Shown here: positions 1-54,559 of the stretch, piece after piece
How the letters are laid out: every line of letters begins with the position of its first letter
How positions within the stretch are numbered: position 1 is the first letter of the stretch
Source of the DNA: Haloterrigena salina JCM 13891
GTDB lineage: Archaea; Halobacteriota; Halobacteria; Halobacteriales; Natrialbaceae
Length of the DNA stretch: 54,559 nt
NCBI RefSeq assembly: GCF_000337495.1
Contig: NZ_AOIS01000064.1
Span: 1-54,559, forward strand
Reading direction: 5' to 3'
Notes under the pieces: model-generated
Told to the model about the DNA's origin: nothing
What the model saw: the letters and a program-made list of their open reading frames with translations, nothing else
Database searches by the model: none
Program-made: the position numbers and the translations under genes

Positions 1-38
1 AGATACGGTTAGACTGGAGTCGGACTCGAGGGTCCCTC

Positions 39-57
39 CCCTCGTTCAGAGTGAAAC
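39..57 (-). repeat. ORB-like origin repeat 1
   Basis: On the minus strand this reads TTTCACTCTGAACGAGGGG, identical to the copies at 403-421 and 2011-2029. Its G-run points away from the AT-rich element, mirroring copy 2. It resembles haloarchaeal origin recognition boxes, which end in a G-string bound by the winged helix of the cognate Orc1/Cdc6. Confidence 0.75.
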
Positions 58-134
58 GGTGTTCGAGACCGGGGGGACCCTGTACTCGGTGGTGGGGAAG
101 GAGCGTGCGTGAGGTGTGATGAGGTTTCCTGACA

Positions 135-242
135 CGGAATTCCAATTCAGATATTTCAATACTAGTGTAGAGGAATCTGATTCTCCTACCACAAGACATA
201 ATACTACTATATCTAGCTCTTTCTAGACTAGTAGAAAGAAAG
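135..242. other. AT-rich duplex-unwinding element
   Basis: This stretch is far richer in A and T than its surroundings. It contains ACTAGT twice and a 7-bp inverted repeat, CTTTCTA (219-225) and TAGAAAG (232-238), around a 6-nt loop. Its position between two inverted ORB-like repeats fits a duplex-unwinding element; that role is inferred from layout. Confidence 0.65.
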
Positions 243-402
243 CAGAAAGAGGGTTGGAGAGAACCCGGGGATCAGGACGGACGAAGCCGGTTTACGGGGG
301 ATTATCCGTTTCCAAAATTATCTATGAGGTCGCCCAGCAGAATTCGGTGAGCGGAAAGAGTACTGATCACGAAGTGACCGACCGGGGTGTCCGCGATATC
401 CA

Positions 403-421
403 TTTCACTCTGAACGAGGGG
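403..421 (+). repeat. ORB-like origin repeat 2
   Basis: Plus-strand copy of TTTCACTCTGAACGAGGGG, inverted relative to copy 1 and with its G-run facing outward. A weaker look-alike, TTCAGTCTGATTCGGG, begins near 459 and may be a degenerate box. The copy lies about 170 bp upstream of the initiator gene. Confidence 0.75.
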
Positions 422-560
422 TCCGGGTCTCCCGGTCGGAGCCGGCGTCCGTCGACCTTCAGTCTGATTCGGGAACGAGATCCACTCGAGCGGTTCCCGC
501 CGGTACGCTGCCTCTGAGATCGTCTCGAGTCGGTTTATCAGTCTGAACTACCTTCCACAG

Positions 561-568
561 ATTTATTA
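561..568 (+). promoter_or_regulatory. TATA box of orc1/cdc6
   Basis: ATTTATTA sits 24-31 bases before the ATG at 592, the distance expected when transcription begins at or just before the start codon, so the message is probably leaderless or nearly so. Confidence 0.55.
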
Positions 569-591
569 GGTCGCTCTTCGAGCACGGAGAC

Positions 592-1875
592 ATGGCTGAT
601 CAGGCAGGGGACCCGCTTTTTCAATCACAGGATCCGATCTTCGATCGGAAGGAACTCCTCCACGTCGGGCACGTCCCCGACGAGGATCGGATCGTCGGGC
701 GGGACGACGAGATCGAATCCGTCGCCGCCGAGATCGGCGCGATCACGCGCGGCGATCCGCCGAACAACGTGATGATTTACGGGAAGACAGGAACCGGCAA
801 GAGCCTCATCTCCCGACACGTCGCGACGCGCGCTCGGAACGCCGCTCGAGGAAACGGTATCGACTGCGGCGTGCTCTACGTCGACTGCTCGGAGGCGAAC
901 ACGGAGACGCGGACGACGCGCCAGTTGGCGCTCAGTCTCAAGGACGGCACCGACTACCGAGAGAACATCCCGGTTCGGGGCGTCGGGACGATGGAGTACT
1001 ACCAGCACATCTGGGCGATCCTCGAGGACTGCTTCGACGCGGTCGTCGTCATCTTGGACGAGATCGACAAACTGGACAATAGCAACATTCTGATGCAGCT
1101 CTCGCGGGCCCGCGAGGCCCGGAAGACCGACGCTTACATCGGCGTCATCGGGATCAGTAACAAGGTCAAGTACCGGGAGACGCTCGACGAACGCATCGAC
1201 AGCAGCTTCGGTCACCGCGAACTGTTCTTCCATCCCTACGACGCCTCCCAGCTCCGAGAGATCATGCGTAACCGCGAGGACGCCTTCCAGCCCGACGTCC
1301 TCGCGGACGGAACGATCGAACTCTGCGCCGCGCTGGCGGCGAAGAAACACGGCGACGCGCGGAAGGCGATCGAGATCCTGAAGGAGGCCGGCGAACTCGC
1401 TCGGCGCACCGGGAGCGAGATCGTCTCGGAGGACCACATCAAGCAGGCCCAGGAGGTCGCCGAGATCAACCGGATCGAGGAACTCACCAGCGGGGCGACC
1501 GTCCACGCGAAACTCGCTCTCTACGCGCTGGCGAGTCACATCATCACCGGGGAGCGGGAGACGTACAAGACCCGCGAGATCTACGAGCGATACGTCGGCA
1601 TCTGCGATCTCGTCGCGACCGACCCGATCACCGAGAACGGGCTCTACCGCCAATTGAAGGAACAGGCGTTCCTCGGCGTGATCGAGTCCGAGAAGACCGG
1701 CGGCGGCCGCTCGCAGGGAAGTTACCTCCTCCACCGGCTGGTCACCGATCCGAAACACATCGTCAAGGCCGTCCGCCGCGACGCCTCGCTCGAGGAGCTC
1801 CCGACCTACGACCGACTCGCCGAGACCGGACCGGCGACCGGCGGTCGCGATACCGACCTCTCTTCGTTCGACTGA
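592..1875 (+). CDS. orc1: Orc1/Cdc6 replication initiator
   Basis: This 427-residue AAA+ protein is an archaeal origin-binding initiator that recognises ORB repeats and loads MCM. Walker A is GKTGTGKS (64-71), Walker B is ILDEID (154-159), sensor 1 lies in GISN (187-190), an arginine-finger candidate lies in DERIDSS (around 201), and the sensor-2 helix is HGDARKAIEI (around 255). The C-terminal third (about 310-410) fits the winged-helix DNA-binding domain. Length is typical of the family. The ATG at 592 is preceded by a TATA box at leaderless spacing. The gene lies between matching ORB-like repeats (403-421 and 2011-2029), which suggests that these repeats and this paralogue are a cognate pair. 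Haloarchaea carry several orc1/cdc6 genes; which number this one would bear cannot be told from the window. Confidence 0.95.
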   Translation: MADQAGDPLFQSQDPIFDRKELLHVGHVPDEDRIVGRDDEIESVAAEIGAITRGDPPNNVMIYGKTGTGKSLISRHVATRARNAARGNGIDCGVLYVDCSEANTETRTTRQLALSLKDGTDYRENIPVRGVGTMEYYQHIWAILEDCFDAVVVILDEIDKLDNSNILMQLSRAREARKTDAYIGVIGISNKVKYRETLDERIDSSFGHRELFFHPYDASQLREIMRNREDAFQPDVLADGTIELCAALAAKKHGDARKAIEILKEAGELARRTGSEIVSEDHIKQAQEVAEINRIEELTSGATVHAKLALYALASHIITGERETYKTREIYERYVGICDLVATDPITENGLYRQLKEQAFLGVIESEKTGGGRSQGSYLLHRLVTDPKHIVKAVRRDASLEELPTYDRLAETGPATGGRDTDLSSFD

Positions 1876-2010
1876 CGGCGGTTGCGACACGGCCTCTTCA
1901 TTTTCGATCGGTCGTCTCGACATGGGATAGACAGCACTCGAGATGTGAGACTCGAGTCTCCTCCCCCTAACCCTCATCCACTCCTCACCCCCCACCCCGC
2001 TTCGGACGCT

Positions 2011-2029
2011 TTTCACTCTGAACGAGGGG
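2011..2029 (+). repeat. ORB-like origin repeat 3
   Basis: A third perfect copy of TTTCACTCTGAACGAGGGG lies downstream of orc1, in the same orientation as copy 2. It is followed by more G-rich sequence (TGGGGGTCCC), echoing the G-string of haloarchaeal ORBs. The surrounding gap, 1876-2082, is otherwise pyrimidine-rich and empty. Confidence 0.7.
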
Positions 2030-2082
2030 TGGGGGTCCCGCCGCTCGTCGTCGATCGACGACGAGCGATAGGAACGTTCCGG

Positions 2083-2811
2083 TCACCCCAGATAGAGATC
2101 GAACGGCGGTTCCAGCCCCGCGGTTCCGGGGACGACGTTGAAGACGAACAGCAGGTAGTACAGCGAGACGACGAGCAACACGACGCCGACGACCCGATTG
2201 ATCGGACCGCTGTAGCGGGCCAGCGTCCGCGTGACGCGCCGGCCGAACGGCTGGGAGACGAGGGCGAACGCCAGCAGCGGAGCGCCGATCCCCAGCCCGA
2301 ACGCGAGGAAGCCGAGCATGACCTCGAGTTGCGAGTCGAACGCGGGGAAGGCGACCGTCGATCGCCCGAAGAACAGCGCGATCAGCCCCGGGTTACAGGG
2401 GAGGACGGTCGCCCCGAAGAAGAAGCCGTAGCCGAACGCCGACAGCGTTGGGTACCGCGTGTGCGGCGGTTCGATTGTCGGCAGCCGGGCGAACCCGCCC
2501 GGCGAGACGATCAACACCGCGCCGACGACGGCGAGGACGGCGAAGGCGACGGGCGAAACGAAACCGACGGCGTCCGAAACGCCGGCTTCGAAGACGACGG
2601 TCCACAGCAACCCGACGAGCGTCACGAACGCGAGGACGCCCGCGACGACGAGCCCTCCGAGCACCGCGACGGGCGTCTCGCGGCTCCCCTCGCCGGCCGA
2701 GGCCAGGTAGGCGATGAAGGCCGGATACAGCGGCACGGCGCACGTCGCGGTCAGCGGCGTCGCGAGACCGATCAGGAAGAACTCGAGCAGCGCGGCGGTC
2801 GTCGACGTCAT
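2083..2811 (-). CDS. ccdA: CcdA-like membrane thiol:disulfide transporter
   Basis: A 242-residue polytopic membrane protein with about six hydrophobic segments. The two signature cysteines of CcdA/DsbD-beta are visible: Cys24 in TATCAVPLYP and Cys139 in TVLPCNPG. These proteins carry reducing equivalents across the membrane from a cytosolic thioredoxin to exported redoxins, supporting cytochrome c maturation or extracellular thiol reduction. The gene upstream on the same strand (2950-3645) encodes an exported CxxC redoxin, its natural partner; the 138-bp gap means co-transcription is likely but not proven. The length matches minimal CcdA proteins rather than full DsbD. Confidence 0.88.
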   Translation of the reverse strand: MTSTTAALLEFFLIGLATPLTATCAVPLYPAFIAYLASAGEGSRETPVAVLGGLVVAGVLAFVTLVGLLWTVVFEAGVSDAVGFVSPVAFAVLAVVGAVLIVSPGGFARLPTIEPPHTRYPTLSAFGYGFFFGATVLPCNPGLIALFFGRSTVAFPAFDSQLEVMLGFLAFGLGIGAPLLAFALVSQPFGRRVTRTLARYSGPINRVVGVVLLVVSLYYLLFVFNVVPGTAGLEPPFDLYLG

Positions 2812-2949
2812 CTCGGTCGCGCCCTCGCGGTCGGCTTCGGTGTCGGGCTCGAAAGAGCGGTTGCCGGGCGTCGCGACTCGCTACGGGATTCGTCGTGTCG
2901 GGGCGACCGATCGAGATAGACCGCTCGAGTGAGGGGGTTCATCGCTCAG

Positions 2950-3645
2950 TTATGCGCTCGAGTCGTCCGAGTCAGTTGCGTCGCCAGAGTCGTCCGAGTC
3001 GCTCGAGTTACCGGCATCGCTCGAGTTGCTGGTAGTGCCCGAATCGTCCGAACCGTTCGAGTCGACCGGTCCGCAGACGTCCGCGAGGATCGACTCGAGA
3101 TGTTCGGCGTCGGCCTTCTTCTCGAGCCTGTATACGCCGTCGTTCGGACAGACGACGATGACCGGCGAGTTCGCGCTGCTGGTCACCTCCCGTCCGAAGT
3201 CCGAGATGAGATCGCTCGTGACCTCGTCGGTTGCGGTTCCGAACCGCCACTCGTAGCCCTCTTCGTTCGCGTAGCTCCGGAGTGTCTCCGGGTCATCGCT
3301 CGAATAGATCGTGAGGTCGACGATCTCGACGTCAGCGTTCGGATAGAGATCATCGAATTCGCGGTCTTGGGATCGACAGACGGCACAGCCCGTCGAGAAC
3401 GTGTGGACAATGACCGGCCGCTCGGCGTCCTCGACGCGGAACGCTTCGCCGCTCGTCACGTCGGTCAGCGACGCGGTCCGCCAGGTCGCGTCCTCGCTGA
3501 CGTCGACCGCTTCCGGCTCCGGCGCGGACTCCTCGTCTGATTCGCCGTCGTCGGTCCCCGCACATCCCGCGAGGGCGGCGATCGACCCCGCACCGACTGT
3601 CCGAAGGATGTTCCGTCGAGGGATCGTATCGCGTCCAGTCGTCAT
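2950..3645 (-). CDS. Exported thioredoxin-like lipoprotein
   Basis: 231 residues. The N-terminus has a twin arginine (R10-R11), a hydrophobic stretch and the lipobox LAGC (Cys28), so it is probably a Tat-exported lipoprotein. A redoxin fold follows with active-site CAVC (Cys87, Cys90) after an FSTG strand, a non-standard CxxC interior. The last 30 or so residues are a low-complexity Ser/Asp tail made of degenerate SD(S/D) units encoded by imperfect DNA repeats. Together with the CcdA gene downstream it should form an electron path to extracellular disulfides; the exact client is unknown. An AT-rich, TATA-like ATTATTG lies on the minus strand about 30 bases upstream of the ATG (around 3671-3682). 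Confidence 0.85.
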   Translation of the reverse strand: MTTGRDTIPRRNILRTVGAGSIAALAGCAGTDDGESDEESAPEPEAVDVSEDATWRTASLTDVTSGEAFRVEDAERPVIVHTFSTGCAVCRSQDREFDDLYPNADVEIVDLTIYSSDDPETLRSYANEEGYEWRFGTATDEVTSDLISDFGREVTSSANSPVIVVCPNDGVYRLEKKADAEHLESILADVCGPVDSNGSDDSGTTSNSSDAGNSSDSDDSGDATDSDDSSA

Positions 3646-3797
3646 TCTACCGTACTCTAGTGCGGCGGACTAACAATAATTCTGGTACGCGTCTCGATAC
3701 GTGCCCGCGCTGTCGGGCGACGGTTCGTCCGCCGTCGGCACCCGTCGAAAGTCCCGCGTCGCACGGATAGTGTGCGACCCCTCGAGGCAGTACCCGA

Positions 3798-5072
3798 CTA
3801 CGGCCAGAGCCCGCGGGTCTCGTGGGCGCTCGCGATCCGCTCGAGGGCGACGATGTAGGTCGCGTCCCGCCAGGTGACGTCCCGATTGTCGTACTCCGTC
3901 CGGACGTCTTCCCAGGCCGTACACATCTCGCTCTCGAGTTCGTCGTTGACCCGTTCGAGCGTCCACGCCCGGCGATTGATGTCCTGGAGCCACTCGAAGT
4001 ACGAGACGGTGACGCCGCCGGCGTTGGCGATGATGTCCGGAATGACCGGAATCCCGTGTTCCTCGAAGATGCGCTCGGCCGTGGTGGTCGTCGGCCCGTT
4101 GGCCCCTTCGACGATCATGTCGGCCTCGATGTCGCGGGCGTTCTCGCCGGTCAGGACGTTCCCGATCGCGGCGGGGACGAGCACGTCCACGTCCAACTCG
4201 AGCAGTTCCTCGTTCGTGAGCGTCTCGGGCGCGTCGTAGCCCGAAACCATGCCCGGACTCTCGTCGTGGTCCTCGACGTCGGTCGTGTCGAGTCCGTCGG
4301 GATCGTAGATGGCGCCGTCGACGTCCGAGACGGCGACGACGGAGGCGCCGAGCTCGTCGAGATACCGGGCCGCGTTGGCGCCGACGCTGCCGAAGCCCTG
4401 GACGGCGACGGTCGTCTCCTCGACGTCCCAGTCGTAGTACGCCATGGCCTCGCGCGTGATGATCCCGACGCTGCGGCCCGGCGCCTCCTCGCGGCCGTAG
4501 CTGCCCCCGACGATCGGCGGCTTGCCGGTGACGACGCCGGGCGTGGTCTCGCCCTGTTGCATCGAGTAGGCGTCCATGAACCAGGCCATCGTCTGCGGAT
4601 CCGTCCCCATGTCGGGCGCGGGGATGTCCGTCATCGGGCCGATCACCGGCCGCAGCTCCTCCGCGAAGCGGCGGGTGAGTCGCTCTTTCTCGTCGCTGCT
4701 GAGCTCCTTCGGATTGACGATGATGCCCCCCTTCCCGCCGCCGAAGGGGAGGTCCATCACCGCGCACTTCCAGGTCATCCACATCGAGAGGCCGACGCAC
4801 TCCTCCTCGGATACCTCCGGATGGTAGCGCAGGCCGCCCTTGTACGGGCCGCGAACGCTGTCGTGGTGAGCCCGATACCCCGTGAACATCTCGCGGGAGC
4901 CGTCGTCGCGCTCGAGGGGGACCGTCACCCGGTGGACGCTCGTCGGGTGGCGAAGTCGTTCGACGATCCCCTCGTCGACGTCGAGGTGGGCCGCCGCGCG
5001 CTCGAGTTGGTGACGGGCTGTTTCGACGGCGCTCTCCGGCTCGGATTCTGACTGTGGATCAGCAGCTGTCAT
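3798..5072 (-). CDS. gdhA: Glutamate dehydrogenase (Glu/Leu/Phe/Val family)
   Basis: Interconverts glutamate with 2-oxoglutarate and ammonia. The 424-residue length is typical of hexameric archaeal GDH. Substrate and catalytic motifs are present: [10 protein letters not shown] (Lys78), [16 protein letters not shown] (Lys102 and Lys114), and a Rossmann loop QGFGSVG (225-231). The frame stays open upstream, but I place the start at the ATG at 5072 because the family homology begins there; the upstream extension reads through the intergenic region. It is divergent from the aldehyde dehydrogenase at 5257 across a 184-bp gap. Coenzyme preference (NAD or NADP) cannot be decided by eye. Confidence 0.95.
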
Positions 5073-5256
5073 GGTAGAATCGAGGGCTCCGTGGCTCGAA
5101 TCTTGCTCGAGCCCGGGCAAAACCCTTGGCACTGCACTCGTCTGCGTCGGCGGCCGCGTGCCGTCTCCGTACGCTCGAGGCACGCTACGGGCGCGCGGTC
5201 GCGCCCCTTCCATCGCCACCCCACGTTTGAAGCGCCTCGTCGTGGTCTGGATCCGC

Positions 5257-6657
5257 GTGTCCATCGAAAGCACCAATCCGGCGACGGGCGAGGTTGTCGG
5301 CACCTTCGACGAGACCTCGAGCGGCGATCGGGAGGCCCACCTCGAGCGCGCGGTCGAGACCTTCGAGGAGTGGAGCGAGACGCCGATCGAGCACCGCCAG
5401 CAACTGCTGTCCGCGGCGGCCGACGTCCTCCGCGAGAACAGCGAGGAGTACGCCGAACTGATGACCGAGGAGATGGGCAAGCCCATCGGACAGGCCCGCG
5501 ACGAGGTCGAGAAGTGCGTCTGGGTCTGTGACTACTACGCCGAACACGCCGCCGAGCACCTCGACGACGAAGTCATCGCGAGCGAGCCCGAGGCCCGGAC
5601 GCTCCTCTCCTACGAGCCGCTGGGGCCGATCCTGGCGATCATGCCCTGGAACTTCCCGTTCTGGCAGGTGTTTCGCTTCGCCGCGCCCAACCTCGCGGCA
5701 GGTAACGTCGGCCTCCTGAAACACGCCTCGAACGTCCCCGGCTGCGCGCGGGCGATCGAGGACGTGTTTCGGGAGGCAGGCTTCCCCGAGGGCGCGTTCA
5801 CGACGCTGCTGATTAGCTCGAGCGAGATCGACGAGGTGATCGAAGACGACCGGATCGCGGGCGTCACCATCACCGGCAGCGACGGCGCAGGCCGATCGGT
5901 CGCCGAAACGGCCGGCAGCCAACTCAAGAAGAACGTCCTCGAACTGGGCGGCAGCGATCCCTTCGTCGTCCTCGAGGACGCGCCCATGGACAAAACCGTC
6001 GAGACGGCGGTGCAGGCACGGCTCATCAACAACGGTCAGTCTTGCATCGCGGCCAAACGGTTCGTCGTCGTCGACGAGGTCTACGACGAGTTCCTCGAGC
6101 GCTTCGTCGAGGAGATGGACGCCCAGACGGTCGGCGATCCGATGGACGAGGAGACCGATATCGGCCCGCAGGCCCGCGAGGACCTCGCGGCGGAGCTTCA
6201 CGAACAGGTCGAGGAGACGCTCGACCAGGGCGGCGAGTGTCGGCTCGGCGGCGAGCCGATGGACCGTGACGGCGCGTTCTACCCGCCGACCGTCCTCACC
6301 GACGTTCCGGAAAACGCGCCCGCGGATCGGGAGGAACTGTTCGGACCCGTCGCGACGGTGTTTCGCGTCCCCGACGAGGCGGCCGCGATCGAGAAGGCCA
6401 ACGACACCCGCTTCGGCCTCGGCGCCAGCGTCTGGACCGAGGACTTAGAGCGCGGGGAGCGAGTCGCCCGGCAGTTCGAGTCCGGGCTGGCGTTCGTCAA
6501 CGAACTCGTCAAGTCCGACCCGCGCTTGCCCTTCGGCGGCGTGAAGGACTCCGGCTACGGTCGCGAACTCGCCCGCGACGGCATCCGGGAGTTCGTCAAC
6601 CGAAAGACGATCTGGGTGCAAGGCGACGCCGGAGAGGAAACGGAGATGGTCGAGTAA
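5257..6657 (+). CDS. NAD(P)-dependent aldehyde dehydrogenase, succinate-semialdehyde type
   Basis: 466 residues, a usual length for short succinate-semialdehyde dehydrogenases. Catalytic residues are clear: Glu229 in LELGG and Cys263 in [11 protein letters not shown]; the cofactor site includes MPWNFPFWQ (129-137) and TGSDGAG. I chose the GTG at 5257, which begins [15 protein letters not shown], the normal family start. A reading frame open back to 5071 overlaps the divergent gdhA start and has no homology-like sequence. Substrate assignment is by resemblance to GabD-like enzymes and is only moderately secure. Its neighbour gdhA would make a glutamate/2-oxoglutarate context consistent with such a step. 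Confidence 0.85.
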
Positions 6658-6659
6658 CG

Positions 6660-6857
6660 CTATTCGTCGCGGAACCGAACCTCGGCGTCGTCGTCGCGGC
6701 GTCCGTCCGCGTTCTCGGCGTCCAAAAGTCGGTCCTCGGAGTAGCTGAGTTCGACGCCGCCGTTCTCGACCGTCGTCCACCACCATCGCCACAGCAACCC
6801 GTAGACGACCGACGTGACGATCACGTACAGCAACATCGGCTCCGGTGGCAGTGGCAT
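6660..6857 (-). CDS. Small single-TM protein of unknown function
   Basis: 65 residues: MPLPPEPMLLYVIVTSVVYG starts the protein and leads into one membrane helix, followed by an acidic cytoplasmic-type tail rich in Asp and Arg (SYSEDRLLDAENAD). The start at 6857 is chosen because the segment upstream in the same frame is Arg-rich and not acidic. The gene converges tail-to-tail with the ALDH, their stops nearly touching. I do not recognise the family; it looks like one of the many conserved small haloarchaeal membrane proteins. Confidence 0.6.
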   Translation of the reverse strand: MPLPPEPMLLYVIVTSVVYGLLWRWWWTTVENGGVELSYSEDRLLDAENADGRRDDDAEVRFRDE

Positions 6858-7183
6858 CGATTTCGTGCTGATCTCGTCGCGGTTCGGTCGCAGTCCGGTT
6901 CTCGCTGCGTCCGCGTCTCCGTTCGCCGTCGACTCGAGTCGTCGCCGCTCGGCCGCCGTCGGTCCGATCTCGCCACCCCTCAAATGCGGGGTCGGTTCGC
7001 CCTACCACGCCAACTGTTATCAAGGTATCTGGGGCGGCGAGGTCGGAGTGACGTCGGTCGAGTCGGAGCGGAGACGTCGGCGCGAGGAAACGCCGCTACC
7101 GCAGGTTCGCCCGCGCCGCGGCGCTCGAGAACGGAAAGCCTGCGCGCCGCGGCGCGGTGTCGCTGCGGTCGAGTGGCGGGCGG
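6858..7183. other. Intergenic region with two identical GC palindromes
   Basis: No gene is convincing here. The 12-bp perfect palindrome GCGCCGCGGCGC occurs at 7113-7124 and again at 7144-7155, exactly 31 bp apart, about three helical turns, within 75 bp downstream of the histidine kinase stop. The AT-richer spot GTTATCAAGGTATC lies near 7016-7029. The rest is ordinary GC-rich sequence. Confidence 0.5.
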
Positions 7184-9883
7184 TCACGTATCGCGGTCGG
7201 TCGCGACGGGAAGCGTGAACGAGAACGTCGTTCCGTCTCCGGGCTCGGACTCGACCCAGATCTCGCCGCCGTGGCGCTCGACGACGCGCTCACACAGCGC
7301 CAGCCCGATCCCGGTTCCCGAGTGTTCGTCGCGGCTGTGTAGCCGCTCGAATACGTCGAAAATGCGGTCGGCCTCGTCGGGGTCGATGCCGATCCCGTTA
7401 TCCCGAACTGCGACCACGCACTCCGCTCCGTCGCGTTCGGCGGTAACGCGAATCCGCGGCGGCCCCTCGCCGCTGTACTCGATGGCGTTATCGAGCAGGT
7501 TCTGGAGGACCTGCCGGATCTGGCTGGGATCGCCCTCGATACGCGGGAGGTCCTCGGCGACGATCGTGGCGTCGTGTTCCTCGATTTTCACCTGCAAGTC
7601 TTCGCGGACGTCCGCGAGGACGTCGCCTAACTCGACCGGCTCGAACGGGTTCGCCTGCGTCTGGACGCGGGAGTACTCGAGCAGGCCGTCGATCATCTCG
7701 CGCATCCGTTCGGCACCGTCGACGGCGAACTCGAGGAATTCCCGACCCTCTTCGTCGAGGTCGTCGCTGTAGCGGTGCTCGATCATCTGCAGGTAGCTCG
7801 AGACCATCCGCAGGGGTTCCTGCAAGTCGTGGGAGGCGGCGTAGGCGAACCGCTCGAGGCGCTCGTTGGTCTTCTCGAGTTGCCGCTGGTACTCCTTGCG
7901 CTCGGTGATGTCGACGAGGGTAATGACCGCGCGACTCACCTCGCCGTTCTCGTCCCGGATGGGCATGCCGTGATTCAGGACCGTGCGGCGCTCTCCGTCG
8001 AAGCCCTCGATTTCGATCTCGTCCGGATCGGGAACCTCTTCGCCCCGGACCGCTCGGGCGAGCGCCCATTCGTCGGGGTCGACCGGCTCGCCCGTGTCCG
8101 CCCACCAGCCGTCGTATCGATCGTACTCGGCGATCGACTCGGATTCGGCGACCTCCCCGCCCCAGACCTCTTCGGCCGCCTCGTTCCACTCGAGGATCCG
8201 CCCGTCGTCGTCGGCGACGAACACGGCGACCGGGAGCAACTCGATCAGCGTCCGGAGCTCCCGCTTTCGTTCTTCCATCGCCCGCTTGCGCTCCCTGCGT
8301 TCGGTGACGTCGCGCGATATCGCGAGGACGTACTCGCGATCTAGTTCGACGTGGGAGATGTCGATTTCCACCGGGAACGTCGTCCCGTCCTTCCGCCGAT
8401 GCGTCCCTTCGAAGGTGGTTTCCCCCTCGGCTCGCAGGTCCGCGACGAAGGGCTGCCACGCTTCCCGCGTCGGTAGTTCGGTATCGATATCGGGGACGGA
8501 CAACCGGAGCAGTTCCGCTCGCGAGTAGCCAAGGGAGCGACAGGCGGTGTCGTTGCTGTCGAGAATCGCTCCCGTATCGGGGTCGATTACGAACACGCTG
8601 TCGGTGGAGTGATCGAGAAGTGTTCGAAACAGTTCCAGCTCCCGTTCACGCTCCTTGCGCTCGGTGATGTCGTTGAAGTAGACCGAGAGTCCGGTCTCCG
8701 ACGGATAGATCCGCGCCTCGATCCAGAACCCGAGTAACTCCGAGAAGACTTCGAAGGTCGTCGCCTCTTGGTCCTCCATCGCTGTTCGGAGACTCTCCCG
8801 GACCTCGTCGGCGGTGGTCGACTCCGGGAACGTTTCCCAGAGGTCCGCTCCGAGCAACTCCTCCTCGGTCACGCCGAGGAGTTCCGCTGCCCGCTCGTTG
8901 ACGTACGTGAACCGCCACCGGTCGTCCAGTGCGTAGAACGCATCGGTGACGCGTCCGTAGACCTCTTCCAGTTCGGTCTCGAGCGTGTCTCGATGCGCCC
9001 GGAGCTCCCGTTCGCGCTCCTTGAGGTCGGTGACGTCTTCGCCCGTCGTGACCACGCGGTCTATCCCCCCGTTCTCGTCGACGATCGGCGCCGCGTTGAC
9101 CGACAGCCAGCGCCGGTCGCCGCCCGGGAGTTCGACCCGGAGAATCTCGTCGTAGACCGGCTCGCCGGTTTCCAGGGTCCGAGAGAACGGGTGCTCTTCG
9201 ACGGAGACTCGGTCGCCGTTTTCGTCGTAGACCGTTCGATCCGAGGGCGAGTAGGAGTCGTCGTAGGCGTCGAGGAGCTCCTTGATCCGCCCGTTCATCC
9301 TCGTGACCTCGCCCTCGTCGTCTAACACCTGGATACCGACGGGACTGGTTTCGAGGAGTCGGTCAGTCAGGTCGCGCTCGCGCCGGAGCTGCTGTTCGCG
9401 TTCCTTGAGGCGCTGTTCGGCCCGGTTCCGGTCGGTGACGTCGCGGACGACGCCCACCGTCCCCTGAAAATCGCTGTCGGCGGTTTCACCGCCTTCTCGA
9501 GGCGTCTCCGACGCCTCGCCGTCGACGAGGAGACTCAGCTGTAACTCGCAGTCGATTTCGTCCCCATCGGCGGTGTGCACCGTGAACTCGATCGCGTCCG
9601 CACCCGGTTCGTCGCTCGAGAGCCGCCGCCGTATCTCCTGACCGATCCGCTCGACGTCGTCCTCGTCGAGAAGCAGGGAGACGGGTTCACCGAGGAGTTC
9701 CTCCCGTGCGTAGCCGGTCATCTCGACGATGGTATCGTTGACAGCGACGAATCGGCCTTCGCGGTCCAGTTGGTAGATCCCGTCGTCGACCGAATTCACG
9801 AGCGTCCGGTAGCGCTGGAGGGCCTCGGGCGCGTCCGCCTCCGCCCAACAGTTCACGTCGGTTTCCCCCGTCGCTCTCTCCAT
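7184..9883 (-). CDS. Multi-PAS soluble sensor histidine kinase
   Basis: 899 residues with no membrane segment, so a cytosolic sensor. Five PAS-type modules can be laid out at about 22-150, 170-287, 303-408, 417-528 and 542-662, each ending in a D(V/I)TER/DLKER-like coiled linker. They are followed by HisKA with phospho-accepting His685 in AASHDLQEP and by HATPase_c with the N box NLLDNA (795-800), the G1 box DNGIGID (828-834) and the G2 box GTGIGLAL (856-863). There is no receiver domain and no response regulator adjacent, as is common for orphan kinases of haloarchaea. The ATG at 9883 is preferred: an ACTTATT element lies about 27 bases upstream on the minus strand, which fits a leaderless start. 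Ligands of the PAS domains cannot be told. Confidence 0.92.
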   Translation of the reverse strand: MERATGETDVNCWAEADAPEALQRYRTLVNSVDDGIYQLDREGRFVAVNDTIVEMTGYAREELLGEPVSLLLDEDDVERIGQEIRRRLSSDEPGADAIEFTVHTADGDEIDCELQLSLLVDGEASETPREGGETADSDFQGTVGVVRDVTDRNRAEQRLKEREQQLRRERDLTDRLLETSPVGIQVLDDEGEVTRMNGRIKELLDAYDDSYSPSDRTVYDENGDRVSVEEHPFSRTLETGEPVYDEILRVELPGGDRRWLSVNAAPIVDENGGIDRVVTTGEDVTDLKERERELRAHRDTLETELEEVYGRVTDAFYALDDRWRFTYVNERAAELLGVTEEELLGADLWETFPESTTADEVRESLRTAMEDQEATTFEVFSELLGFWIEARIYPSETGLSVYFNDITERKERERELELFRTLLDHSTDSVFVIDPDTGAILDSNDTACRSLGYSRAELLRLSVPDIDTELPTREAWQPFVADLRAEGETTFEGTHRRKDGTTFPVEIDISHVELDREYVLAISRDVTERRERKRAMEERKRELRTLIELLPVAVFVADDDGRILEWNEAAEEVWGGEVAESESIAEYDRYDGWWADTGEPVDPDEWALARAVRGEEVPDPDEIEIEGFDGERRTVLNHGMPIRDENGEVSRAVITLVDITERKEYQRQLEKTNERLERFAYAASHDLQEPLRMVSSYLQMIEHRYSDDLDEEGREFLEFAVDGAERMREMIDGLLEYSRVQTQANPFEPVELGDVLADVREDLQVKIEEHDATIVAEDLPRIEGDPSQIRQVLQNLLDNAIEYSGEGPPRIRVTAERDGAECVVAVRDNGIGIDPDEADRIFDVFERLHSRDEHSGTGIGLALCERVVERHGGEIWVESEPGDGTTFSFTLPVATDRDT

Positions 9884-10083
9884 GCGAAAGGAGAATTTAT
9901 CGAGTCCAATAAGTTCTCTGCACGGGATTCCGACTCGAGCACAAGTGGATCTCCCGACATGTGTTCGCTCCGGACCGGCGAAAGCGGGGCCGCCGAACAC
10001 CGGTCACAGCCCCACGCCCCACGGCTGCGTCTCCCCGTCCTCGAGTCCCGGCGGATGGAGCGCCTCGGTCTCCTCGAGGGCCG

Positions 10084-10434
10084 CTACGCTACCGTCGAGA
10101 TCACGTAGAGGTTAATACAGACGGCGAGCGTCCAGGGAACGGCGAGTCCGGCGGGGACGACGGCCCGATAGGCGAGGGGCAGGAGGGGACGACAGACCAG
10201 CCCGATGACGATCGCCAGCCCCTTGAGAACGAACATGCCGACGAAGCCGTAGCCGTCGATCACGCTGCGGGCGACCGGGTTCGATTCGACCAACCCGAGC
10301 CGCAGTCCGGCGAACGTCGTCAGAACGTCTCCGAACAGCGAGAGGGCGACGAAAACCCACAGCGCGCGCTCGAGGGCGGCCGGCGAGACCTCGAGCGGGA
10401 GTTCGAATCGCGGGTAGGCGCCGTCGGAGCTCAT
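10084..10434 (-). CDS. DUF5658-like membrane protein
   Basis: 116 residues with four likely helices. The segment LFGDVLTTFAGLRLGLVESN, followed by a conserved-looking PVAR, resembles the DUF5658 family, whose function is unknown. I start at the ATG at 10434; an upstream extension in frame is low-complexity and runs into the leader. A TATA-like CATAACAATACC on the minus strand near 10526-10537 would give a leader of about 65 nt holding two hairpins: GCGTGTC/GACACGC and ACCGG/CCGGT. Confidence 0.7.
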   Translation of the reverse strand: MSSDGAYPRFELPLEVSPAALERALWVFVALSLFGDVLTTFAGLRLGLVESNPVARSVIDGYGFVGMFVLKGLAIVIGLVCRPLLPLAYRAVVPAGLAVPWTLAVCINLYVISTVA

Positions 10435-11352
10435 GGGCTCCCCACCGGAGTCGAACCGGTCGTCGTGATCGAGCGTCGGGTGCGTGTCACGGACACGCAA
10501 GGGTTCCACAGCTCGTGGTATTGTTATGGGAACCGTAGGCGCTGCGCCGTCCGCGTAACGCGTCGGTAACCGGTGCCGAACGTCATCGCGAGGGTCTCGA
10601 GAACGACCCAACGTTCGGACCGACGAGATAGTCCGTCGTCGGTCGAGCGACTTGGGACGACCGTCGGTAGTCGGCACGGATCGAGTAGCGGTCCTGCTGG
10701 GACGAGTCCAATGAGCGGGTCTCGAACGGGATTTCGTTACGAGGGGCGATCCCGGTGGCACCCAGCCGGCTCCGCCGGTAGTAGTCCGCTTCGGTCGGGT
10801 AACCAATCGATACTGGCGTTTGACAACGTGAAACTCGAGCGATGCGAAGCGCGATCGACACGTCGTTCGTCATCGGAGGGCGGAAGCGGCTGCCGGACTG
10901 CGTCGACAACGGCACAGAGGGAAAGAGAGGAAAGCGGTTCGCGTCGACCGCACCGATCTTTGGAGTTCGCCACGAGGGATGAGGAGGATCGCGTGCCGTG
11001 GGACGCGAACCGATCGGGAGTGAGTCGTACGGGCGGGCGGACGGAGCCGAAGTCGGTCGCGGAAAAGTGCGACCCCCTTCGATCCGCGCTGCCCGGCCGT
11101 ACTGCCTCCGTGGTCACCAGCACGGAGACATCGTACGCTGGACGGGCGACTACCACCAACGCTCGCGTTCAGTCGTCCAGCTATTATATCGGGACTCGAT
11201 CCGCGCGATCCGAAACGGAAACGGCAACTGCAGGCAGAATCGCTTTCGACGATTTTGCCCTTGTATCTCATCCTGATCGACCCTCCCGTGTAGGTGAACA
11301 TTAGCTTTGCCACCACGCGGGGTGCATCCGAGTTGAACTATCGAGTAGCGGC
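10435..11352. other. 918-bp region without a convincing gene
   Basis: Several frames stay open, the longest on the plus strand at 10573-11304, but all translate to Ser/Arg-rich basic sequence unlike the acidic proteins around it, and codon third positions are not GC-biased. I see no tRNA or known RNA with confidence. Near 10435-10467 the minus strand holds a perfect T-arm-like hairpin (ACCGG TTCGACT CCGGT), but no matching 5' acceptor half exists. The region may be decayed coding DNA or the long leader of a flanking gene. Confidence 0.4.
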
Positions 11353-12525
11353 ATGGAACGTACATATACCGAGCATCTCAGTCACCGTCTCGCGACGATT
11401 CGAGACCGGATCGAGGCAGGCATGGACCGTCGCGAGTTTCTCCGGACCCTGGTTACCGGCGGCTACGGGATCGGCGTCGCGGGGCTGCTCGGCGTCGACG
11501 ACTTCCTCGCAGCCGACGACGGCGAGGTCCCGATCGTCACCGCGTTCGTCAGACCCGATCCCGACGACCCGTGGTCCCTCGAGAAGCGAACGAAGTACGT
11601 TCCCGCGGAGTGGTATGCCACCGTCCAGAAAGCGTTCGAGCTAAACCAGTTGCTGGCGCGGACGGCGTTTACCGGCTACCTCGGCAGCGCCGTCGTCCCC
11701 GGCTCCTACGACAGCGCTACCGCGTCCGTTTCCGTCGGCATCTCGAGCGACGCGGGTTCGATTCGCGAGGCGCTCGACGGCCTCGCCGATGGCGTCTCGA
11801 TCGATATCGAGACGATCATCGACATCGACGATATCGAACAGGGACCCGAGAACCTCGATCCGCGGCTGGCGAACTCCATCACGGACGACGCGGTGCCGAC
11901 CGGAATCGCCTGCGAAACGGCCGATAGCCTCGCGACGCTCGGACCCACGCTGTACGATCCCGACACCGAACGAGAACTGTTCGTGACCGCCGAACACGCC
12001 TTTCAGGGCGGTGCAGAGGCGCACAGCGACGAACTCTTGTTGCCGCTCGAGAACAACGATTCGATCGAACTCGGCACCGTCGACCGCGCCCATCCGGCCG
12101 AGGACGTCGTCGCCGTCGAGCCGTACGGACCCGTCGAACCGTCGGACAGGGTCGACACGCCGGCGACGGCCCGCGTTCGCGGCCAGTTCACGCGGTTCGG
12201 ACTCGCCGACCTCGTCGCCCGCGACGCGGAACTCGAGAAGGTCGGCGCGGTGACCGGCCACACGGTCGGAAAGATCCAGGGGATCGACGCGGTCACCTGT
12301 TTTACCGACGACTTCTGTCGCTACGGTCAGATCCGCTGGGGCGGCGAGATGGACCTGACAGACGGCGACAGCGGGTCGGTGAGCTTCCATTCCGACCCCG
12401 AGGGCGAGGACGACGAGGTGCTCATCGCCGGGTTCAACAACGCCCGGACCTGGTGGCCGGGTCAGAGCTACGTCTGGGGCGTCGGCGCCTACAAAATAAC
12501 CGAGGAGCACGGCTACTACTTCTGA
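11353..12525 (+). CDS. Tat-exported trypsin-like serine protease homologue
   Basis: 390 residues. MDRREFLRTL (24-33) followed by a Gly-rich hydrophobic stretch is a Tat signal preceded by 23 extra residues; the ATG at 11422 giving MDRREFL is an alternative start. Residues 55-195 form an N-terminal region of unknown fold, possibly a pro-domain. A chymotrypsin-like triad can be proposed: His215 in FVTAEHAF, Asp251 in AEDVVAVEP and Ser340 in TDGDSGSVSF. Two cysteines (316 and 322) in the TCFTDDFC segment could form a disulfide outside the cell. It is probably an extracellular endopeptidase or a chaperone-like relative. The triad assignment is by motif only. Confidence 0.75.
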   Translation: MERTYTEHLSHRLATIRDRIEAGMDRREFLRTLVTGGYGIGVAGLLGVDDFLAADDGEVPIVTAFVRPDPDDPWSLEKRTKYVPAEWYATVQKAFELNQLLARTAFTGYLGSAVVPGSYDSATASVSVGISSDAGSIREALDGLADGVSIDIETIIDIDDIEQGPENLDPRLANSITDDAVPTGIACETADSLATLGPTLYDPDTERELFVTAEHAFQGGAEAHSDELLLPLENNDSIELGTVDRAHPAEDVVAVEPYGPVEPSDRVDTPATARVRGQFTRFGLADLVARDAELEKVGAVTGHTVGKIQGIDAVTCFTDDFCRYGQIRWGGEMDLTDGDSGSVSFHSDPEGEDDEVLIAGFNNARTWWPGQSYVWGVGAYKITEEHGYYF

Positions 12526-12600
12526 CCCGCGCTGTACCGATGATCGTTCACGACCACACGACGTCCGCGTTCGCCGCCACCGCCCGCACGCACCGAACCC

Positions 12601-12840
12601 ATGGCAACTGATACCGCTTCCGGATCGAACCACGAATCGAATCGCAATCGTCGAACCGTCCGCGGCTTCGTGAGTACCGTCCTTCGCCTCCTGGTCGACC
12701 TGCTCGTCGCCACGGCCTGGGTCGTCTTCCTGACGCTGTTTTTCCTCGAGGTCGCGTGGCCACGGTGGGCGTTTTACGCGCTGCTCATCGCCGGGATCGG
12801 CGTCTACGTCACCGTTACGGCGGCGTGGCGTCGCGATTGA
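12601..12840 (+). CDS. Small two-TM membrane protein
   Basis: 79 residues: a polar Asn/Arg-rich N-terminus, then two hydrophobic helices (about 27-50 and 56-73) ending in the basic AAWRRD. GC-ending codon use and a compact ORF support a true gene. The function is unknown. The 86-bp inverted-repeat element begins one base after its stop codon, so the element may have inserted into its 3' flank. Confidence 0.65.
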   Translation: MATDTASGSNHESNRNRRTVRGFVSTVLRLLVDLLVATAWVVFLTLFFLEVAWPRWAFYALLIAGIGVYVTVTAAWRRD

Positions 12841-12841
12841 A

Positions 12842-12927
12842 CTGTAGTAGCCGCTGAAACGAATTACACACTGATCGCACTGCCGTCATGCGATCAGGTA
12901 TGCATTGACTTTCAGTGGCTACTATAG
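12842..12927 (+). mobile_element. 86-bp MITE-like element, copy 1
   Basis: Terminal inverted repeats CTGTAGTAGCCGCTGAAA (left) and TTTCAGTGGCTACTATAG (right) pair with two mismatches, and an inner perfect inverted repeat CTGATCGCA/TGCGATCAG surrounds a 9-nt centre. A second element of exactly the same length lies at 24521-24606 in the opposite orientation and is similar over its full length. There is no coding capacity. No clear target-site duplication is visible. It looks like a non-autonomous element mobilised in trans, or a structured regulatory repeat. Confidence 0.7.
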
Positions 12928-12948
12928 AAAACCGCCCGACGACGGCGA

Positions 12949-13818
12949 TTACTCGAGCGTCTCCTCGAGTCGATCGATCAGATCGGCGTTACCGATGTGG
13001 ACCGGCGTCCGGTCGTGTAACGTGTCGGGCTCGACGGACAGCAGCGACTTGCCGCCGTTCGAGGACCGTCCCCCGGCGCGTTCGATGACGTAGCCGATGG
13101 GGTTGCCCTCGAACTGCAGCCGCAGTTTGCCTTCCGGACTGGACTCGAGGGCGGGGTACGCGAAGACCCCGCCGTAGGTGAGCACCTGGTTGACGTCGGC
13201 GATCATCGCGCCGCCATAGCGGAGCTTGAGATCGTCCTCGACCTCGCGGGCGTAGCGCTCGAAGTCCGCGGGCCAGTCGGGGACGCGGCCGCCGAAGCCG
13301 TAGACGACCGGTTCGTCGGGCAGGGCGATGTCCCGCTCGATGAGTTGCCGTTCGCCGCCGGTCATCTCGTACTCGGCGACGGTCTCTTCGGTGGCGATCA
13401 CCATCGTCGTGATCGGCCCGTAGAGGACGTAGCCGGCCGCGATCAGGTCCTCGCCCGGAGCCGGCAGCGCGGCGTCGTAGACGCCGAAGATCGTCCCCAT
13501 AGCGTTGTTGGACCTGAGATTCGAGGAGCCGTCCAGCGGGTCGACAGCGACCGCGTAGGCGTCGCTCGAGTCAGGGTCTTCGCCGCAGTCGATGGCTTCG
13601 GGGCGCTCCTCGCTGGCGTACTGCCCGACGCCGTCGATCGCGGCGAGGCGCTCGCCGAGCATCTCGTCGGCCCAGACGTCGGCTTCCATCTGGGTCTCGC
13701 CGCTGGGGTTCTCCTCGTCGACGGCGCCGCGGCGGCCGATGAGCCCCTGCGTGATCTCGGTCGCCGACCGACTGATGGTGGCGACGACGTCCTCGACAAC
13801 TGGATCGGACACCGTCAT
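12949..13818 (-). CDS. fbp: Class I fructose-1,6-bisphosphatase
   Basis: Hydrolyses fructose 1,6-bisphosphate to fructose 6-phosphate, the committed step of gluconeogenesis. The 289-residue length suits archaeal class I FBPases. The metal-binding core DPLDGSSNL lies near residue 92, the acidic residues EERPE and GETQMEAD precede it, and GGVFAYPA with GNPIGYVIERAGG form the C-terminal substrate region. The start codon lies one base after the aldolase stop, so the two genes are certainly co-transcribed and probably translationally coupled. Confidence 0.93.
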   Translation of the reverse strand: MTVSDPVVEDVVATISRSATEITQGLIGRRGAVDEENPSGETQMEADVWADEMLGERLAAIDGVGQYASEERPEAIDCGEDPDSSDAYAVAVDPLDGSSNLRSNNAMGTIFGVYDAALPAPGEDLIAAGYVLYGPITTMVIATEETVAEYEMTGGERQLIERDIALPDEPVVYGFGGRVPDWPADFERYAREVEDDLKLRYGGAMIADVNQVLTYGGVFAYPALESSPEGKLRLQFEGNPIGYVIERAGGRSSNGGKSLLSVEPDTLHDRTPVHIGNADLIDRLEETLE

Positions 13819-13819
13819 C

Positions 13820-14614
13820 CTATTCAGTCTGCTCGAGGGCGGCGTCGGCGGTCTCCTCCTCGTAGATGACCTTCTCGAGGGCGTCGAGCAGTCGGGTCGG
13901 GTCCTCGCGCTGCCAGACGTTGCGGCCGACGGCCAGCCCCGTCGCGCCGGCGTCGATCACGGCCTCGACGGTCGAGAGGAACTCGTAGTCGGAGGTCTTC
14001 GAACCGCCGGACATGACGACGTTCATGTCGCCGGCACACTGCACCGCATGAGCCATCGCGTCCTTGCTGCCGGGATACTTGACCTTCGCGATGTCGGCGC
14101 CAAGTTCGAGGGCCAGTCGAGTCGCGTAGGAGATGGTACCCGGCTTGGTGTCGTTTTTCAGCCCCTGTCCGCGCGGGTACGACCACATGACCATCGGCAG
14201 GTCGTACTCGCGGCCCTTCTCCTGGGCGTCGCGGAACTCCTCGACCATCTCGATCTCGTGGTTCGAGCCGCCGTAGACGGTAAAGCCGAGAGCGTCGGCG
14301 CCGATTTCGGCGGCGTAGTCGACCGAACAGTTGACCGCCGAGTCCGGCTCGCCCATCCAGAGGTTCGACGTCCCGTTTAACTTCAACAGGAGGTTGACGT
14401 CGTCCTCGTAGCTGGGGTAGTAGCCCTCGGCGATCCCCTTCTGGACGGCCATCGCGGTGACGGCGTCGTGGGTCGCCGTCTCGAACACCGTCGACGGATC
14501 GAGTTTCTCCGGGACCTCCTCGAAGTCGACCGGGCCGTGCTCCAGTCCGTGGTCCATCGCGAGAATCAGTGACTTGCCGTCGCGAACGATCGGGGAGTCG
14601 TCGATCGGAATCAT
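13820..14614 (-). CDS. fba: Class I fructose-bisphosphate aldolase, archaeal (DhnA) type
   Basis: 264 residues. Interconverts fructose 1,6-bisphosphate with two triose phosphates through a Schiff base. The Lys in IAKVKYPGS (Lys177 or Lys179) is the probable Schiff-base residue; MVMWSYPRG (141-149) and MDHGLEHGP (20-28) are family signatures. The same fold includes aminodeoxyheptulosonate (ADH) synthase of aromatic biosynthesis; the direct fusion-like arrangement with fbp argues for the sugar aldolase. It is the first gene of a two-gene operon with a good TATA box (14639-14647) about 25 bases before the ATG, so the message is nearly leaderless. Confidence 0.88.
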   Translation of the reverse strand: MIPIDDSPIVRDGKSLILAMDHGLEHGPVDFEEVPEKLDPSTVFETATHDAVTAMAVQKGIAEGYYPSYEDDVNLLLKLNGTSNLWMGEPDSAVNCSVDYAAEIGADALGFTVYGGSNHEIEMVEEFRDAQEKGREYDLPMVMWSYPRGQGLKNDTKPGTISYATRLALELGADIAKVKYPGSKDAMAHAVQCAGDMNVVMSGGSKTSDYEFLSTVEAVIDAGATGLAVGRNVWQREDPTRLLDALEKVIYEEETADAALEQTE

Positions 14615-14638
14615 CTGTTAGACGGTGCACTAGGCCGC

Positions 14639-14647
14639 TATATATCT
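14639..14647 (-). promoter_or_regulatory. TATA box of the fba-fbp operon
   Basis: The minus strand reads ATATATAGC here, 25-33 bases before the fba ATG at 14614, the spacing of a leaderless haloarchaeal promoter. Confidence 0.6.
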
Positions 14648-14729
14648 CTGATGGTCCGGATTATCGAAATTACGTACATTCGTAGTTATTAGCCCGACAG
14701 CGCCGCTCGAGTCGACTCGGGCGATCCCG

Positions 14730-15527
14730 TTAGGTATCGAGCAGTTCACGCGCGTTGTGTCGCCAGCTCCGGACGTGCAAGACGTCGAGGTCGAGGGCGG
14801 TGGCGACCACGAAGGCGCTCACCGTCGCCAGCCGCTCCGCCGATCGGATGCCGGCCTCGGCCAGGTCGTCGGCGTCGTCGGGACCCACGCCGGTGACCGC
14901 CGTCACGGGCGTCGGTTTCGGATACGGCCGCTCCGAGGGTTTGTCGCGCTCGACGGCAGCGATCGGTGAGTGCTCGTACTCGAAGGACTGCCAGTCCTCG
15001 TCCCCGCTGACCGCGATCCACTCGCGCTCGGCGGCCCCGAGGCCGCGCACCTCGCTCGAGCGCCGCTCGAGGTCGCTGTCGCCCTCGAACGACCACGGCA
15101 GCGAGAACCGTCGTCGCAGCGCGTCCGCGGTCGCCTCGTCGAGCCCCGCGTCGAGCAACAGCCGGTAGGAGTACTCCTTCTCGCGGACCGCGTCGGGATC
15201 GACGCCGGCGCGCTCGAGGCGCTCGCGCTCGCCGGACTCGAGTTCGCGGCCGCGACCGCGGCCGTCGCGGTCGCGTCGTTTCCCGTCGTCCGCCCGGCCC
15301 TGTGCTGATTCGTCGGCCGACTCGAGATAGTCGTCCTCGTCGAACGCGAGTTCGACGTGATCGGCGTCCTCGCCGGCGGCGTCGACGTCGAGATCGACCG
15401 AGATTCCGATCCCGAGATCGACCGTTTCGGTCCCCCCGTCGACGTCGGCGTCGGCTGCGCCGCTGGATTCGCTGCCCCCCTTCCCTCCCCGTTCGGTGAC
15501 GGCGTCGTTCTTGCTCACACGGTTCAC
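14730..15527 (-). CDS. Acidic helix-hairpin-helix protein
   Basis: 265 residues. The first 100 are acidic and low-complexity. A predicted helical part (105-165) contains REKEYSYRLLLDAGLDEATA, resembling an HhH or SAM-like fold. The C-terminus carries a clear helix-hairpin-helix signature, TAVTGVGPDDADDLAEAGIR, of the kind found in ribosomal S13, RadA and polymerase X, which often binds DNA non-specifically. No catalytic motif is seen. A role in DNA binding is plausible but unproven. It stands alone between fba and an SGNH hydrolase. Confidence 0.7.
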   Translation of the reverse strand: MNRVSKNDAVTERGGKGGSESSGAADADVDGGTETVDLGIGISVDLDVDAAGEDADHVELAFDEDDYLESADESAQGRADDGKRRDRDGRGRGRELESGERERLERAGVDPDAVREKEYSYRLLLDAGLDEATADALRRRFSLPWSFEGDSDLERRSSEVRGLGAAEREWIAVSGDEDWQSFEYEHSPIAAVERDKPSERPYPKPTPVTAVTGVGPDDADDLAEAGIRSAERLATVSAFVVATALDLDVLHVRSWRHNARELLDT

Positions 15528-15628
15528 CAGTTACCGATAGCTCACACCCTCGTTCCTTGAAGGTTACCCTTGAACCGAATGTCTCTTCTACCGAACGGTT
15601 CGATTCGGTTCTCGTCGACGGTTCGAGC

Positions 15629-16657
15629 TCAGTCCTCGAGCAGGGGCTCGAGTTCGGCGGCGAGGGTCTCGCCCATCCTGATCATCGCGTTGTCGCCGGG
15701 GTGGACCAGATCGGTCGTCAGCCCCCCGATCGTCGGGAGCAGTTCGGGTCCCTCGAGGAGGTGGACGTTGTCGTGGGACGTTTCGGCGACGATTTCGCGC
15801 AGTTCCTCGCGGAACCGCTCGCAGCGCTCGGTCTCGCCGTCGCTCCGACAGACGTCCATGGCGTTGCGGAAGATGGTAATTGCGACGACCGGTTTGTCGG
15901 GATGGGCGCTCGCCACGCGTTCGATCAGCCGTTCGGCCCGCTCGCGGAACTCCGCGGGCTCGAACGTGCCGACCATGTTCACCGAGACCGAGAGCGTCGC
16001 GACGTCCCAGTCGTCGCGCTCGGCGATGTGGTCGGCCATCGCGGCGTCGCAGTAGGCGGTGCCACAGGAGCCGAGATTGACGAGGTCGGCGTCGAGTCGG
16101 CGCGCCGTCTGGTCGACGTAGGTCAGGTGCTCGGCCAGGGGCGCCTCGCCCTCAGTGATCGAGGTGCCGTAGGCGAGATAGCGCCGGTCGGGGAGTTCCT
16201 CGTTTCGCGGCGGCCGGACGTCGCCCTCGACGCCGTGGTAGACCATCGGTCCGCCGCGGTGTTCGCCCGGTAGCCGGATCCGACAGACGCGGGGATCGAA
16301 GGCGAGGTCCTCGACGGCCGACGGCTCGAGGTCGGCGAGTTTCTCCGGCAGCGAGACCTCGATCGCGGTCGGCTCCGGGCCGACGACGACCTCCGTCGAG
16401 CCCTGGATCGGCCCCCAGAAGACGCGGACGGTTCCCTCCTCGGCGCTCCCGCCGGAGACCGTCGAGAGCGTTACCGTCGCGTCGCCGTCGGGGATGAACC
16501 GGAGTTCGACGCCCGCGGGATGGCGCATCCGGGACTGCGCGCCGTCGTTGAGTTCGGTCCGTACCGATTCCGGAACTCGCTGGAGCAACTGCCCGTCTCG
16601 ACCCTCGACCGGTCGACGATCGCCGACGTTGTGGAATTGGATGTCATCCACTTGCAT
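15629..16657 (-). CDS. SGNH/GDSL-family hydrolase
   Basis: 342 residues in two parts: an N-terminal beta-rich domain (about 1-150, jelly-roll-like) and a C-terminal SGNH domain. Block I is YLAYGTSITEG (Ser in GTS as nucleophile), block II is LVNLGSCGTAYC (Gly), block III is SVSVNMVGTF (Asn), and block V is TDLVHPGD (Asp and His). All four SGNH residues are therefore present, and an esterase or lipase-like acyl-ester hydrolase is likely, perhaps on glycans. No signal peptide is visible, so it is presumably cytosolic. The substrate is unknown. Confidence 0.82.
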   Translation of the reverse strand: MQVDDIQFHNVGDRRPVEGRDGQLLQRVPESVRTELNDGAQSRMRHPAGVELRFIPDGDATVTLSTVSGGSAEEGTVRVFWGPIQGSTEVVVGPEPTAIEVSLPEKLADLEPSAVEDLAFDPRVCRIRLPGEHRGGPMVYHGVEGDVRPPRNEELPDRRYLAYGTSITEGEAPLAEHLTYVDQTARRLDADLVNLGSCGTAYCDAAMADHIAERDDWDVATLSVSVNMVGTFEPAEFRERAERLIERVASAHPDKPVVAITIFRNAMDVCRSDGETERCERFREELREIVAETSHDNVHLLEGPELLPTIGGLTTDLVHPGDNAMIRMGETLAAELEPLLED

Positions 16658-16737
16658 AGTTCAACAGACTTTCCCAACGGCTTATAGCTCCGGTCTCTCG
16701 CCCCCACGTTTACCAGTCGGTGCGTGTAACTCGAGGC

Positions 16738-17592
16738 ATGGTTCGCGACCGAATCGAGCGGATCGGCGTCGTCGGCGCGGGAACGATGGGTAGCGGCATC
16801 GCACAGGTCGCCGCGACCAACGGGTACGACGTCGTGATGCGCGACATCGAGCAGGAGTTCGTCGAGAGCGGCTTCGAGACCATCGCGGACAGCCTCAACC
16901 GCCTCGAGAGCCGGGACGCCATAGCGGACGATCCCGAGACGATCCGCGATCGGATCGAGGGGACGACGCTCATCGACGAGCTGTCGGACTGCGACCTCGT
17001 CGTCGAGGCCGCCCTCGAGGAGCTCGACGTGAAGAAAGACGTCTTCGCCGATCTCGAGCGGGTCTGCGACGAGGACGTGTTGCTCGCGACGAACACGAGC
17101 ACGCTCTCGATCACCTCGATCGCGAGCGACTTAGAGCACCCCGAGCGGGTGATCGGCCTGCACTTCATGAACCCCGTTCCGATCATGGAAGGCGTCGAGG
17201 TGGTCGTCGGCGAGAAGACGACCGAGGCGGCGACCGAGCTCGCACATGACCTCGCCGAAGAGCTGGAGAAGACGACCTGGGAGGCCGACGACAAACCCGG
17301 CTTCGTTACCAACCGCATCCTGATGCCGTGGATCAACGAGGGGATCCGGGCCTTCGACGAGGGCGTCGCGACGAAGGAGGACATCGACGCGGGGATGGAA
17401 CTCGGCACGAACGTCCCCATGGGCCCGCTGACGCTGGCCGATCACATCGGGCTGGACGTCTGCCTGCACGCCTCCGAGACCTTACACGAGGAACTCGGTG
17501 ATCGCTACACGCCCGCCTACCTCCTCAAACGGAAGGTCGAGGCCGGCGACCTCGGCAAGAAGACGGGGAAGGGGTTCTACGAGTACGAGTAG
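16738..17592 (+). CDS. hbd: 3-hydroxyacyl-CoA dehydrogenase
   Basis: 284 residues, the size of single-domain 3-hydroxybutyryl-CoA dehydrogenases. Oxidises (S)-3-hydroxyacyl-CoA with NAD. The NAD-binding loop is GAGTMGSG (13-20), catalytic His lies in HFMNPVPIMEGVE, and the C-terminal dimer domain contains DKPGFVTNRILMPWINE and ADHIGLDVC. I use the ATG at 16738 rather than the GTG at 16720 because the Rossmann strand follows at normal distance. With the acyl-CoA ligase and dehydrogenase further along the window it supports fatty-acid or polyhydroxyalkanoate metabolism. Confidence 0.92.
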   Translation: MVRDRIERIGVVGAGTMGSGIAQVAATNGYDVVMRDIEQEFVESGFETIADSLNRLESRDAIADDPETIRDRIEGTTLIDELSDCDLVVEAALEELDVKKDVFADLERVCDEDVLLATNTSTLSITSIASDLEHPERVIGLHFMNPVPIMEGVEVVVGEKTTEAATELAHDLAEELEKTTWEADDKPGFVTNRILMPWINEGIRAFDEGVATKEDIDAGMELGTNVPMGPLTLADHIGLDVCLHASETLHEELGDRYTPAYLLKRKVEAGDLGKKTGKGFYEYE

Positions 17593-17747
17593 CGCCTCGA
17601 ATCGGTAGCCGATACGAGCAGCGCCCTCGAGTCGGCGGTCGTTTCCTCGAGTCGAGGGACGCGAGTTACCGGAGTCCCGCTGACCGACCCAGTTCCGTCG
17701 GTTCCGACACCGAATCTTCTTGCCGTCTACGGACGTCGGTTCGCGCA

Positions 17748-18980
17748 ATGAATCGATCGTCCGCCTCCGAACCCGACTCCGAACGCGGCGCTGAGAGCGA
17801 TCGGCTCTCCGGCCGCGTCCGCGACATCGAGCCCCAGGGGATCCGCGTGATGTTCGAACTGGCCGCCGAGTACGAGCGCGAGTACGGGGACGAGGTCGAC
17901 CTCGTCCACCTCGAGTTCGGCGAACCCGACTTCGACACGCCGGCACACGTCGTCGACGCGGCGTTCGAGGCCGCCCGCGACGGGGCGACCCGATACACCT
18001 CGAACGCGGGCCTGCCGGCGCTCAGGGAGTCGATCGCCGAGACGCTATCGGCCGACCTGGCGGTCGATCCCGAGTCGGAACTCGTCGTCACGAACGGCGG
18101 CGTCGAGGCGCTGCACCTCGCGATCCAGACGGTCGCCGACCCCGGCGAGGAGGTCGTCGTGCCGACGCCCGCGTGGCCGAATCCGATCTCGCAGGCGAAG
18201 CTCGCCGACGCCGTTCCCGTCGAGGTGCCGATGCCGGCCGACGAGGGGTTCGAACCCGATCCCGAGCGGATCGTCGACGCCATCGGTCCGGACACGGCGG
18301 CGGTCACGCTGACCTCGCCCTCGAACCCGACCGGGCGGGCGTACGCCGCCGACGCCGTCGAACGCGTCGTCGACGCCGCTGCCGACCACGGCGCCTACGT
18401 GATCGCGGACGAAGTCTACAGGGAGCTCACCTACGACGAGATCCCGCCCCGCGTCGCGAACGTCACCGACCGCGACGAGCGGGTCCTCTCGATCGACTCC
18501 TTCTCGAAGACCTACGCGATGACCGGCTGGCGCGTCGGCTGGCTCGCCGGCCCCGCGGACGTCGTTTCACAGGTCGCGAAGATCCACGAGAGCACGACGT
18601 CCTGCGTCAACACGCCCGCCCAGTACGCCGCGATCGAGGCGCTGACCGGACCTCAGGAGCCGTTCCGCGAAATGGCCGCCGCCTTCCGCTCCCGCCGGGA
18701 CTACGTCGTCGACCGCCTCGAGTCGATCCCCCGCGTGTCCGTCGCTCGACCCGAGGGGGCCTTCTACGCGTTCGTCGACGTGAGCGCGCTCGAGGGCTCG
18801 AGCGTGGACGTCGCCGAGCGACTCCTCTACGAGCAGGGCGTCGTCACGGCGCCGGGGACGGCCTTCGGCGCCGGCGGCGAGGGACATCTCCGGCTGAGCT
18901 TTGCGAACGACCGCGACCGCCTCGAACTGGGACTCGATCGGCTCGAGGAACTGGTTCGAACCGAACTAGACGCTGAGTGA
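17748..18980 (+). CDS. PLP-dependent class I/II aminotransferase
   Basis: 410 residues of fold-type I. The PLP-binding Lys254 lies in SIDSFSKTYAMTGWRVGW; SPSNPTGRAY (190-199), ADEVYREL (220-227) and a C-terminal Arg in GHLRLSF complete the active site. It is similar to aspartate/aromatic aminotransferases of archaea, but the amino-donor preference cannot be read from sequence. The first 20 residues are a Ser/Glu-rich extension typical of haloarchaea. The 155-bp gap upstream holds no gene. Confidence 0.9.
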   Translation: MNRSSASEPDSERGAESDRLSGRVRDIEPQGIRVMFELAAEYEREYGDEVDLVHLEFGEPDFDTPAHVVDAAFEAARDGATRYTSNAGLPALRESIAETLSADLAVDPESELVVTNGGVEALHLAIQTVADPGEEVVVPTPAWPNPISQAKLADAVPVEVPMPADEGFEPDPERIVDAIGPDTAAVTLTSPSNPTGRAYAADAVERVVDAAADHGAYVIADEVYRELTYDEIPPRVANVTDRDERVLSIDSFSKTYAMTGWRVGWLAGPADVVSQVAKIHESTTSCVNTPAQYAAIEALTGPQEPFREMAAAFRSRRDYVVDRLESIPRVSVARPEGAFYAFVDVSALEGSSVDVAERLLYEQGVVTAPGTAFGAGGEGHLRLSFANDRDRLELGLDRLEELVRTELDAE

Positions 18981-19120
18981 TCGTCCCAGTCGACGCACTA
19001 CGGGTGCGTTAGTCAGCGCGGTCTGAGAAACCGGCGTGCGGTATCGGGGATGGACGGACCAGCGGTCTCGAGAGAGCTGCAGAAACGGTCTCCGATCCAC
19101 TGTCACTGACCGTACCGCAA

Positions 19121-20410
19121 TCACTCGTTTTCGAACGCGACGATTCCCTCGGCGGTGGCGACGAGACAGATGCCATCGACGAGGGTGACCGACTGAACGT
19201 AGTCGTCGAAGTCGTGACGCTCGAGGACGTCTCCGCTCGCGAGATCGACGAGAACGAGTTCTTCCATCACCAGGAGGAACACCGTTTCTCCGGCCACTGC
19301 CACCGAACGAACGGATGCGTCTTCGTCCGCGTCGGGTTCGAACGCCCACTGTTCGCGTCCCGTCGTCGGATCGATCGCGTGCAGGCTGTCGGACTCAGAC
19401 GTTCTATCGGAGTTGACGACTAGCAGGGCGTCGCTCGAGAAGGCGGCCGGTTCGAGCCCCGGAGGTGCAGTATTCCCGGATATCTCCGGGTGCGTCTCCG
19501 GCGTCACCCAGTCCGTTTCGCCGGTCTCCGCATCGAGGGCGATCAGCAATCCGCCGAACGTGTGGCAGAAGAGGCGTTCGCTTCCGGCCACGATACGGCC
19601 TCGAATCCCATCGTTGAGGTCCTTCTCGTTCGGGTGAAAGTGCCGGGAGACATTCGTCTCTCGGCGGCGCTCGCCCGTCTCAGCGTCGAGGAAGAGAAGG
19701 TCACCGTCGGTGCCGGTGTTCAACACGACAGTATCATCGGCGTACAAGACGGTCGACCAGACGCCTCTTTCGAGGCTCTTCTGCCAACACTCCTCGCCGG
19801 TGTGAGCGTCGACACCGATCAGGTCCCGAGAACCGTAGAAGACGAGCAGCCCCGCCTCGAGCGCCGCTATGACGCGGTCACTGCTCACGTCGCTGGTCCA
19901 CTGTTCGCTCCCGTTAGCCGTGGCGATCGCCCTCGAGACGCTCTCTCCGTCGTCGCCACCTTGCCCGAAAAACAGGGAATCGCCGCCCGCCATCAGGGAG
20001 AGACTGCTTCCCGACGCGATCGGTTCCGTCCACTGTTCGTCGCCGGTGTACAGATCGTACGAAGTGACGAAATCAGGCGCGAGGAGCCCCGCGACGAACA
20101 CGGATCCGTTGATCGCGACGGGTTGTCCGGGGTGTTCGCTATCGACGCTCTACCGTTCGGTCAGGCCGGGCGCAGGTGCGCTTTCGGACCGGACTGCGCG
20201 AGTGTTCGATCCGTCGTAGTCAGGGAGCGGCCAGTCCAGCGGCGACACGTCAACTGGTGTGGGAGTACAGCCGTCATCGCGAAAAAAATTCGACCCGTAG
20301 GCGTATCCGCCGAGTGCGCCGACTCCCAAACAGAAACCGCTGGCTGCCAGTAGCTGGCGACGAGAGAGCGTATAGTTCCGGCCGGAGACCATCGTATTAC
20401 GATAATCCAA
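19121..20410 (-). pseudogene. PQQ-type beta-propeller exported protein, amber-interrupted
   Basis: One reading frame runs from 20410 to 19121 with a single internal TAG at 20150-20152. Upstream of it lies a Tat-like signal (SRRQLLAASGFCLGVGALGG) and a short linker; downstream lie six or so propeller blades with repeats such as DAHTGEECW, DAETGETDW and DPTTGREQW. The sequence reads LTER-stop-SVDSEHPGQP. A Trp codon TGG to TAG is the simplest change, since this position commonly precedes the first blade. If real, only the blades from the GTG at 20101 could be made, without a signal. Intact relatives are exported propellers of unknown role. Confidence 0.8.
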
Positions 20411-20518
20411 TCAGCGCTAAAAACATTTCATAATACTATCTACTTGAGCTCCTACTTCCTGTCGCCGCGACTCCGGACCGCGACCACCGGTCGAACCCCC
20501 GTTCGATCCACCTCAATG

Positions 20519-20527
20519 TTTTTATAT
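20519..20527 (+). promoter_or_regulatory. TATA box for the 20550 gene
   Basis: TTTTTATAT lies 23-31 bases before the ATG at 20550. This spacing supports the second of two in-frame ATGs (20541 and 20550) as a leaderless start. Confidence 0.5.
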
Positions 20528-20549
20528 CTTATATTCGAATATGGAAAAT

Positions 20550-21851
20550 ATGCGCGCCTCCCGCCCCGTCATCGTCGCCCTCCTCTGTCTCGTCAGCCTC
20601 GCGGGAATCGCCGCCGTCGCGGGCGCACCGCCGCCGACGCAACTCTGCGGGGTCTGTGGCTCCGACGTGACTGACGAAACGGGGACCGACGGGACGGGGA
20701 TCGACGGCGCGACCGGGGCGGGGACGCTCGATATCCACGTCGACGAACGCGGCGATTCCCTCTGGCGGGCCCGCGTCCCCGTCGACTCCTCGGCCGCCGA
20801 CCGATACCGGACCAACGAGAGCGCCCTCGAGGCGGCGGTCGACGACGCGTGGACGCCCTATCACGTGGCCGAGGGCGACGTCGGCGCCGTCGAATCGACG
20901 CTCGAGGGGGATACGGTGGTCGTCGAGTACGCCGTCGATGACGTCGCCAGACAGGGCGTCGGCGACGCCTGGATCGTCGATTACTTCGCTCTCGGAACGT
21001 CGAACGCTCGCTACGGCCGGACGGCCGAGCGCGTGACGATCCACGCGCCCAGGGGGACGGAAATCACGAACCGCGTCCCGGACGCCACGGTGGACGAGAA
21101 TACCGCGACGTGGACGGACGACGCCGAGTTCGACGGGCAGACGTACGTCACCTACGGCAGCGGCGGCGTGCTCGGAGCGGCGGCCGGCTATGCCACGATC
21201 GGCCTCGAGATCGGTCCGACGGCCCTCGAGCACGGGGTGCGCGGCGGCGCCGCGCTCGGCCTCCTCGTCGGATTCGTCGGCGTCGCGGTCTGTCGAACCG
21301 ACCTGGGAATCGCCGCGTTCGACGCCGCGACGCTCGAGCGACTGATCGCGGCCGTCGGCGCCGTCGGGGCGGCAGGCTTCCTCGTCGTCGGCGCGGCCGC
21401 GACCGACGCCGGCCTCGCGCCGGGCGCCGTCGCGCTGGCCTCGCTCGGGGTCGGATACGCCCTGCTGGGGAGCGGGGCGCGCCGCCTCGGCCGTCGGCTC
21501 GAGACCCGCGGACTCGTCGGACTGTCGCTCCTCGCGACGGGCGTCGCCGGCGGGGTCGCCCTCCTGCTCGCCGGCCCGCCGGTGTACGCGATCCCGCTTT
21601 GTTTCGGCGCGGCCACCGCGCTCTGCCTTCCGATCGGGTACGTCGCCGAGCGCGGGCGGTTCCCGGTCGCGCTCGTCGTGGGCGCCGCGGTCGCGCCGAT
21701 CGTCGCGATCGCGAGCGTCGCGCCCGTCTCCGCGTTCGGCTACGGACCGGCTCTGTACGGCCTCCTCCTGTTGCCGTGGGTCGCGGCCGTCGCCGCCTTC
21801 GGCTACCCGCTCGCGCTGCTCGGCCGACGGCTCGCGTTCGGCGTCGACTGA
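20550..21851 (+). CDS. Exported-domain polytopic membrane protein, unknown family
   Basis: 433 residues. A signal-like helix (MRASRPVIVALLCLVSLAG) is followed by a CGVC pair, an extracytoplasmic domain of about 170 residues rich in beta-like Val/Thr segments, and then eight or so hydrophobic helices with Ala/Gly/Val-rich composition. The start at 20550 is chosen by TATA spacing; 20541 is the alternative. I do not recognise the family. The layout, an exported sensor-like domain on a membrane bundle, is common among uncharacterised haloarchaeal proteins. It is divergent from the broken PQQ-propeller gene. Confidence 0.65.
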   Translation: MRASRPVIVALLCLVSLAGIAAVAGAPPPTQLCGVCGSDVTDETGTDGTGIDGATGAGTLDIHVDERGDSLWRARVPVDSSAADRYRTNESALEAAVDDAWTPYHVAEGDVGAVESTLEGDTVVVEYAVDDVARQGVGDAWIVDYFALGTSNARYGRTAERVTIHAPRGTEITNRVPDATVDENTATWTDDAEFDGQTYVTYGSGGVLGAAAGYATIGLEIGPTALEHGVRGGAALGLLVGFVGVAVCRTDLGIAAFDAATLERLIAAVGAVGAAGFLVVGAAATDAGLAPGAVALASLGVGYALLGSGARRLGRRLETRGLVGLSLLATGVAGGVALLLAGPPVYAIPLCFGAATALCLPIGYVAERGRFPVALVVGAAVAPIVAIASVAPVSAFGYGPALYGLLLLPWVAAVAAFGYPLALLGRRLAFGVD

Positions 21852-22088
21852 CGGCGCGAGGGCGGAATCGAAATCGGCAGAAGCGGACGACAAAATGGAC
21901 CGAAGTGAGGATCGAAACGGACAGCAACGGACGGAGGCGGACCTCGAGTCGCGTTCCGGCACGATGCCAGTCCTCGATTACGCGCCGGTGTCCGATGTTC
22001 GGAAAGGGACGATCGAGTCGTTCGCACGGATCATCCCGATAACTGACGCATGCGTAGCTGTAAGCGGACCGGCGTCGAAGGGCCTGTC

Positions 22089-22346
22089 ATGGGTCGAAGT
22101 GTTCACCTAAACAACATCGAGCCGGTGCTCGAGGAACTCGACTACCCGATCTCCCGGGACGCGGCCGCCGACCAGTGCGACGACGTGACGCTGGTCCTGG
22201 CCGACGGCGAGGAGAACCTCGGCGACCTCGTCGCCGAGTCGGGAGGCGACGAGTTCTCGTCGATGGACGATCTGGAATCGGAAGTGTTCAACCTCCTCCC
22301 CCGCCACGCCGTCGGCGAGCCCTACCAGTCCGAAGGGGAAGGATAG
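22089..22346 (+). CDS. DUF5789-like small protein
   Basis: 85 acidic residues beginning MGRSVHLNNIEPVLEELDYP, with the pattern of DUF5789 proteins: a short helical start, a central VTLVLADGEENLGDLV segment and the end LPRHAVGEPYQSEGEG. The function is unknown. An ATG in frame at 22050 is possible, but its extra residues are basic and unlike the family. The 237-bp gap upstream contains no credible gene. Confidence 0.75.
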   Translation: MGRSVHLNNIEPVLEELDYPISRDAAADQCDDVTLVLADGEENLGDLVAESGGDEFSSMDDLESEVFNLLPRHAVGEPYQSEGEG

Positions 22347-22475
22347 CGGGGACGGAACGATATCGGCGCCGAACTCGCCGTCGAACTCGGCGACATCGGA
22401 CGGACACTCGAGGAACGCGTCGCGCCGTTGGACGCGTGCGAAATCGACGACCGAGCGAAGCGGTCAGTGGTGTAA
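22347..22475 (+). other. Coding-like tail in frame after the DUF5789 stop
   Basis: Immediately after the TAG at 22344-22346 the same frame continues open for 42 codons to TAA at 22473-22475 (NDIGAELAVELGDIGRTLEE and on), with strongly GC-ending codons and acidic, helical character. It has no start codon of its own. It may be the 3' remnant of a lost gene or the result of stop-codon gain. It overlaps the end of the convergent synthase gene by 12 bases. Confidence 0.3.
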
Positions 22476-23510
22476 CGGTTTCTCCGCCATCTCCTTGCGC
22501 AGTTCGGCCAGGTTCGACCGCGAGACGCCGTCTTCGAACTGCTGGAGCAACGCGAAGACCTCGGCACGAGAGACCTTCACGTCGCCCTCGCGGACGACGT
22601 CCTCGGGGCGCTCGCGCAGTTCGCGGAGCGTCCCGACGGCCAGCAGGTAGGGGATCGCCCACGCGGAGAGCCGGTTACCGTGGTGTTCGGGGACGACCTC
22701 GAGGTACCGCTGGGCGTCGTCGAGGTAGCGCTCGGCGCGGCCTGTCACCCGCTTGATGACGTTCGTGACGCCACCGTGGTGGGCCTCGTCGGTGACCGCC
22801 TCGACGTCGACGTCCTCCGCCGCGAGCCACTCGGCGGGGAGGTAGACGTTGTTCTCCTCGTGGTAGTCGTCCTCGACGTCCTTCGCGATGTTGACCAGTT
22901 GCAAGAGGAGGGCGAACGAACGGGCGTTCTCTCGCATCTCGTCGGCCCGCTCTCGAGAGGTGCCGCGGGCGACCAGCCCGGTGATCAGCGTCCCGACGGT
23001 GCCAGCGGCGTACCAGCAGTACTCCTCGAGTTCCTCGACGGTCTGTAAGCGCAGTCCGCCCTCGGTGGCGTAGCGGTCGGTGAACATCGCCATGCCGTCG
23101 ACGAGTTCCCGAACCGGTTCGCGCATGATCTCGCGGGGCTCGTCGGCAAGCGACTCGAAGGTCCCCAGCACCCGCGGCGTCTGGGCGACGACCTCCCAGT
23201 CGTCGCTGCGTTCCTCGGGGAGCCACGGCTCGACGTCGGCCATGAACTCCGAGACGGTCCGGTCGGCGTCCGGATCGAGCACGCGATCGTATTCGGTGAG
23301 CAATTCCGTCTGCGTTTCCGGCGGAATGTGTCCCGCATCTTCGATCGTGTCGGCGACCCGACAAAGGAGGTATCCCAGACAGATGTGTCTCGCCATCGGC
23401 TCCTCGAGCCGATCGATCGTTATCGAAAAGGTCCGCGAAACGCCGTGAACCGCGTCGTAACACCACTCCAGGTCGGCGTCAGTTGGAGGTTCGGGCTGGC
23501 CCGTGGTCAT
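22464..23510 (-). CDS. Squalene/phytoene synthase family protein
   Basis: 348 residues. Condenses two isoprenyl diphosphates head-to-head. The two Asp-rich sites are visible: CRVADTIEDAGH (around 50-60) and LVNIAKDVEDDYHEENNVY (around 208-226), with YCWYAAGTVG between. The second motif and the YLPAEWL sequence are closer to squalene synthase than to phytoene synthase, but bacterial-type CrtB enzymes share much of this. Haloarchaea make both squalene and C50 carotenoids, so either product fits. No other carotenoid gene is adjacent. Confidence 0.85.
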   Translation of the reverse strand: MTTGQPEPPTDADLEWCYDAVHGVSRTFSITIDRLEEPMARHICLGYLLCRVADTIEDAGHIPPETQTELLTEYDRVLDPDADRTVSEFMADVEPWLPEERSDDWEVVAQTPRVLGTFESLADEPREIMREPVRELVDGMAMFTDRYATEGGLRLQTVEELEEYCWYAAGTVGTLITGLVARGTSRERADEMRENARSFALLLQLVNIAKDVEDDYHEENNVYLPAEWLAAEDVDVEAVTDEAHHGGVTNVIKRVTGRAERYLDDAQRYLEVVPEHHGNRLSAWAIPYLLAVGTLRELRERPEDVVREGDVKVSRAEVFALLQQFEDGVSRSNLAELRKEMAEKPLHH

Positions 23511-23687
23511 CTACTCGAGTCCATTTCGACCTCTCCCGGGAAAAACACCCCGGTCGCGGCGTGTTCTTCCGGTCGACGTGAACGTCGGCGTCCAAACCCG
23601 GGGACGGGAGAGGGGCGGCGAGAGCGCGCCGGCGGCCCGGCAGTTCCCGCCGCAACTCGTTTCCCGCCGCGCGGCCAAAGCGCGGTC

Positions 23688-24329
23688 GTGACTCGGACCG
23701 TACTCGTCGCCGGCGCACACGGACAGGTCGGACAGCACGTCATCGAACTGCTCGCCGAGCGCGGCGACACCGCTCGAGCGATGGTTCGCGATCCGGACCA
23801 GACCGACGAGATGGAAGCACTGGGCGGCGATCCCGTCGTCGCGGATCTGACCGAGGACGTCGCGGACGCGGTCGAGGGCTGCGACGCGATCGTCTTCGCC
23901 GCCGGCTCGGGCGGCGAGGACGTCTACGGCGTCGACCGCGACGGCGCGATCAACCTGATCGACGCCGCCGAAGACGCGGGCGTCGACCGATTCGTCATGC
24001 TCAGTTCGATGGGCGCCGACGACCCGGAGTCGGGCCCTGACGCCCTCGAGGACTACCTGATCGCCAAGGCCGAGGCCGACGAGTACCTCCGCCAGAGCGA
24101 TCTGCAGGAGACGACCGTCCGGCCGGGCGAACTGACGACCGACTCCGGCACCGGGACGGTCAAAGTCGGCGACGACATCGGGCTGGACGCCGGCGACATC
24201 CCCCGAGAGGATGTCGCCCGGACGCTCGTGGTCGCGCTCGAGCACGACGAACTCATCGGCGAGACGTTCGAACTCCTCTCGGGCGACGAACCGATCGAGG
24301 AGGCCCTCGAGACGATCGCTCCGCGATGA
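23688..24329 (+). CDS. Atypical SDR / NAD(P)-binding sugar-epimerase-like protein
   Basis: 213 residues starting at a GTG (VTRTVLVAGAHGQVGQHVIE). The glycine-rich loop GAHGQVG (8-14) and MLSSMGADD fit the atypical SDR group of NAD(P)-binding proteins (YwnB/NmrA-like). The usual Tyr-Lys pair appears as YLIAKAEAD, where Lys is present. The frame is open far upstream, to 23328, but the preceding residues are not homologous to anything and overlap the antisense synthase start. Such proteins often sense redox state or reduce flavins; the substrate is unknown. Confidence 0.82.
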   Translation: MTRTVLVAGAHGQVGQHVIELLAERGDTARAMVRDPDQTDEMEALGGDPVVADLTEDVADAVEGCDAIVFAAGSGGEDVYGVDRDGAINLIDAAEDAGVDRFVMLSSMGADDPESGPDALEDYLIAKAEADEYLRQSDLQETTVRPGELTTDSGTGTVKVGDDIGLDAGDIPREDVARTLVVALEHDELIGETFELLSGDEPIEEALETIAPR

Positions 24330-24708
24330 CGGACGATCGGACTCGAGCGGTCCCGTCGGCCGCCTCGGAGTCAAGCGGTTCGAGAGACCCCAGTCTCTCA
24401 TCCGGGGCACTCGGCTTGCTCCGCCTGTAGACACGACTATCCCGCAGCGGTCGCAACACCTTCGGACGACCCCCGACTCCGCCTTATGGAGGCGCTCCGC
24501 CACAGTACTGCTCGCACAGCCGATAGTAGCCACTGAAAGTCACTGCACACTCGATCGCAGGACGGCTTCGCGATCGGTGTATAATTCGTTTCAGTGGCTA
24601 CTATAGCTCCACGTCGGCCTTTCGGCCGCGTGAACGGGCACTGTTCAGCGTCGTCGACGATGGTCGTATGGAAAGAGTGATGTGTTGTTCATGATTATCG
24701 TAGTGAAT
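24330..24708. other. Intergenic region with hairpin and repeat element
   Basis: No gene is visible. A 7-bp hairpin GAGAGAC/GTCTCTC with loop CCCA lies at 24382-24399. The second 86-bp MITE-like element occupies 24521-24606. The remainder, including the 100 bases before the acyl-CoA ligase, shows no clear TATA box at the expected spacing. Confidence 0.5.
24521..24606 (-). mobile_element. 86-bp MITE-like element, copy 2
   Basis: Read on the minus strand this copy begins CTATAGTAGCCACTGAAA and ends TTTCAGTGGCTACTATCG, with an inner inverted repeat around CGATCGC/GCGATCG. It is the same length as copy 1 (12842-12927), in inverted orientation, and aligns without gaps; the shared outer ends and GAAACGAATTA block are nearly identical while the centre varies. 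Compensating changes in the inner stem suggest that the folded form matters. Confidence 0.7.
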
Positions 24709-26361
24709 ATGCCGGCAGGAACAGACCAGACACTTCGACCGTTTTTGTGGCGTGCGAGTAAGCTATACGCTGATACAGAGATCGTCTCCCGAAATCACGA
24801 CGGAATGCAACGATACACCTACGGCGAGTACGAGGATCGAACCAGCCAACTCGCGAACGCCCTCGACGAATACGGGATCGAGAGCGGCGACCGAGTTGGG
24901 ACGTTCTGCTGGAATCACTCGCGTCATTTCGAGACCTACTTCGCCGTGCCGTCGATCGGCGCCCAGCTCCACACGATCAATCCGTTGCTCCCCGACGCCC
25001 ACATTCAGTATATCGTCGCCGACGCCGACGACGAACTGATCTTCGTCGATCAGTCGCTCGCCCCGAAACTCGCGGGCGCGGTCGCCGACGCCGACGACGA
25101 GTTCGACGACGTCGATTTCGTCGTCATGGGAAGCGAGGAGTCCGATGATCTCGAGGCGACGCCCTACGAGTCGTTCATCGAGGGCCACGAGAGCGAGTAC
25201 GATTGGCCCGACGTTGACGAGGAACAACCTGCGGGGATGTGCTACACCTCGGGAACGACTGGCGACCCGAAGGGCGTCGAATACACCCAACAGATGCTCT
25301 GGAGCCACACGATGGCGTCCCAGACGCCACAGGGGATCCCGATGGCCGACGACGATGTCGTTATGCCCGTCGTGCCGATGTTCCACGTCAACGCCTGGGG
25401 GATGCCGTTTACGGCGACGGCGGGCGGTTCCAAACAGGTCTTCCCCGGCCCCTCTCCGGATCCCGAAGACCTCGCGACCCTCATCGAAAACGAAGGTGTG
25501 ACCATCAGCGCGGGCGTTCCGACCGTCTGGCTCGGGCTGATGGAGTACTGTTCGGAGAATCAGGTGGACCTCTCGACGCTCGATACCGTGATCGTCGGCG
25601 GATCGGCAGCGCCGAAATCGATGGTCGAGTGGTTCGACACGCAGGGCGTCGAAGTGCTTCACGCCTGGGGGATGACCGAGATGGCACCGATCGGCTCGGT
25701 GTCTCACCTCAAAGCCGATCTGCGGGACGCCGACTACGATACGCAGGTCGAAAAGCGCAGCAAACAGGGACTCGTGGTTCCAGGCCTCGAGTTCAAGGTC
25801 ATCGACGACGACGGTAACGAAGTCGCCTGGAACGGCGAAGACTTCGGCGAGTTGTGGATCCGCGGTCCGTGGGTGACGACGGAGTACTTCAAGCGCCCCG
25901 AGGCCAACGAAGCGGACTTCGAGGACGGTTGGCTCAAGACCGGTGACGTCGTCACCGTCGACGAGGACGGCTACATCAAGATCGTCGACCGGGAGAAAGA
26001 TGTGATCAAGTCCGGCGGCGAGTGGATCTCGTCGGTCGAACTCGAGAACGCGATCATGGCTCACGACGACGTCGCCGAGGCGGCCGTCGTCGGCGTTCCA
26101 CACGAGCGCTGGCAGGAGCGACCGGTCGCGTTCATCGTTCCTACGGAGGGCGCCGATCGGGAGACGATCGTCGCCGAAATCAACGACCTGCTCGCCGACG
26201 AGTATCCCAAGTGGTGGCTGCCGGACGAGATCGAGTTCATCGAGGAAGTCCCTAAGACGGCGACGGGCAAGTTCTCGAAGAAGGACATCCGCGAGGAGTA
26301 CGGCGAGCAGTCTCTTGTCGAGGGACAGGTTCCCGAAGACGCCGCCCCGGATCGCAACTGA
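24709..26361 (+). CDS. Fatty-acid--CoA ligase (AMP-binding)
   Basis: 550 residues. Activates a fatty acid with ATP and CoA through an acyl-adenylate. The P-loop is YTSGTTGDPKG (179-189); the A5 motif is HAWGMTEMAP; the A7-A8 region is GWLKTGDVVTVDEDGYIKIV followed by DREKDVIKSGGEWIS; the A10 Lys lies in TATGKFSKKD. It most resembles medium/long-chain AlkK-like ligases. I start at the ATG at 24709 (MPAGTDQTLR); the upstream ATG at 24682 adds nine hydrophobic residues not expected. The acyl-CoA dehydrogenase gene follows after 155 bp on the same strand, so a shared fatty-acid degradation role is likely. Confidence 0.92.
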   Translation: MPAGTDQTLRPFLWRASKLYADTEIVSRNHDGMQRYTYGEYEDRTSQLANALDEYGIESGDRVGTFCWNHSRHFETYFAVPSIGAQLHTINPLLPDAHIQYIVADADDELIFVDQSLAPKLAGAVADADDEFDDVDFVVMGSEESDDLEATPYESFIEGHESEYDWPDVDEEQPAGMCYTSGTTGDPKGVEYTQQMLWSHTMASQTPQGIPMADDDVVMPVVPMFHVNAWGMPFTATAGGSKQVFPGPSPDPEDLATLIENEGVTISAGVPTVWLGLMEYCSENQVDLSTLDTVIVGGSAAPKSMVEWFDTQGVEVLHAWGMTEMAPIGSVSHLKADLRDADYDTQVEKRSKQGLVVPGLEFKVIDDDGNEVAWNGEDFGELWIRGPWVTTEYFKRPEANEADFEDGWLKTGDVVTVDEDGYIKIVDREKDVIKSGGEWISSVELENAIMAHDDVAEAAVVGVPHERWQERPVAFIVPTEGADRETIVAEINDLLADEYPKWWLPDEIEFIEEVPKTATGKFSKKDIREEYGEQSLVEGQVPEDAAPDRN

Positions 26362-26486
26362 AACGACCGCGATCCAATTCGTTCGTCCAGACGCGGAGAC
26401 CGCGACCGTCGCCGGACCACGCGGACGCGGACCCGTTTCGTGGCCCTCGAAGGTGTACTGGACTACACCCGAGACGAAAGAGTGAA

Positions 26487-26494
26487 CAATAAAG
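26487..26494 (+). promoter_or_regulatory. TATA box of acyl-CoA dehydrogenase
   Basis: CAATAAAG lies 23-30 bases before the ATG at 26517, suggesting a separate leaderless promoter for the dehydrogenase rather than full dependence on the ligase gene. Confidence 0.5.
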
Positions 26495-26516
26495 GGACGG
26501 AATCGTATTATCGTTT

Positions 26517-27662
26517 ATGGACTTTGCGCTCTCAGCCGAGCAGCAACAGATTCGCGATATGGTCTCGGAGTTCGTCGACGAGGAGGTCGTCCCTGTCGCC
26601 CAGGAAATCGACCACGACGACGAGTTCCCCGCCGATCTCGTGAACGAGATGGCCGAACTGGGGCTGATGGGGATGCCCTTCCCCGAGGAGTACGGCGGCG
26701 CCGGACTTGACTACCACTCCTACGCGATCGGCCTCGAGGAGATCTCACGCGGTTCGGGCGGTCTCGGTACGATCGTCGCCGCCCACACGTCGCTGGCCGG
26801 GAACATGCTCTACGAGTTCGGCGACGACGCCCAGAAGGAGGAGTACCTGACGCCGCTGGCAGAGGGTCGAGATATCGGCGCGTTCGCGCTCTCGGAGGCG
26901 GGGGCCGGTAGCGACGTACCGGCGATGGACACCGTCGCCGAGAAGGACGGCGACGAGTACGTGATCAACGGCGGCAAGCTCTGGATCTCGAATGGCTCCG
27001 TCGCCGACACGGTCACTCTCTTCGCGAAGACCGATCCCGACGCGGGCAACAAGGGCATCTCCTCCTTTATCGTCCGACCCGAGGCGGACGACGGCTTCAT
27101 CGTCGAGGGCACGGAAGACAAGCTGGGCGACAAGGGCTGTCCGACCGCGGAACTCCGATTCGACGATCTCCGGATTCCGGAATCGCGCCGACTCGGCGAG
27201 GAAGGTGAGGGCTTCGTCCACGCGCTGAAGACGCTCAACGGCGGCCGCATCACCATCGCGGCCCGCGGGGTCGGCATCGCCCGCGCGGCCTTCGAGGAGG
27301 CCCGCGACTACGCCAACGAGCGCGAGCAGTTCGGCCAGCCCATCGGCGAGTTCCAGTCGATCAAGCACAAGCTGGCCGACATGGACACCAAGATCCAGGC
27401 CGCCAAGATGCTCATGCACAAAGCCGCGGACAAGAAGATCCGCGGCGAGAACTACATCAAAGACGCCTCCCAGGCCAAACTGCACGCCTCCGAGGTGAGT
27501 CGCGAGGTCGCCAACGAGGGGATCCAGATTCACGGCGGCTACGGCTACACCAAGGACTTCGCCGCCCAGCGGTTCTACCGCGACGCCAAGCTCAACGAGA
27601 TCTACGAGGGCACCAGCGAGGTGCTGCGGAACACGATCGGCGACCAGCTGCTCGAGGAGTAA
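26517..27662 (+). CDS. Acyl-CoA dehydrogenase
   Basis: 381 residues, the standard ACAD length. Introduces the alpha-beta double bond of acyl-CoA, passing electrons to ETF. FAD and substrate motifs are intact: FALSEAGAGSDV (around 121-132), the WISNG segment (around 154), the arginine region REQFGQPIGEFQ, and catalytic Glu364 in NEIYEGTSEV, placed as in short/medium-chain enzymes. Acyl-chain preference cannot be read off. It follows the acyl-CoA ligase, and the 3-hydroxyacyl-CoA dehydrogenase at 16738 could act two steps later. Confidence 0.95.
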   Translation: MDFALSAEQQQIRDMVSEFVDEEVVPVAQEIDHDDEFPADLVNEMAELGLMGMPFPEEYGGAGLDYHSYAIGLEEISRGSGGLGTIVAAHTSLAGNMLYEFGDDAQKEEYLTPLAEGRDIGAFALSEAGAGSDVPAMDTVAEKDGDEYVINGGKLWISNGSVADTVTLFAKTDPDAGNKGISSFIVRPEADDGFIVEGTEDKLGDKGCPTAELRFDDLRIPESRRLGEEGEGFVHALKTLNGGRITIAARGVGIARAAFEEARDYANEREQFGQPIGEFQSIKHKLADMDTKIQAAKMLMHKAADKKIRGENYIKDASQAKLHASEVSREVANEGIQIHGGYGYTKDFAAQRFYRDAKLNEIYEGTSEVLRNTIGDQLLEE

Positions 27663-27723
27663 GACGACCGGCGATCGCCGAGCGTGTACCCTCTCGTACG
27701 GCCGTCTGCTCAGACTTTTCCCG

Positions 27724-28368
27724 TCAGTAGAGCGGGCGACTTTCGTCGGCGCCGTCGGTCGAATGGGGGACGGCGAGCGTCGCAGCGATGTGAGCCAGAC
27801 CGAACAGCGCGACGGTGATCGCCGCGAGAAGCAGTCCGGAAATCGGAAGCAAACCGGACGCGGAGGCCGCTAGCAGGCCGATGCCCGCGCCGATCGCCCC
27901 GACGTAGTACTCGCTGTTCGAACGCGCAACTGATCCGTGAGGGGCGCCGTCGGTCGGCCGGTCGTCGCCGGCGGTAGCGTTCGCCGCGTCGAGATACGGG
28001 CGAAAGATCTCGAGTCGATCGGTCGGGTGAACGATGCCGCGGGGTTTGTCGTACTCGATGATCCCTTCCTCGTCCAGTTTCGGTAGGTGGCTCTGGTACA
28101 GCGGGATGTAGACGCGCTGGCGCTGGGTCGAGGTCAGGTTTTCGACGGTCGTCTCGTTTTCTTTCGCCGCGACGAGTTCGGCGATGTCGCGCATCTTGAC
28201 GGAGTCCGTTTCCGTTCTGTCCAGCAGATAGGCGATTACGTCTCGTCTGCGATTCGTCTGGAGGATGTGGAAGATCTCGTCCTGAGAGAGTTCGCGCGGC
28301 TCGTCGGATCGTGAATCCCCGGAGGACTCTATCGAAGGGCGGGATCGACGTCCTACGTTTCGCACCAT
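27724..28368 (-). CDS. DUF7344-type winged-helix membrane regulator
   Basis: 214 residues. The N-terminal winged helix (about 27-125) has the recognisable pattern ELSQDEIFHILQTNRRRDVI, then ENLTSTQRQRVYIPLYQSHL and PKLDEEGIIEYDKPRGIV, matching DUF7344 proteins of haloarchaea. Two hydrophobic helices (about 155-197) end the protein, so it is probably a membrane-attached DNA-binding regulator. I use the ATG at 28368; a longer frame from 28428 adds hydrophobic residues overlapping the promoter, where GGCTTATG lies about 30-37 bases upstream on the minus strand. The target is unknown. Confidence 0.78.
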   Translation of the reverse strand: MVRNVGRRSRPSIESSGDSRSDEPRELSQDEIFHILQTNRRRDVIAYLLDRTETDSVKMRDIAELVAAKENETTVENLTSTQRQRVYIPLYQSHLPKLDEEGIIEYDKPRGIVHPTDRLEIFRPYLDAANATAGDDRPTDGAPHGSVARSNSEYYVGAIGAGIGLLAASASGLLPISGLLLAAITVALFGLAHIAATLAVPHSTDGADESRPLY

Positions 28369-28687
28369 TCCGTAATTGAGAAGGAATTTGACCAAACATA
28401 AGCCTTCCCTACCGATTTGTGAAATCATTCATACACAGGTCCGCAATTGAATATAGTATGTTGCCGATCGTCCGCGATCACTAATAGATTTCCGACCGAC
28501 GTCTCGGCGTCGGAGGCGTGCGTTAGCAGTATCGTTCAGAATTCAGCCGTTCGAACTTGTCTCTTCCCCAGAGTCTATGTTTCGTCGGATAGGAATTAAA
28601 TCTAGCCTGTATTTCATATCCAAAATTATCTTATTTCGGAGTGTTATTGGTTAAATAATTCTATAAGATAGTGTTGCCTGAACCCTA
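28369..28687. other. AT-rich intergenic region
   Basis: This stretch is notably poorer in GC than the window, with runs such as TTAAATAATTCTATAAGATA near 28652-28671. It includes the promoter of the DUF7344-type gene. I see no ORF with haloarchaeal codon use, nor a recognised RNA. Confidence 0.45.
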
Positions 28688-28850
28688 TTACTGGAGAGAG
28701 ATATTCCGCGCTATTCCTCCGACGACTCCGCCGACGGTCGCGGTCAGCGAGGGGACGACGTCGACTCAGAACGAACTGCGTCGTAGAGAAAAACAAGACG
28801 AGCGCAACGCCGACCGCAGCCACCCGGTTTCGACCGTCAGTGACAGACAT
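28688..28850 (-). pseudogene. Possible frameshifted small membrane protein
   Basis: From the ATG at 28850 the minus strand reads MSVTDGRNRVAAVGVALVLF and continues as a membrane helix to about codon 29, then turns Arg-rich. A different frame, starting right there, reads VDVVPSLTATVGGVVGGIAR before a TAA at 28688-28690, with highly GC-ending codons. Joining the two needs one inserted base (or two lost) near 28765-28769. The joined product would have about 54 residues. This is inferred from codon quality only; no family is recognised. Confidence 0.35.
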
Positions 28851-28890
28851 CCGCCGACGAGTCAGCGTCGAACGAGGGCGACCGAACGGG

Positions 28891-29190
28891 CTACTCGCCC
28901 GAGTCGTCGCCTTCGAGACAGTCCCGAACCCACTCGTAGTGGTCTCGGACCCGCCGCTCGCCGGCCTCAGTGAGCGCGTAAACGTCGTACAGCCCTTCGG
29001 TGTGTTTCTCGACGAAGCCCGCGTCCTCGAGCGCCGACAGCGAGCCGTAGAACGACTTCGGCTCGAGGTGTTCGTCGTAGTGGGACTCGAGGCGCGATTT
29101 CAGCTGCTGGCTGCGCAGTTCGCCGTCCTCGGACCCGGCCAGCAGGAAACAGATGTCGCGGCGGCGGCCGCTCCGGAGCCACTTGCTCAT
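28891..29190 (-). CDS. PadR-family transcriptional regulator
   Basis: 99 residues beginning MSKWLRSGRRRDICFLLAGS. A winged helix is clear: LRSQQLKSRLESHYDEHLEP, then KSFYGSLSALEDAGFVEKHT and YALTEAGERRVRDHYEW, the typical PadR layout with a Tyr-rich wing and C-terminal dimer helix. It lies 53 bp downstream of the membrane metalloprotease gene on the same strand and probably shares its transcript, so it may regulate that pair. A longer open frame upstream overlaps the protease out of frame and is not real. Confidence 0.82.
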   Translation of the reverse strand: MSKWLRSGRRRDICFLLAGSEDGELRSQQLKSRLESHYDEHLEPKSFYGSLSALEDAGFVEKHTEGLYDVYALTEAGERRVRDHYEWVRDCLEGDDSGE

Positions 29191-29243
29191 ATCCCGGTCC
29201 TGGGATCGCGAACGCTCGAGCGTTACGGTTCCGGTCGCGGCCG

Positions 29244-30170
29244 TCAATCGATCCGATCGAGGACGAAGACGCGATAACACTCCCGGATCCCCGCCCACGC
29301 GAGTCCGCCGGCGACCGCGGCGGCGAGTCCCGCGGCGGTTCCGAACTCGAGGAGGACCGCCCCCGCTCCGGAGGCGAGTTCGTGACGGAAGAGGAACCAC
29401 CGGGTTCCGGGCTCGCCGATCACGACGGTCCCCGAGCCGACGGCCAGCGAGACGAACACCGTCGCGACGAGCGCGGTCGCGAGCAGCGCCAGCGTCCCGA
29501 CGGCGCCGACGACGATCCGCGAGAGGAATCGCATTCCCGGCCGGCGGCCGTCCTCGGCGGGCGTGGAATGCGAGCCGTAGATCCCGAACCCCTGCACGTC
29601 GCCGTCGGGAAGGGGACCGACGCGGACGTCCGCGGGATACTGCAGGAGGACGCCGGCCATCCGGAGGTCGCCGATCGATCCCGCGGCGTTGGCCGCCAGC
29701 GGAACGATCACCAGCGGCGAGGGGCGGACGACCATCGCCACCAGCCCGACGGCCGTGATGCCGACGAACGGCGCCAGCAGGGCGACGAGCAACTGGTTGC
29801 GCGTGTAGCTCGTCCCGTCGGTCTTCGCGTAGGCGTACGGGAGGACGAAGTACGCGACGTCGACTCCGTAGCCGACGTCGCCGCCGTAGCGGGCCATGAA
29901 GACGCCGTGGAGCAGTTCGTGGGGGACGACGATCAGCGCGACGAGACCGACGGAGGCGACGAGCCAGGGCAGCGCGTCCGGCGGCGCGAACACCGGGACG
30001 ACGATCGGCTCGAGCGACGTGCCCAGAATCGCCGCGCGGACGTGACCGAACAGGTAGGCGAAGCCGAAAAAGCCGACCGTAGAGACGACGACCCACTGGA
30101 CGGCGACCGACCGCGTGCGTCGGAACGTCGCGATCAGGCGTGGGGACTCGCGAGGCTCCGTCCGGTTCAC
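29244..30170 (-). CDS. DUF3267-like membrane zinc metalloprotease
   Basis: 308 residues with about six hydrophobic segments. The zinc-binding HExxH motif is HELLH (84-88) inside the helix IVVPHELLHGVFMARYGG, and a possible third ligand lies in NAAGSIGDLRMAG, the arrangement of DUF3267 site-2-like proteases. A glycine-rich lumenal loop (DVQGFGIYGSHSTPAED) separates the helix pairs. It is probably an intramembrane or membrane-embedded peptidase of unknown substrate. The downstream PadR regulator suggests controlled expression. Confidence 0.78.
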   Translation of the reverse strand: MNRTEPRESPRLIATFRRTRSVAVQWVVVSTVGFFGFAYLFGHVRAAILGTSLEPIVVPVFAPPDALPWLVASVGLVALIVVPHELLHGVFMARYGGDVGYGVDVAYFVLPYAYAKTDGTSYTRNQLLVALLAPFVGITAVGLVAMVVRPSPLVIVPLAANAAGSIGDLRMAGVLLQYPADVRVGPLPDGDVQGFGIYGSHSTPAEDGRRPGMRFLSRIVVGAVGTLALLATALVATVFVSLAVGSGTVVIGEPGTRWFLFRHELASGAGAVLLEFGTAAGLAAAVAGGLAWAGIRECYRVFVLDRID

Positions 30171-30299
30171 GACCGGAGCCTCTCGCGGGACCGAAAAATC
30201 GGTACCGATTCCCGCGCTCGAGCGATTCGACCCGCTTCGGGCGCGGCGACCGCGAGGGAAACCGATAGCTTCCCGGTCCTCGACCCGCGAGTGGCCGAC

Positions 30300-30611
30300 A
30301 TGAGCGACGAGACCGACGACCGAACCGCCGCGGAACAGGGGATCAGGGCGACGTACACGGAGACCGAGTCGGAACGCCGCCTCGCGTTCGAGGTCACCGA
30401 TGACGCCGCGGCGGCCCGCCCGGGTGCGACCGCCACGATCGCCCAGAATATCGAGGGCTACGCCATGCTGAAGGTGCGACCGACGGCCGACGGCGACGAA
30501 CTCGAGCGCTACTACGGGTTCGACATGGCCTTAGACCACGCCGCGGAGTTGCTCGGCGTCGCCCCCCACGACCTGCCGGTGCCCACGGCGGCCGACGACA
30601 TGGGGATGTGA
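30300..30611 (+). CDS. Conserved small acidic protein
   Basis: 103 residues from the ATG at 30300 (MSDETDDRTAAEQGIRATYT). The body has alternating beta-like segments (YTETESERRLAFEVTDD, EGYAMLKVRP) and ends with a Met-rich ADDMGM. Codon use and acidity support a true protein. The longer open frame reaching back to 29382 is antisense to the protease and unlikely. I do not recognise a function. Confidence 0.65.
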   Translation: MSDETDDRTAAEQGIRATYTETESERRLAFEVTDDAAAARPGATATIAQNIEGYAMLKVRPTADGDELERYYGFDMALDHAAELLGVAPHDLPVPTAADDMGM

Positions 30612-30681
30612 CCGCGCCGGGCGCCGTCTCCCCGTCGTGCCGGCGCTCCGCGAGTCGATCCGCCGGTCGGCGTGAACGAAC

Positions 30682-30996
30682 TCAGAGGACGATGGCGTAG
30701 ACGAACAGCAGCCCGAAGTAGCCGAGCACCACCGTGCCCAGCGCGAGCAGCCGGACCCGTCGCACCGTCGGCCGTTCTTCGAGGTAGGCCCGCTCGAACG
30801 CGGCCCGTTCGCGGTCGGAGAGCCGATCCGGGTGGTCGTAGCCTCGGTGGAGCGCCTCGAGGCGTCGCTCGCGAAACGCCCGGTCGCAGTAGGGACACCG
30901 TGCGGCCGGCTCGTCGCCCTGGAGGTCGATCTCCGCGTGGCTCGCGGCTCCGCCGTCGGTATCGGCGGTCGACCGCGATCGATCGGTCGGGTGCAC
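30682..30996 (-). CDS. C2H2 zinc-finger membrane-anchored protein
   Basis: 104 residues. CPYC (34-37) and the HRGYDH pair make a CxxC-x12-H-x4-H zinc finger, followed by a charged helix (LSDRERAAFERAYLEE) and one C-terminal membrane helix (LLALGTVVLGYFGLLFVYAI). A tail-anchored zinc-ribbon-like protein is plausible. It has no visible partner; the gene upstream on the other strand is the haem synthase fusion. Confidence 0.65.
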   Translation of the reverse strand: MHPTDRSRSTADTDGGAASHAEIDLQGDEPAARCPYCDRAFRERRLEALHRGYDHPDRLSDRERAAFERAYLEERPTVRRVRLLALGTVVLGYFGLLFVYAIVL

Positions 30997-31118
30997 ACCG
31001 TCCCCTACGCGACCGTCACGTATTGCTCTCCGCTTTCGTTTCAGCGATCGCGACTCGAAGGCGATCAGGCGTCGTCTGCCCGCGATCGCATTCCCGAGAA
31101 GCGGGACGAAGCGGGAAC

Positions 31119-31127
31119 GATAAATAC
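31119..31127 (+). promoter_or_regulatory. TATA box upstream of the haem synthase gene
   Basis: GATAAATAC lies about 32-40 bases before the GTG at 31159, so a short leader of some 5-10 nt is expected. Confidence 0.5.
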
Positions 31128-31158
31128 GCGGAGTCGAACGGTGTAGACGAGAATAGCC

Positions 31159-32607
31159 GTGGCAACCGAATCAGCGTCGTTTCCCCGTCCGATCGGCACT
31201 CGACAGCGCTTCTCCGCACTACTGACAGCGACCGCGCTGGGGGTCTACCTCCTGTTGATCGTCGGCGCGACGACCTCGTTGACAAACGCGACCGCGGCGT
31301 GTTCGACCTGGCCGACCTGTCACGCACCCGTCGATCCGCTGAGTCAGACCCAACTCGTCGTCGCGTGGGGCCACCGGATCGCGGCCGTCGTCGTCGGCCT
31401 GCTCGTCGCCGCGACGGCCGTCACCGCCGTCCTCGGTGACGTCTCGCGGCGCGTCACGGCGGCAATCGTCCTCGGCGCCGCCCTCTACGTGGTACAGGTC
31501 GGCGTCGGCGCCGCGACGGCGATGTCCGGCCCCGCGGCGATCGTCCCCGGCCTTCACCTCACGCTCGGCCTCGTGATCTTCGGGACGGTCGTCCTCGCGC
31601 TCGCCTGGGATCTCGAACTCGCCACCGGCAGCGACGACGACATGATCGACCCCGAACCGCTCGAGGAGGGAGCGGTCAGCGAGGGTGCGGCCGGCGGCGA
31701 CCGCACTCTTCCCGAGGGCGGGCTCGCTCGAGCCCGGCTCACCGCCTTTGCATATTTCAAAATGATGAAACCGCGGCTGATGTGGCTGCTCTGTCTGGTC
31801 GCCGCCGCGGGGATGGCGCTGGCCGCCGGCCCGTCGCTCGACCGCTACACCATTCTGGCGACGCTCGGCGGCGGCGTCCTCGCCATCGGCGCTTCGGGGA
31901 CGTTCAACCACGTCCTCGAGCGCGACGTCGACCGGAAGATGTCCCGCACGTCGGATCGCCCGCTGGCGACCGACCTGATTCCCGTTCGCAACGCCTTAGC
32001 CTTCGGCGGACTGTTGACCGTCGCCTCGCTTTCCGTCTTCCTGACGATCAACCGGCTGGCGGCCGCGCTCGGCCTCGCGGCGATCATCTTCTACAGCGTC
32101 GTCTACACCCTCGTCCTCAAACCGAACACCGTCCAGAACACAGTCATCGGCGGGGCCGCGGGCGCGCTCCCGGCGCTGATCGGCTGGGCCGCGGTCACCA
32201 ACGAGATCGGGCTCCCGGGGCTGGCGCTCGCGGGCGTGATCTTCCTCTGGACGCCGGCGCACTTCTACAACCTCGCGCTGGCGTACAAGGACGACTACGC
32301 CCGCGGCGGGTTCCCGATGATGCCCGTCGTCCGCGGCGAGACCGAGACGCGAAAGCAGATCATCTACTACCTCGCGGCGACGCTCGTGAGCACGGTCGCG
32401 CTGGCCTGGATTACCGACCTCGGCGCGCTGTACGCCGCCACGGTCGCGGTCTTCGGCGGGATCTTCCTCTGGGCCGCCGTCCGTCTCCACTTCGAGCAGA
32501 CCGAGGCCGCAGCGTTCCGGGCGTTCCACGCCTCGAACGCCTTCCTCGGGGCCGTCCTCGTCGCGGTGCTGGTCGACGCGCTCGTGCTCACCGGCTCGCT
32601 GTTCTGA
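31159..32607 (+). CDS. ctaB: Haem O synthase with N-terminal CtaA/COX15-like domain
   Basis: 482 residues with two fused parts. Residues 18-150 form four helices with His71 (GHR) and His132 (GLHL), half of a CtaA/COX15 haem A synthase, with a CSTWPTC pair (49 and 54) in a loop as in CtaA. A 40-residue acidic linker follows. From 195 onward lies a UbiA-type protohaem farnesyltransferase with first Asp motif NHVLERDVDRKMSRTSDRPL (250-269) and second loop YKDDYARGGFPMMPV. CtaB adds a farnesyl group to haem B and CtaA oxidises haem O to haem A for terminal oxidases; the fusion could pass haem O directly, though one half of the usual CtaA eight-helix bundle is absent. The GTG start is supported by the TATA box. 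Such fusions occur in haloarchaea. Confidence 0.88.
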   Translation: MATESASFPRPIGTRQRFSALLTATALGVYLLLIVGATTSLTNATAACSTWPTCHAPVDPLSQTQLVVAWGHRIAAVVVGLLVAATAVTAVLGDVSRRVTAAIVLGAALYVVQVGVGAATAMSGPAAIVPGLHLTLGLVIFGTVVLALAWDLELATGSDDDMIDPEPLEEGAVSEGAAGGDRTLPEGGLARARLTAFAYFKMMKPRLMWLLCLVAAAGMALAAGPSLDRYTILATLGGGVLAIGASGTFNHVLERDVDRKMSRTSDRPLATDLIPVRNALAFGGLLTVASLSVFLTINRLAAALGLAAIIFYSVVYTLVLKPNTVQNTVIGGAAGALPALIGWAAVTNEIGLPGLALAGVIFLWTPAHFYNLALAYKDDYARGGFPMMPVVRGETETRKQIIYYLAATLVSTVALAWITDLGALYAATVAVFGGIFLWAAVRLHFEQTEAAAFRAFHASNAFLGAVLVAVLVDALVLTGSLF

Positions 32608-32702
32608 GAACGCCGACCGGCGGTTCGAGACGTTTTTGGCCGTACTCGAAACAACGAAAAGTGTTCGCGACGGTCCGCACTCGAAACGACGAGTGCTTCG
32701 AC

Positions 32703-33707
32703 CTACTCGTCGCTCCCGCGGGCCGCGTCGATCCGCTCGAACTGTTCGTCGCTGAGATCGACCTCGACCGCGCCGACGTTCTCCTCGAGTTGCTCGGGCG
32801 TTCGCGCACCGACGATCGGGACGCAGGTGAAACGATCCTGATCCATCAGCCAGCGCAGCGAAACTTGGGCCGGAGAGGCGTCGACTTCGTCGGCGACGGA
32901 CTCGACGGCCTCGAGGACGTCCCAGGCCTGCTCGGTCGCGTAGTAGTCGTCGAACATCTCGTCTAAACTGCCGCGAGAGCCGTCGGGCGCCTCGACGGAA
33001 CCGTCCTCGGCGCGGTCGTACTTGCCGGTCAGGAAGCCGCCCGCAAGCGGCGAGTAGGGGCAGACGGCCAGGTCCTGGTCGGCGCAGACGTCGAGGAAGT
33101 CGCCGACCTCGTCGTACTGGGCCGCGTTGACCATCGGCTGGGTGACGTCGAACCGCTCGAGGCCCTCGACGTCGCTGGTCCATAGCGCCTTCGTCAGCTG
33201 CCAGGCGGCCATCGTCGAGGCGCCGAGGTAGCGGACCTTCCCCTCGCGGACGAGCTCGGTGAGCGTCTGCATGGTCTCCCTGATCGGCGTGTCCTCGTCC
33301 CAGCGGTGGATGTAGTAGCAATCGAGGTAGTCCGTCCCCAGTCGATCGAGGGTCCCCTCGATCTGGGCGCGGATGTGCTTGCGGCCGAGCCCGGAGTCGT
33401 TCGGGCCGGGTTCGCCCCGCCCGTCGAAGGGGAAGTAGACCTTCGAGGCGATGACGACGTCCTCGCGGTGAATATCGCGGTCCGCGAGCCACTCGCCGAT
33501 CCACTCCTCGCTGGTGCCGTTGGGATCGCCGTAGACGTTCGCGGTGTCGATGAAGTTGATGCCCCGCTCCCACGCCGCGTCGAGCAGGTCGTGGGCCTCC
33601 TCGCGGTCTGTCTCGACGGTGCCGCCGCTCTCCTTCGCGAAGCGCCAAGTGCCGAAACACAGTCTCGAGACGGTCGTGCCCGTGTTACCGAGGGTCGTGT
33701 ACTCCAT
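32703..33707 (-). CDS. Aldo/keto reductase
   Basis: 334 residues. The (beta/alpha)8 reductase tetrad is present: Asp54 and Tyr59 in DTANVYGDP, Lys89 in VIASKVYFP and His in CYYIHRWD. C-terminal GARTPEQLEENV binds the NADP adenine phosphate. The start is placed at the ATG at 33707 (MEYTTLGNTGTTVSRL), the usual family beginning, rather than the longer open frame. Such enzymes reduce aldehydes or sugars; the substrate is unknown. It is not closely linked to another metabolic gene; the second AKR lies 1 kb away. Confidence 0.9.
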   Translation of the reverse strand: MEYTTLGNTGTTVSRLCFGTWRFAKESGGTVETDREEAHDLLDAAWERGINFIDTANVYGDPNGTSEEWIGEWLADRDIHREDVVIASKVYFPFDGRGEPGPNDSGLGRKHIRAQIEGTLDRLGTDYLDCYYIHRWDEDTPIRETMQTLTELVREGKVRYLGASTMAAWQLTKALWTSDVEGLERFDVTQPMVNAAQYDEVGDFLDVCADQDLAVCPYSPLAGGFLTGKYDRAEDGSVEAPDGSRGSLDEMFDDYYATEQAWDVLEAVESVADEVDASPAQVSLRWLMDQDRFTCVPIVGARTPEQLEENVGAVEVDLSDEQFERIDAARGSDE

Positions 33708-33815
33708 GCGCGGCGGTTTCGGCGCGAACGGCAAAACGGATGGGGAAGCGGCGAACCGCGAGCGGTTCAATCGCCGCGGTCCACACTCGGACGGCCGCGA
33801 TCCATTTGCAGGAGC

Positions 33816-34604
33816 CTACTCTGTTTCGCGCGTGTTCGGGACGAACAGTCGGGTAAACAGCCCTGGGTTCGGTTCGTACCGCAGGCGAAGGAGGGCCAGA
33901 TCAATGGCGAGTTTCGCTCCGAGGAGCAAGAGGAAAAAGCCCCAGCCGACAACGCCACGTCCACTATCAAATACTATCGTTCCGGCATAGACAGGGACCA
34001 GCAGCAGCAACACGACGAACCAGACGCCGACGATGCGAATCGGCAGTTCCGCCAGCATCGCCGCGGAGTACCGATCGACGAGTCGCCGAGAGAGGAAGTC
34101 GCGACCGAGTACGGACAGCTGGATCACCGAGGCGATCGCGGCGGTCGCGAGCCCCTCGGGTGTGTACGATATCGCGATGTACCCACCGATCGATTCCACA
34201 GTGGGTCGCCCCTCGATCACGACCCCGGTGTTCGGGAAATCCAAAAATGCACGCGAGAGAAGAAACCAGACGATCGCGACGAGAGGGACGCTAGCTGGGA
34301 TATACCGCGCGTTCCGGTACCGAAGCGGCGGCAGCGATCGAATCGGTCTGAAGGTTCCATCGGGTACGGGGAGTGGAACCGGCCCGGGATACGATCCGCC
34401 GCCTTTTTGCTCAGGTTTGGAATCTCGCTGTCCGAACAACACGACGACGTAGTATCCGAGAAGCGTTACGCCGATTTCGACCCAGTAGACGAACAGTGCT
34501 TGAAACGGCCGCCAGCCGAAGCCGATCAGTCCCGCGATCGGCAACGTGTTCACAACGAAGAGCAGTAGTGTTCCTGTTCGACGGCCCGTTTTCGATTCGA
34601 CCAC
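33816..34604 (-). CDS. DUF6498-like polytopic membrane protein
   Basis: 262 residues with six or so hydrophobic segments separated by a cytosolic Pro/Arg-rich loop (60-95). The start MVESKTGRRTGTLLLFVVNT and the pattern LFVYWVEIGVTLLGYY match the DUF6498 family. The function is unknown. GC content is slightly lower than around it, and it sits between two aldo/keto reductases on the same strand. Confidence 0.65.
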   Translation of the reverse strand: MVESKTGRRTGTLLLFVVNTLPIAGLIGFGWRPFQALFVYWVEIGVTLLGYYVVVLFGQRDSKPEQKGGGSYPGPVPLPVPDGTFRPIRSLPPLRYRNARYIPASVPLVAIVWFLLSRAFLDFPNTGVVIEGRPTVESIGGYIAISYTPEGLATAAIASVIQLSVLGRDFLSRRLVDRYSAAMLAELPIRIVGVWFVVLLLLVPVYAGTIVFDSGRGVVGWGFFLLLLGAKLAIDLALLRLRYEPNPGLFTRLFVPNTRETE

Positions 34605-34712
34605 GCTTATCTATCAAACGTTGAGCATAACCTAATAACGGATCGGATTGGAGCCGGACATCGAAATAGTTCTATCCGGTGTCCCGGTGTCGCTGTCCGA
34701 TCGATCGCGGCG

Positions 34713-35702
34713 CTACCAGCGGTGGTGGACGTGCTCCGCGACGTGCTCCTCGTAGACGTCTCGAGCCGCGCCGTGGGCCCGATTCGAGAGCGGCTCGAGG
34801 TCCGAGACCGCGGCGTTCGAGCGGACGTGGTCCGGCGATGTCGTGCCGGGGATGACCGTCGAGACCGCCTCGTGGTCTACGATCCAGCGGAGCGTGAACT
34901 CGGCCGTCGAGAGATCATCGGGAACGTGGGGCTCGAGCGCCTCGACGGCGTCGTGGCCCGTCTCGTAGGGGACGCCCGCGAACGTCTCGCCGACGTCGAA
35001 GGCCTCGCCCTCGCGGTTGAAGTTGCGGTGGTCGTTCTCGGCGAACTCCTGATCGCGCTCGAGCGCGCCCGTCAGCAGGCCCGAGGCGTAGGGAACGCGG
35101 ACGATGACGCCGATATCGTTCCGCTTGGCCTGCTCGAAGAACAGCTCGTTCGGGCGCTGGCGGAACGGATTGAAGATGATCTGGACCGTCTCGACGACGT
35201 CGTACTCGATGGCCTTCAGGGCTTCCTCGACCGTCTCGACGCTGACGCCCGCGTGGGCGATCTCGCCCTCCGATTTGAGCCGCTCGAGGGCGTCGAACGT
35301 CTCGGGCTGGTAGTACGCTTCCGTGGGCGGACAGTGCAGTTGCAGGAGGTCCAGCGTCTCCTCGTTGAGGTACTCCTGGCTCCGAGCGACGAACTCGGAG
35401 ATGTTCTCGTAGTCGTACCGCTCGGCCTCGTGGGGATCGAGTCGTCGGCCGGCCTTCGTCGCGACGAAGACGTCGTCGTGGGCGTCGCGCTCGTCGAGCA
35501 CGTGACCGATGTGGCGCTCGCTGCGGCCGTCGCCGTAGACGTCCGCCGTGTCGATGAAGTCGACGTCCGCCTCGAGGGCGGCGCGAACGACCTCGCGGCC
35601 GGTTTCGTCGTCGACGTCGCCCCAATCGCCGCCGATGTTCCAGGTGCCGAGGCCGACCTCCGAGACGTCGTCTCCGGTCGAACCGAGCCGTCGATGGTTC
35701 AT
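34713..35702 (-). CDS. Aldo/keto reductase, second copy
   Basis: 329 residues beginning MNHRRLGSTGDDVSEVGLGT. Tetrad residues are Asp51 and Tyr56 (DTADVYGDGR), Lys83 (VATKAGRR) and His (LLQLHCPP). PGTTSPDHVRSN near the C-terminus contacts NADP. It is distinct in sequence from the reductase at 32703 and more like YajO/YccK-type proteins. I discard a much longer frame reaching into the regulator region. The activity on a natural substrate is unknown. Confidence 0.9.
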   Translation of the reverse strand: MNHRRLGSTGDDVSEVGLGTWNIGGDWGDVDDETGREVVRAALEADVDFIDTADVYGDGRSERHIGHVLDERDAHDDVFVATKAGRRLDPHEAERYDYENISEFVARSQEYLNEETLDLLQLHCPPTEAYYQPETFDALERLKSEGEIAHAGVSVETVEEALKAIEYDVVETVQIIFNPFRQRPNELFFEQAKRNDIGVIVRVPYASGLLTGALERDQEFAENDHRNFNREGEAFDVGETFAGVPYETGHDAVEALEPHVPDDLSTAEFTLRWIVDHEAVSTVIPGTTSPDHVRSNAAVSDLEPLSNRAHGAARDVYEEHVAEHVHHRW

Positions 35703-35803
35703 GTGTGTCCGATGCGGATAGTCTCGGGTATGCCTTGCCTTCGGGGCAATCCGGACGGTTCGATCCCGCGACCCCGCGGCGATGCTTCGACGGACCGTCG
35801 CTC

Positions 35804-36465
35804 TCAGAACGGCCCGCCGTGGACGAGCCCTTCCATGACCGTTCGTTCGGCCCGCCGGAGCAACTCCCCTGCCGTCCCGCTCGAGCAGTCCAGCCGATCC
35901 GCAACGTCCTCGAGGGACCCGTCCCGGGTCGTGTGGTAGTAGCCGCAGTCGACGGCCGCGGAAACGGCTTCGAACTGGCGCTGGGTCAAATCCGCCCGCG
36001 TGTCGATTCGGCCGGCGCAGTACGTCCCGATCGAGCGGACGTCGACGCGCGCCGTATCGGCCACGTCGTCGACCGCCGTCTGGATCGCCTCGTCGGGACC
36101 GACCGCCGTCAGTCGTATCGTCCCGTCGGCGCGGAACTCCACCGGCGGGATGATGATCAGCCCCGGTTGTTCGACCGCGTCCACGAACGTTCGGTCGGCC
36201 CCTGTCAGCGACTCCCGCACGTACAGGTAGAAGGAATCGTCGCGACACGGTGCGAGCTTGTAGTCGAGCACTGTGGGTGCGTCCTCGAGGGCGGGCTCGT
36301 AGGGGACTCGCGGCCCGTCGATGTAGAACAGCATCGCGTACTCGTCGCCGTACTGGTGGCCGTAGAGCAACCTCGATGCGGTATACCCCTCTGTTCGACG
36401 ATGAACTGGTGCATCGGATGTTGCTCGGCCGGCGGTCGCTGCAGGGTCACCTCGAGATAGCGCAT
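35804..36465 (-). pseudogene. Bat-type HTH regulator, frameshifted
   Basis: The N-terminus MRYLEVTLQRPPAEQHPMHQ starts at 36465 in one frame and the rest (LLYGHQYGDEYAMLFYIDGP and on) is in another, so the gene needs a base added near 36371-36376. The joined product would be about 220 residues with an N-terminal bat/BoxR-like domain and a C-terminal HTH (LTQRQFEAVSAAVDCGYYHT to LLRRAERTVMEG), the HTH_10 domain of bacterio-opsin-activator-like proteins. A TTG codon at 36368-36370 could start the shorter piece without the first 30 residues. It is divergent from the RnfC/NuoF-like gene, its likely target. Confidence 0.78.
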
Positions 36466-36552
36466 TTCGCTGCTCGAGATACGTCCGCTGGCGCCTACAA
36501 AGCTACCGTCTCGACGGACCGTCGGACGGCGGATCGAACACCGCTGCGAGGT

Positions 36553-36561
36553 GGTATAAAC
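36553..36561 (+). promoter_or_regulatory. TATA box in the divergent regulator/RnfC-like region
   Basis: GGTATAAAC precedes the RnfC/NuoF-like ATG at 36619 by about 58 bases, implying a leader of roughly 30 nt. Confidence 0.5.
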
Positions 36562-36618
36562 GGCCCTCATAGGTGCGGAGCAAGTCGAACGATCGTTCCG
36601 GACGATTCTCCGCGTGTC

Positions 36619-37743
36619 ATGACGACACCACGTATGCGGTCGACTCGCGACGCGGCGTGGCCGGACGTTCGAACCGAGGGGAGCGACCTGATCCGGGCGG
36701 CCGGCGTCGCGGGCGCGGGCGGCGCCGGCTTTCCGTCCTACGCGAAGTGGACGAACCTCGACGCGGTCGATTCCCTCCTGGTGAACCACCAGGAGAGCGA
36801 ACCGAACTACTACATCGACAAGTGGCTCGGAAAGACCCGCGCGAAGACGTTCGCTGCGCTGTTCGACGCGCTGCTCGAGCAGGCGTTCGATCTGATCGTT
36901 GTCAGCGCGAAGTGGAAGGATCGCGACGAGTACGTTCGGGCCCTCGAGGCCGAGACCGCTGGCACGGTGATTCGGCCGGATGAACTCCCCCTCGACAGGG
37001 ACGTGGAATCGGGCGTCGTGTTCGCCTACACGGAGAACGAGTACCAGTACGGGATGGAGAGCGTCCTGCTCAAGACAGTCGACGGCACGGTTATCGGAAC
37101 CGAGCTGCCGACCGATCACGGCTGGCTCGTCCAGAACACCGAGACCCTGTCCAATATCTCTCGGGCGTTCACCGACGGTGAGCCAGTAACCCACAAGTAC
37201 GTCCACGTCAGCGGCGACGTGCCGCGGGATCGATTCCTCGAGGTGCCGATCGGCACGCCCGCGAGCGAACTCCTGTGCGCGACCGACTGTCCGCCCGACG
37301 CGCTCCCCGCGGACACGGTGATCGCCGACGGCGGACCGGGCTGGTGTTTCCCGATCGATTCGGCACTCGAGGAGTACGGCGTCCGCAAGCACACGAACTG
37401 CCTGCTCGTCCTCGACGAGGGAACCGTCGCGGAAAACACGTACGGCGAGGGCCGAATCGACGTGCTCGAGACGTACGAGTGGAGCGATCGGGAGGCTGAA
37501 ACCGAGCCGACCGCGACGATCGAACCGTCCCGCGTCCGGGTTCCGCTCGCGACGAACCCGGACCCGGACGTCGTCGAACCGGCCGTGCCGATCGTCGCGG
37601 TCGGCGATCGGGTCGACGTCGGCGACCGGATCGCGAGCCCCAGTTCTGACGGGATCAGTAACCCACAGCACGCGTCCATCGCCGGCGAGGTGACGGCGGT
37701 GTCCGAGTCGGGTATCGAGATCGAATCCCACTCGAGAGTGTAG
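36619..37743 (+). CDS. RnfC/NuoF-like electron-transfer protein without Fe-S motif
   Basis: 374 residues. The glycine-rich AGVAGAGGAGFPSYAKW (28-44) and VNHQESEPNYYIDKW match the FMN/NADH-binding fold of Complex I 51-kDa, RnfC and PrdC proteins, and GPGWCFPIDSA lies where the SLBB-like part follows. A C-terminal barrel-like segment (PIVAVGDRVDVGDRIASP to IAGEVTAV) resembles the biotinyl-like domain of RnfC. No CxxCxxC ferredoxin cluster is present, so it cannot act as a full RnfC. It stands alone, without other rnf or nuo genes, next to a divergent bat-type regulator. Function: an orphan flavin/NADH module, unproven. Confidence 0.78.
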   Translation: MTTPRMRSTRDAAWPDVRTEGSDLIRAAGVAGAGGAGFPSYAKWTNLDAVDSLLVNHQESEPNYYIDKWLGKTRAKTFAALFDALLEQAFDLIVVSAKWKDRDEYVRALEAETAGTVIRPDELPLDRDVESGVVFAYTENEYQYGMESVLLKTVDGTVIGTELPTDHGWLVQNTETLSNISRAFTDGEPVTHKYVHVSGDVPRDRFLEVPIGTPASELLCATDCPPDALPADTVIADGGPGWCFPIDSALEEYGVRKHTNCLLVLDEGTVAENTYGEGRIDVLETYEWSDREAETEPTATIEPSRVRVPLATNPDPDVVEPAVPIVAVGDRVDVGDRIASPSSDGISNPQHASIAGEVTAVSESGIEIESHSRV

Positions 37744-37764
37744 CGAGCCGCCGCGATCTCTATC

Positions 37765-37895
37765 CTAGACTCGTACGCTGGCGCCCTCTCCCCGGAACGG
37801 CAGCGAGATGTCTTCCTCGCAGAACTCGATCAGCTTCTCCTGTTCGTCGCCGATCCGGCGGACGTAGACGGATCGTAGCCGGCATCGAGCGTGAA
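37765..37895 (-). pseudogene. 3' fragment of an F420-dependent LLM oxidoreductase
   Basis: The minus strand ends SVYVRRIGDEQEKLIEFCEE, which aligns with the C-terminus HVYFHQIGDEQEKAIEFYEE of the intact LLM gene at 39639-40595. DNA similarity continues for about 70-100 bp (37791-37890 against 39650-39750) in the same orientation. Upstream the similarity stops and no start or other part of the gene exists. It is a leftover of a duplicated copy; the potassium channel gene lies between the fragment and the intact copy. Confidence 0.75.
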
Positions 37896-37939
37896 CCTCC
37901 CTTGCGACGGTCAGCGGACGATACGGAGAGAGTTGAGAA

Positions 37940-37948
37940 GTTACATAG
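37940..37948 (+). promoter_or_regulatory. TATA box of the channel gene
   Basis: GTTACATAG lies 25-33 bases before the ATG at 37973, giving a leaderless start. Confidence 0.45.
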
Positions 37949-37972
37949 GGGCGCAACGGGCACGGTTTTCCA

Positions 37973-39598
37973 ATGAATTACTGGTGGCGCCGGCTCGCGC
38001 TCTCGCTGGGCGCCGTCTTCGCGCTCGTCGTCGTCTACGCGTGGCTCTATCAGCTCGGGATGGCCGCCTTCGAAGGCGAGACGAAGACGTTCGCGCAGGC
38101 GCTCCAGATCGTCATCGAGTCGCTGACGACCGCGGGCTTCGGCGGTGACGCGGGCTGGGACAGCACCGCGATGAACCTCTTCGTCGTGGGGATGAACCTC
38201 ACTGGGGTCCTGCTCGTCTTTCTCGCCTTGCCGCTGCTGGTCGTCCCGCTGTTCCAGCAGGCCCTGCAGGACCGGCCGCCGGAGTCGACCGACCTCACCG
38301 ACCACGTCGTCATCTGCGGCTACTCGCCGCGGTCGGACGTGCTCGCGGACGAACTCGAGGCGGCGAACATCCCGTACGTCTTCGTCGACGACGACCCTGA
38401 ACTCGTCGTCGATCTCACCAACGACGGGACCGAGGCCATCTACGGCGAACTCGACCAGGAGGAGACGCTCCGCGCGGCCAACGCCGGCGAGGCGAAGTCG
38501 CTCGTCACCGACGTCGACGACGAGACCAACGCGGTCGTGATCCTCACCGCCCGGGAACTCTCGAGCGATCTCACGATCGTCAGCGTGGTCGAGGACGAGG
38601 ACGTCGCGAGCTACCACCGCTACGCGGGCGCCGACGAGACCGTCCGCCCGCGGCGGGTGCTCGGCCAGAGCCTCGCGACGAAGGCGACGACGACGCTGTC
38701 GGCCGAACTCCGCGACACGATCGAACTCAGCGAGGACCTCTCGGTGACCGAGCTGCTTGTCCAGGACGACAGCGACCTCGTCGGCCGGACGGTCGCGGAG
38801 TCGGGGATCCGCGACCGGATGGGGATCACCGTCATCGGCGCGTGGTTCAACGGCGAGTTCGTCCCCGTTCCCGGCCCCGATCACCGAATCGACGGCAACA
38901 CGATCCTGCTCGTCGCGGGCCGTCGCGACGACCTCACGGAACTGAAAGCGCGGACGGTCTCGACGCTGGAGCGCCGGCCGGAAAACGTGATCGTCGGCGG
39001 CTACGGCGTCGTCGGCCGGACCGCGGTGGAGACGCTGGCGGGCAACGGCGTCTCGACCACCGTCGTCGACCTCGCGGACCAACCCGGCGTGGATATCACC
39101 GGCAGCATCACCGACGAGGACGTCCTCGAGACCGCCGGCGCGGACGAGGCCCGTTCGGTCCTGCTGACCGTCAACGACGACGCGACGACGATCTACGCGG
39201 CGCTGGTCCTCAAACAGGTCGCCCCGGATATCGAGATCATCGCGCGGGCCAACGAGACGGAGAACATCCCGAAACTCTACCGCGCCGGCGCGGAGTACGT
39301 CCTCTCGCTGTCGACGGTGACCGGTCGGATGCTCGCCTCCGTGCTGATCGAGGACGAGGAGATCCTCACGCCCGAGACGCAGTTCGAACTCGTCCGAACG
39401 ACCGCGCCCCAGATCGCCGGGCAGAGCCTCGGGGAGGTCGACCTGCGGGCGCGGACCGGCTGTACCGTCGTCGCCGTCGAGCGCGACGGCGAACTGCTGA
39501 CCGATCTCGGCCCGGAGTTCGTCGTCAACGCGGACGACGTGTTGATCGTCGCCGGCGACGACGACGCGATCAACCGGTTCGTCGCGCTGGCCTGCTGA
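37973..39598 (+). CDS. Two-TM potassium channel with two RCK domains
   Basis: 541 residues. The first 95 form two membrane helices around a pore loop, ESLTTAGFGGDAGW (49-62), whose TAGFGG is a K+ selectivity-filter-like sequence. Two TrkA-N-type nucleotide-binding domains follow: HVVICGYSPRSDVL (111-124) and NVIVGGYGVVGRTAVETL (about 341-358), each with a TrkA-C-like region (about 260-335 and 460-540). Such MthK/GsuK-like proteins gate K+ flux in response to nucleotides. Potassium handling suits a salt-in haloarchaeon. The second RCK loop reads GGYGVVG, and the first GYSPRSD lacks the full GxGxxG, so only the second may bind NAD. Confidence 0.88.
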   Translation: MNYWWRRLALSLGAVFALVVVYAWLYQLGMAAFEGETKTFAQALQIVIESLTTAGFGGDAGWDSTAMNLFVVGMNLTGVLLVFLALPLLVVPLFQQALQDRPPESTDLTDHVVICGYSPRSDVLADELEAANIPYVFVDDDPELVVDLTNDGTEAIYGELDQEETLRAANAGEAKSLVTDVDDETNAVVILTARELSSDLTIVSVVEDEDVASYHRYAGADETVRPRRVLGQSLATKATTTLSAELRDTIELSEDLSVTELLVQDDSDLVGRTVAESGIRDRMGITVIGAWFNGEFVPVPGPDHRIDGNTILLVAGRRDDLTELKARTVSTLERRPENVIVGGYGVVGRTAVETLAGNGVSTTVVDLADQPGVDITGSITDEDVLETAGADEARSVLLTVNDDATTIYAALVLKQVAPDIEIIARANETENIPKLYRAGAEYVLSLSTVTGRMLASVLIEDEEILTPETQFELVRTTAPQIAGQSLGEVDLRARTGCTVVAVERDGELLTDLGPEFVVNADDVLIVAGDDDAINRFVALAC

Positions 39599-39638
39599 GT
39601 CCGCCGCGAACGCGCTGGCCCCTACGCCCGCCGCGAGC

Positions 39639-40595
39639 CTACCGGAACGACGGCAGCACGTCCTCCTCGTAGAACTCGATCGCCTTCTCCTGTTCGTCCC
39701 CGATCTGGTGGAAGTAAACGTGGTCGTAGCCGGCGTCGACGGCTTCCTCGATGCTGTCGATGTGGGCCTGCGCGTCCGGTTCGGTCGTCGTCCCGGCCTC
39801 GGCGATGTCCTCCTTCTCGACCATCTGGGCGGCCTGCTCGAAGTGGGCCGGCGTCGGCAGCTCCTGACCGAGTTCGCCCGGAATCGAGCCGTTTGGCCAC
39901 TGCTCGTAGATCGTCTCGATCGCCGCCTCCTCGCTGTCGGCGTAGCAGCCGTGCAGTTGCGTGTATTTGGGGCCGTCGCCGCCGGCGTCCTCGTAGGCCT
40001 CGACGGGCGCTCCCTTCGGGCCGGAACACCAGAGGCCGTCGGCGTTGTCGGCGGTCCACTTCGCGGTCTGGGGACCGAACGCGCTGGCGATCGTCGTCGG
40101 CTGTTCGTCGGGAACGGTGTAGAGCCGGGCGTTCTCGACCGTGTAGTGTTCGCCGTGGTGGCTCGTCGTCTCGCCCGTCCAGAGGTCGCGCATGACGTCC
40201 ATCGCCTCGTCTAACATCTCGAGGCGGACGTCGTGTTCCGGCCAGCGCTCGCCGGTGACGTGCTCGTTCAAGTTCTCGCCGGTGCCGACGCCGAAGGTGA
40301 AGCGGTCGCCAAACAGTTCGTCGACCGTCGCGACGGCGTGGGCGACGTTGACCGGGTGGATCCGAATCGTGGGGCAGGTGACGCCGACGCCGACCTCGAT
40401 GTCGTCGGTCTCGGTGGCGATTGCGCCCAGGGTCGACCAGACGAACGGGGACTCGCCCTGCGCTGAGACCCACGGGTGGAAGTGATCCGAGATGGAGAGG
40501 AAGTCGAACCCCGCTTCCTCGGCGCGGCGGGCGATATCGACGAGCTCGTTCGGGCCGTGCTCCTCGCTCGAGAGGGTGTAACCGATCTGAGGCAT
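39639..40595 (-). CDS. F420-dependent LLM-class oxidoreductase (TIGR03557 type)
   Basis: 318 residues beginning MPQIGYTLSSEEHGPNELVD. A luciferase-like (beta/alpha)8 barrel with motifs SISDHFHPW, VGVGVTCPTIRIHP, FGVGTGENLNEHV and the C-terminal HQIGDEQEKAIEF, typical of TIGR03557 F420-dependent enzymes. These oxidise or reduce carbon substrates with coenzyme F420, which haloarchaea make. The substrate is unknown. The start at 40595 removes a non-homologous basic extension. A dead 3' fragment of a paralogue lies at 37765-37895. Confidence 0.88.
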   Translation of the reverse strand: MPQIGYTLSSEEHGPNELVDIARRAEEAGFDFLSISDHFHPWVSAQGESPFVWSTLGAIATETDDIEVGVGVTCPTIRIHPVNVAHAVATVDELFGDRFTFGVGTGENLNEHVTGERWPEHDVRLEMLDEAMDVMRDLWTGETTSHHGEHYTVENARLYTVPDEQPTTIASAFGPQTAKWTADNADGLWCSGPKGAPVEAYEDAGGDGPKYTQLHGCYADSEEAAIETIYEQWPNGSIPGELGQELPTPAHFEQAAQMVEKEDIAEAGTTTEPDAQAHIDSIEEAVDAGYDHVYFHQIGDEQEKAIEFYEEDVLPSFR

Positions 40596-40687
40596 TCCCG
40601 GAGCGCTACCACGAATCGGCGGGTAACGGTTGACCCTGCGAGGGCAAGAAGTCGCGACGGACGGCGCTTGCGACGGCGTAGACGATT

Positions 40688-41782
40688 CTAGTCTTTCACC
40701 TCGAGGAAAGAAATACACCAGTTCTCCGGATCGGCGAGCGCGCGCCGCGAGAACCGCCCGCCGTCGTCCCCGTTCGCGAGGGGTCGAACCGCCATATACG
40801 TGGGATGACAGAACCGCGAGACGAGCGGTAGTTCGTAACTGACGAAGCCGAATCGGGCGAGCAGCGCCGGTGAGAGGGTCCCGTCGGTCACCGACAGCAC
40901 GTCAGCACCCTCGTTGTCGGCGACGACCGCTGCGAGCAGGTCGGCGAACGCGTCGTGATGGGACGCCAGCGGCAGCGAATCGAAGACGATCGCACCGTCC
41001 TCACCGCCGGACCGCGTGACGAGCGCGGCGACGGGGCGGTCGTCGCGGGTGGCCACGTACGCGGTGTGCTCCAGCGTCGGCGCGTCGAAGAGCCACCGGT
41101 AGTACTTCGCCTCGCGAAGGGCGTGGAACGCCCGGGGAACCCGCGTCTCGTAGATCGACTCGAGGCGGTCGGCGGGCGGCGACGCGTATCGCTCGACATC
41201 GTACGCCCCGTCCGCCGGCGAGAACCGATCGCAGAGACGGAGTCCGGTTCGCGTAACGGCGTCGGCCGCTCGCCCGACCGACCCGGCGGCCGGCCCGTCC
41301 GGAAGCAGTTCGCCGGGCCGGTGTACCCTGTAGTACATCGGCACGACCGCTACTTCGGACCAGCCGAGTTGCTCCTGTGCGCCGAGCGAGGCAGCGTTCG
41401 GGAAGTTGAAGAACAGCGCCGACTCCCGCTGCCGGTAGCGACGGATTCCGCGTTCGGTGATCCGAGAGTAGAGCCCGTTGCGACGGTGATCCGGGTGGAC
41501 GACCGCGTCGACCGGTTTGAGCGCCAGGACGGTGCGCTGACCGCGGCGGAGCCGGCAGGGGATGTACCCCTGCACGGCGACGATCTCGCCGTCTCGCTCG
41601 GCGAGCGTGATCGGGACGTGCGAGAGGTACGGATCGTCGACGTACTTCCACTCGAACCAGTCGCGACCGGGTCGGTGTCCCCACTCGGTCTCGAGCAACG
41701 AGAGGACGCCGTTCCGGTCCCCTTGCTCGTACGCTCTCACCCTGTACTCGTCGATGCGCTCCGATTGTCCCTGCCCCGCCAT
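40688..41782 (-). CDS. GNAT-family N-acetyltransferase
   Basis: 364 residues. The N-terminal GNAT domain contains the acetyl-CoA signature VVHPDHRRNGLYSRITERGI (about 93-112) preceded by the strand TVLALKPVDA. A second GNAT-like half follows (about 220-330). This two-lobed layout is seen in uncharacterised haloarchaeal acyltransferases, some near surface-glycan genes. The acceptor is unknown. No signal peptide or membrane helix. The gene is divergent from the metallophosphoesterase. Confidence 0.8.
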   Translation of the reverse strand: MAGQGQSERIDEYRVRAYEQGDRNGVLSLLETEWGHRPGRDWFEWKYVDDPYLSHVPITLAERDGEIVAVQGYIPCRLRRGQRTVLALKPVDAVVHPDHRRNGLYSRITERGIRRYRQRESALFFNFPNAASLGAQEQLGWSEVAVVPMYYRVHRPGELLPDGPAAGSVGRAADAVTRTGLRLCDRFSPADGAYDVERYASPPADRLESIYETRVPRAFHALREAKYYRWLFDAPTLEHTAYVATRDDRPVAALVTRSGGEDGAIVFDSLPLASHHDAFADLLAAVVADNEGADVLSVTDGTLSPALLARFGFVSYELPLVSRFCHPTYMAVRPLANGDDGGRFSRRALADPENWCISFLEVKD

Positions 41783-41985
41783 CGGCTACAGATCGACGGA
41801 GCTGCCCTTCGTTATGCGGAGGGATGGCCGACCCCGTTCCCTCCCCCGTTTCGTGTACGGTGCCGATATGCCGGATAAATCCGTCATATCTCGTTAGCGC
41901 GGCTCGAACCCGTCGACGCGACCGCGGTTCGCTGCGAGATACAGACGACAACAGCTTTCGAAGTGGAGCCACTGGCTGGGAACGA

Positions 41986-43392
41986 ATGGCCACCGAGACC
42001 GATGACGGCGACGACGATCGGGTCTACTACGTCATCAGCGACCTCCACATCGGCGGCGACGAACAACTCGAGGACGTCGAGTTTCTCGACGAGTTGCGCT
42101 CCTTCCTCGAGCGGCTGGAACGGACCGACGAAAACGCCGAACTGATCATCAATGGCGACGCCTTCGGACTCTGGGAATTCACGACGGTCGACGGGATCGA
42201 GAAGTTCGAGGTCCTAGAGGAGACGTATCCGACGCTGTTCGAGCAACTCCGGGCGACGGGGGAGAACGTCCCCATCACGCTGTTGCCGGGGAACCACGAC
42301 CACGAACTCGCGGCGTACGACGAGTACGTCGACCGCTTCGCGGAGTACAACGTCGAGCTCGTGCAGGACCAGACGATCACGAGGCCGGTCGGAGATCAGG
42401 CGATCCACTTCGAGCACGGCCACCAGCAGGACGCCAACAACCAGATCGAAGACTGGGGGAACCCCCACGCGACGCCGCTCGGCTACTACTACAACACGCT
42501 CGTCACGAGCCGGGCGGGCCAACTCTCCGACCGCGGGCGGTACAACTGGCTGAAGGACGTACAGGCGGTCACGCCGACCGAACGGATGCCGATCTGGCTC
42601 TTCTCGAAGTACTTCTACCGGGAGATGAACCCGCTGCTACGGTACTCGCTGGTGCCGTTCCTGTTGCTCTTTAATATTAGTGCCGTCCTCGCGGTGCTGG
42701 CGGGGCTGCACCTGGCGGGGATCTGGTCGGTGCCGGTCACCCAGACGGAAGCGTTCCTCGGCCAGTTCGGCAGGGCCGGCACCGCGGCCTGGTTCCTCCT
42801 CACGCTCAACGTCGCCGTCGTCGGTGTGCTCTTGCTCGCGGGTATTCCGCTGTACTTCATCCGCCAGGACATCAGGAAGACGGTCGACCGCTTCGGCGTG
42901 TTCGAGACCGAACTCACCGTCGATCCGGTCGCGTCCTACGAGGAGCGGGCTCGAACGGTCTTCGCGGACGAGCCGGAGACGACGATCTTCTGCTTCGGGC
43001 ACACCCACCGCCCGATGTTGAAGGAGGTCGACGGCGGCGTGCTGGTCAACACCGGGACGTGGCTCAAGCGCCTCCACCGCCGGGACGGGATCATCGGCAT
43101 CCTCCCGCCGGTGTTCTACCCGTCCTACCAGCTGGCCGCCGTTCGCATCGCGCCCGAGTCGGCGAGCGAGGGTCGGACCGAGACGGGGACCGAGAGCGCG
43201 TCCGCGTCCGATTCGTCGGGCGTCGCCGTCGAGTTCGAACGGTTCACGAAACCGAGCCCGGCGACGGAGGAACTGACGCGCACCGAGCGGTTCTTCACGG
43301 TCGGCCGCGAGCCCACGCCCGACCTGCCGGATCGCCACGTCGTCGAGGATCCGGAGCCGGAGACGGTGCCCGCGCCGGAAGCGACCGACTGA
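41986..43392 (+). CDS. Membrane-looped metallophosphoesterase
   Basis: 468 residues. Calcineurin-like metal-binding motifs are in order: SDLHIGG (Asp19, His21), NGDAFGLWE (Asp58), GNHDHE (Asn103, His104), HGHQQD (around 145) and FGHTHRPM (around 335). Between the last two motifs lie two hydrophobic helices (about 220-247 and 263-287), so the catalytic domain is interrupted by a membrane hairpin. A Ser/Glu-rich tail follows. The family includes UDP-diacylglucosamine pyrophosphohydrolases and phosphodiesterases; the substrate here, perhaps a lipid-linked one, is unknown. The start at 41986 is chosen because the frame upstream is antisense-like and lacks acidity. Confidence 0.85.
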   Translation: MATETDDGDDDRVYYVISDLHIGGDEQLEDVEFLDELRSFLERLERTDENAELIINGDAFGLWEFTTVDGIEKFEVLEETYPTLFEQLRATGENVPITLLPGNHDHELAAYDEYVDRFAEYNVELVQDQTITRPVGDQAIHFEHGHQQDANNQIEDWGNPHATPLGYYYNTLVTSRAGQLSDRGRYNWLKDVQAVTPTERMPIWLFSKYFYREMNPLLRYSLVPFLLLFNISAVLAVLAGLHLAGIWSVPVTQTEAFLGQFGRAGTAAWFLLTLNVAVVGVLLLAGIPLYFIRQDIRKTVDRFGVFETELTVDPVASYEERARTVFADEPETTIFCFGHTHRPMLKEVDGGVLVNTGTWLKRLHRRDGIIGILPPVFYPSYQLAAVRIAPESASEGRTETGTESASASDSSGVAVEFERFTKPSPATEELTRTERFFTVGREPTPDLPDRHVVEDPEPETVPAPEATD

Positions 43393-43460
43393 TCGACTCG
43401 AGTCGGCCGACCGAGTCGCGAATCGAACCCCTTACCCCCGACGCGCCGAAACTCGCCCGT

Positions 43461-44462
43461 ATGTCTGCCGTAGTCGACGCGACGGACCTCGAGAAGACGT
43501 ACGGCGAGACGACGGCGCTGTCGGGGGCGTCGCTCTCCGTTTCCGCCGGCGAGGTCTTCGCGCTGATCGGTCCGAACGGGGCCGGGAAGACGACGCTCGT
43601 GCGCGCGTTGACCGGAACGACCGAGCCCGATTCGGGGACGGCTCGCGTGCTCGGCGAGTCGCCGGCGGCGATCGACCGGGACCGGCTCGGCGTTCTCCCG
43701 CAGGACTTCTCGCCGCCGGATCGCCTGAGCGCCCGCGAACTCCTCGACTACTACGCTGGGCTGTACGACGACCCCCGCGACCCCGACGACGTCCTCGCCG
43801 ACGTCGGCCTCACGGACGCCGGCGACACCTGGTACGAGGACCTCTCGGGCGGCCAGCAGCGCCGGGTCTGCGTCGGCGCGACGCTTGTCAACGACCCCGA
43901 CGTGCTCTTTCTGGACGAGCCCACGACCGGAATCGATCCCGCCGGCCGGCGCACCGTCTGGCGGCTGATCGAGGACCTCGCCGACGCGGGGACGACCGTC
44001 CTGTTGACGACCCACGACATGGCCGAGGCCGAGCGACTGGCCGACAGCGTGGGTCTGCTCGCCGACGGCGCCGTCGTCGCCCGCGGCACCCCCGCGGACC
44101 TCGTCGCTGAACACGGCGGCTCGAGTCGGCTCACGATCACGACGACGGCGACTCCCGAGGCCTTCGCCGACCTCGCGTATCCGGTCGAACGGCCGGCCCG
44201 CGGTCGCGGCCCCCGCGGGGCCACGGCGGACGGCGCGCTCGTCGTCCGCGACGTCGGTCCCGCCGAAATCGGGACCGTCGTCGACTACCTCGAGGACCGC
44301 GACCTCGAGTACTCCGGACTGACGTGGGCCGAACCCGACCTGGAGGACGTCTACCTCGCGCTGGCCGACGCGACGGAACGCGATCGAACCGGTCGGGCCG
44401 GCGGGAACGGCGACGGCGAAGCGGACGCCGACGACCTCGCTCGCGCGGGTGAGACGGCGTGA
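43461..44462 (+). CDS. ABC transporter ATP-binding protein
   Basis: 333 residues. Walker A is GPNGAGKTT (38-46), the signature is LSGGQQRRV, Walker B is VLFLDEPTTGIDP, and the switch His lies in LLTTHDMAEAE. The C-terminal 100 residues are the small regulatory domain common to ABC-2 exporters of the DrrA/NatA type. It overlaps the permease start by four bases (GTGA), so the two are translationally coupled. Substrate unknown; drugs, lipids or ions are all possible. Confidence 0.93.
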   Translation: MSAVVDATDLEKTYGETTALSGASLSVSAGEVFALIGPNGAGKTTLVRALTGTTEPDSGTARVLGESPAAIDRDRLGVLPQDFSPPDRLSARELLDYYAGLYDDPRDPDDVLADVGLTDAGDTWYEDLSGGQQRRVCVGATLVNDPDVLFLDEPTTGIDPAGRRTVWRLIEDLADAGTTVLLTTHDMAEAERLADSVGLLADGAVVARGTPADLVAEHGGSSRLTITTTATPEAFADLAYPVERPARGRGPRGATADGALVVRDVGPAEIGTVVDYLEDRDLEYSGLTWAEPDLEDVYLALADATERDRTGRAGGNGDGEADADDLARAGETA

Positions 44463-45232
44463 CTCGAGTCGGTCGCGTTCGCGCGGCGACGGGCGCCGGC
44501 TGGCGGTCGTTCGTCCGCCGCCGGACGGCGGTCTTCTTCACGTTCTTCTTCCCGGTGATCCTGATCGCCATCTTCGGCGCGCTCGTCCAGACGGATCCGA
44601 CGGGCGGGGGGCTGTTCACGGAGCCGGCGGCCTACTACGTGCCCGGCTATCTCGCCGTCGTCGTGCTCTTCACGCCGTTGTCGCGGATGGGTAGCGAGGT
44701 CGCGCGCCACCGCGAGGGCAACCGCTTCGAGAAGCTCGCGACGACGCCGCTGACCCGCGGCGAGTGGCTGCTCGCCCAGACCGCCGTCAACGCCGTGATC
44801 ATCGGTCTGGCGAGCCTGCTGATCCTCGCGATGGTGGTCGTCCTGACGGGCGCCGAAATCGCGCTCTCGCCGCTGCTGGTCCCCTACATCCTCGTCGGCG
44901 TCGTCGCCTTCTGCAGCGTCGGCGCGATGCTCGGCAGCTACACCGACTCCCAGGACGGCGCCGTCGCCGCCAGCAACGCCATCGGCCTCCCGCTGCTCTT
45001 CCTCTCCGAGACGTTCGTCTCGCTCGAGCAGCTCCCGGGCTGGTTCGAGCCGCTCGTGAACCTCTCGCCGCTGACCTACTTCGCTCGCGGTGTCCGAGCG
45101 GCGACGTACGCCGACGCCGACGTCGCCGGGGTAGCCGGTCTCGATCCGGCGCTGTCGAACCTCGCCGTGCTGGCGGTCGTCGCCGTCGTCGCGTTCGCCT
45201 TCGGCGCGCGGTCGATCCCGCGGACGGACTGA
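44459..45232 (+). CDS. ABC-2 type transporter permease
   Basis: 257 residues with six hydrophobic segments: FFTFFFPVILIAIFGALV, AAYYVPGYLAVVVLF, AVNAVIIGLASLLIL, LVPYILVGVVAFCSV, AIGLPLLFLSETFVS and LAVLAVVAVVAFAFG. The layout and the RRRTAVFFTFFFPVI start fit ABC-2 permeases. The GTG start overlaps the ATPase stop (44459-44462). With the ATPase it would form an exporter dimer. No substrate-binding protein is nearby, as expected for an exporter. Confidence 0.9.
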   Translation: MTRVGRVRAATGAGWRSFVRRRTAVFFTFFFPVILIAIFGALVQTDPTGGGLFTEPAAYYVPGYLAVVVLFTPLSRMGSEVARHREGNRFEKLATTPLTRGEWLLAQTAVNAVIIGLASLLILAMVVVLTGAEIALSPLLVPYILVGVVAFCSVGAMLGSYTDSQDGAVAASNAIGLPLLFLSETFVSLEQLPGWFEPLVNLSPLTYFARGVRAATYADADVAGVAGLDPALSNLAVLAVVAVVAFAFGARSIPRTD

Positions 45233-45313
45233 ATCGTTCACGTTCGCGATCCCGTCTCGGCACCGGTACTCGCGGTCGTCCCGCCGCTACTTGCGCCCGC
45301 TCCGCTGCTACTT

Positions 45314-45790
45314 TCAGTCGCCCATTCGATCCGAGAAGTCCCAACCGTACACCACCGCCGGCTCGACGGTGAGCAGTACCTCCTCGCGCTCGTCTCGCAA
45401 CAGCTCCCGGGCCAGCCCCGACTCCGTGTCGTCGAGATACCGCTCGAGGAGCGCCCGGAGCGTCTCCTTCTCGGGATCGGGCTCGATCGATACGGTGCCG
45501 CGACCCCTGACGCCAGCGTACGGCGGGTCGTTCGTCGACACTTCGAACGCGACCTCGGGATCGGCCTCGAGAAAGGAGACGATATCGGCGGACGCCGACG
45601 TGGCACACTGGAGTCGCCAGCCGTCGCGGTCGCTCGAGTCGGCTCCCGCGTCCGTTTCCTCGAGGCGATACCACAGCGAACACATCCAGAGGTGGTCTGC
45701 GGGCGTTCGACAGGAGAGGCGGATCGGAACCGTCGACTCCTCGAGAAACGAAGCGATCGTCGCCGGTGAGAGGCTTCCGCGGATCTGCAT
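45314..45790 (-). CDS. Pyridoxamine 5'-phosphate oxidase-like (PPOX) protein
   Basis: 158 residues beginning MQIRGSLSPATIASFLEEST, with the split-barrel pattern of PPOX/flavin-binding proteins: RLSCRTPADHLWMCSLWY, SADIVSFLEADPEVAFEVST and RGRGTVSIEPD. These bind FMN or F420. The activity is not known. The start at 45790 is chosen because the upstream frame is antisense and Arg-rich. Confidence 0.75.
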   Translation of the reverse strand: MQIRGSLSPATIASFLEESTVPIRLSCRTPADHLWMCSLWYRLEETDAGADSSDRDGWRLQCATSASADIVSFLEADPEVAFEVSTNDPPYAGVRGRGTVSIEPDPEKETLRALLERYLDDTESGLARELLRDEREEVLLTVEPAVVYGWDFSDRMGD

Positions 45791-45852
45791 ACGGTTCGTC
45801 CGACCGCCACGACCAAAATACTGACACGGGGTACGGAGAACCGACTGACCGC

Positions 45853-46455
45853 TCAGAACAGCGGGACGAACACCATCGCGAACTCGTAGCCGTAGATGTG
45901 GTTGAGCATCAGGTTGGTGACGACCCCGAGCACGAGACTCAGGATCCACGCGCCGGCGGCGATGCGGCCGATCCGCGCGTGGGCCGTTCGGCGGAGCTCC
46001 GCGGGCGTGTGCGTCAGCCCGAGGATCAGCGCGAACAGCACGACCGGGACCGAGACGATCGAGAGGAGGATGTGGACGGCGAGCATGAGCAGGTAGGCGT
46101 ACTTCACCAGCTGCGGTCCCTGGAAGTGCTTGGTGCCGCCACCGCCGACTTTGAGGAGGTAGAGGACGAGAAACACGAGGATCAGTCCGAACGCTGCGAT
46201 CATCGCGAGCCGGTGTTTCGCGATCTCGCCGGTCCGGATCCAGTACCAGCCCGCGATCAGGAGGAGCGTCGCGATCGCGTTGTTGACCGCGATCAGGTCC
46301 GTGAGCAGGTTGACCTGCTCGAGGGAGAGATCCGGATAGATCGGGACGTCGAGGAGGAACGTTCCGAGGACGAGCGTGTAGCCGACGATCGTCAGGAGGA
46401 TCGTGGCGCCGATCGGCTGCTCTCGAAGCCGTCGTCTCGCGTCGGCGGTTGCCAT
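45853..46455 (-). CDS. DUF420 membrane protein
   Basis: 200 residues with five hydrophobic helices. The pattern DLIAVNNAIATLLLIAGWYW, then HRLAMIAAFGLILVFL, VKYAYLLMLAVHILLSIVSV and HARIGRIAAGAWILSLVLGV, with His residues in GGTKHFQG and TAHARI, matches DUF420 (YozB-like) proteins, often encoded near cytochrome oxidase genes. Oxidase assembly or haem handling is a guess. I start at 46455 (MATADARRRLREQ); a start at 46494 adds 13 basic residues. Confidence 0.82.
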   Translation of the reverse strand: MATADARRRLREQPIGATILLTIVGYTLVLGTFLLDVPIYPDLSLEQVNLLTDLIAVNNAIATLLLIAGWYWIRTGEIAKHRLAMIAAFGLILVFLVLYLLKVGGGGTKHFQGPQLVKYAYLLMLAVHILLSIVSVPVVLFALILGLTHTPAELRRTAHARIGRIAAGAWILSLVLGVVTNLMLNHIYGYEFAMVFVPLF

Positions 46456-46536
46456 TGTCGACCGTTGGGAGCAATCCCGTATCTGTCTTGCCATTCCGAA
46501 ACGTCGCTGGCAGCGATGGCGACCGGAGGCGGCGCG

Positions 46537-47286
46537 CTAGCGGCGGTAGGGGAGGCGATTGAGCCGTTCGCGGACGAGCGGCCGCAGTTCGAAGAGATAG
46601 CGTTCGGTGTCCGCGTCCGCCCCGTCCCCGCCGGCGTGGTGGGTGTACACGACCTGCTCGACGGTCACGTCCGCGGGGAGTTCCTGCGCGATGACGACGG
46701 CGTCGAGCGCCCGGCCGGGATCGATCTCGGTGGCGGACACGCTCCACCGCTCCGGCAGCCGATCGGCGTGGGGCGACACGATATTCGACCCCTGGTAGAG
46801 GAAGCCGTCGTCGCCGATGAAACCCGCGTTCGCCGCGCCGTCCCAGGAAATCGTCGTCGAGCCCGTGTTCCGGACGCGGAAGAACGCGACCGTCCGGTCG
46901 GTCGCCGCCGGGACGCCGTCCACGAGTCGCTCGAGGGACACGTGCTGGACGAGTCCCGCGAGCGTCAGGCTGAGTTGCTCGCCGTCGACGGAGAGGGCCT
47001 GGTGTCCGGGGTCGTCGACGTCGACGACATCCGGATCGTACGTCGGATCGCTCGGCGTCGGCGTCGACCCGTCCTCGACGCGCGAGGTCGCGTCGCCGTC
47101 CGCTTCCGGTTCGGCCGGCGGCCGTTCGCCCACGAGCGCCTCGTAGGCCTCCTTGATCTGCAGAAACCGTTCTCGAGAGCCACCCTGGTCGGGATGGTGT
47201 TCCTTCAGCAGCGTCCTGTAGGCTCGCCGCACCTCGCGTTCGTCGGCGGTCGGCGAGAGCCCGAGGACCTCGTAGTGGCTCTCCAT
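46537..47286 (-). CDS. J-domain protein
   Basis: 249 residues. The N-terminal J domain (about 1-55: MESHYEVLGLSPTADEREVR) has the essential HPD tripeptide in KEHHPDQGG. The remainder has no zinc-finger or client-binding domain of DnaJ; instead a novel beta-rich C-terminal half (about 100-249: LTLAGLVQHVSLERLVDGV and ARSTTISWDGA-like strands) follows an acidic linker. It may recruit DnaK/Hsp70 to a specific partner; the C-terminal role is unknown. Confidence 0.8.
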   Translation of the reverse strand: MESHYEVLGLSPTADEREVRRAYRTLLKEHHPDQGGSRERFLQIKEAYEALVGERPPAEPEADGDATSRVEDGSTPTPSDPTYDPDVVDVDDPGHQALSVDGEQLSLTLAGLVQHVSLERLVDGVPAATDRTVAFFRVRNTGSTTISWDGAANAGFIGDDGFLYQGSNIVSPHADRLPERWSVSATEIDPGRALDAVVIAQELPADVTVEQVVYTHHAGGDGADADTERYLFELRPLVRERLNRLPYRR

Positions 47287-47374
47287 TGATCCGTACTACC
47301 GCACTTCGTCGAAAAGAGTCTTTCCGTCCGGATAGCGTCCCCTCGCTCAGCCCGACCGTCCGGAACGCCGACGG

Positions 47375-47671
47375 CTACTCGGTTCGACCGTCCGTTTCCT
47401 CGAGCGTTATCGATCCGTCGGCCTCGACGGTGACGTGGTAGCCACAGTACGGGAACGAAACCGCCCCGTCGGATCGTGGCGTCCCGTTCGAGCGCGGCGC
47501 GAAGAGCGAGTCCAGCGCTTCCGGATCGACGATGTCGTGGAGCGATGCGTACGTCGGCGGCCGGAGCTCCTCGGTCGGTACACCCTCGGCCTCGGCGACG
47601 GCTTCGATAACTGTCCGGCTTGGCGATCTCCGACACGAGGTGTCGACGCTATCGCCGTCCCCCTCCGTCAT
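47375..47671 (-). CDS. HalOD1 output-domain protein
   Basis: 98 residues with the HalOD1 signature: VIEAVAEAEGVPTEELRPPT, then LHDIVDPEALDSLFAP and VSFPYCGYHVTVEADGSITL. HalOD1 is a haloarchaeal output domain of regulators; this is a free-standing copy. It lies 88 bp upstream of the J-domain gene on the same strand, so they may share a transcript. The partner is not known. Confidence 0.85.
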   Translation of the reverse strand: MTEGDGDSVDTSCRRSPSRTVIEAVAEAEGVPTEELRPPTYASLHDIVDPEALDSLFAPRSNGTPRSDGAVSFPYCGYHVTVEADGSITLEETDGRTE

Positions 47672-47863
47672 ATTACCACCCTACCAAATCCGATGGAATA
47701 AAACTGTCCTTCTTAATCCCGTTCTTGACAGAAATCCGCCCGTCAGCCTTCGATATCGAAGGTTTTCGGAGATGGCCGTTCGACGGCGAATTATCGATCG
47801 TTCTCGAACCCCGCGTCTCAGTGACGGGCACTGTTATTACTGTTCTGATAGTTAAAGCGATTC

Positions 47864-50620
47864 TTAACTGATGTGAATCGCCGGCTTGCCCGGCCGCGCC
47901 GCCTCCGCCAGTTCGTCGCCGTCGGTCGCCTGACGCACGGTGATGTCGGCGTCGAACTCGTCGGTGACCAGCCAGGCGCTTCGCTCGAGGATCGAGCGCT
48001 CCGACGCCGCGTCGGAGATTTCCTCGAGTTCCGTGTGATCGCCGCGAGCCAGCAGCTCTGCCACGAACGGGGCGACGATCTCGCGGTCGGCGTCGAGTCC
48101 GGCCTCGAGGACTCGGTCGACGAGCGACTCGGTGTCCGCCCCCTCGATCGACTCGTCGATATCGTCCCGGAGCAGCCGGATCGTCTCGTACTTCCAGTCC
48201 TGGCCCACGACGAGGTCGATCCGCTCGGGGTCGTCGATCGCCGCGGTGTCGACGATATCGCGAACGTCCGCGAGCGTCGTCTCGACCAGTCGGCGCTCGC
48301 GTCGGTAGTCCGCGACGTCGCTCTCGGGGGTCGGCCAGTCGGCCTCGACGACCAGTCCCTCGCCGCGGAGCTTGTTCCAGCACTCCTCGCCGAGGTGGGG
48401 CGCCATCGGCGCGATCAGCGCCGCCAGCGTCAGCAGTCCCCGGCGGTAGACTTCGCCGTGGGGACGTTCGTACTCCCGGTACCGCCGAAGCAGTCGCGCC
48501 AGCTCTCGGATCTCGGTGGCGGCCCGGTGGAAGCGGAACCGCTCGTACTCGTCGGTGACCGCGACGATCGTGCGGTCGATCTCCCGGGCGAGATAGCCGT
48601 CGTGGGGGCGGCGTTTGACGCGCATGTCGCCCTCTTCGACGAACGCCGAGGCCATCCCGTAGAGATCCTGCTGGAGTTCGTAGGCGCCGCGGACGTTGTT
48701 CGCGGTCCACTCGAAGTCCTGTTCGGGGTGGGCCGCCGAGAGGACGAACAGCCGCGTCGTCTCCGCGCCGTACTCCTGGGGCGCGACGACGTTGCCCTTC
48801 GAACTCGACATCTTCTCGCCGTCGTACAGCACCGTCCCCTGGCTCTTGAGCTCTCGAATGGGCTCGCGTTGCTCGAGCAGCCCCAGATCGGCCAGTGCCT
48901 TCGTGAAGAAGCGCGTGTAAAGCAGGTGGAGGATGGCGTGTTCCTCGCCGCCGACGTAGACGTCGACCGGCAGCCAGTCGTCGGCCAGCTCGGTGTCGAA
49001 GGGCGCGTCCTCGAGGCCGGGCGAGAGGAAGCGCAGGAAGTACCACGAGGAGTCGACGAAGGTGTCCATCGTGTCCGTCTCCCGCTCGGCCGGCCCGCCG
49101 CAGTCGGGACAGGTTGTCTGTTTCCACTCCTCGGCGGCGTCGAGGGGGTTCCCGGTCGTCCGGACGAACTCCGGCAACTCGATCGGCAGGTCCTCGTCGG
49201 GCACCGGCACGCGCCCGCAGTCGTCGCAGTGGACGACCGGAATCGGCGTCCCCCAGTAGCGCTGCCGGGAGATCAGCCAGTCGCGCAGCCGGTAGGTGAC
49301 GTCGTCCTCGATGGCCGCGACCTCCTCGAGCAGCCGCTCGCGGGCGGTCTCGCTCTCGAGCCCGCTGTACTCGCCGCTGTTCTCGAGGATCCCCTCGCCC
49401 GTGTAGGCGTCCGACTCGAGATCGACGTCGACGCTCGCGTCCTTCGGCGCGATCACGCCCTCGATCGGCAGGTCGTGCTCGAGCGCGAACGCGTGGTCGC
49501 GCTCGTTGTGCGCGGGGACGCCCATCACGGCGCCGGTGCCGACGTCCTCTAAGACGTAGCCGGCGACGTAGACGGGGAGTTCCTCGCCGGTGAGCGGGTG
49601 GGTCGCGGTCGCGTCGGTTTCGACGCCCGAGAAGCCGACCTCGTCGGGGTCGCGCTCGCGGACGTCCTCGACGTACGCCGCGACGTCGTCATCCCCGGCG
49701 GCGAGTTCGTCGGCGAGGTCGTGGCCCGGCGAGACCGCGAGGTAGGTCGCGCCGTAGACCGTCTCCGGTCGGGTGCTGAAGACGTCGACTGTAGTCGTCG
49801 CGGTGCTGGCCTCGTCGCTGGCGGTCTCGGCGTCGCCGGCGGTCTCGGCGACTTCGAATCCGATCCGCGCGCCCTCCTGTCGGCCGATCCAGTTGCGCTG
49901 GATCTCGCGGACGCCGTCGGGCCACTCCTCGAGGTCGTCCAGTCCGTCGTGGAGCTCCTCGGCGTAGTCGGTGATCGTGAAGAACCACTGGTCGAGTTCG
50001 CGCCGGCCGACGGGCGTCTCGCAGCGCCAGCAGACGCGCTCGGTGTCGCGGCTCGCCGTTTCACCGCTCGCTCCTTCCGAGATCTCACTGCGTTCGATCT
50101 CGCGTTCCTCCACCTGGGCCGCCGCGAGAACGGTCTCGCAGTCGGGACACCAGTTGACCGACGCGCCCTCGTACTCGACGAGCCCCTCCTCGTAGAGGCG
50201 CTTGAAGAACCACTGGTTCCACCGGTAGTACTCCGGCTCGCAGGTCGTGATCTCCCGGGACCAGTCGTAGCCGAAGCCCATGGTCTCGAGTTCGTCGCGC
50301 ATGCGACGGATACACGCCTGCGTCCAGGACTCGGGGTCGGTCTTGCGCTCGAACGCGGCGTTCTCGGCGGGCAGGCCGAAGGCGTCCCACCCCATCGGGT
50401 GGAGCACGTCGTCGCCCTGCATCCGCCGGTAGCGCGCGTAGGCGTCGGTGATCGCGTAGTTGCGCACGTGGCCCATGTGGAGCGTCCCCGATGTGTAGGG
50501 GAACATCCCGAGGACGTACGTGGGGTCGTCGGCGTCCGCCGGGAGCTCGTAGACGTCGTCGCGCTCCCAGACGTACTGCCAGAACTCCTGGACCTGCGCG
50601 TGATCGTAGTGCGTCGTCAT
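47864..50620 (-). CDS. leuS: Leucyl-tRNA synthetase
   Basis: 918 residues. Charges tRNA-Leu. HIGH-type motif is HMGH (48-51) in TSGTLHMGHVRNY; KMSKS is KMSSS (about 600) in DGEKMSSSKGN. The CP1 editing domain lies near 230-430 with the TRPETVYGATYLAV segment and the discriminating DERDHAF-like stretch NERDHAFALEHDLP. Zinc-type cysteines are visible (CPDC, CWRC, CDDC, CPDC). A low-complexity insertion, AETAGDAETASDEASTAT, precedes the editing domain and is typical of haloarchaeal acidic padding. The organisation resembles bacterial-type LeuRS, as is usual for haloarchaea. The 192-bp gap downstream (47672-47863) is empty. Confidence 0.97.
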   Translation of the reverse strand: MTTHYDHAQVQEFWQYVWERDDVYELPADADDPTYVLGMFPYTSGTLHMGHVRNYAITDAYARYRRMQGDDVLHPMGWDAFGLPAENAAFERKTDPESWTQACIRRMRDELETMGFGYDWSREITTCEPEYYRWNQWFFKRLYEEGLVEYEGASVNWCPDCETVLAAAQVEEREIERSEISEGASGETASRDTERVCWRCETPVGRRELDQWFFTITDYAEELHDGLDDLEEWPDGVREIQRNWIGRQEGARIGFEVAETAGDAETASDEASTATTTVDVFSTRPETVYGATYLAVSPGHDLADELAAGDDDVAAYVEDVRERDPDEVGFSGVETDATATHPLTGEELPVYVAGYVLEDVGTGAVMGVPAHNERDHAFALEHDLPIEGVIAPKDASVDVDLESDAYTGEGILENSGEYSGLESETARERLLEEVAAIEDDVTYRLRDWLISRQRYWGTPIPVVHCDDCGRVPVPDEDLPIELPEFVRTTGNPLDAAEEWKQTTCPDCGGPAERETDTMDTFVDSSWYFLRFLSPGLEDAPFDTELADDWLPVDVYVGGEEHAILHLLYTRFFTKALADLGLLEQREPIRELKSQGTVLYDGEKMSSSKGNVVAPQEYGAETTRLFVLSAAHPEQDFEWTANNVRGAYELQQDLYGMASAFVEEGDMRVKRRPHDGYLAREIDRTIVAVTDEYERFRFHRAATEIRELARLLRRYREYERPHGEVYRRGLLTLAALIAPMAPHLGEECWNKLRGEGLVVEADWPTPESDVADYRRERRLVETTLADVRDIVDTAAIDDPERIDLVVGQDWKYETIRLLRDDIDESIEGADTESLVDRVLEAGLDADREIVAPFVAELLARGDHTELEEISDAASERSILERSAWLVTDEFDADITVRQATDGDELAEAARPGKPAIHIS

Positions 50621-50770
50621 TGTGGCGAGCAGTCCTGCCGAGTACTGGGCGTGCCGGCCATATCATTGTTCGCCACTCGCCGCGAGCGCCGTCCCGCGGA
50701 CTCGAGCGGGGGACGGTGGCTGTGGGGAGAGATTAACAAAGCCGGTGGCGCCGAAACGAGTGCTCGACCA

Positions 50771-51403
50771 ATGGCTTCGGGCGACGATTCGACGGCGGCG
50801 ACGGGGACGCTGCTCGTGACCCTCGTCGTCGTTCTGCTCACGTTCGCGGCCGGAATGATAGTCGTCGCCGACGTCGGCCCCAGTCCGATCGGCCCGGACG
50901 ACGACTCCGCGGAGCGGTCCGCCGACGAGGCGGACGCCGTCGACGTCGAGACGGCGGCGGACGACTCGAGCGCGGCATCCTCGGTCGCCGACGGCGACGA
51001 ACCGAACGCCAGCAACGAGTCCAACGGCGAGGCGGATTCCGGCGGCGACCCCGCGGCCGATGTCGACGACTCGAGCGACGACCCCGCGGCCGATTCCGGC
51101 GACGAATCGACCGAATCCGAGACCGATCCCGCCGTCGACGACGAGCCGCCGTCCGAGGACGACGACGTCCCGACGGGCCCCTTCGACGACGGAGAGCCGT
51201 CGGATCCGTTCAATGGAGACGGCCCGTTCGACGCCGAGGAACCGGACGCCGACGACGGCCTGTTCGACGACGAGGAGTTCTCGTCCGATCTGTTCGACGA
51301 CGATGACGAGTCAGACGAGAGCGGTCCGCCCGACGACGCCGGGCCGCCGGACGATACCGGACCGTCCGACGGCGACGGGTCACCCGGCAACGGGCCGCCG
51401 TGA
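50771..51403 (+). CDS. Acidic surface protein anchored by an N-terminal helix
   Basis: 210 residues. After 12 residues comes one membrane helix (LLVTLVVVLLTFAAGMIVV); the rest is almost entirely Asp, Glu, Ser, Pro and Gly, with loose repeats such as DD(S/D)AA, F-DDGEPSDPF, LFDD and GPPDD. No enzyme motif. It is probably a surface-exposed or cell-wall spacer. Start at 50771 matches the normal signal. A longer open frame, antisense to leuS, is rejected. Confidence 0.65.
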   Translation: MASGDDSTAATGTLLVTLVVVLLTFAAGMIVVADVGPSPIGPDDDSAERSADEADAVDVETAADDSSAASSVADGDEPNASNESNGEADSGGDPAADVDDSSDDPAADSGDESTESETDPAVDDEPPSEDDDVPTGPFDDGEPSDPFNGDGPFDAEEPDADDGLFDDEEFSSDLFDDDDESDESGPPDDAGPPDDTGPSDGDGSPGNGPP

Positions 51404-51520
51404 CGGCACCGCCCGCTGTCCTGCCCTGTGAGTTCTTCTCTCGAGCGCGCGCCTGCGACCCATCGACCGCCGGCCACTGCAGGCACCACCGGCTTTCGGC
51501 CGTTGGCAGTAGGCGCGCAC

Positions 51521-51994
51521 ATGAGCCCAGCGTTCACCGACAACGATGTCGACAAACGAGTCGAGACGGCCGACGGCGACTCGATCGGCGTCGTGACGAT
51601 GACCGACGCGGACACAGCGTACGTCGACCTCAAGTCGGGGGCGATCGAGTCGATCAAAGCGGTCCTCGACTGGGACGGCGACTCCGAGGAGGTCGTCCCG
51701 ATCGACGCAGATGACGTCCGGAACGTCGGATCGGACGCGATCCGACTCGAGCGCAACGAGACGACCGTCCACGAGGACACCAGATCCGAGCAGCGGGGCA
51801 TGGGTCCCGAAACCGGAGATGTGCCGGATGAGACGACGCCGGTCGAAGGCGAGGGTCGGTCGGGGAAGGCCCTCGAGCCGGAAACGGACGAGATGACGGA
51901 GTCGGGGGCGGAGCGCCACCCCGACGACGACGGACAGCCGCCCCAGGGTGACCGGACCGTGACCAAGGAGCGCGGCGAGGAGGAAGATCGGTAG
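51521..51994 (+). CDS. PRC-barrel domain protein
   Basis: 157 residues from MSPAFTDNDVDKRVETADGD. The first 80 form a PRC-barrel (GDSIGVVTMTDADTAYVDLK, then VVPIDADDVRNVGSDAIRL), a small beta-barrel found in RimM and photosynthetic H subunits, and in many haloarchaeal stress proteins. The remaining tail is acidic and disordered. The role is unknown. A frame starting earlier at 51428 adds a basic stretch and is not used. Confidence 0.8.
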   Translation: MSPAFTDNDVDKRVETADGDSIGVVTMTDADTAYVDLKSGAIESIKAVLDWDGDSEEVVPIDADDVRNVGSDAIRLERNETTVHEDTRSEQRGMGPETGDVPDETTPVEGEGRSGKALEPETDEMTESGAERHPDDDGQPPQGDRTVTKERGEEEDR

Positions 51995-52108
51995 CGTCGG
52001 TTCCCGCGGTCCTCGTCCTCCGCGCAGGCGACAGGTGTGCGTGAACAATTATCGCGACATTCGTGAACCACCATCAGCGTTTTCACCGCGCTCGCCGTTC
52101 GATACCGT

Positions 52109-53692
52109 ATGAGCCAGCAAGCAACCGAGCAGGTGCACGGCCACTATATCGGCGGCGAGTGGACCAACGCGGGACGAAGTCCCGCGAGCAGTCGGACGCA
52201 GTCCGACGCCGACGGCGCAGAAGAGACGTTCGAGAGCCGAAACCCGGCGACCGGCGAGACGCTGGCGACGTTCCAACGCGGGACCGAAGACGACGTCGAC
52301 GCCGCCCTCGAGGCCGCGGACGGCGCCTTCGAGGAGTGGCGCGAACTGTCGTATATCGACCGCGCGGAGTACCTCTGGGACATCTACCACGAACTCCGGG
52401 ATCGCCACGAAGAACTGGGGGAGATCGTCACCAAGGAGTGCGGGAAGGAGATCTCCGAGGGGAAGGCAGACGTGACCGAGGCCTGGCACATGGTCGAGTG
52501 GGCCGCGGGCAACGCCCGTCACCCCCACGGCGATGTCGTCCCGAGCGAGATCGGGAGCAAGGACGCCTACATGCGCCGGAAACCGCGGGGCGTCGTCGGC
52601 TGCATCACGCCGTGGAACTTCCCGGTCGCGATCCCGTTCTGGCACATGGCCATCGCCCTCGTGGAGGGCAACACGGTCGTCTGGAAACCCGCCGAGCAGA
52701 CGCCGTGGTGCGGCCAGATCATCGCCGAGATGATGGACGACTCCGGGATTCCCGACGGCGTCTTCAACATGGTCCAGGGCTACGGCGACGCCGGCGCGGC
52801 GATCACCGACGACGGCCGCGTCGACACGGTCCTCTTTACGGGCTCGGCGGAGGTCGGCCACGAGATCGCCGGCAAGGTCGGCAACGAGCCCGGCAAGCTC
52901 GCTGCCTGCGAGATGGGCGGCAAGAACGGGATCGTCATCACCGACGAGGCAGACCTGGACATCGCCGTCCACTCGGCGGTGATGAGTTCGTTCAAGACCA
53001 CCGGCCAGCGCTGCGTCTCGAGCGAGCGCCTGATCGTTCACTCGGACATCTACGACGAGTTCAAGGCGCAGTTCGTCGACATCGCGGAGAAGATCGCGGT
53101 CGGCGACCCCCTCGAGGAGGACACGTTCATGGGGCCGGCGATCGAGCCCGACCACGTCGAGAAGATCCGCCAGCACAACGACCTGGCCCGCGAGGAGGGC
53201 GCCGACGTGCTCGTCGACCGCTTCGAACTCGACGACGACGAGATCCCCGACGGCCACGAGGACGGCAACTGGGTCGGGCCGTTCGTCTACGAAGTCGACT
53301 ACGATTCCGACGACGAACTGCGCTGTCTGCAAGAGGAGTGTTTCGGCCCCCACGTCGCGCTCATCGAGTACGACGGCGACATCGATCGGGGCCTCGAGAT
53401 TCACAACGACACCCCCTACGGGCTGGCCGGGGCGGTCATCTCCGAGGACTACCGCCAGCTCAACGCCTTCCGCGACCGAGCGGACCTCGGCCTCGCCTAC
53501 GCGAACCTCCCGTGTATCGGCGCGGAGGTGCAGTTGCCCTTCGGCGGCGTCAAGAAGTCCGGCAACGGCTACCCGAGCGCGCGCGAGGCCATCGAGGCCG
53601 TCACCGAGCGCACCGCCTGGACGATGAACAACTCGAAAGATATCGAGATGGCTCAGGGGCTGTCCGCCGACATCACGACCTCCGAGGACTGA
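52109..53692 (+). CDS. Aldehyde dehydrogenase (ALDH7-like)
   Basis: 527 residues, some 40 longer than the usual ALDH. Catalytic Glu268 (CEMGGKN) and Cys302 (KTTGQRCVSSER) are present, and the cofactor loop is TGSAEVG (244-250). The GQRCVSSERLIVH pattern and the LPFGGVKKSG end resemble ALDH7/aminoadipate-semialdehyde and 2,5-dioxovalerate-type enzymes. Residues 22-41 are a haloarchaeal acidic insertion between the first strand and FESRNPATGE. The substrate cannot be settled by eye. It is not obviously in an operon. Confidence 0.88.
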   Translation: MSQQATEQVHGHYIGGEWTNAGRSPASSRTQSDADGAEETFESRNPATGETLATFQRGTEDDVDAALEAADGAFEEWRELSYIDRAEYLWDIYHELRDRHEELGEIVTKECGKEISEGKADVTEAWHMVEWAAGNARHPHGDVVPSEIGSKDAYMRRKPRGVVGCITPWNFPVAIPFWHMAIALVEGNTVVWKPAEQTPWCGQIIAEMMDDSGIPDGVFNMVQGYGDAGAAITDDGRVDTVLFTGSAEVGHEIAGKVGNEPGKLAACEMGGKNGIVITDEADLDIAVHSAVMSSFKTTGQRCVSSERLIVHSDIYDEFKAQFVDIAEKIAVGDPLEEDTFMGPAIEPDHVEKIRQHNDLAREEGADVLVDRFELDDDEIPDGHEDGNWVGPFVYEVDYDSDDELRCLQEECFGPHVALIEYDGDIDRGLEIHNDTPYGLAGAVISEDYRQLNAFRDRADLGLAYANLPCIGAEVQLPFGGVKKSGNGYPSAREAIEAVTERTAWTMNNSKDIEMAQGLSADITTSED

Positions 53693-53726
53693 GCACGCGA
53701 CGAGCGCACCAATTCCGACCCACACC

Positions 53727-53891
53727 GTGACGCTCGAGGCCGTCCTGATATCCCGGACCGAATTTCCGGATCCGGGTCGGTTGGGTTCGAGGCTGGCCTC
53801 GATGGTTCTTACCTCGATCGCGTTCGTGACCGTCCTGGTGCTGTCGAAGCGATTTACCGGCGCGGATCGCACCGCGATTCGACTCGAATAG
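53727..53891 (+). CDS. Possible 54-residue single-TM membrane protein
   Basis: A GTG at 53727 opens a frame to TAG at 53889-53891 with GC-ending codons: VTLEAVLISRTEFPDPGRLG, then a helix SMVLTSIAFVTVLVLSKRF and a short tail. It is too short to stand out by length and has no recognised family. The downstream gene starts 94 bp later, so it may be co-transcribed or a chance ORF. Confidence 0.4.
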   Translation: MTLEAVLISRTEFPDPGRLGSRLASMVLTSIAFVTVLVLSKRFTGADRTAIRLE

Positions 53892-53950
53892 GGATCGACG
53901 ACGCCCTGCTGTCAGCGGGCGAACTGGATCTCCCTGCGAGGTAGCGAATC

Positions 53951-53958
53951 GCTTATCC
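53951..53958 (+). promoter_or_regulatory. TATA box of the nucleotidyltransferase
   Basis: GCTTATCC lies 27-34 bases before the ATG at 53985, fitting a leaderless start there rather than at the ATG at 53967. Confidence 0.45.
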
Positions 53959-53984
53959 GAGAGCTCATGGAATCGTCCGCACGT

Positions 53985-54559
53985 ATGAAAGCAGTCGTCC
54001 TCGCGGCGGGACAGGGCACGCGCATTCGACCGCTCTCTGATTCGATTCCGAAACCGATGCTGCCGGTGGCCGACCGGCCGCTCGTGGCCCACACGACCGA
54101 CGCGGCGATCGACGCCGGCGCCGACGAGATCGTCCTCGTGATCGGCTACGAGGGCGAGACCGTCCGTGACTACTTCGGCGACGAGTACCGCGGCGTGCCG
54201 ATCTCCTATGCCGTCCAGACCGAACAGGCCGGGACGGCCCACGCCGTCAACACCGCTCGAGAACACATCGACGGCCCGTTCGCCGTCCTGAACGGAGACA
54301 ACCTCTACGATCCGGCGGCGGTCGATCGCCTCTTCGAGCACTGTCCGGCCGTCTGTGCGATCGCCGTCGACGAGCCGCGCAATTACGGGGTGCTCAGCAC
54401 CGACGGCGACTCGGTCACCGGCATCGTCGAGAAGCCCTCGGAGCCGCCGACGAACCTCGCCAACGCCGGCGCCTACGCCTTCCCCGAACGCGCCCGCGAG
54501 TGGCTCGAGGTCCCCGAAAGCGAGCGCGGCGAACACGAGATCACCGACGTGCTCGCGAG
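53985..54559 (+). CDS. Sugar-phosphate nucleotidyltransferase (partial)
   Basis: The 3' end runs off the window after 191 codons. MKAVVLAAGQGTRIRPLSDS begins the pyrophosphorylase signature, completed by IPKPMLPVADRP, and AVLNGDNLYD holds the metal-binding Asp. It resembles glucose-1-phosphate thymidylyl-/uridylyltransferases (GlmU/RfbA type), which make NDP-sugars for surface glycosylation. An in-frame ATG at 53967 exists, but TATA spacing favours 53985. The nucleotide used cannot be told from this part. Confidence 0.9.
   Translation, partial: MKAVVLAAGQGTRIRPLSDSIPKPMLPVADRPLVAHTTDAAIDAGADEIVLVIGYEGETVRDYFGDEYRGVPISYAVQTEQAGTAHAVNTAREHIDGPFAVLNGDNLYDPAAVDRLFEHCPAVCAIAVDEPRNYGVLSTDGDSVTGIVEKPSEPPTNLANAGAYAFPERAREWLEVPESERGEHEITDVLA

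Follow-up and report, generated by a model that had tools for sequence, protein, structure and literature searches.

The window considered here, a stretch of 54,559 nucleotides from contig NZ_AOIS01000064.1 of Haloterrigena salina JCM 13891, carries a repeat of 86 bp between a small ORF and a downstream convergent gene for fructose-1,6-bisphosphatase (Table 1). The TGA stop codon of the ORF is formed by positions 12838-12840 and the 86-mer starts one base later, just as a preceding sequence-only reading of this DNA had described it. The outer and inner arms of 18 and 9 bp given in that reading were also found, the outer pair being complementary at 89%, and the absence of evident coding capacity is in line with the fact that the only ORFs overlapping copy 1 are mechanical ones of 57 and 62 aa. 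The second copy, said to be inverted and of the same length, is present as described, and the arm pattern with up to three mismatches gives four matches in the window compared to 0.00 expected from 100 shuffles.

Table 1. Copy 1 of the repeat, its parts and its surroundings (positions of the window)
Feature	Position	Strand	Basis
Copy 1, 86-bp repeat C-TG-[80 bp]-TA-G	12842..12927	+	arm pattern; covariance-model score 96.8 bits
Copy 1, putative element proper, 80 bp (TAGTAGCCGCTGAAA...TTTCAGTGGCTACTA)	12845..12924	+	bounds inferred from empty sites of other copies
Copy 1, left outer arm, 18 bp	12842..12859	+	
Copy 1, right outer arm, 16/18 complementary to left arm	12910..12927	+	
Copy 1, inner stem, left half, 9 bp	12871..12879	+	
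Copy 1, inner stem, right half, 9/9 complementary to left half	12889..12897	+	
Copy 2, 86 bp, orientation opposite to copy 1	24521..24606	-	covariance-model score 96.0 bits
Flanking 79-aa ORF, small, membrane-like	12601..12840	+	no Pfam match
Flanking convergent fructose-1,6-bisphosphatase gene	12949..13818	-	PF00316, PF18913

The proposal that the two copies belong to a dispersed family was borne out by a search with a covariance model. In the genome of H. salina itself there are 16 matches which correspond to nine places, as the palindrome scores on both strands, and other model match counts likewise include both strands. Across the order, the model matches 154 of 392 sampled Halobacteriales genomes and 40 of 95 genera; as no more than 11 candidates were scored in each genome, these numbers stand for presence, not for copy number. 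An exact 18-mer scan of GTDB genomes returned at least 120 stretches, with most of the matches listed coming from genera such as Natrinema, Natrialba and Natronorubrum, and arm counts suggest tens of copies in all six genomes counted. Matches are also found in 54 plasmid records, while the phage records searched gave none; in 30 of the 33 annotated plasmid records listed, the best place falls outside every listed gene. The repeat is thus short, multicopy, devoid of a transposase gene and bounded by terminal inverted repeats, which are the features of a MITE. In one genome (G258, on C1 and C2), some 20 copies share the symmetric arms TATAGTAGCAACTGAAA, and eight or more of them have an identical model score; this is a recent burst without a visible enzyme. 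At seven loci of draft assemblies (L056, L071, L117, L091, L107, L299 and L303), head-to-tail pairs of elements or IS ends stand beside N and are probably scaffolding artefacts at repeats.

Mobility can be read from sites at which relatives lack the repeat. The joined flanks were searched against a single genus (29 genomes) and against the family (124 genomes), and 40 of the best spanning hits, representing 23 occupied sites, were aligned, a choice that favours closely related genomes whose flanks are intact. At 19 of the 23 sites, the empty site is legible as 4 bp in the closest readable relative, with the four illegible ones (L049, L026, L053 and L069) counted as misses. The comparison of occupied and empty sites suggested by the sequence-only reading yields CTAG or, more generally, NTAN in most readable cases, and the coexistence of both states marks the MITE as mobile. 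The 19 sites comprise CTAG nine times and ATAG, CTAA and a CTAC-like site once each (12 NTAN), followed by CCAG four times and CTGG, TTGG and CGAG once each; 18 of them are at most one transition away from NTAN. As CTAG is rare in the window, with 16 occurrences compared to 62.8 expected, the CTAG empty sites indicate a strong preference. Where the flanks of the pair compared are 94-98% identical, L024, L081 and L078 have CTAG as their empty site and L027 has CTAA, whose outer bases are the same as those of the copy. The sites outside NTAN fit a decay of CTAG, an avoided word, with direct support at L081 only, where CTAG is seen in the nearest relative and CCAG in another two.

The end bases of the 86-mer are the outer bases of the target, a copy with C...A having CTAA as its empty site and a copy with A...G having ATAG. 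Because of this match, the repeat would be best described as C-TA-[80 bp]-TA-G in a CTAG-like target, with a putative element of 80 bp (TAGTA...TACTA). To judge by the empty sites at other loci with the repeat, the last base at either end of the 86-mer and the dinucleotide next to it appear to be derived from the target, and it is for this reason that the element proper of copy 1 is given the bounds in Table 1, its left TG apparently being a mutated TA. Each insertion results in a net gain of 82 bp. One TA is present in the empty and two in the occupied state, which fits a TA duplication and an insertion of 82 bp carrying one TA alike. No target duplication outside the 86-mer was seen beyond permutations (shifts 0-3, sizes 2-10), a test that is blind to a duplication within the fixed ends.

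The length of the repeat is kept over considerable distances. Exactly 86 bp are spanned by 100 of 122 paired arms and, outside the family of the window, by the repeat at 27 of 31 places (30 genomes), 18 of these 27 matching the family consensus at 44-61 of 86 bases (51-71%). Variants of 114-137 bp have a longer apical hairpin or an insert. Pairing is kept as well: in 91 copies, 78 cells, almost all located within the inner stem, are changed on both sides where shuffles give 25.6. A set of 32 diverse copies shows two-sided change at 20 of 31 pairs versus 11.0 in shuffles, with a covariation score above all slid controls; both the shuffled and the slid controls leave the relatedness of the copies in. 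In the diverse set, helix 1 is paired in 96.5% of cells, and the outer arms covary between lineages (for example ACTGAAA, ATTGAAA, GTTTGCAAC and AAATTGAAA). It is unusual that a length of 86 bp is retained at 51-71% identity and that outer arms and inner stem both covary. Distant relatives at L346, L350 and L351 (element start 1501 in each) begin with TGATAG, and two of the three end in CTATGA; the bases flanking them repeat TGA instead of TA, possibly indicating a subfamily with another target. A further group, L296:2360-2470, L338:1501-1614 and L353:1501-1616, combines TCGTTGAA arms with a longer apical hairpin and is closer to the IS630 ends described below.

At fixed sites the structure behaves differently from the alignment of diverse copies. 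Copy 1 has an occupied orthologue in one congener (G332). In two others the site is readable but holds no intact element, showing CTAA plus three extra bases (G249) and CTAG plus six extra bases that may be a remnant of the element (G240); the site is illegible in two further congener genomes. Another copy of the same genome (L002, C45:152635-152720) has TCAG as its empty site in four of four congeners, which does not fully account for its flanks, one having TA and the opposite one CA. Among the genus relatives, a third copy (L003) gave no clean empty-site reading and copy 2 no spanning hit. Four comparisons of orthologous copies, made at three sites, gave differences at 5/85, 5/86, 5/86 and 4/86 bases in the element and at 20/360, 11/359, 10/359 and 18/360 in the flanks, or 4.7-5.9% compared to 2.8-5.6%. 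Several of the changes in the element break pairs and none is compensatory, with pair changes in the copy of the window judged by eye. Since the element drifts like its flanks without compensation, the covariation arises in mobile lineages and not at fixed loci.

This drift bears directly on the possibility of a conserved RNA or transcription terminator that is repeated by chance, for which the covarying structure and the position of copy 1 between convergent genes, adjoining a stop codon, could be cited. Orthologous sites are empty, orthologous copies diverge at the rate of their flanks and lose pairs, and the sole Rfam match is MIR537 with 22.2 bits against a cut-off of 100, all of which makes this explanation extremely improbable. 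A fixed terminator in particular is ruled out by the flank-rate drift together with the empty sites, so that the earlier statement that copy 1 is no local terminator stands: further copies abound, and conservation of the site is only partial, extending to one congener.

The predicted DNA hairpins are strong, with z of -5.3 to -11.1 in six of six folds, which raises the question of whether the hairpin is moved as folded single-stranded DNA by a Y1 (HUH) transposase in the manner of REP/REPIN elements. These are short palindromes with GTAG near the foot and a mostly intergenic position (PMC3733652), and GTAG, which is the tag of a REP superfamily, also occurs in the ends of the MITE. The covariation of both stems and the constant length would also suit such a process. 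The repeat studied here is set apart by its 86 bp, its flanking TA, its CTAG target and its IS630-like ends, and as TA on both sides and a CTAG target match an actual IS630 group in haloarchaea, movement by a Y1 enzyme seems very unlikely.

IS630 elements target CTAG with duplication of TA. Haloarchaea have IS630 elements with a length of roughly 1.06 kb and a DDE_3 transposase, annotated as ISNma7 and ISNpe3; their ends are TATAGTAGNCGTTAGAAATAATTGCTCAC / TATAGTAACCGTTAGAA..., and the base immediately beyond either end is mostly C. They share with the MITE the CTAG-like target, TA on both sides (12 of 19 empty sites of the MITE being NTAN), the first eight bases TATAGTAR, a related 3' end and the tendency of one end to read TAG and the other TAA, while differing from it in size, in having a transposase, in the sequence around nt 9-16 and in that no inner hairpin was noted. 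In gapped alignments past the first eight bases, the IS 3' end beats all but 0-0.2% of 2000 shuffles with some MITE ends, namely the right f1 end with L354 and L359 and both f5 ends with L254, L354 and L359, and several end pairs thus lie at or below 0.002, as expected of an IS630 derivative. The left f1 end is marginal (p 0.08-0.19), a value of 0.003 was likewise obtained when an f5 end was paired with the end of an IS630 element from an unrelated group (L249), and p ranged from 0.003 to 0.10 when f1 MITE ends were compared to IS ends without gaps. The variant MITE end TATAGTAGTCGTTGAAAC bridges to the IS ends TATAGTAGTCGTTAGAAA. An insertion sequence with the same ends, which the sequence-only reading had advised looking for, was found in part: the ISNma7/ISNpe3 type has the same target, and its ends are related to those of the MITE without being identical.

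Within the family, the transposase is found in 44 of 80 MITE-positive compared to 3 of 16 MITE-negative genomes (Fisher p 0.012). Neither the genome of the window (G000) nor eight of the 12 copy-bearing genomes outside the family have a PF13358 match, the only DDE_3 transposase of G258 is truncated, and no IS630 with exactly the arms of the MITE was found. The missing PF13358 matches, together with MITE arms that vary between genera where the IS ends keep ...TTAGAARTAATTGCTCAC, would suit movement by a transposase outside the ISNma7 group, either an undetected TA-specific DDE enzyme or one encoded by the host, with the likeness to IS630 reflecting old descent or convergence on the target. The shared target and first eight bases, the significant similarity at the 3' end and the positive association within the family argue against this, as do the mobile MITEs without functional transposase that are reported in Haloquadratum (PMC3119063), and an enzyme of this kind appears unlikely, if worth bearing in mind.

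Three loci that at first sight resemble a full-length transposon with MITE arms (L244:1363-2504, L266:1363-2504 and L247:797-2009) are in fact IS630 elements nested in MITE copies, all at the same inner position; in L247 the nested element has the opposite orientation, and the inner site resembles CTAG in that MITE variant. No full-length transposon with the same 18-bp arms occurs in the fetched loci or in 12 stretches of G258. Other IS630 groups (L249, L250 and their copies) are rejected as a parent as their ends differ (ATAC...).

The explanation we favour, with a probability of roughly 0.8 on the sequence evidence, is that the repeat is a MITE mobilised in trans by an IS630-type transposase. 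Both arms of the MITE would be inverted versions of the IS end of the ISNma7/ISNpe3 group, the transposase would bind these arms and move the element by cut-and-paste, and copies would build up between genes as insertions into genes are lost, with the pairing of arms and inner stem presumably maintained in mobile lineages and not at single loci. The constant length and the covariation of the inner stem exceed what recognition of terminal repeats needs and count against this explanation. They may be accommodated by a MITE in which transposition involves recognition of the folded hairpin as such, including the outer arms, the inner stem and the fixed spacing. In that case the sequence of the arms would drift between genera while pairing and 86 bp are kept, and the element could spread even without a matching IS630, perhaps by means of an enzyme encoded by the host; taken as a whole, such dependence on structure is improbable.

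For the preferred reading, in which an IS630-type enzyme acts on the MITE in trans, there are parallels among known systems. RUP of Streptococcus pneumoniae has been proposed to be moved by the transposase of IS630-Spn1, and RUP as well as the Correia/NEMIS elements are likewise short and gene-free, with ends that are inverted and have a terminal TA; RUP differs in being bacterial, 107 bp long and bounded by a 9-bp terminal repeat, a comparison made by description (PMC2229807). The MITEs and SMRs of Haloquadratum walsbyi are short haloarchaeal elements with prominent inverted ends in up to tens of copies, and one SMR, HqIRS41, has 80 bp; SMRs are set apart by the reported lack of a target duplication and by ends unlike any transposon (PMC3119063). 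A literature search for the arm sequences returned only an unrelated virus paper by way of an 11-mer, and the literature searched, whose scope lies outside ISfinder and most subscription journals, contains no description of the element. It is widespread and, as far as this literature goes, undescribed, in a class that is already known.

These findings account for a repeat in 40 of 95 sampled Halobacteriales genera and tie it to a named group of transposons, as a mobile element aimed at CTAG, a tetranucleotide which these genomes avoid. Annotators gain a model by which intergenic repeats so far left without a label can be named, and the element offers a compact substrate for tests of IS630 transposition in genetically tractable haloarchaea. 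Its constant length and the covariation of two stems raise the testable question of whether the fold is read in transposition or the ends suffice.
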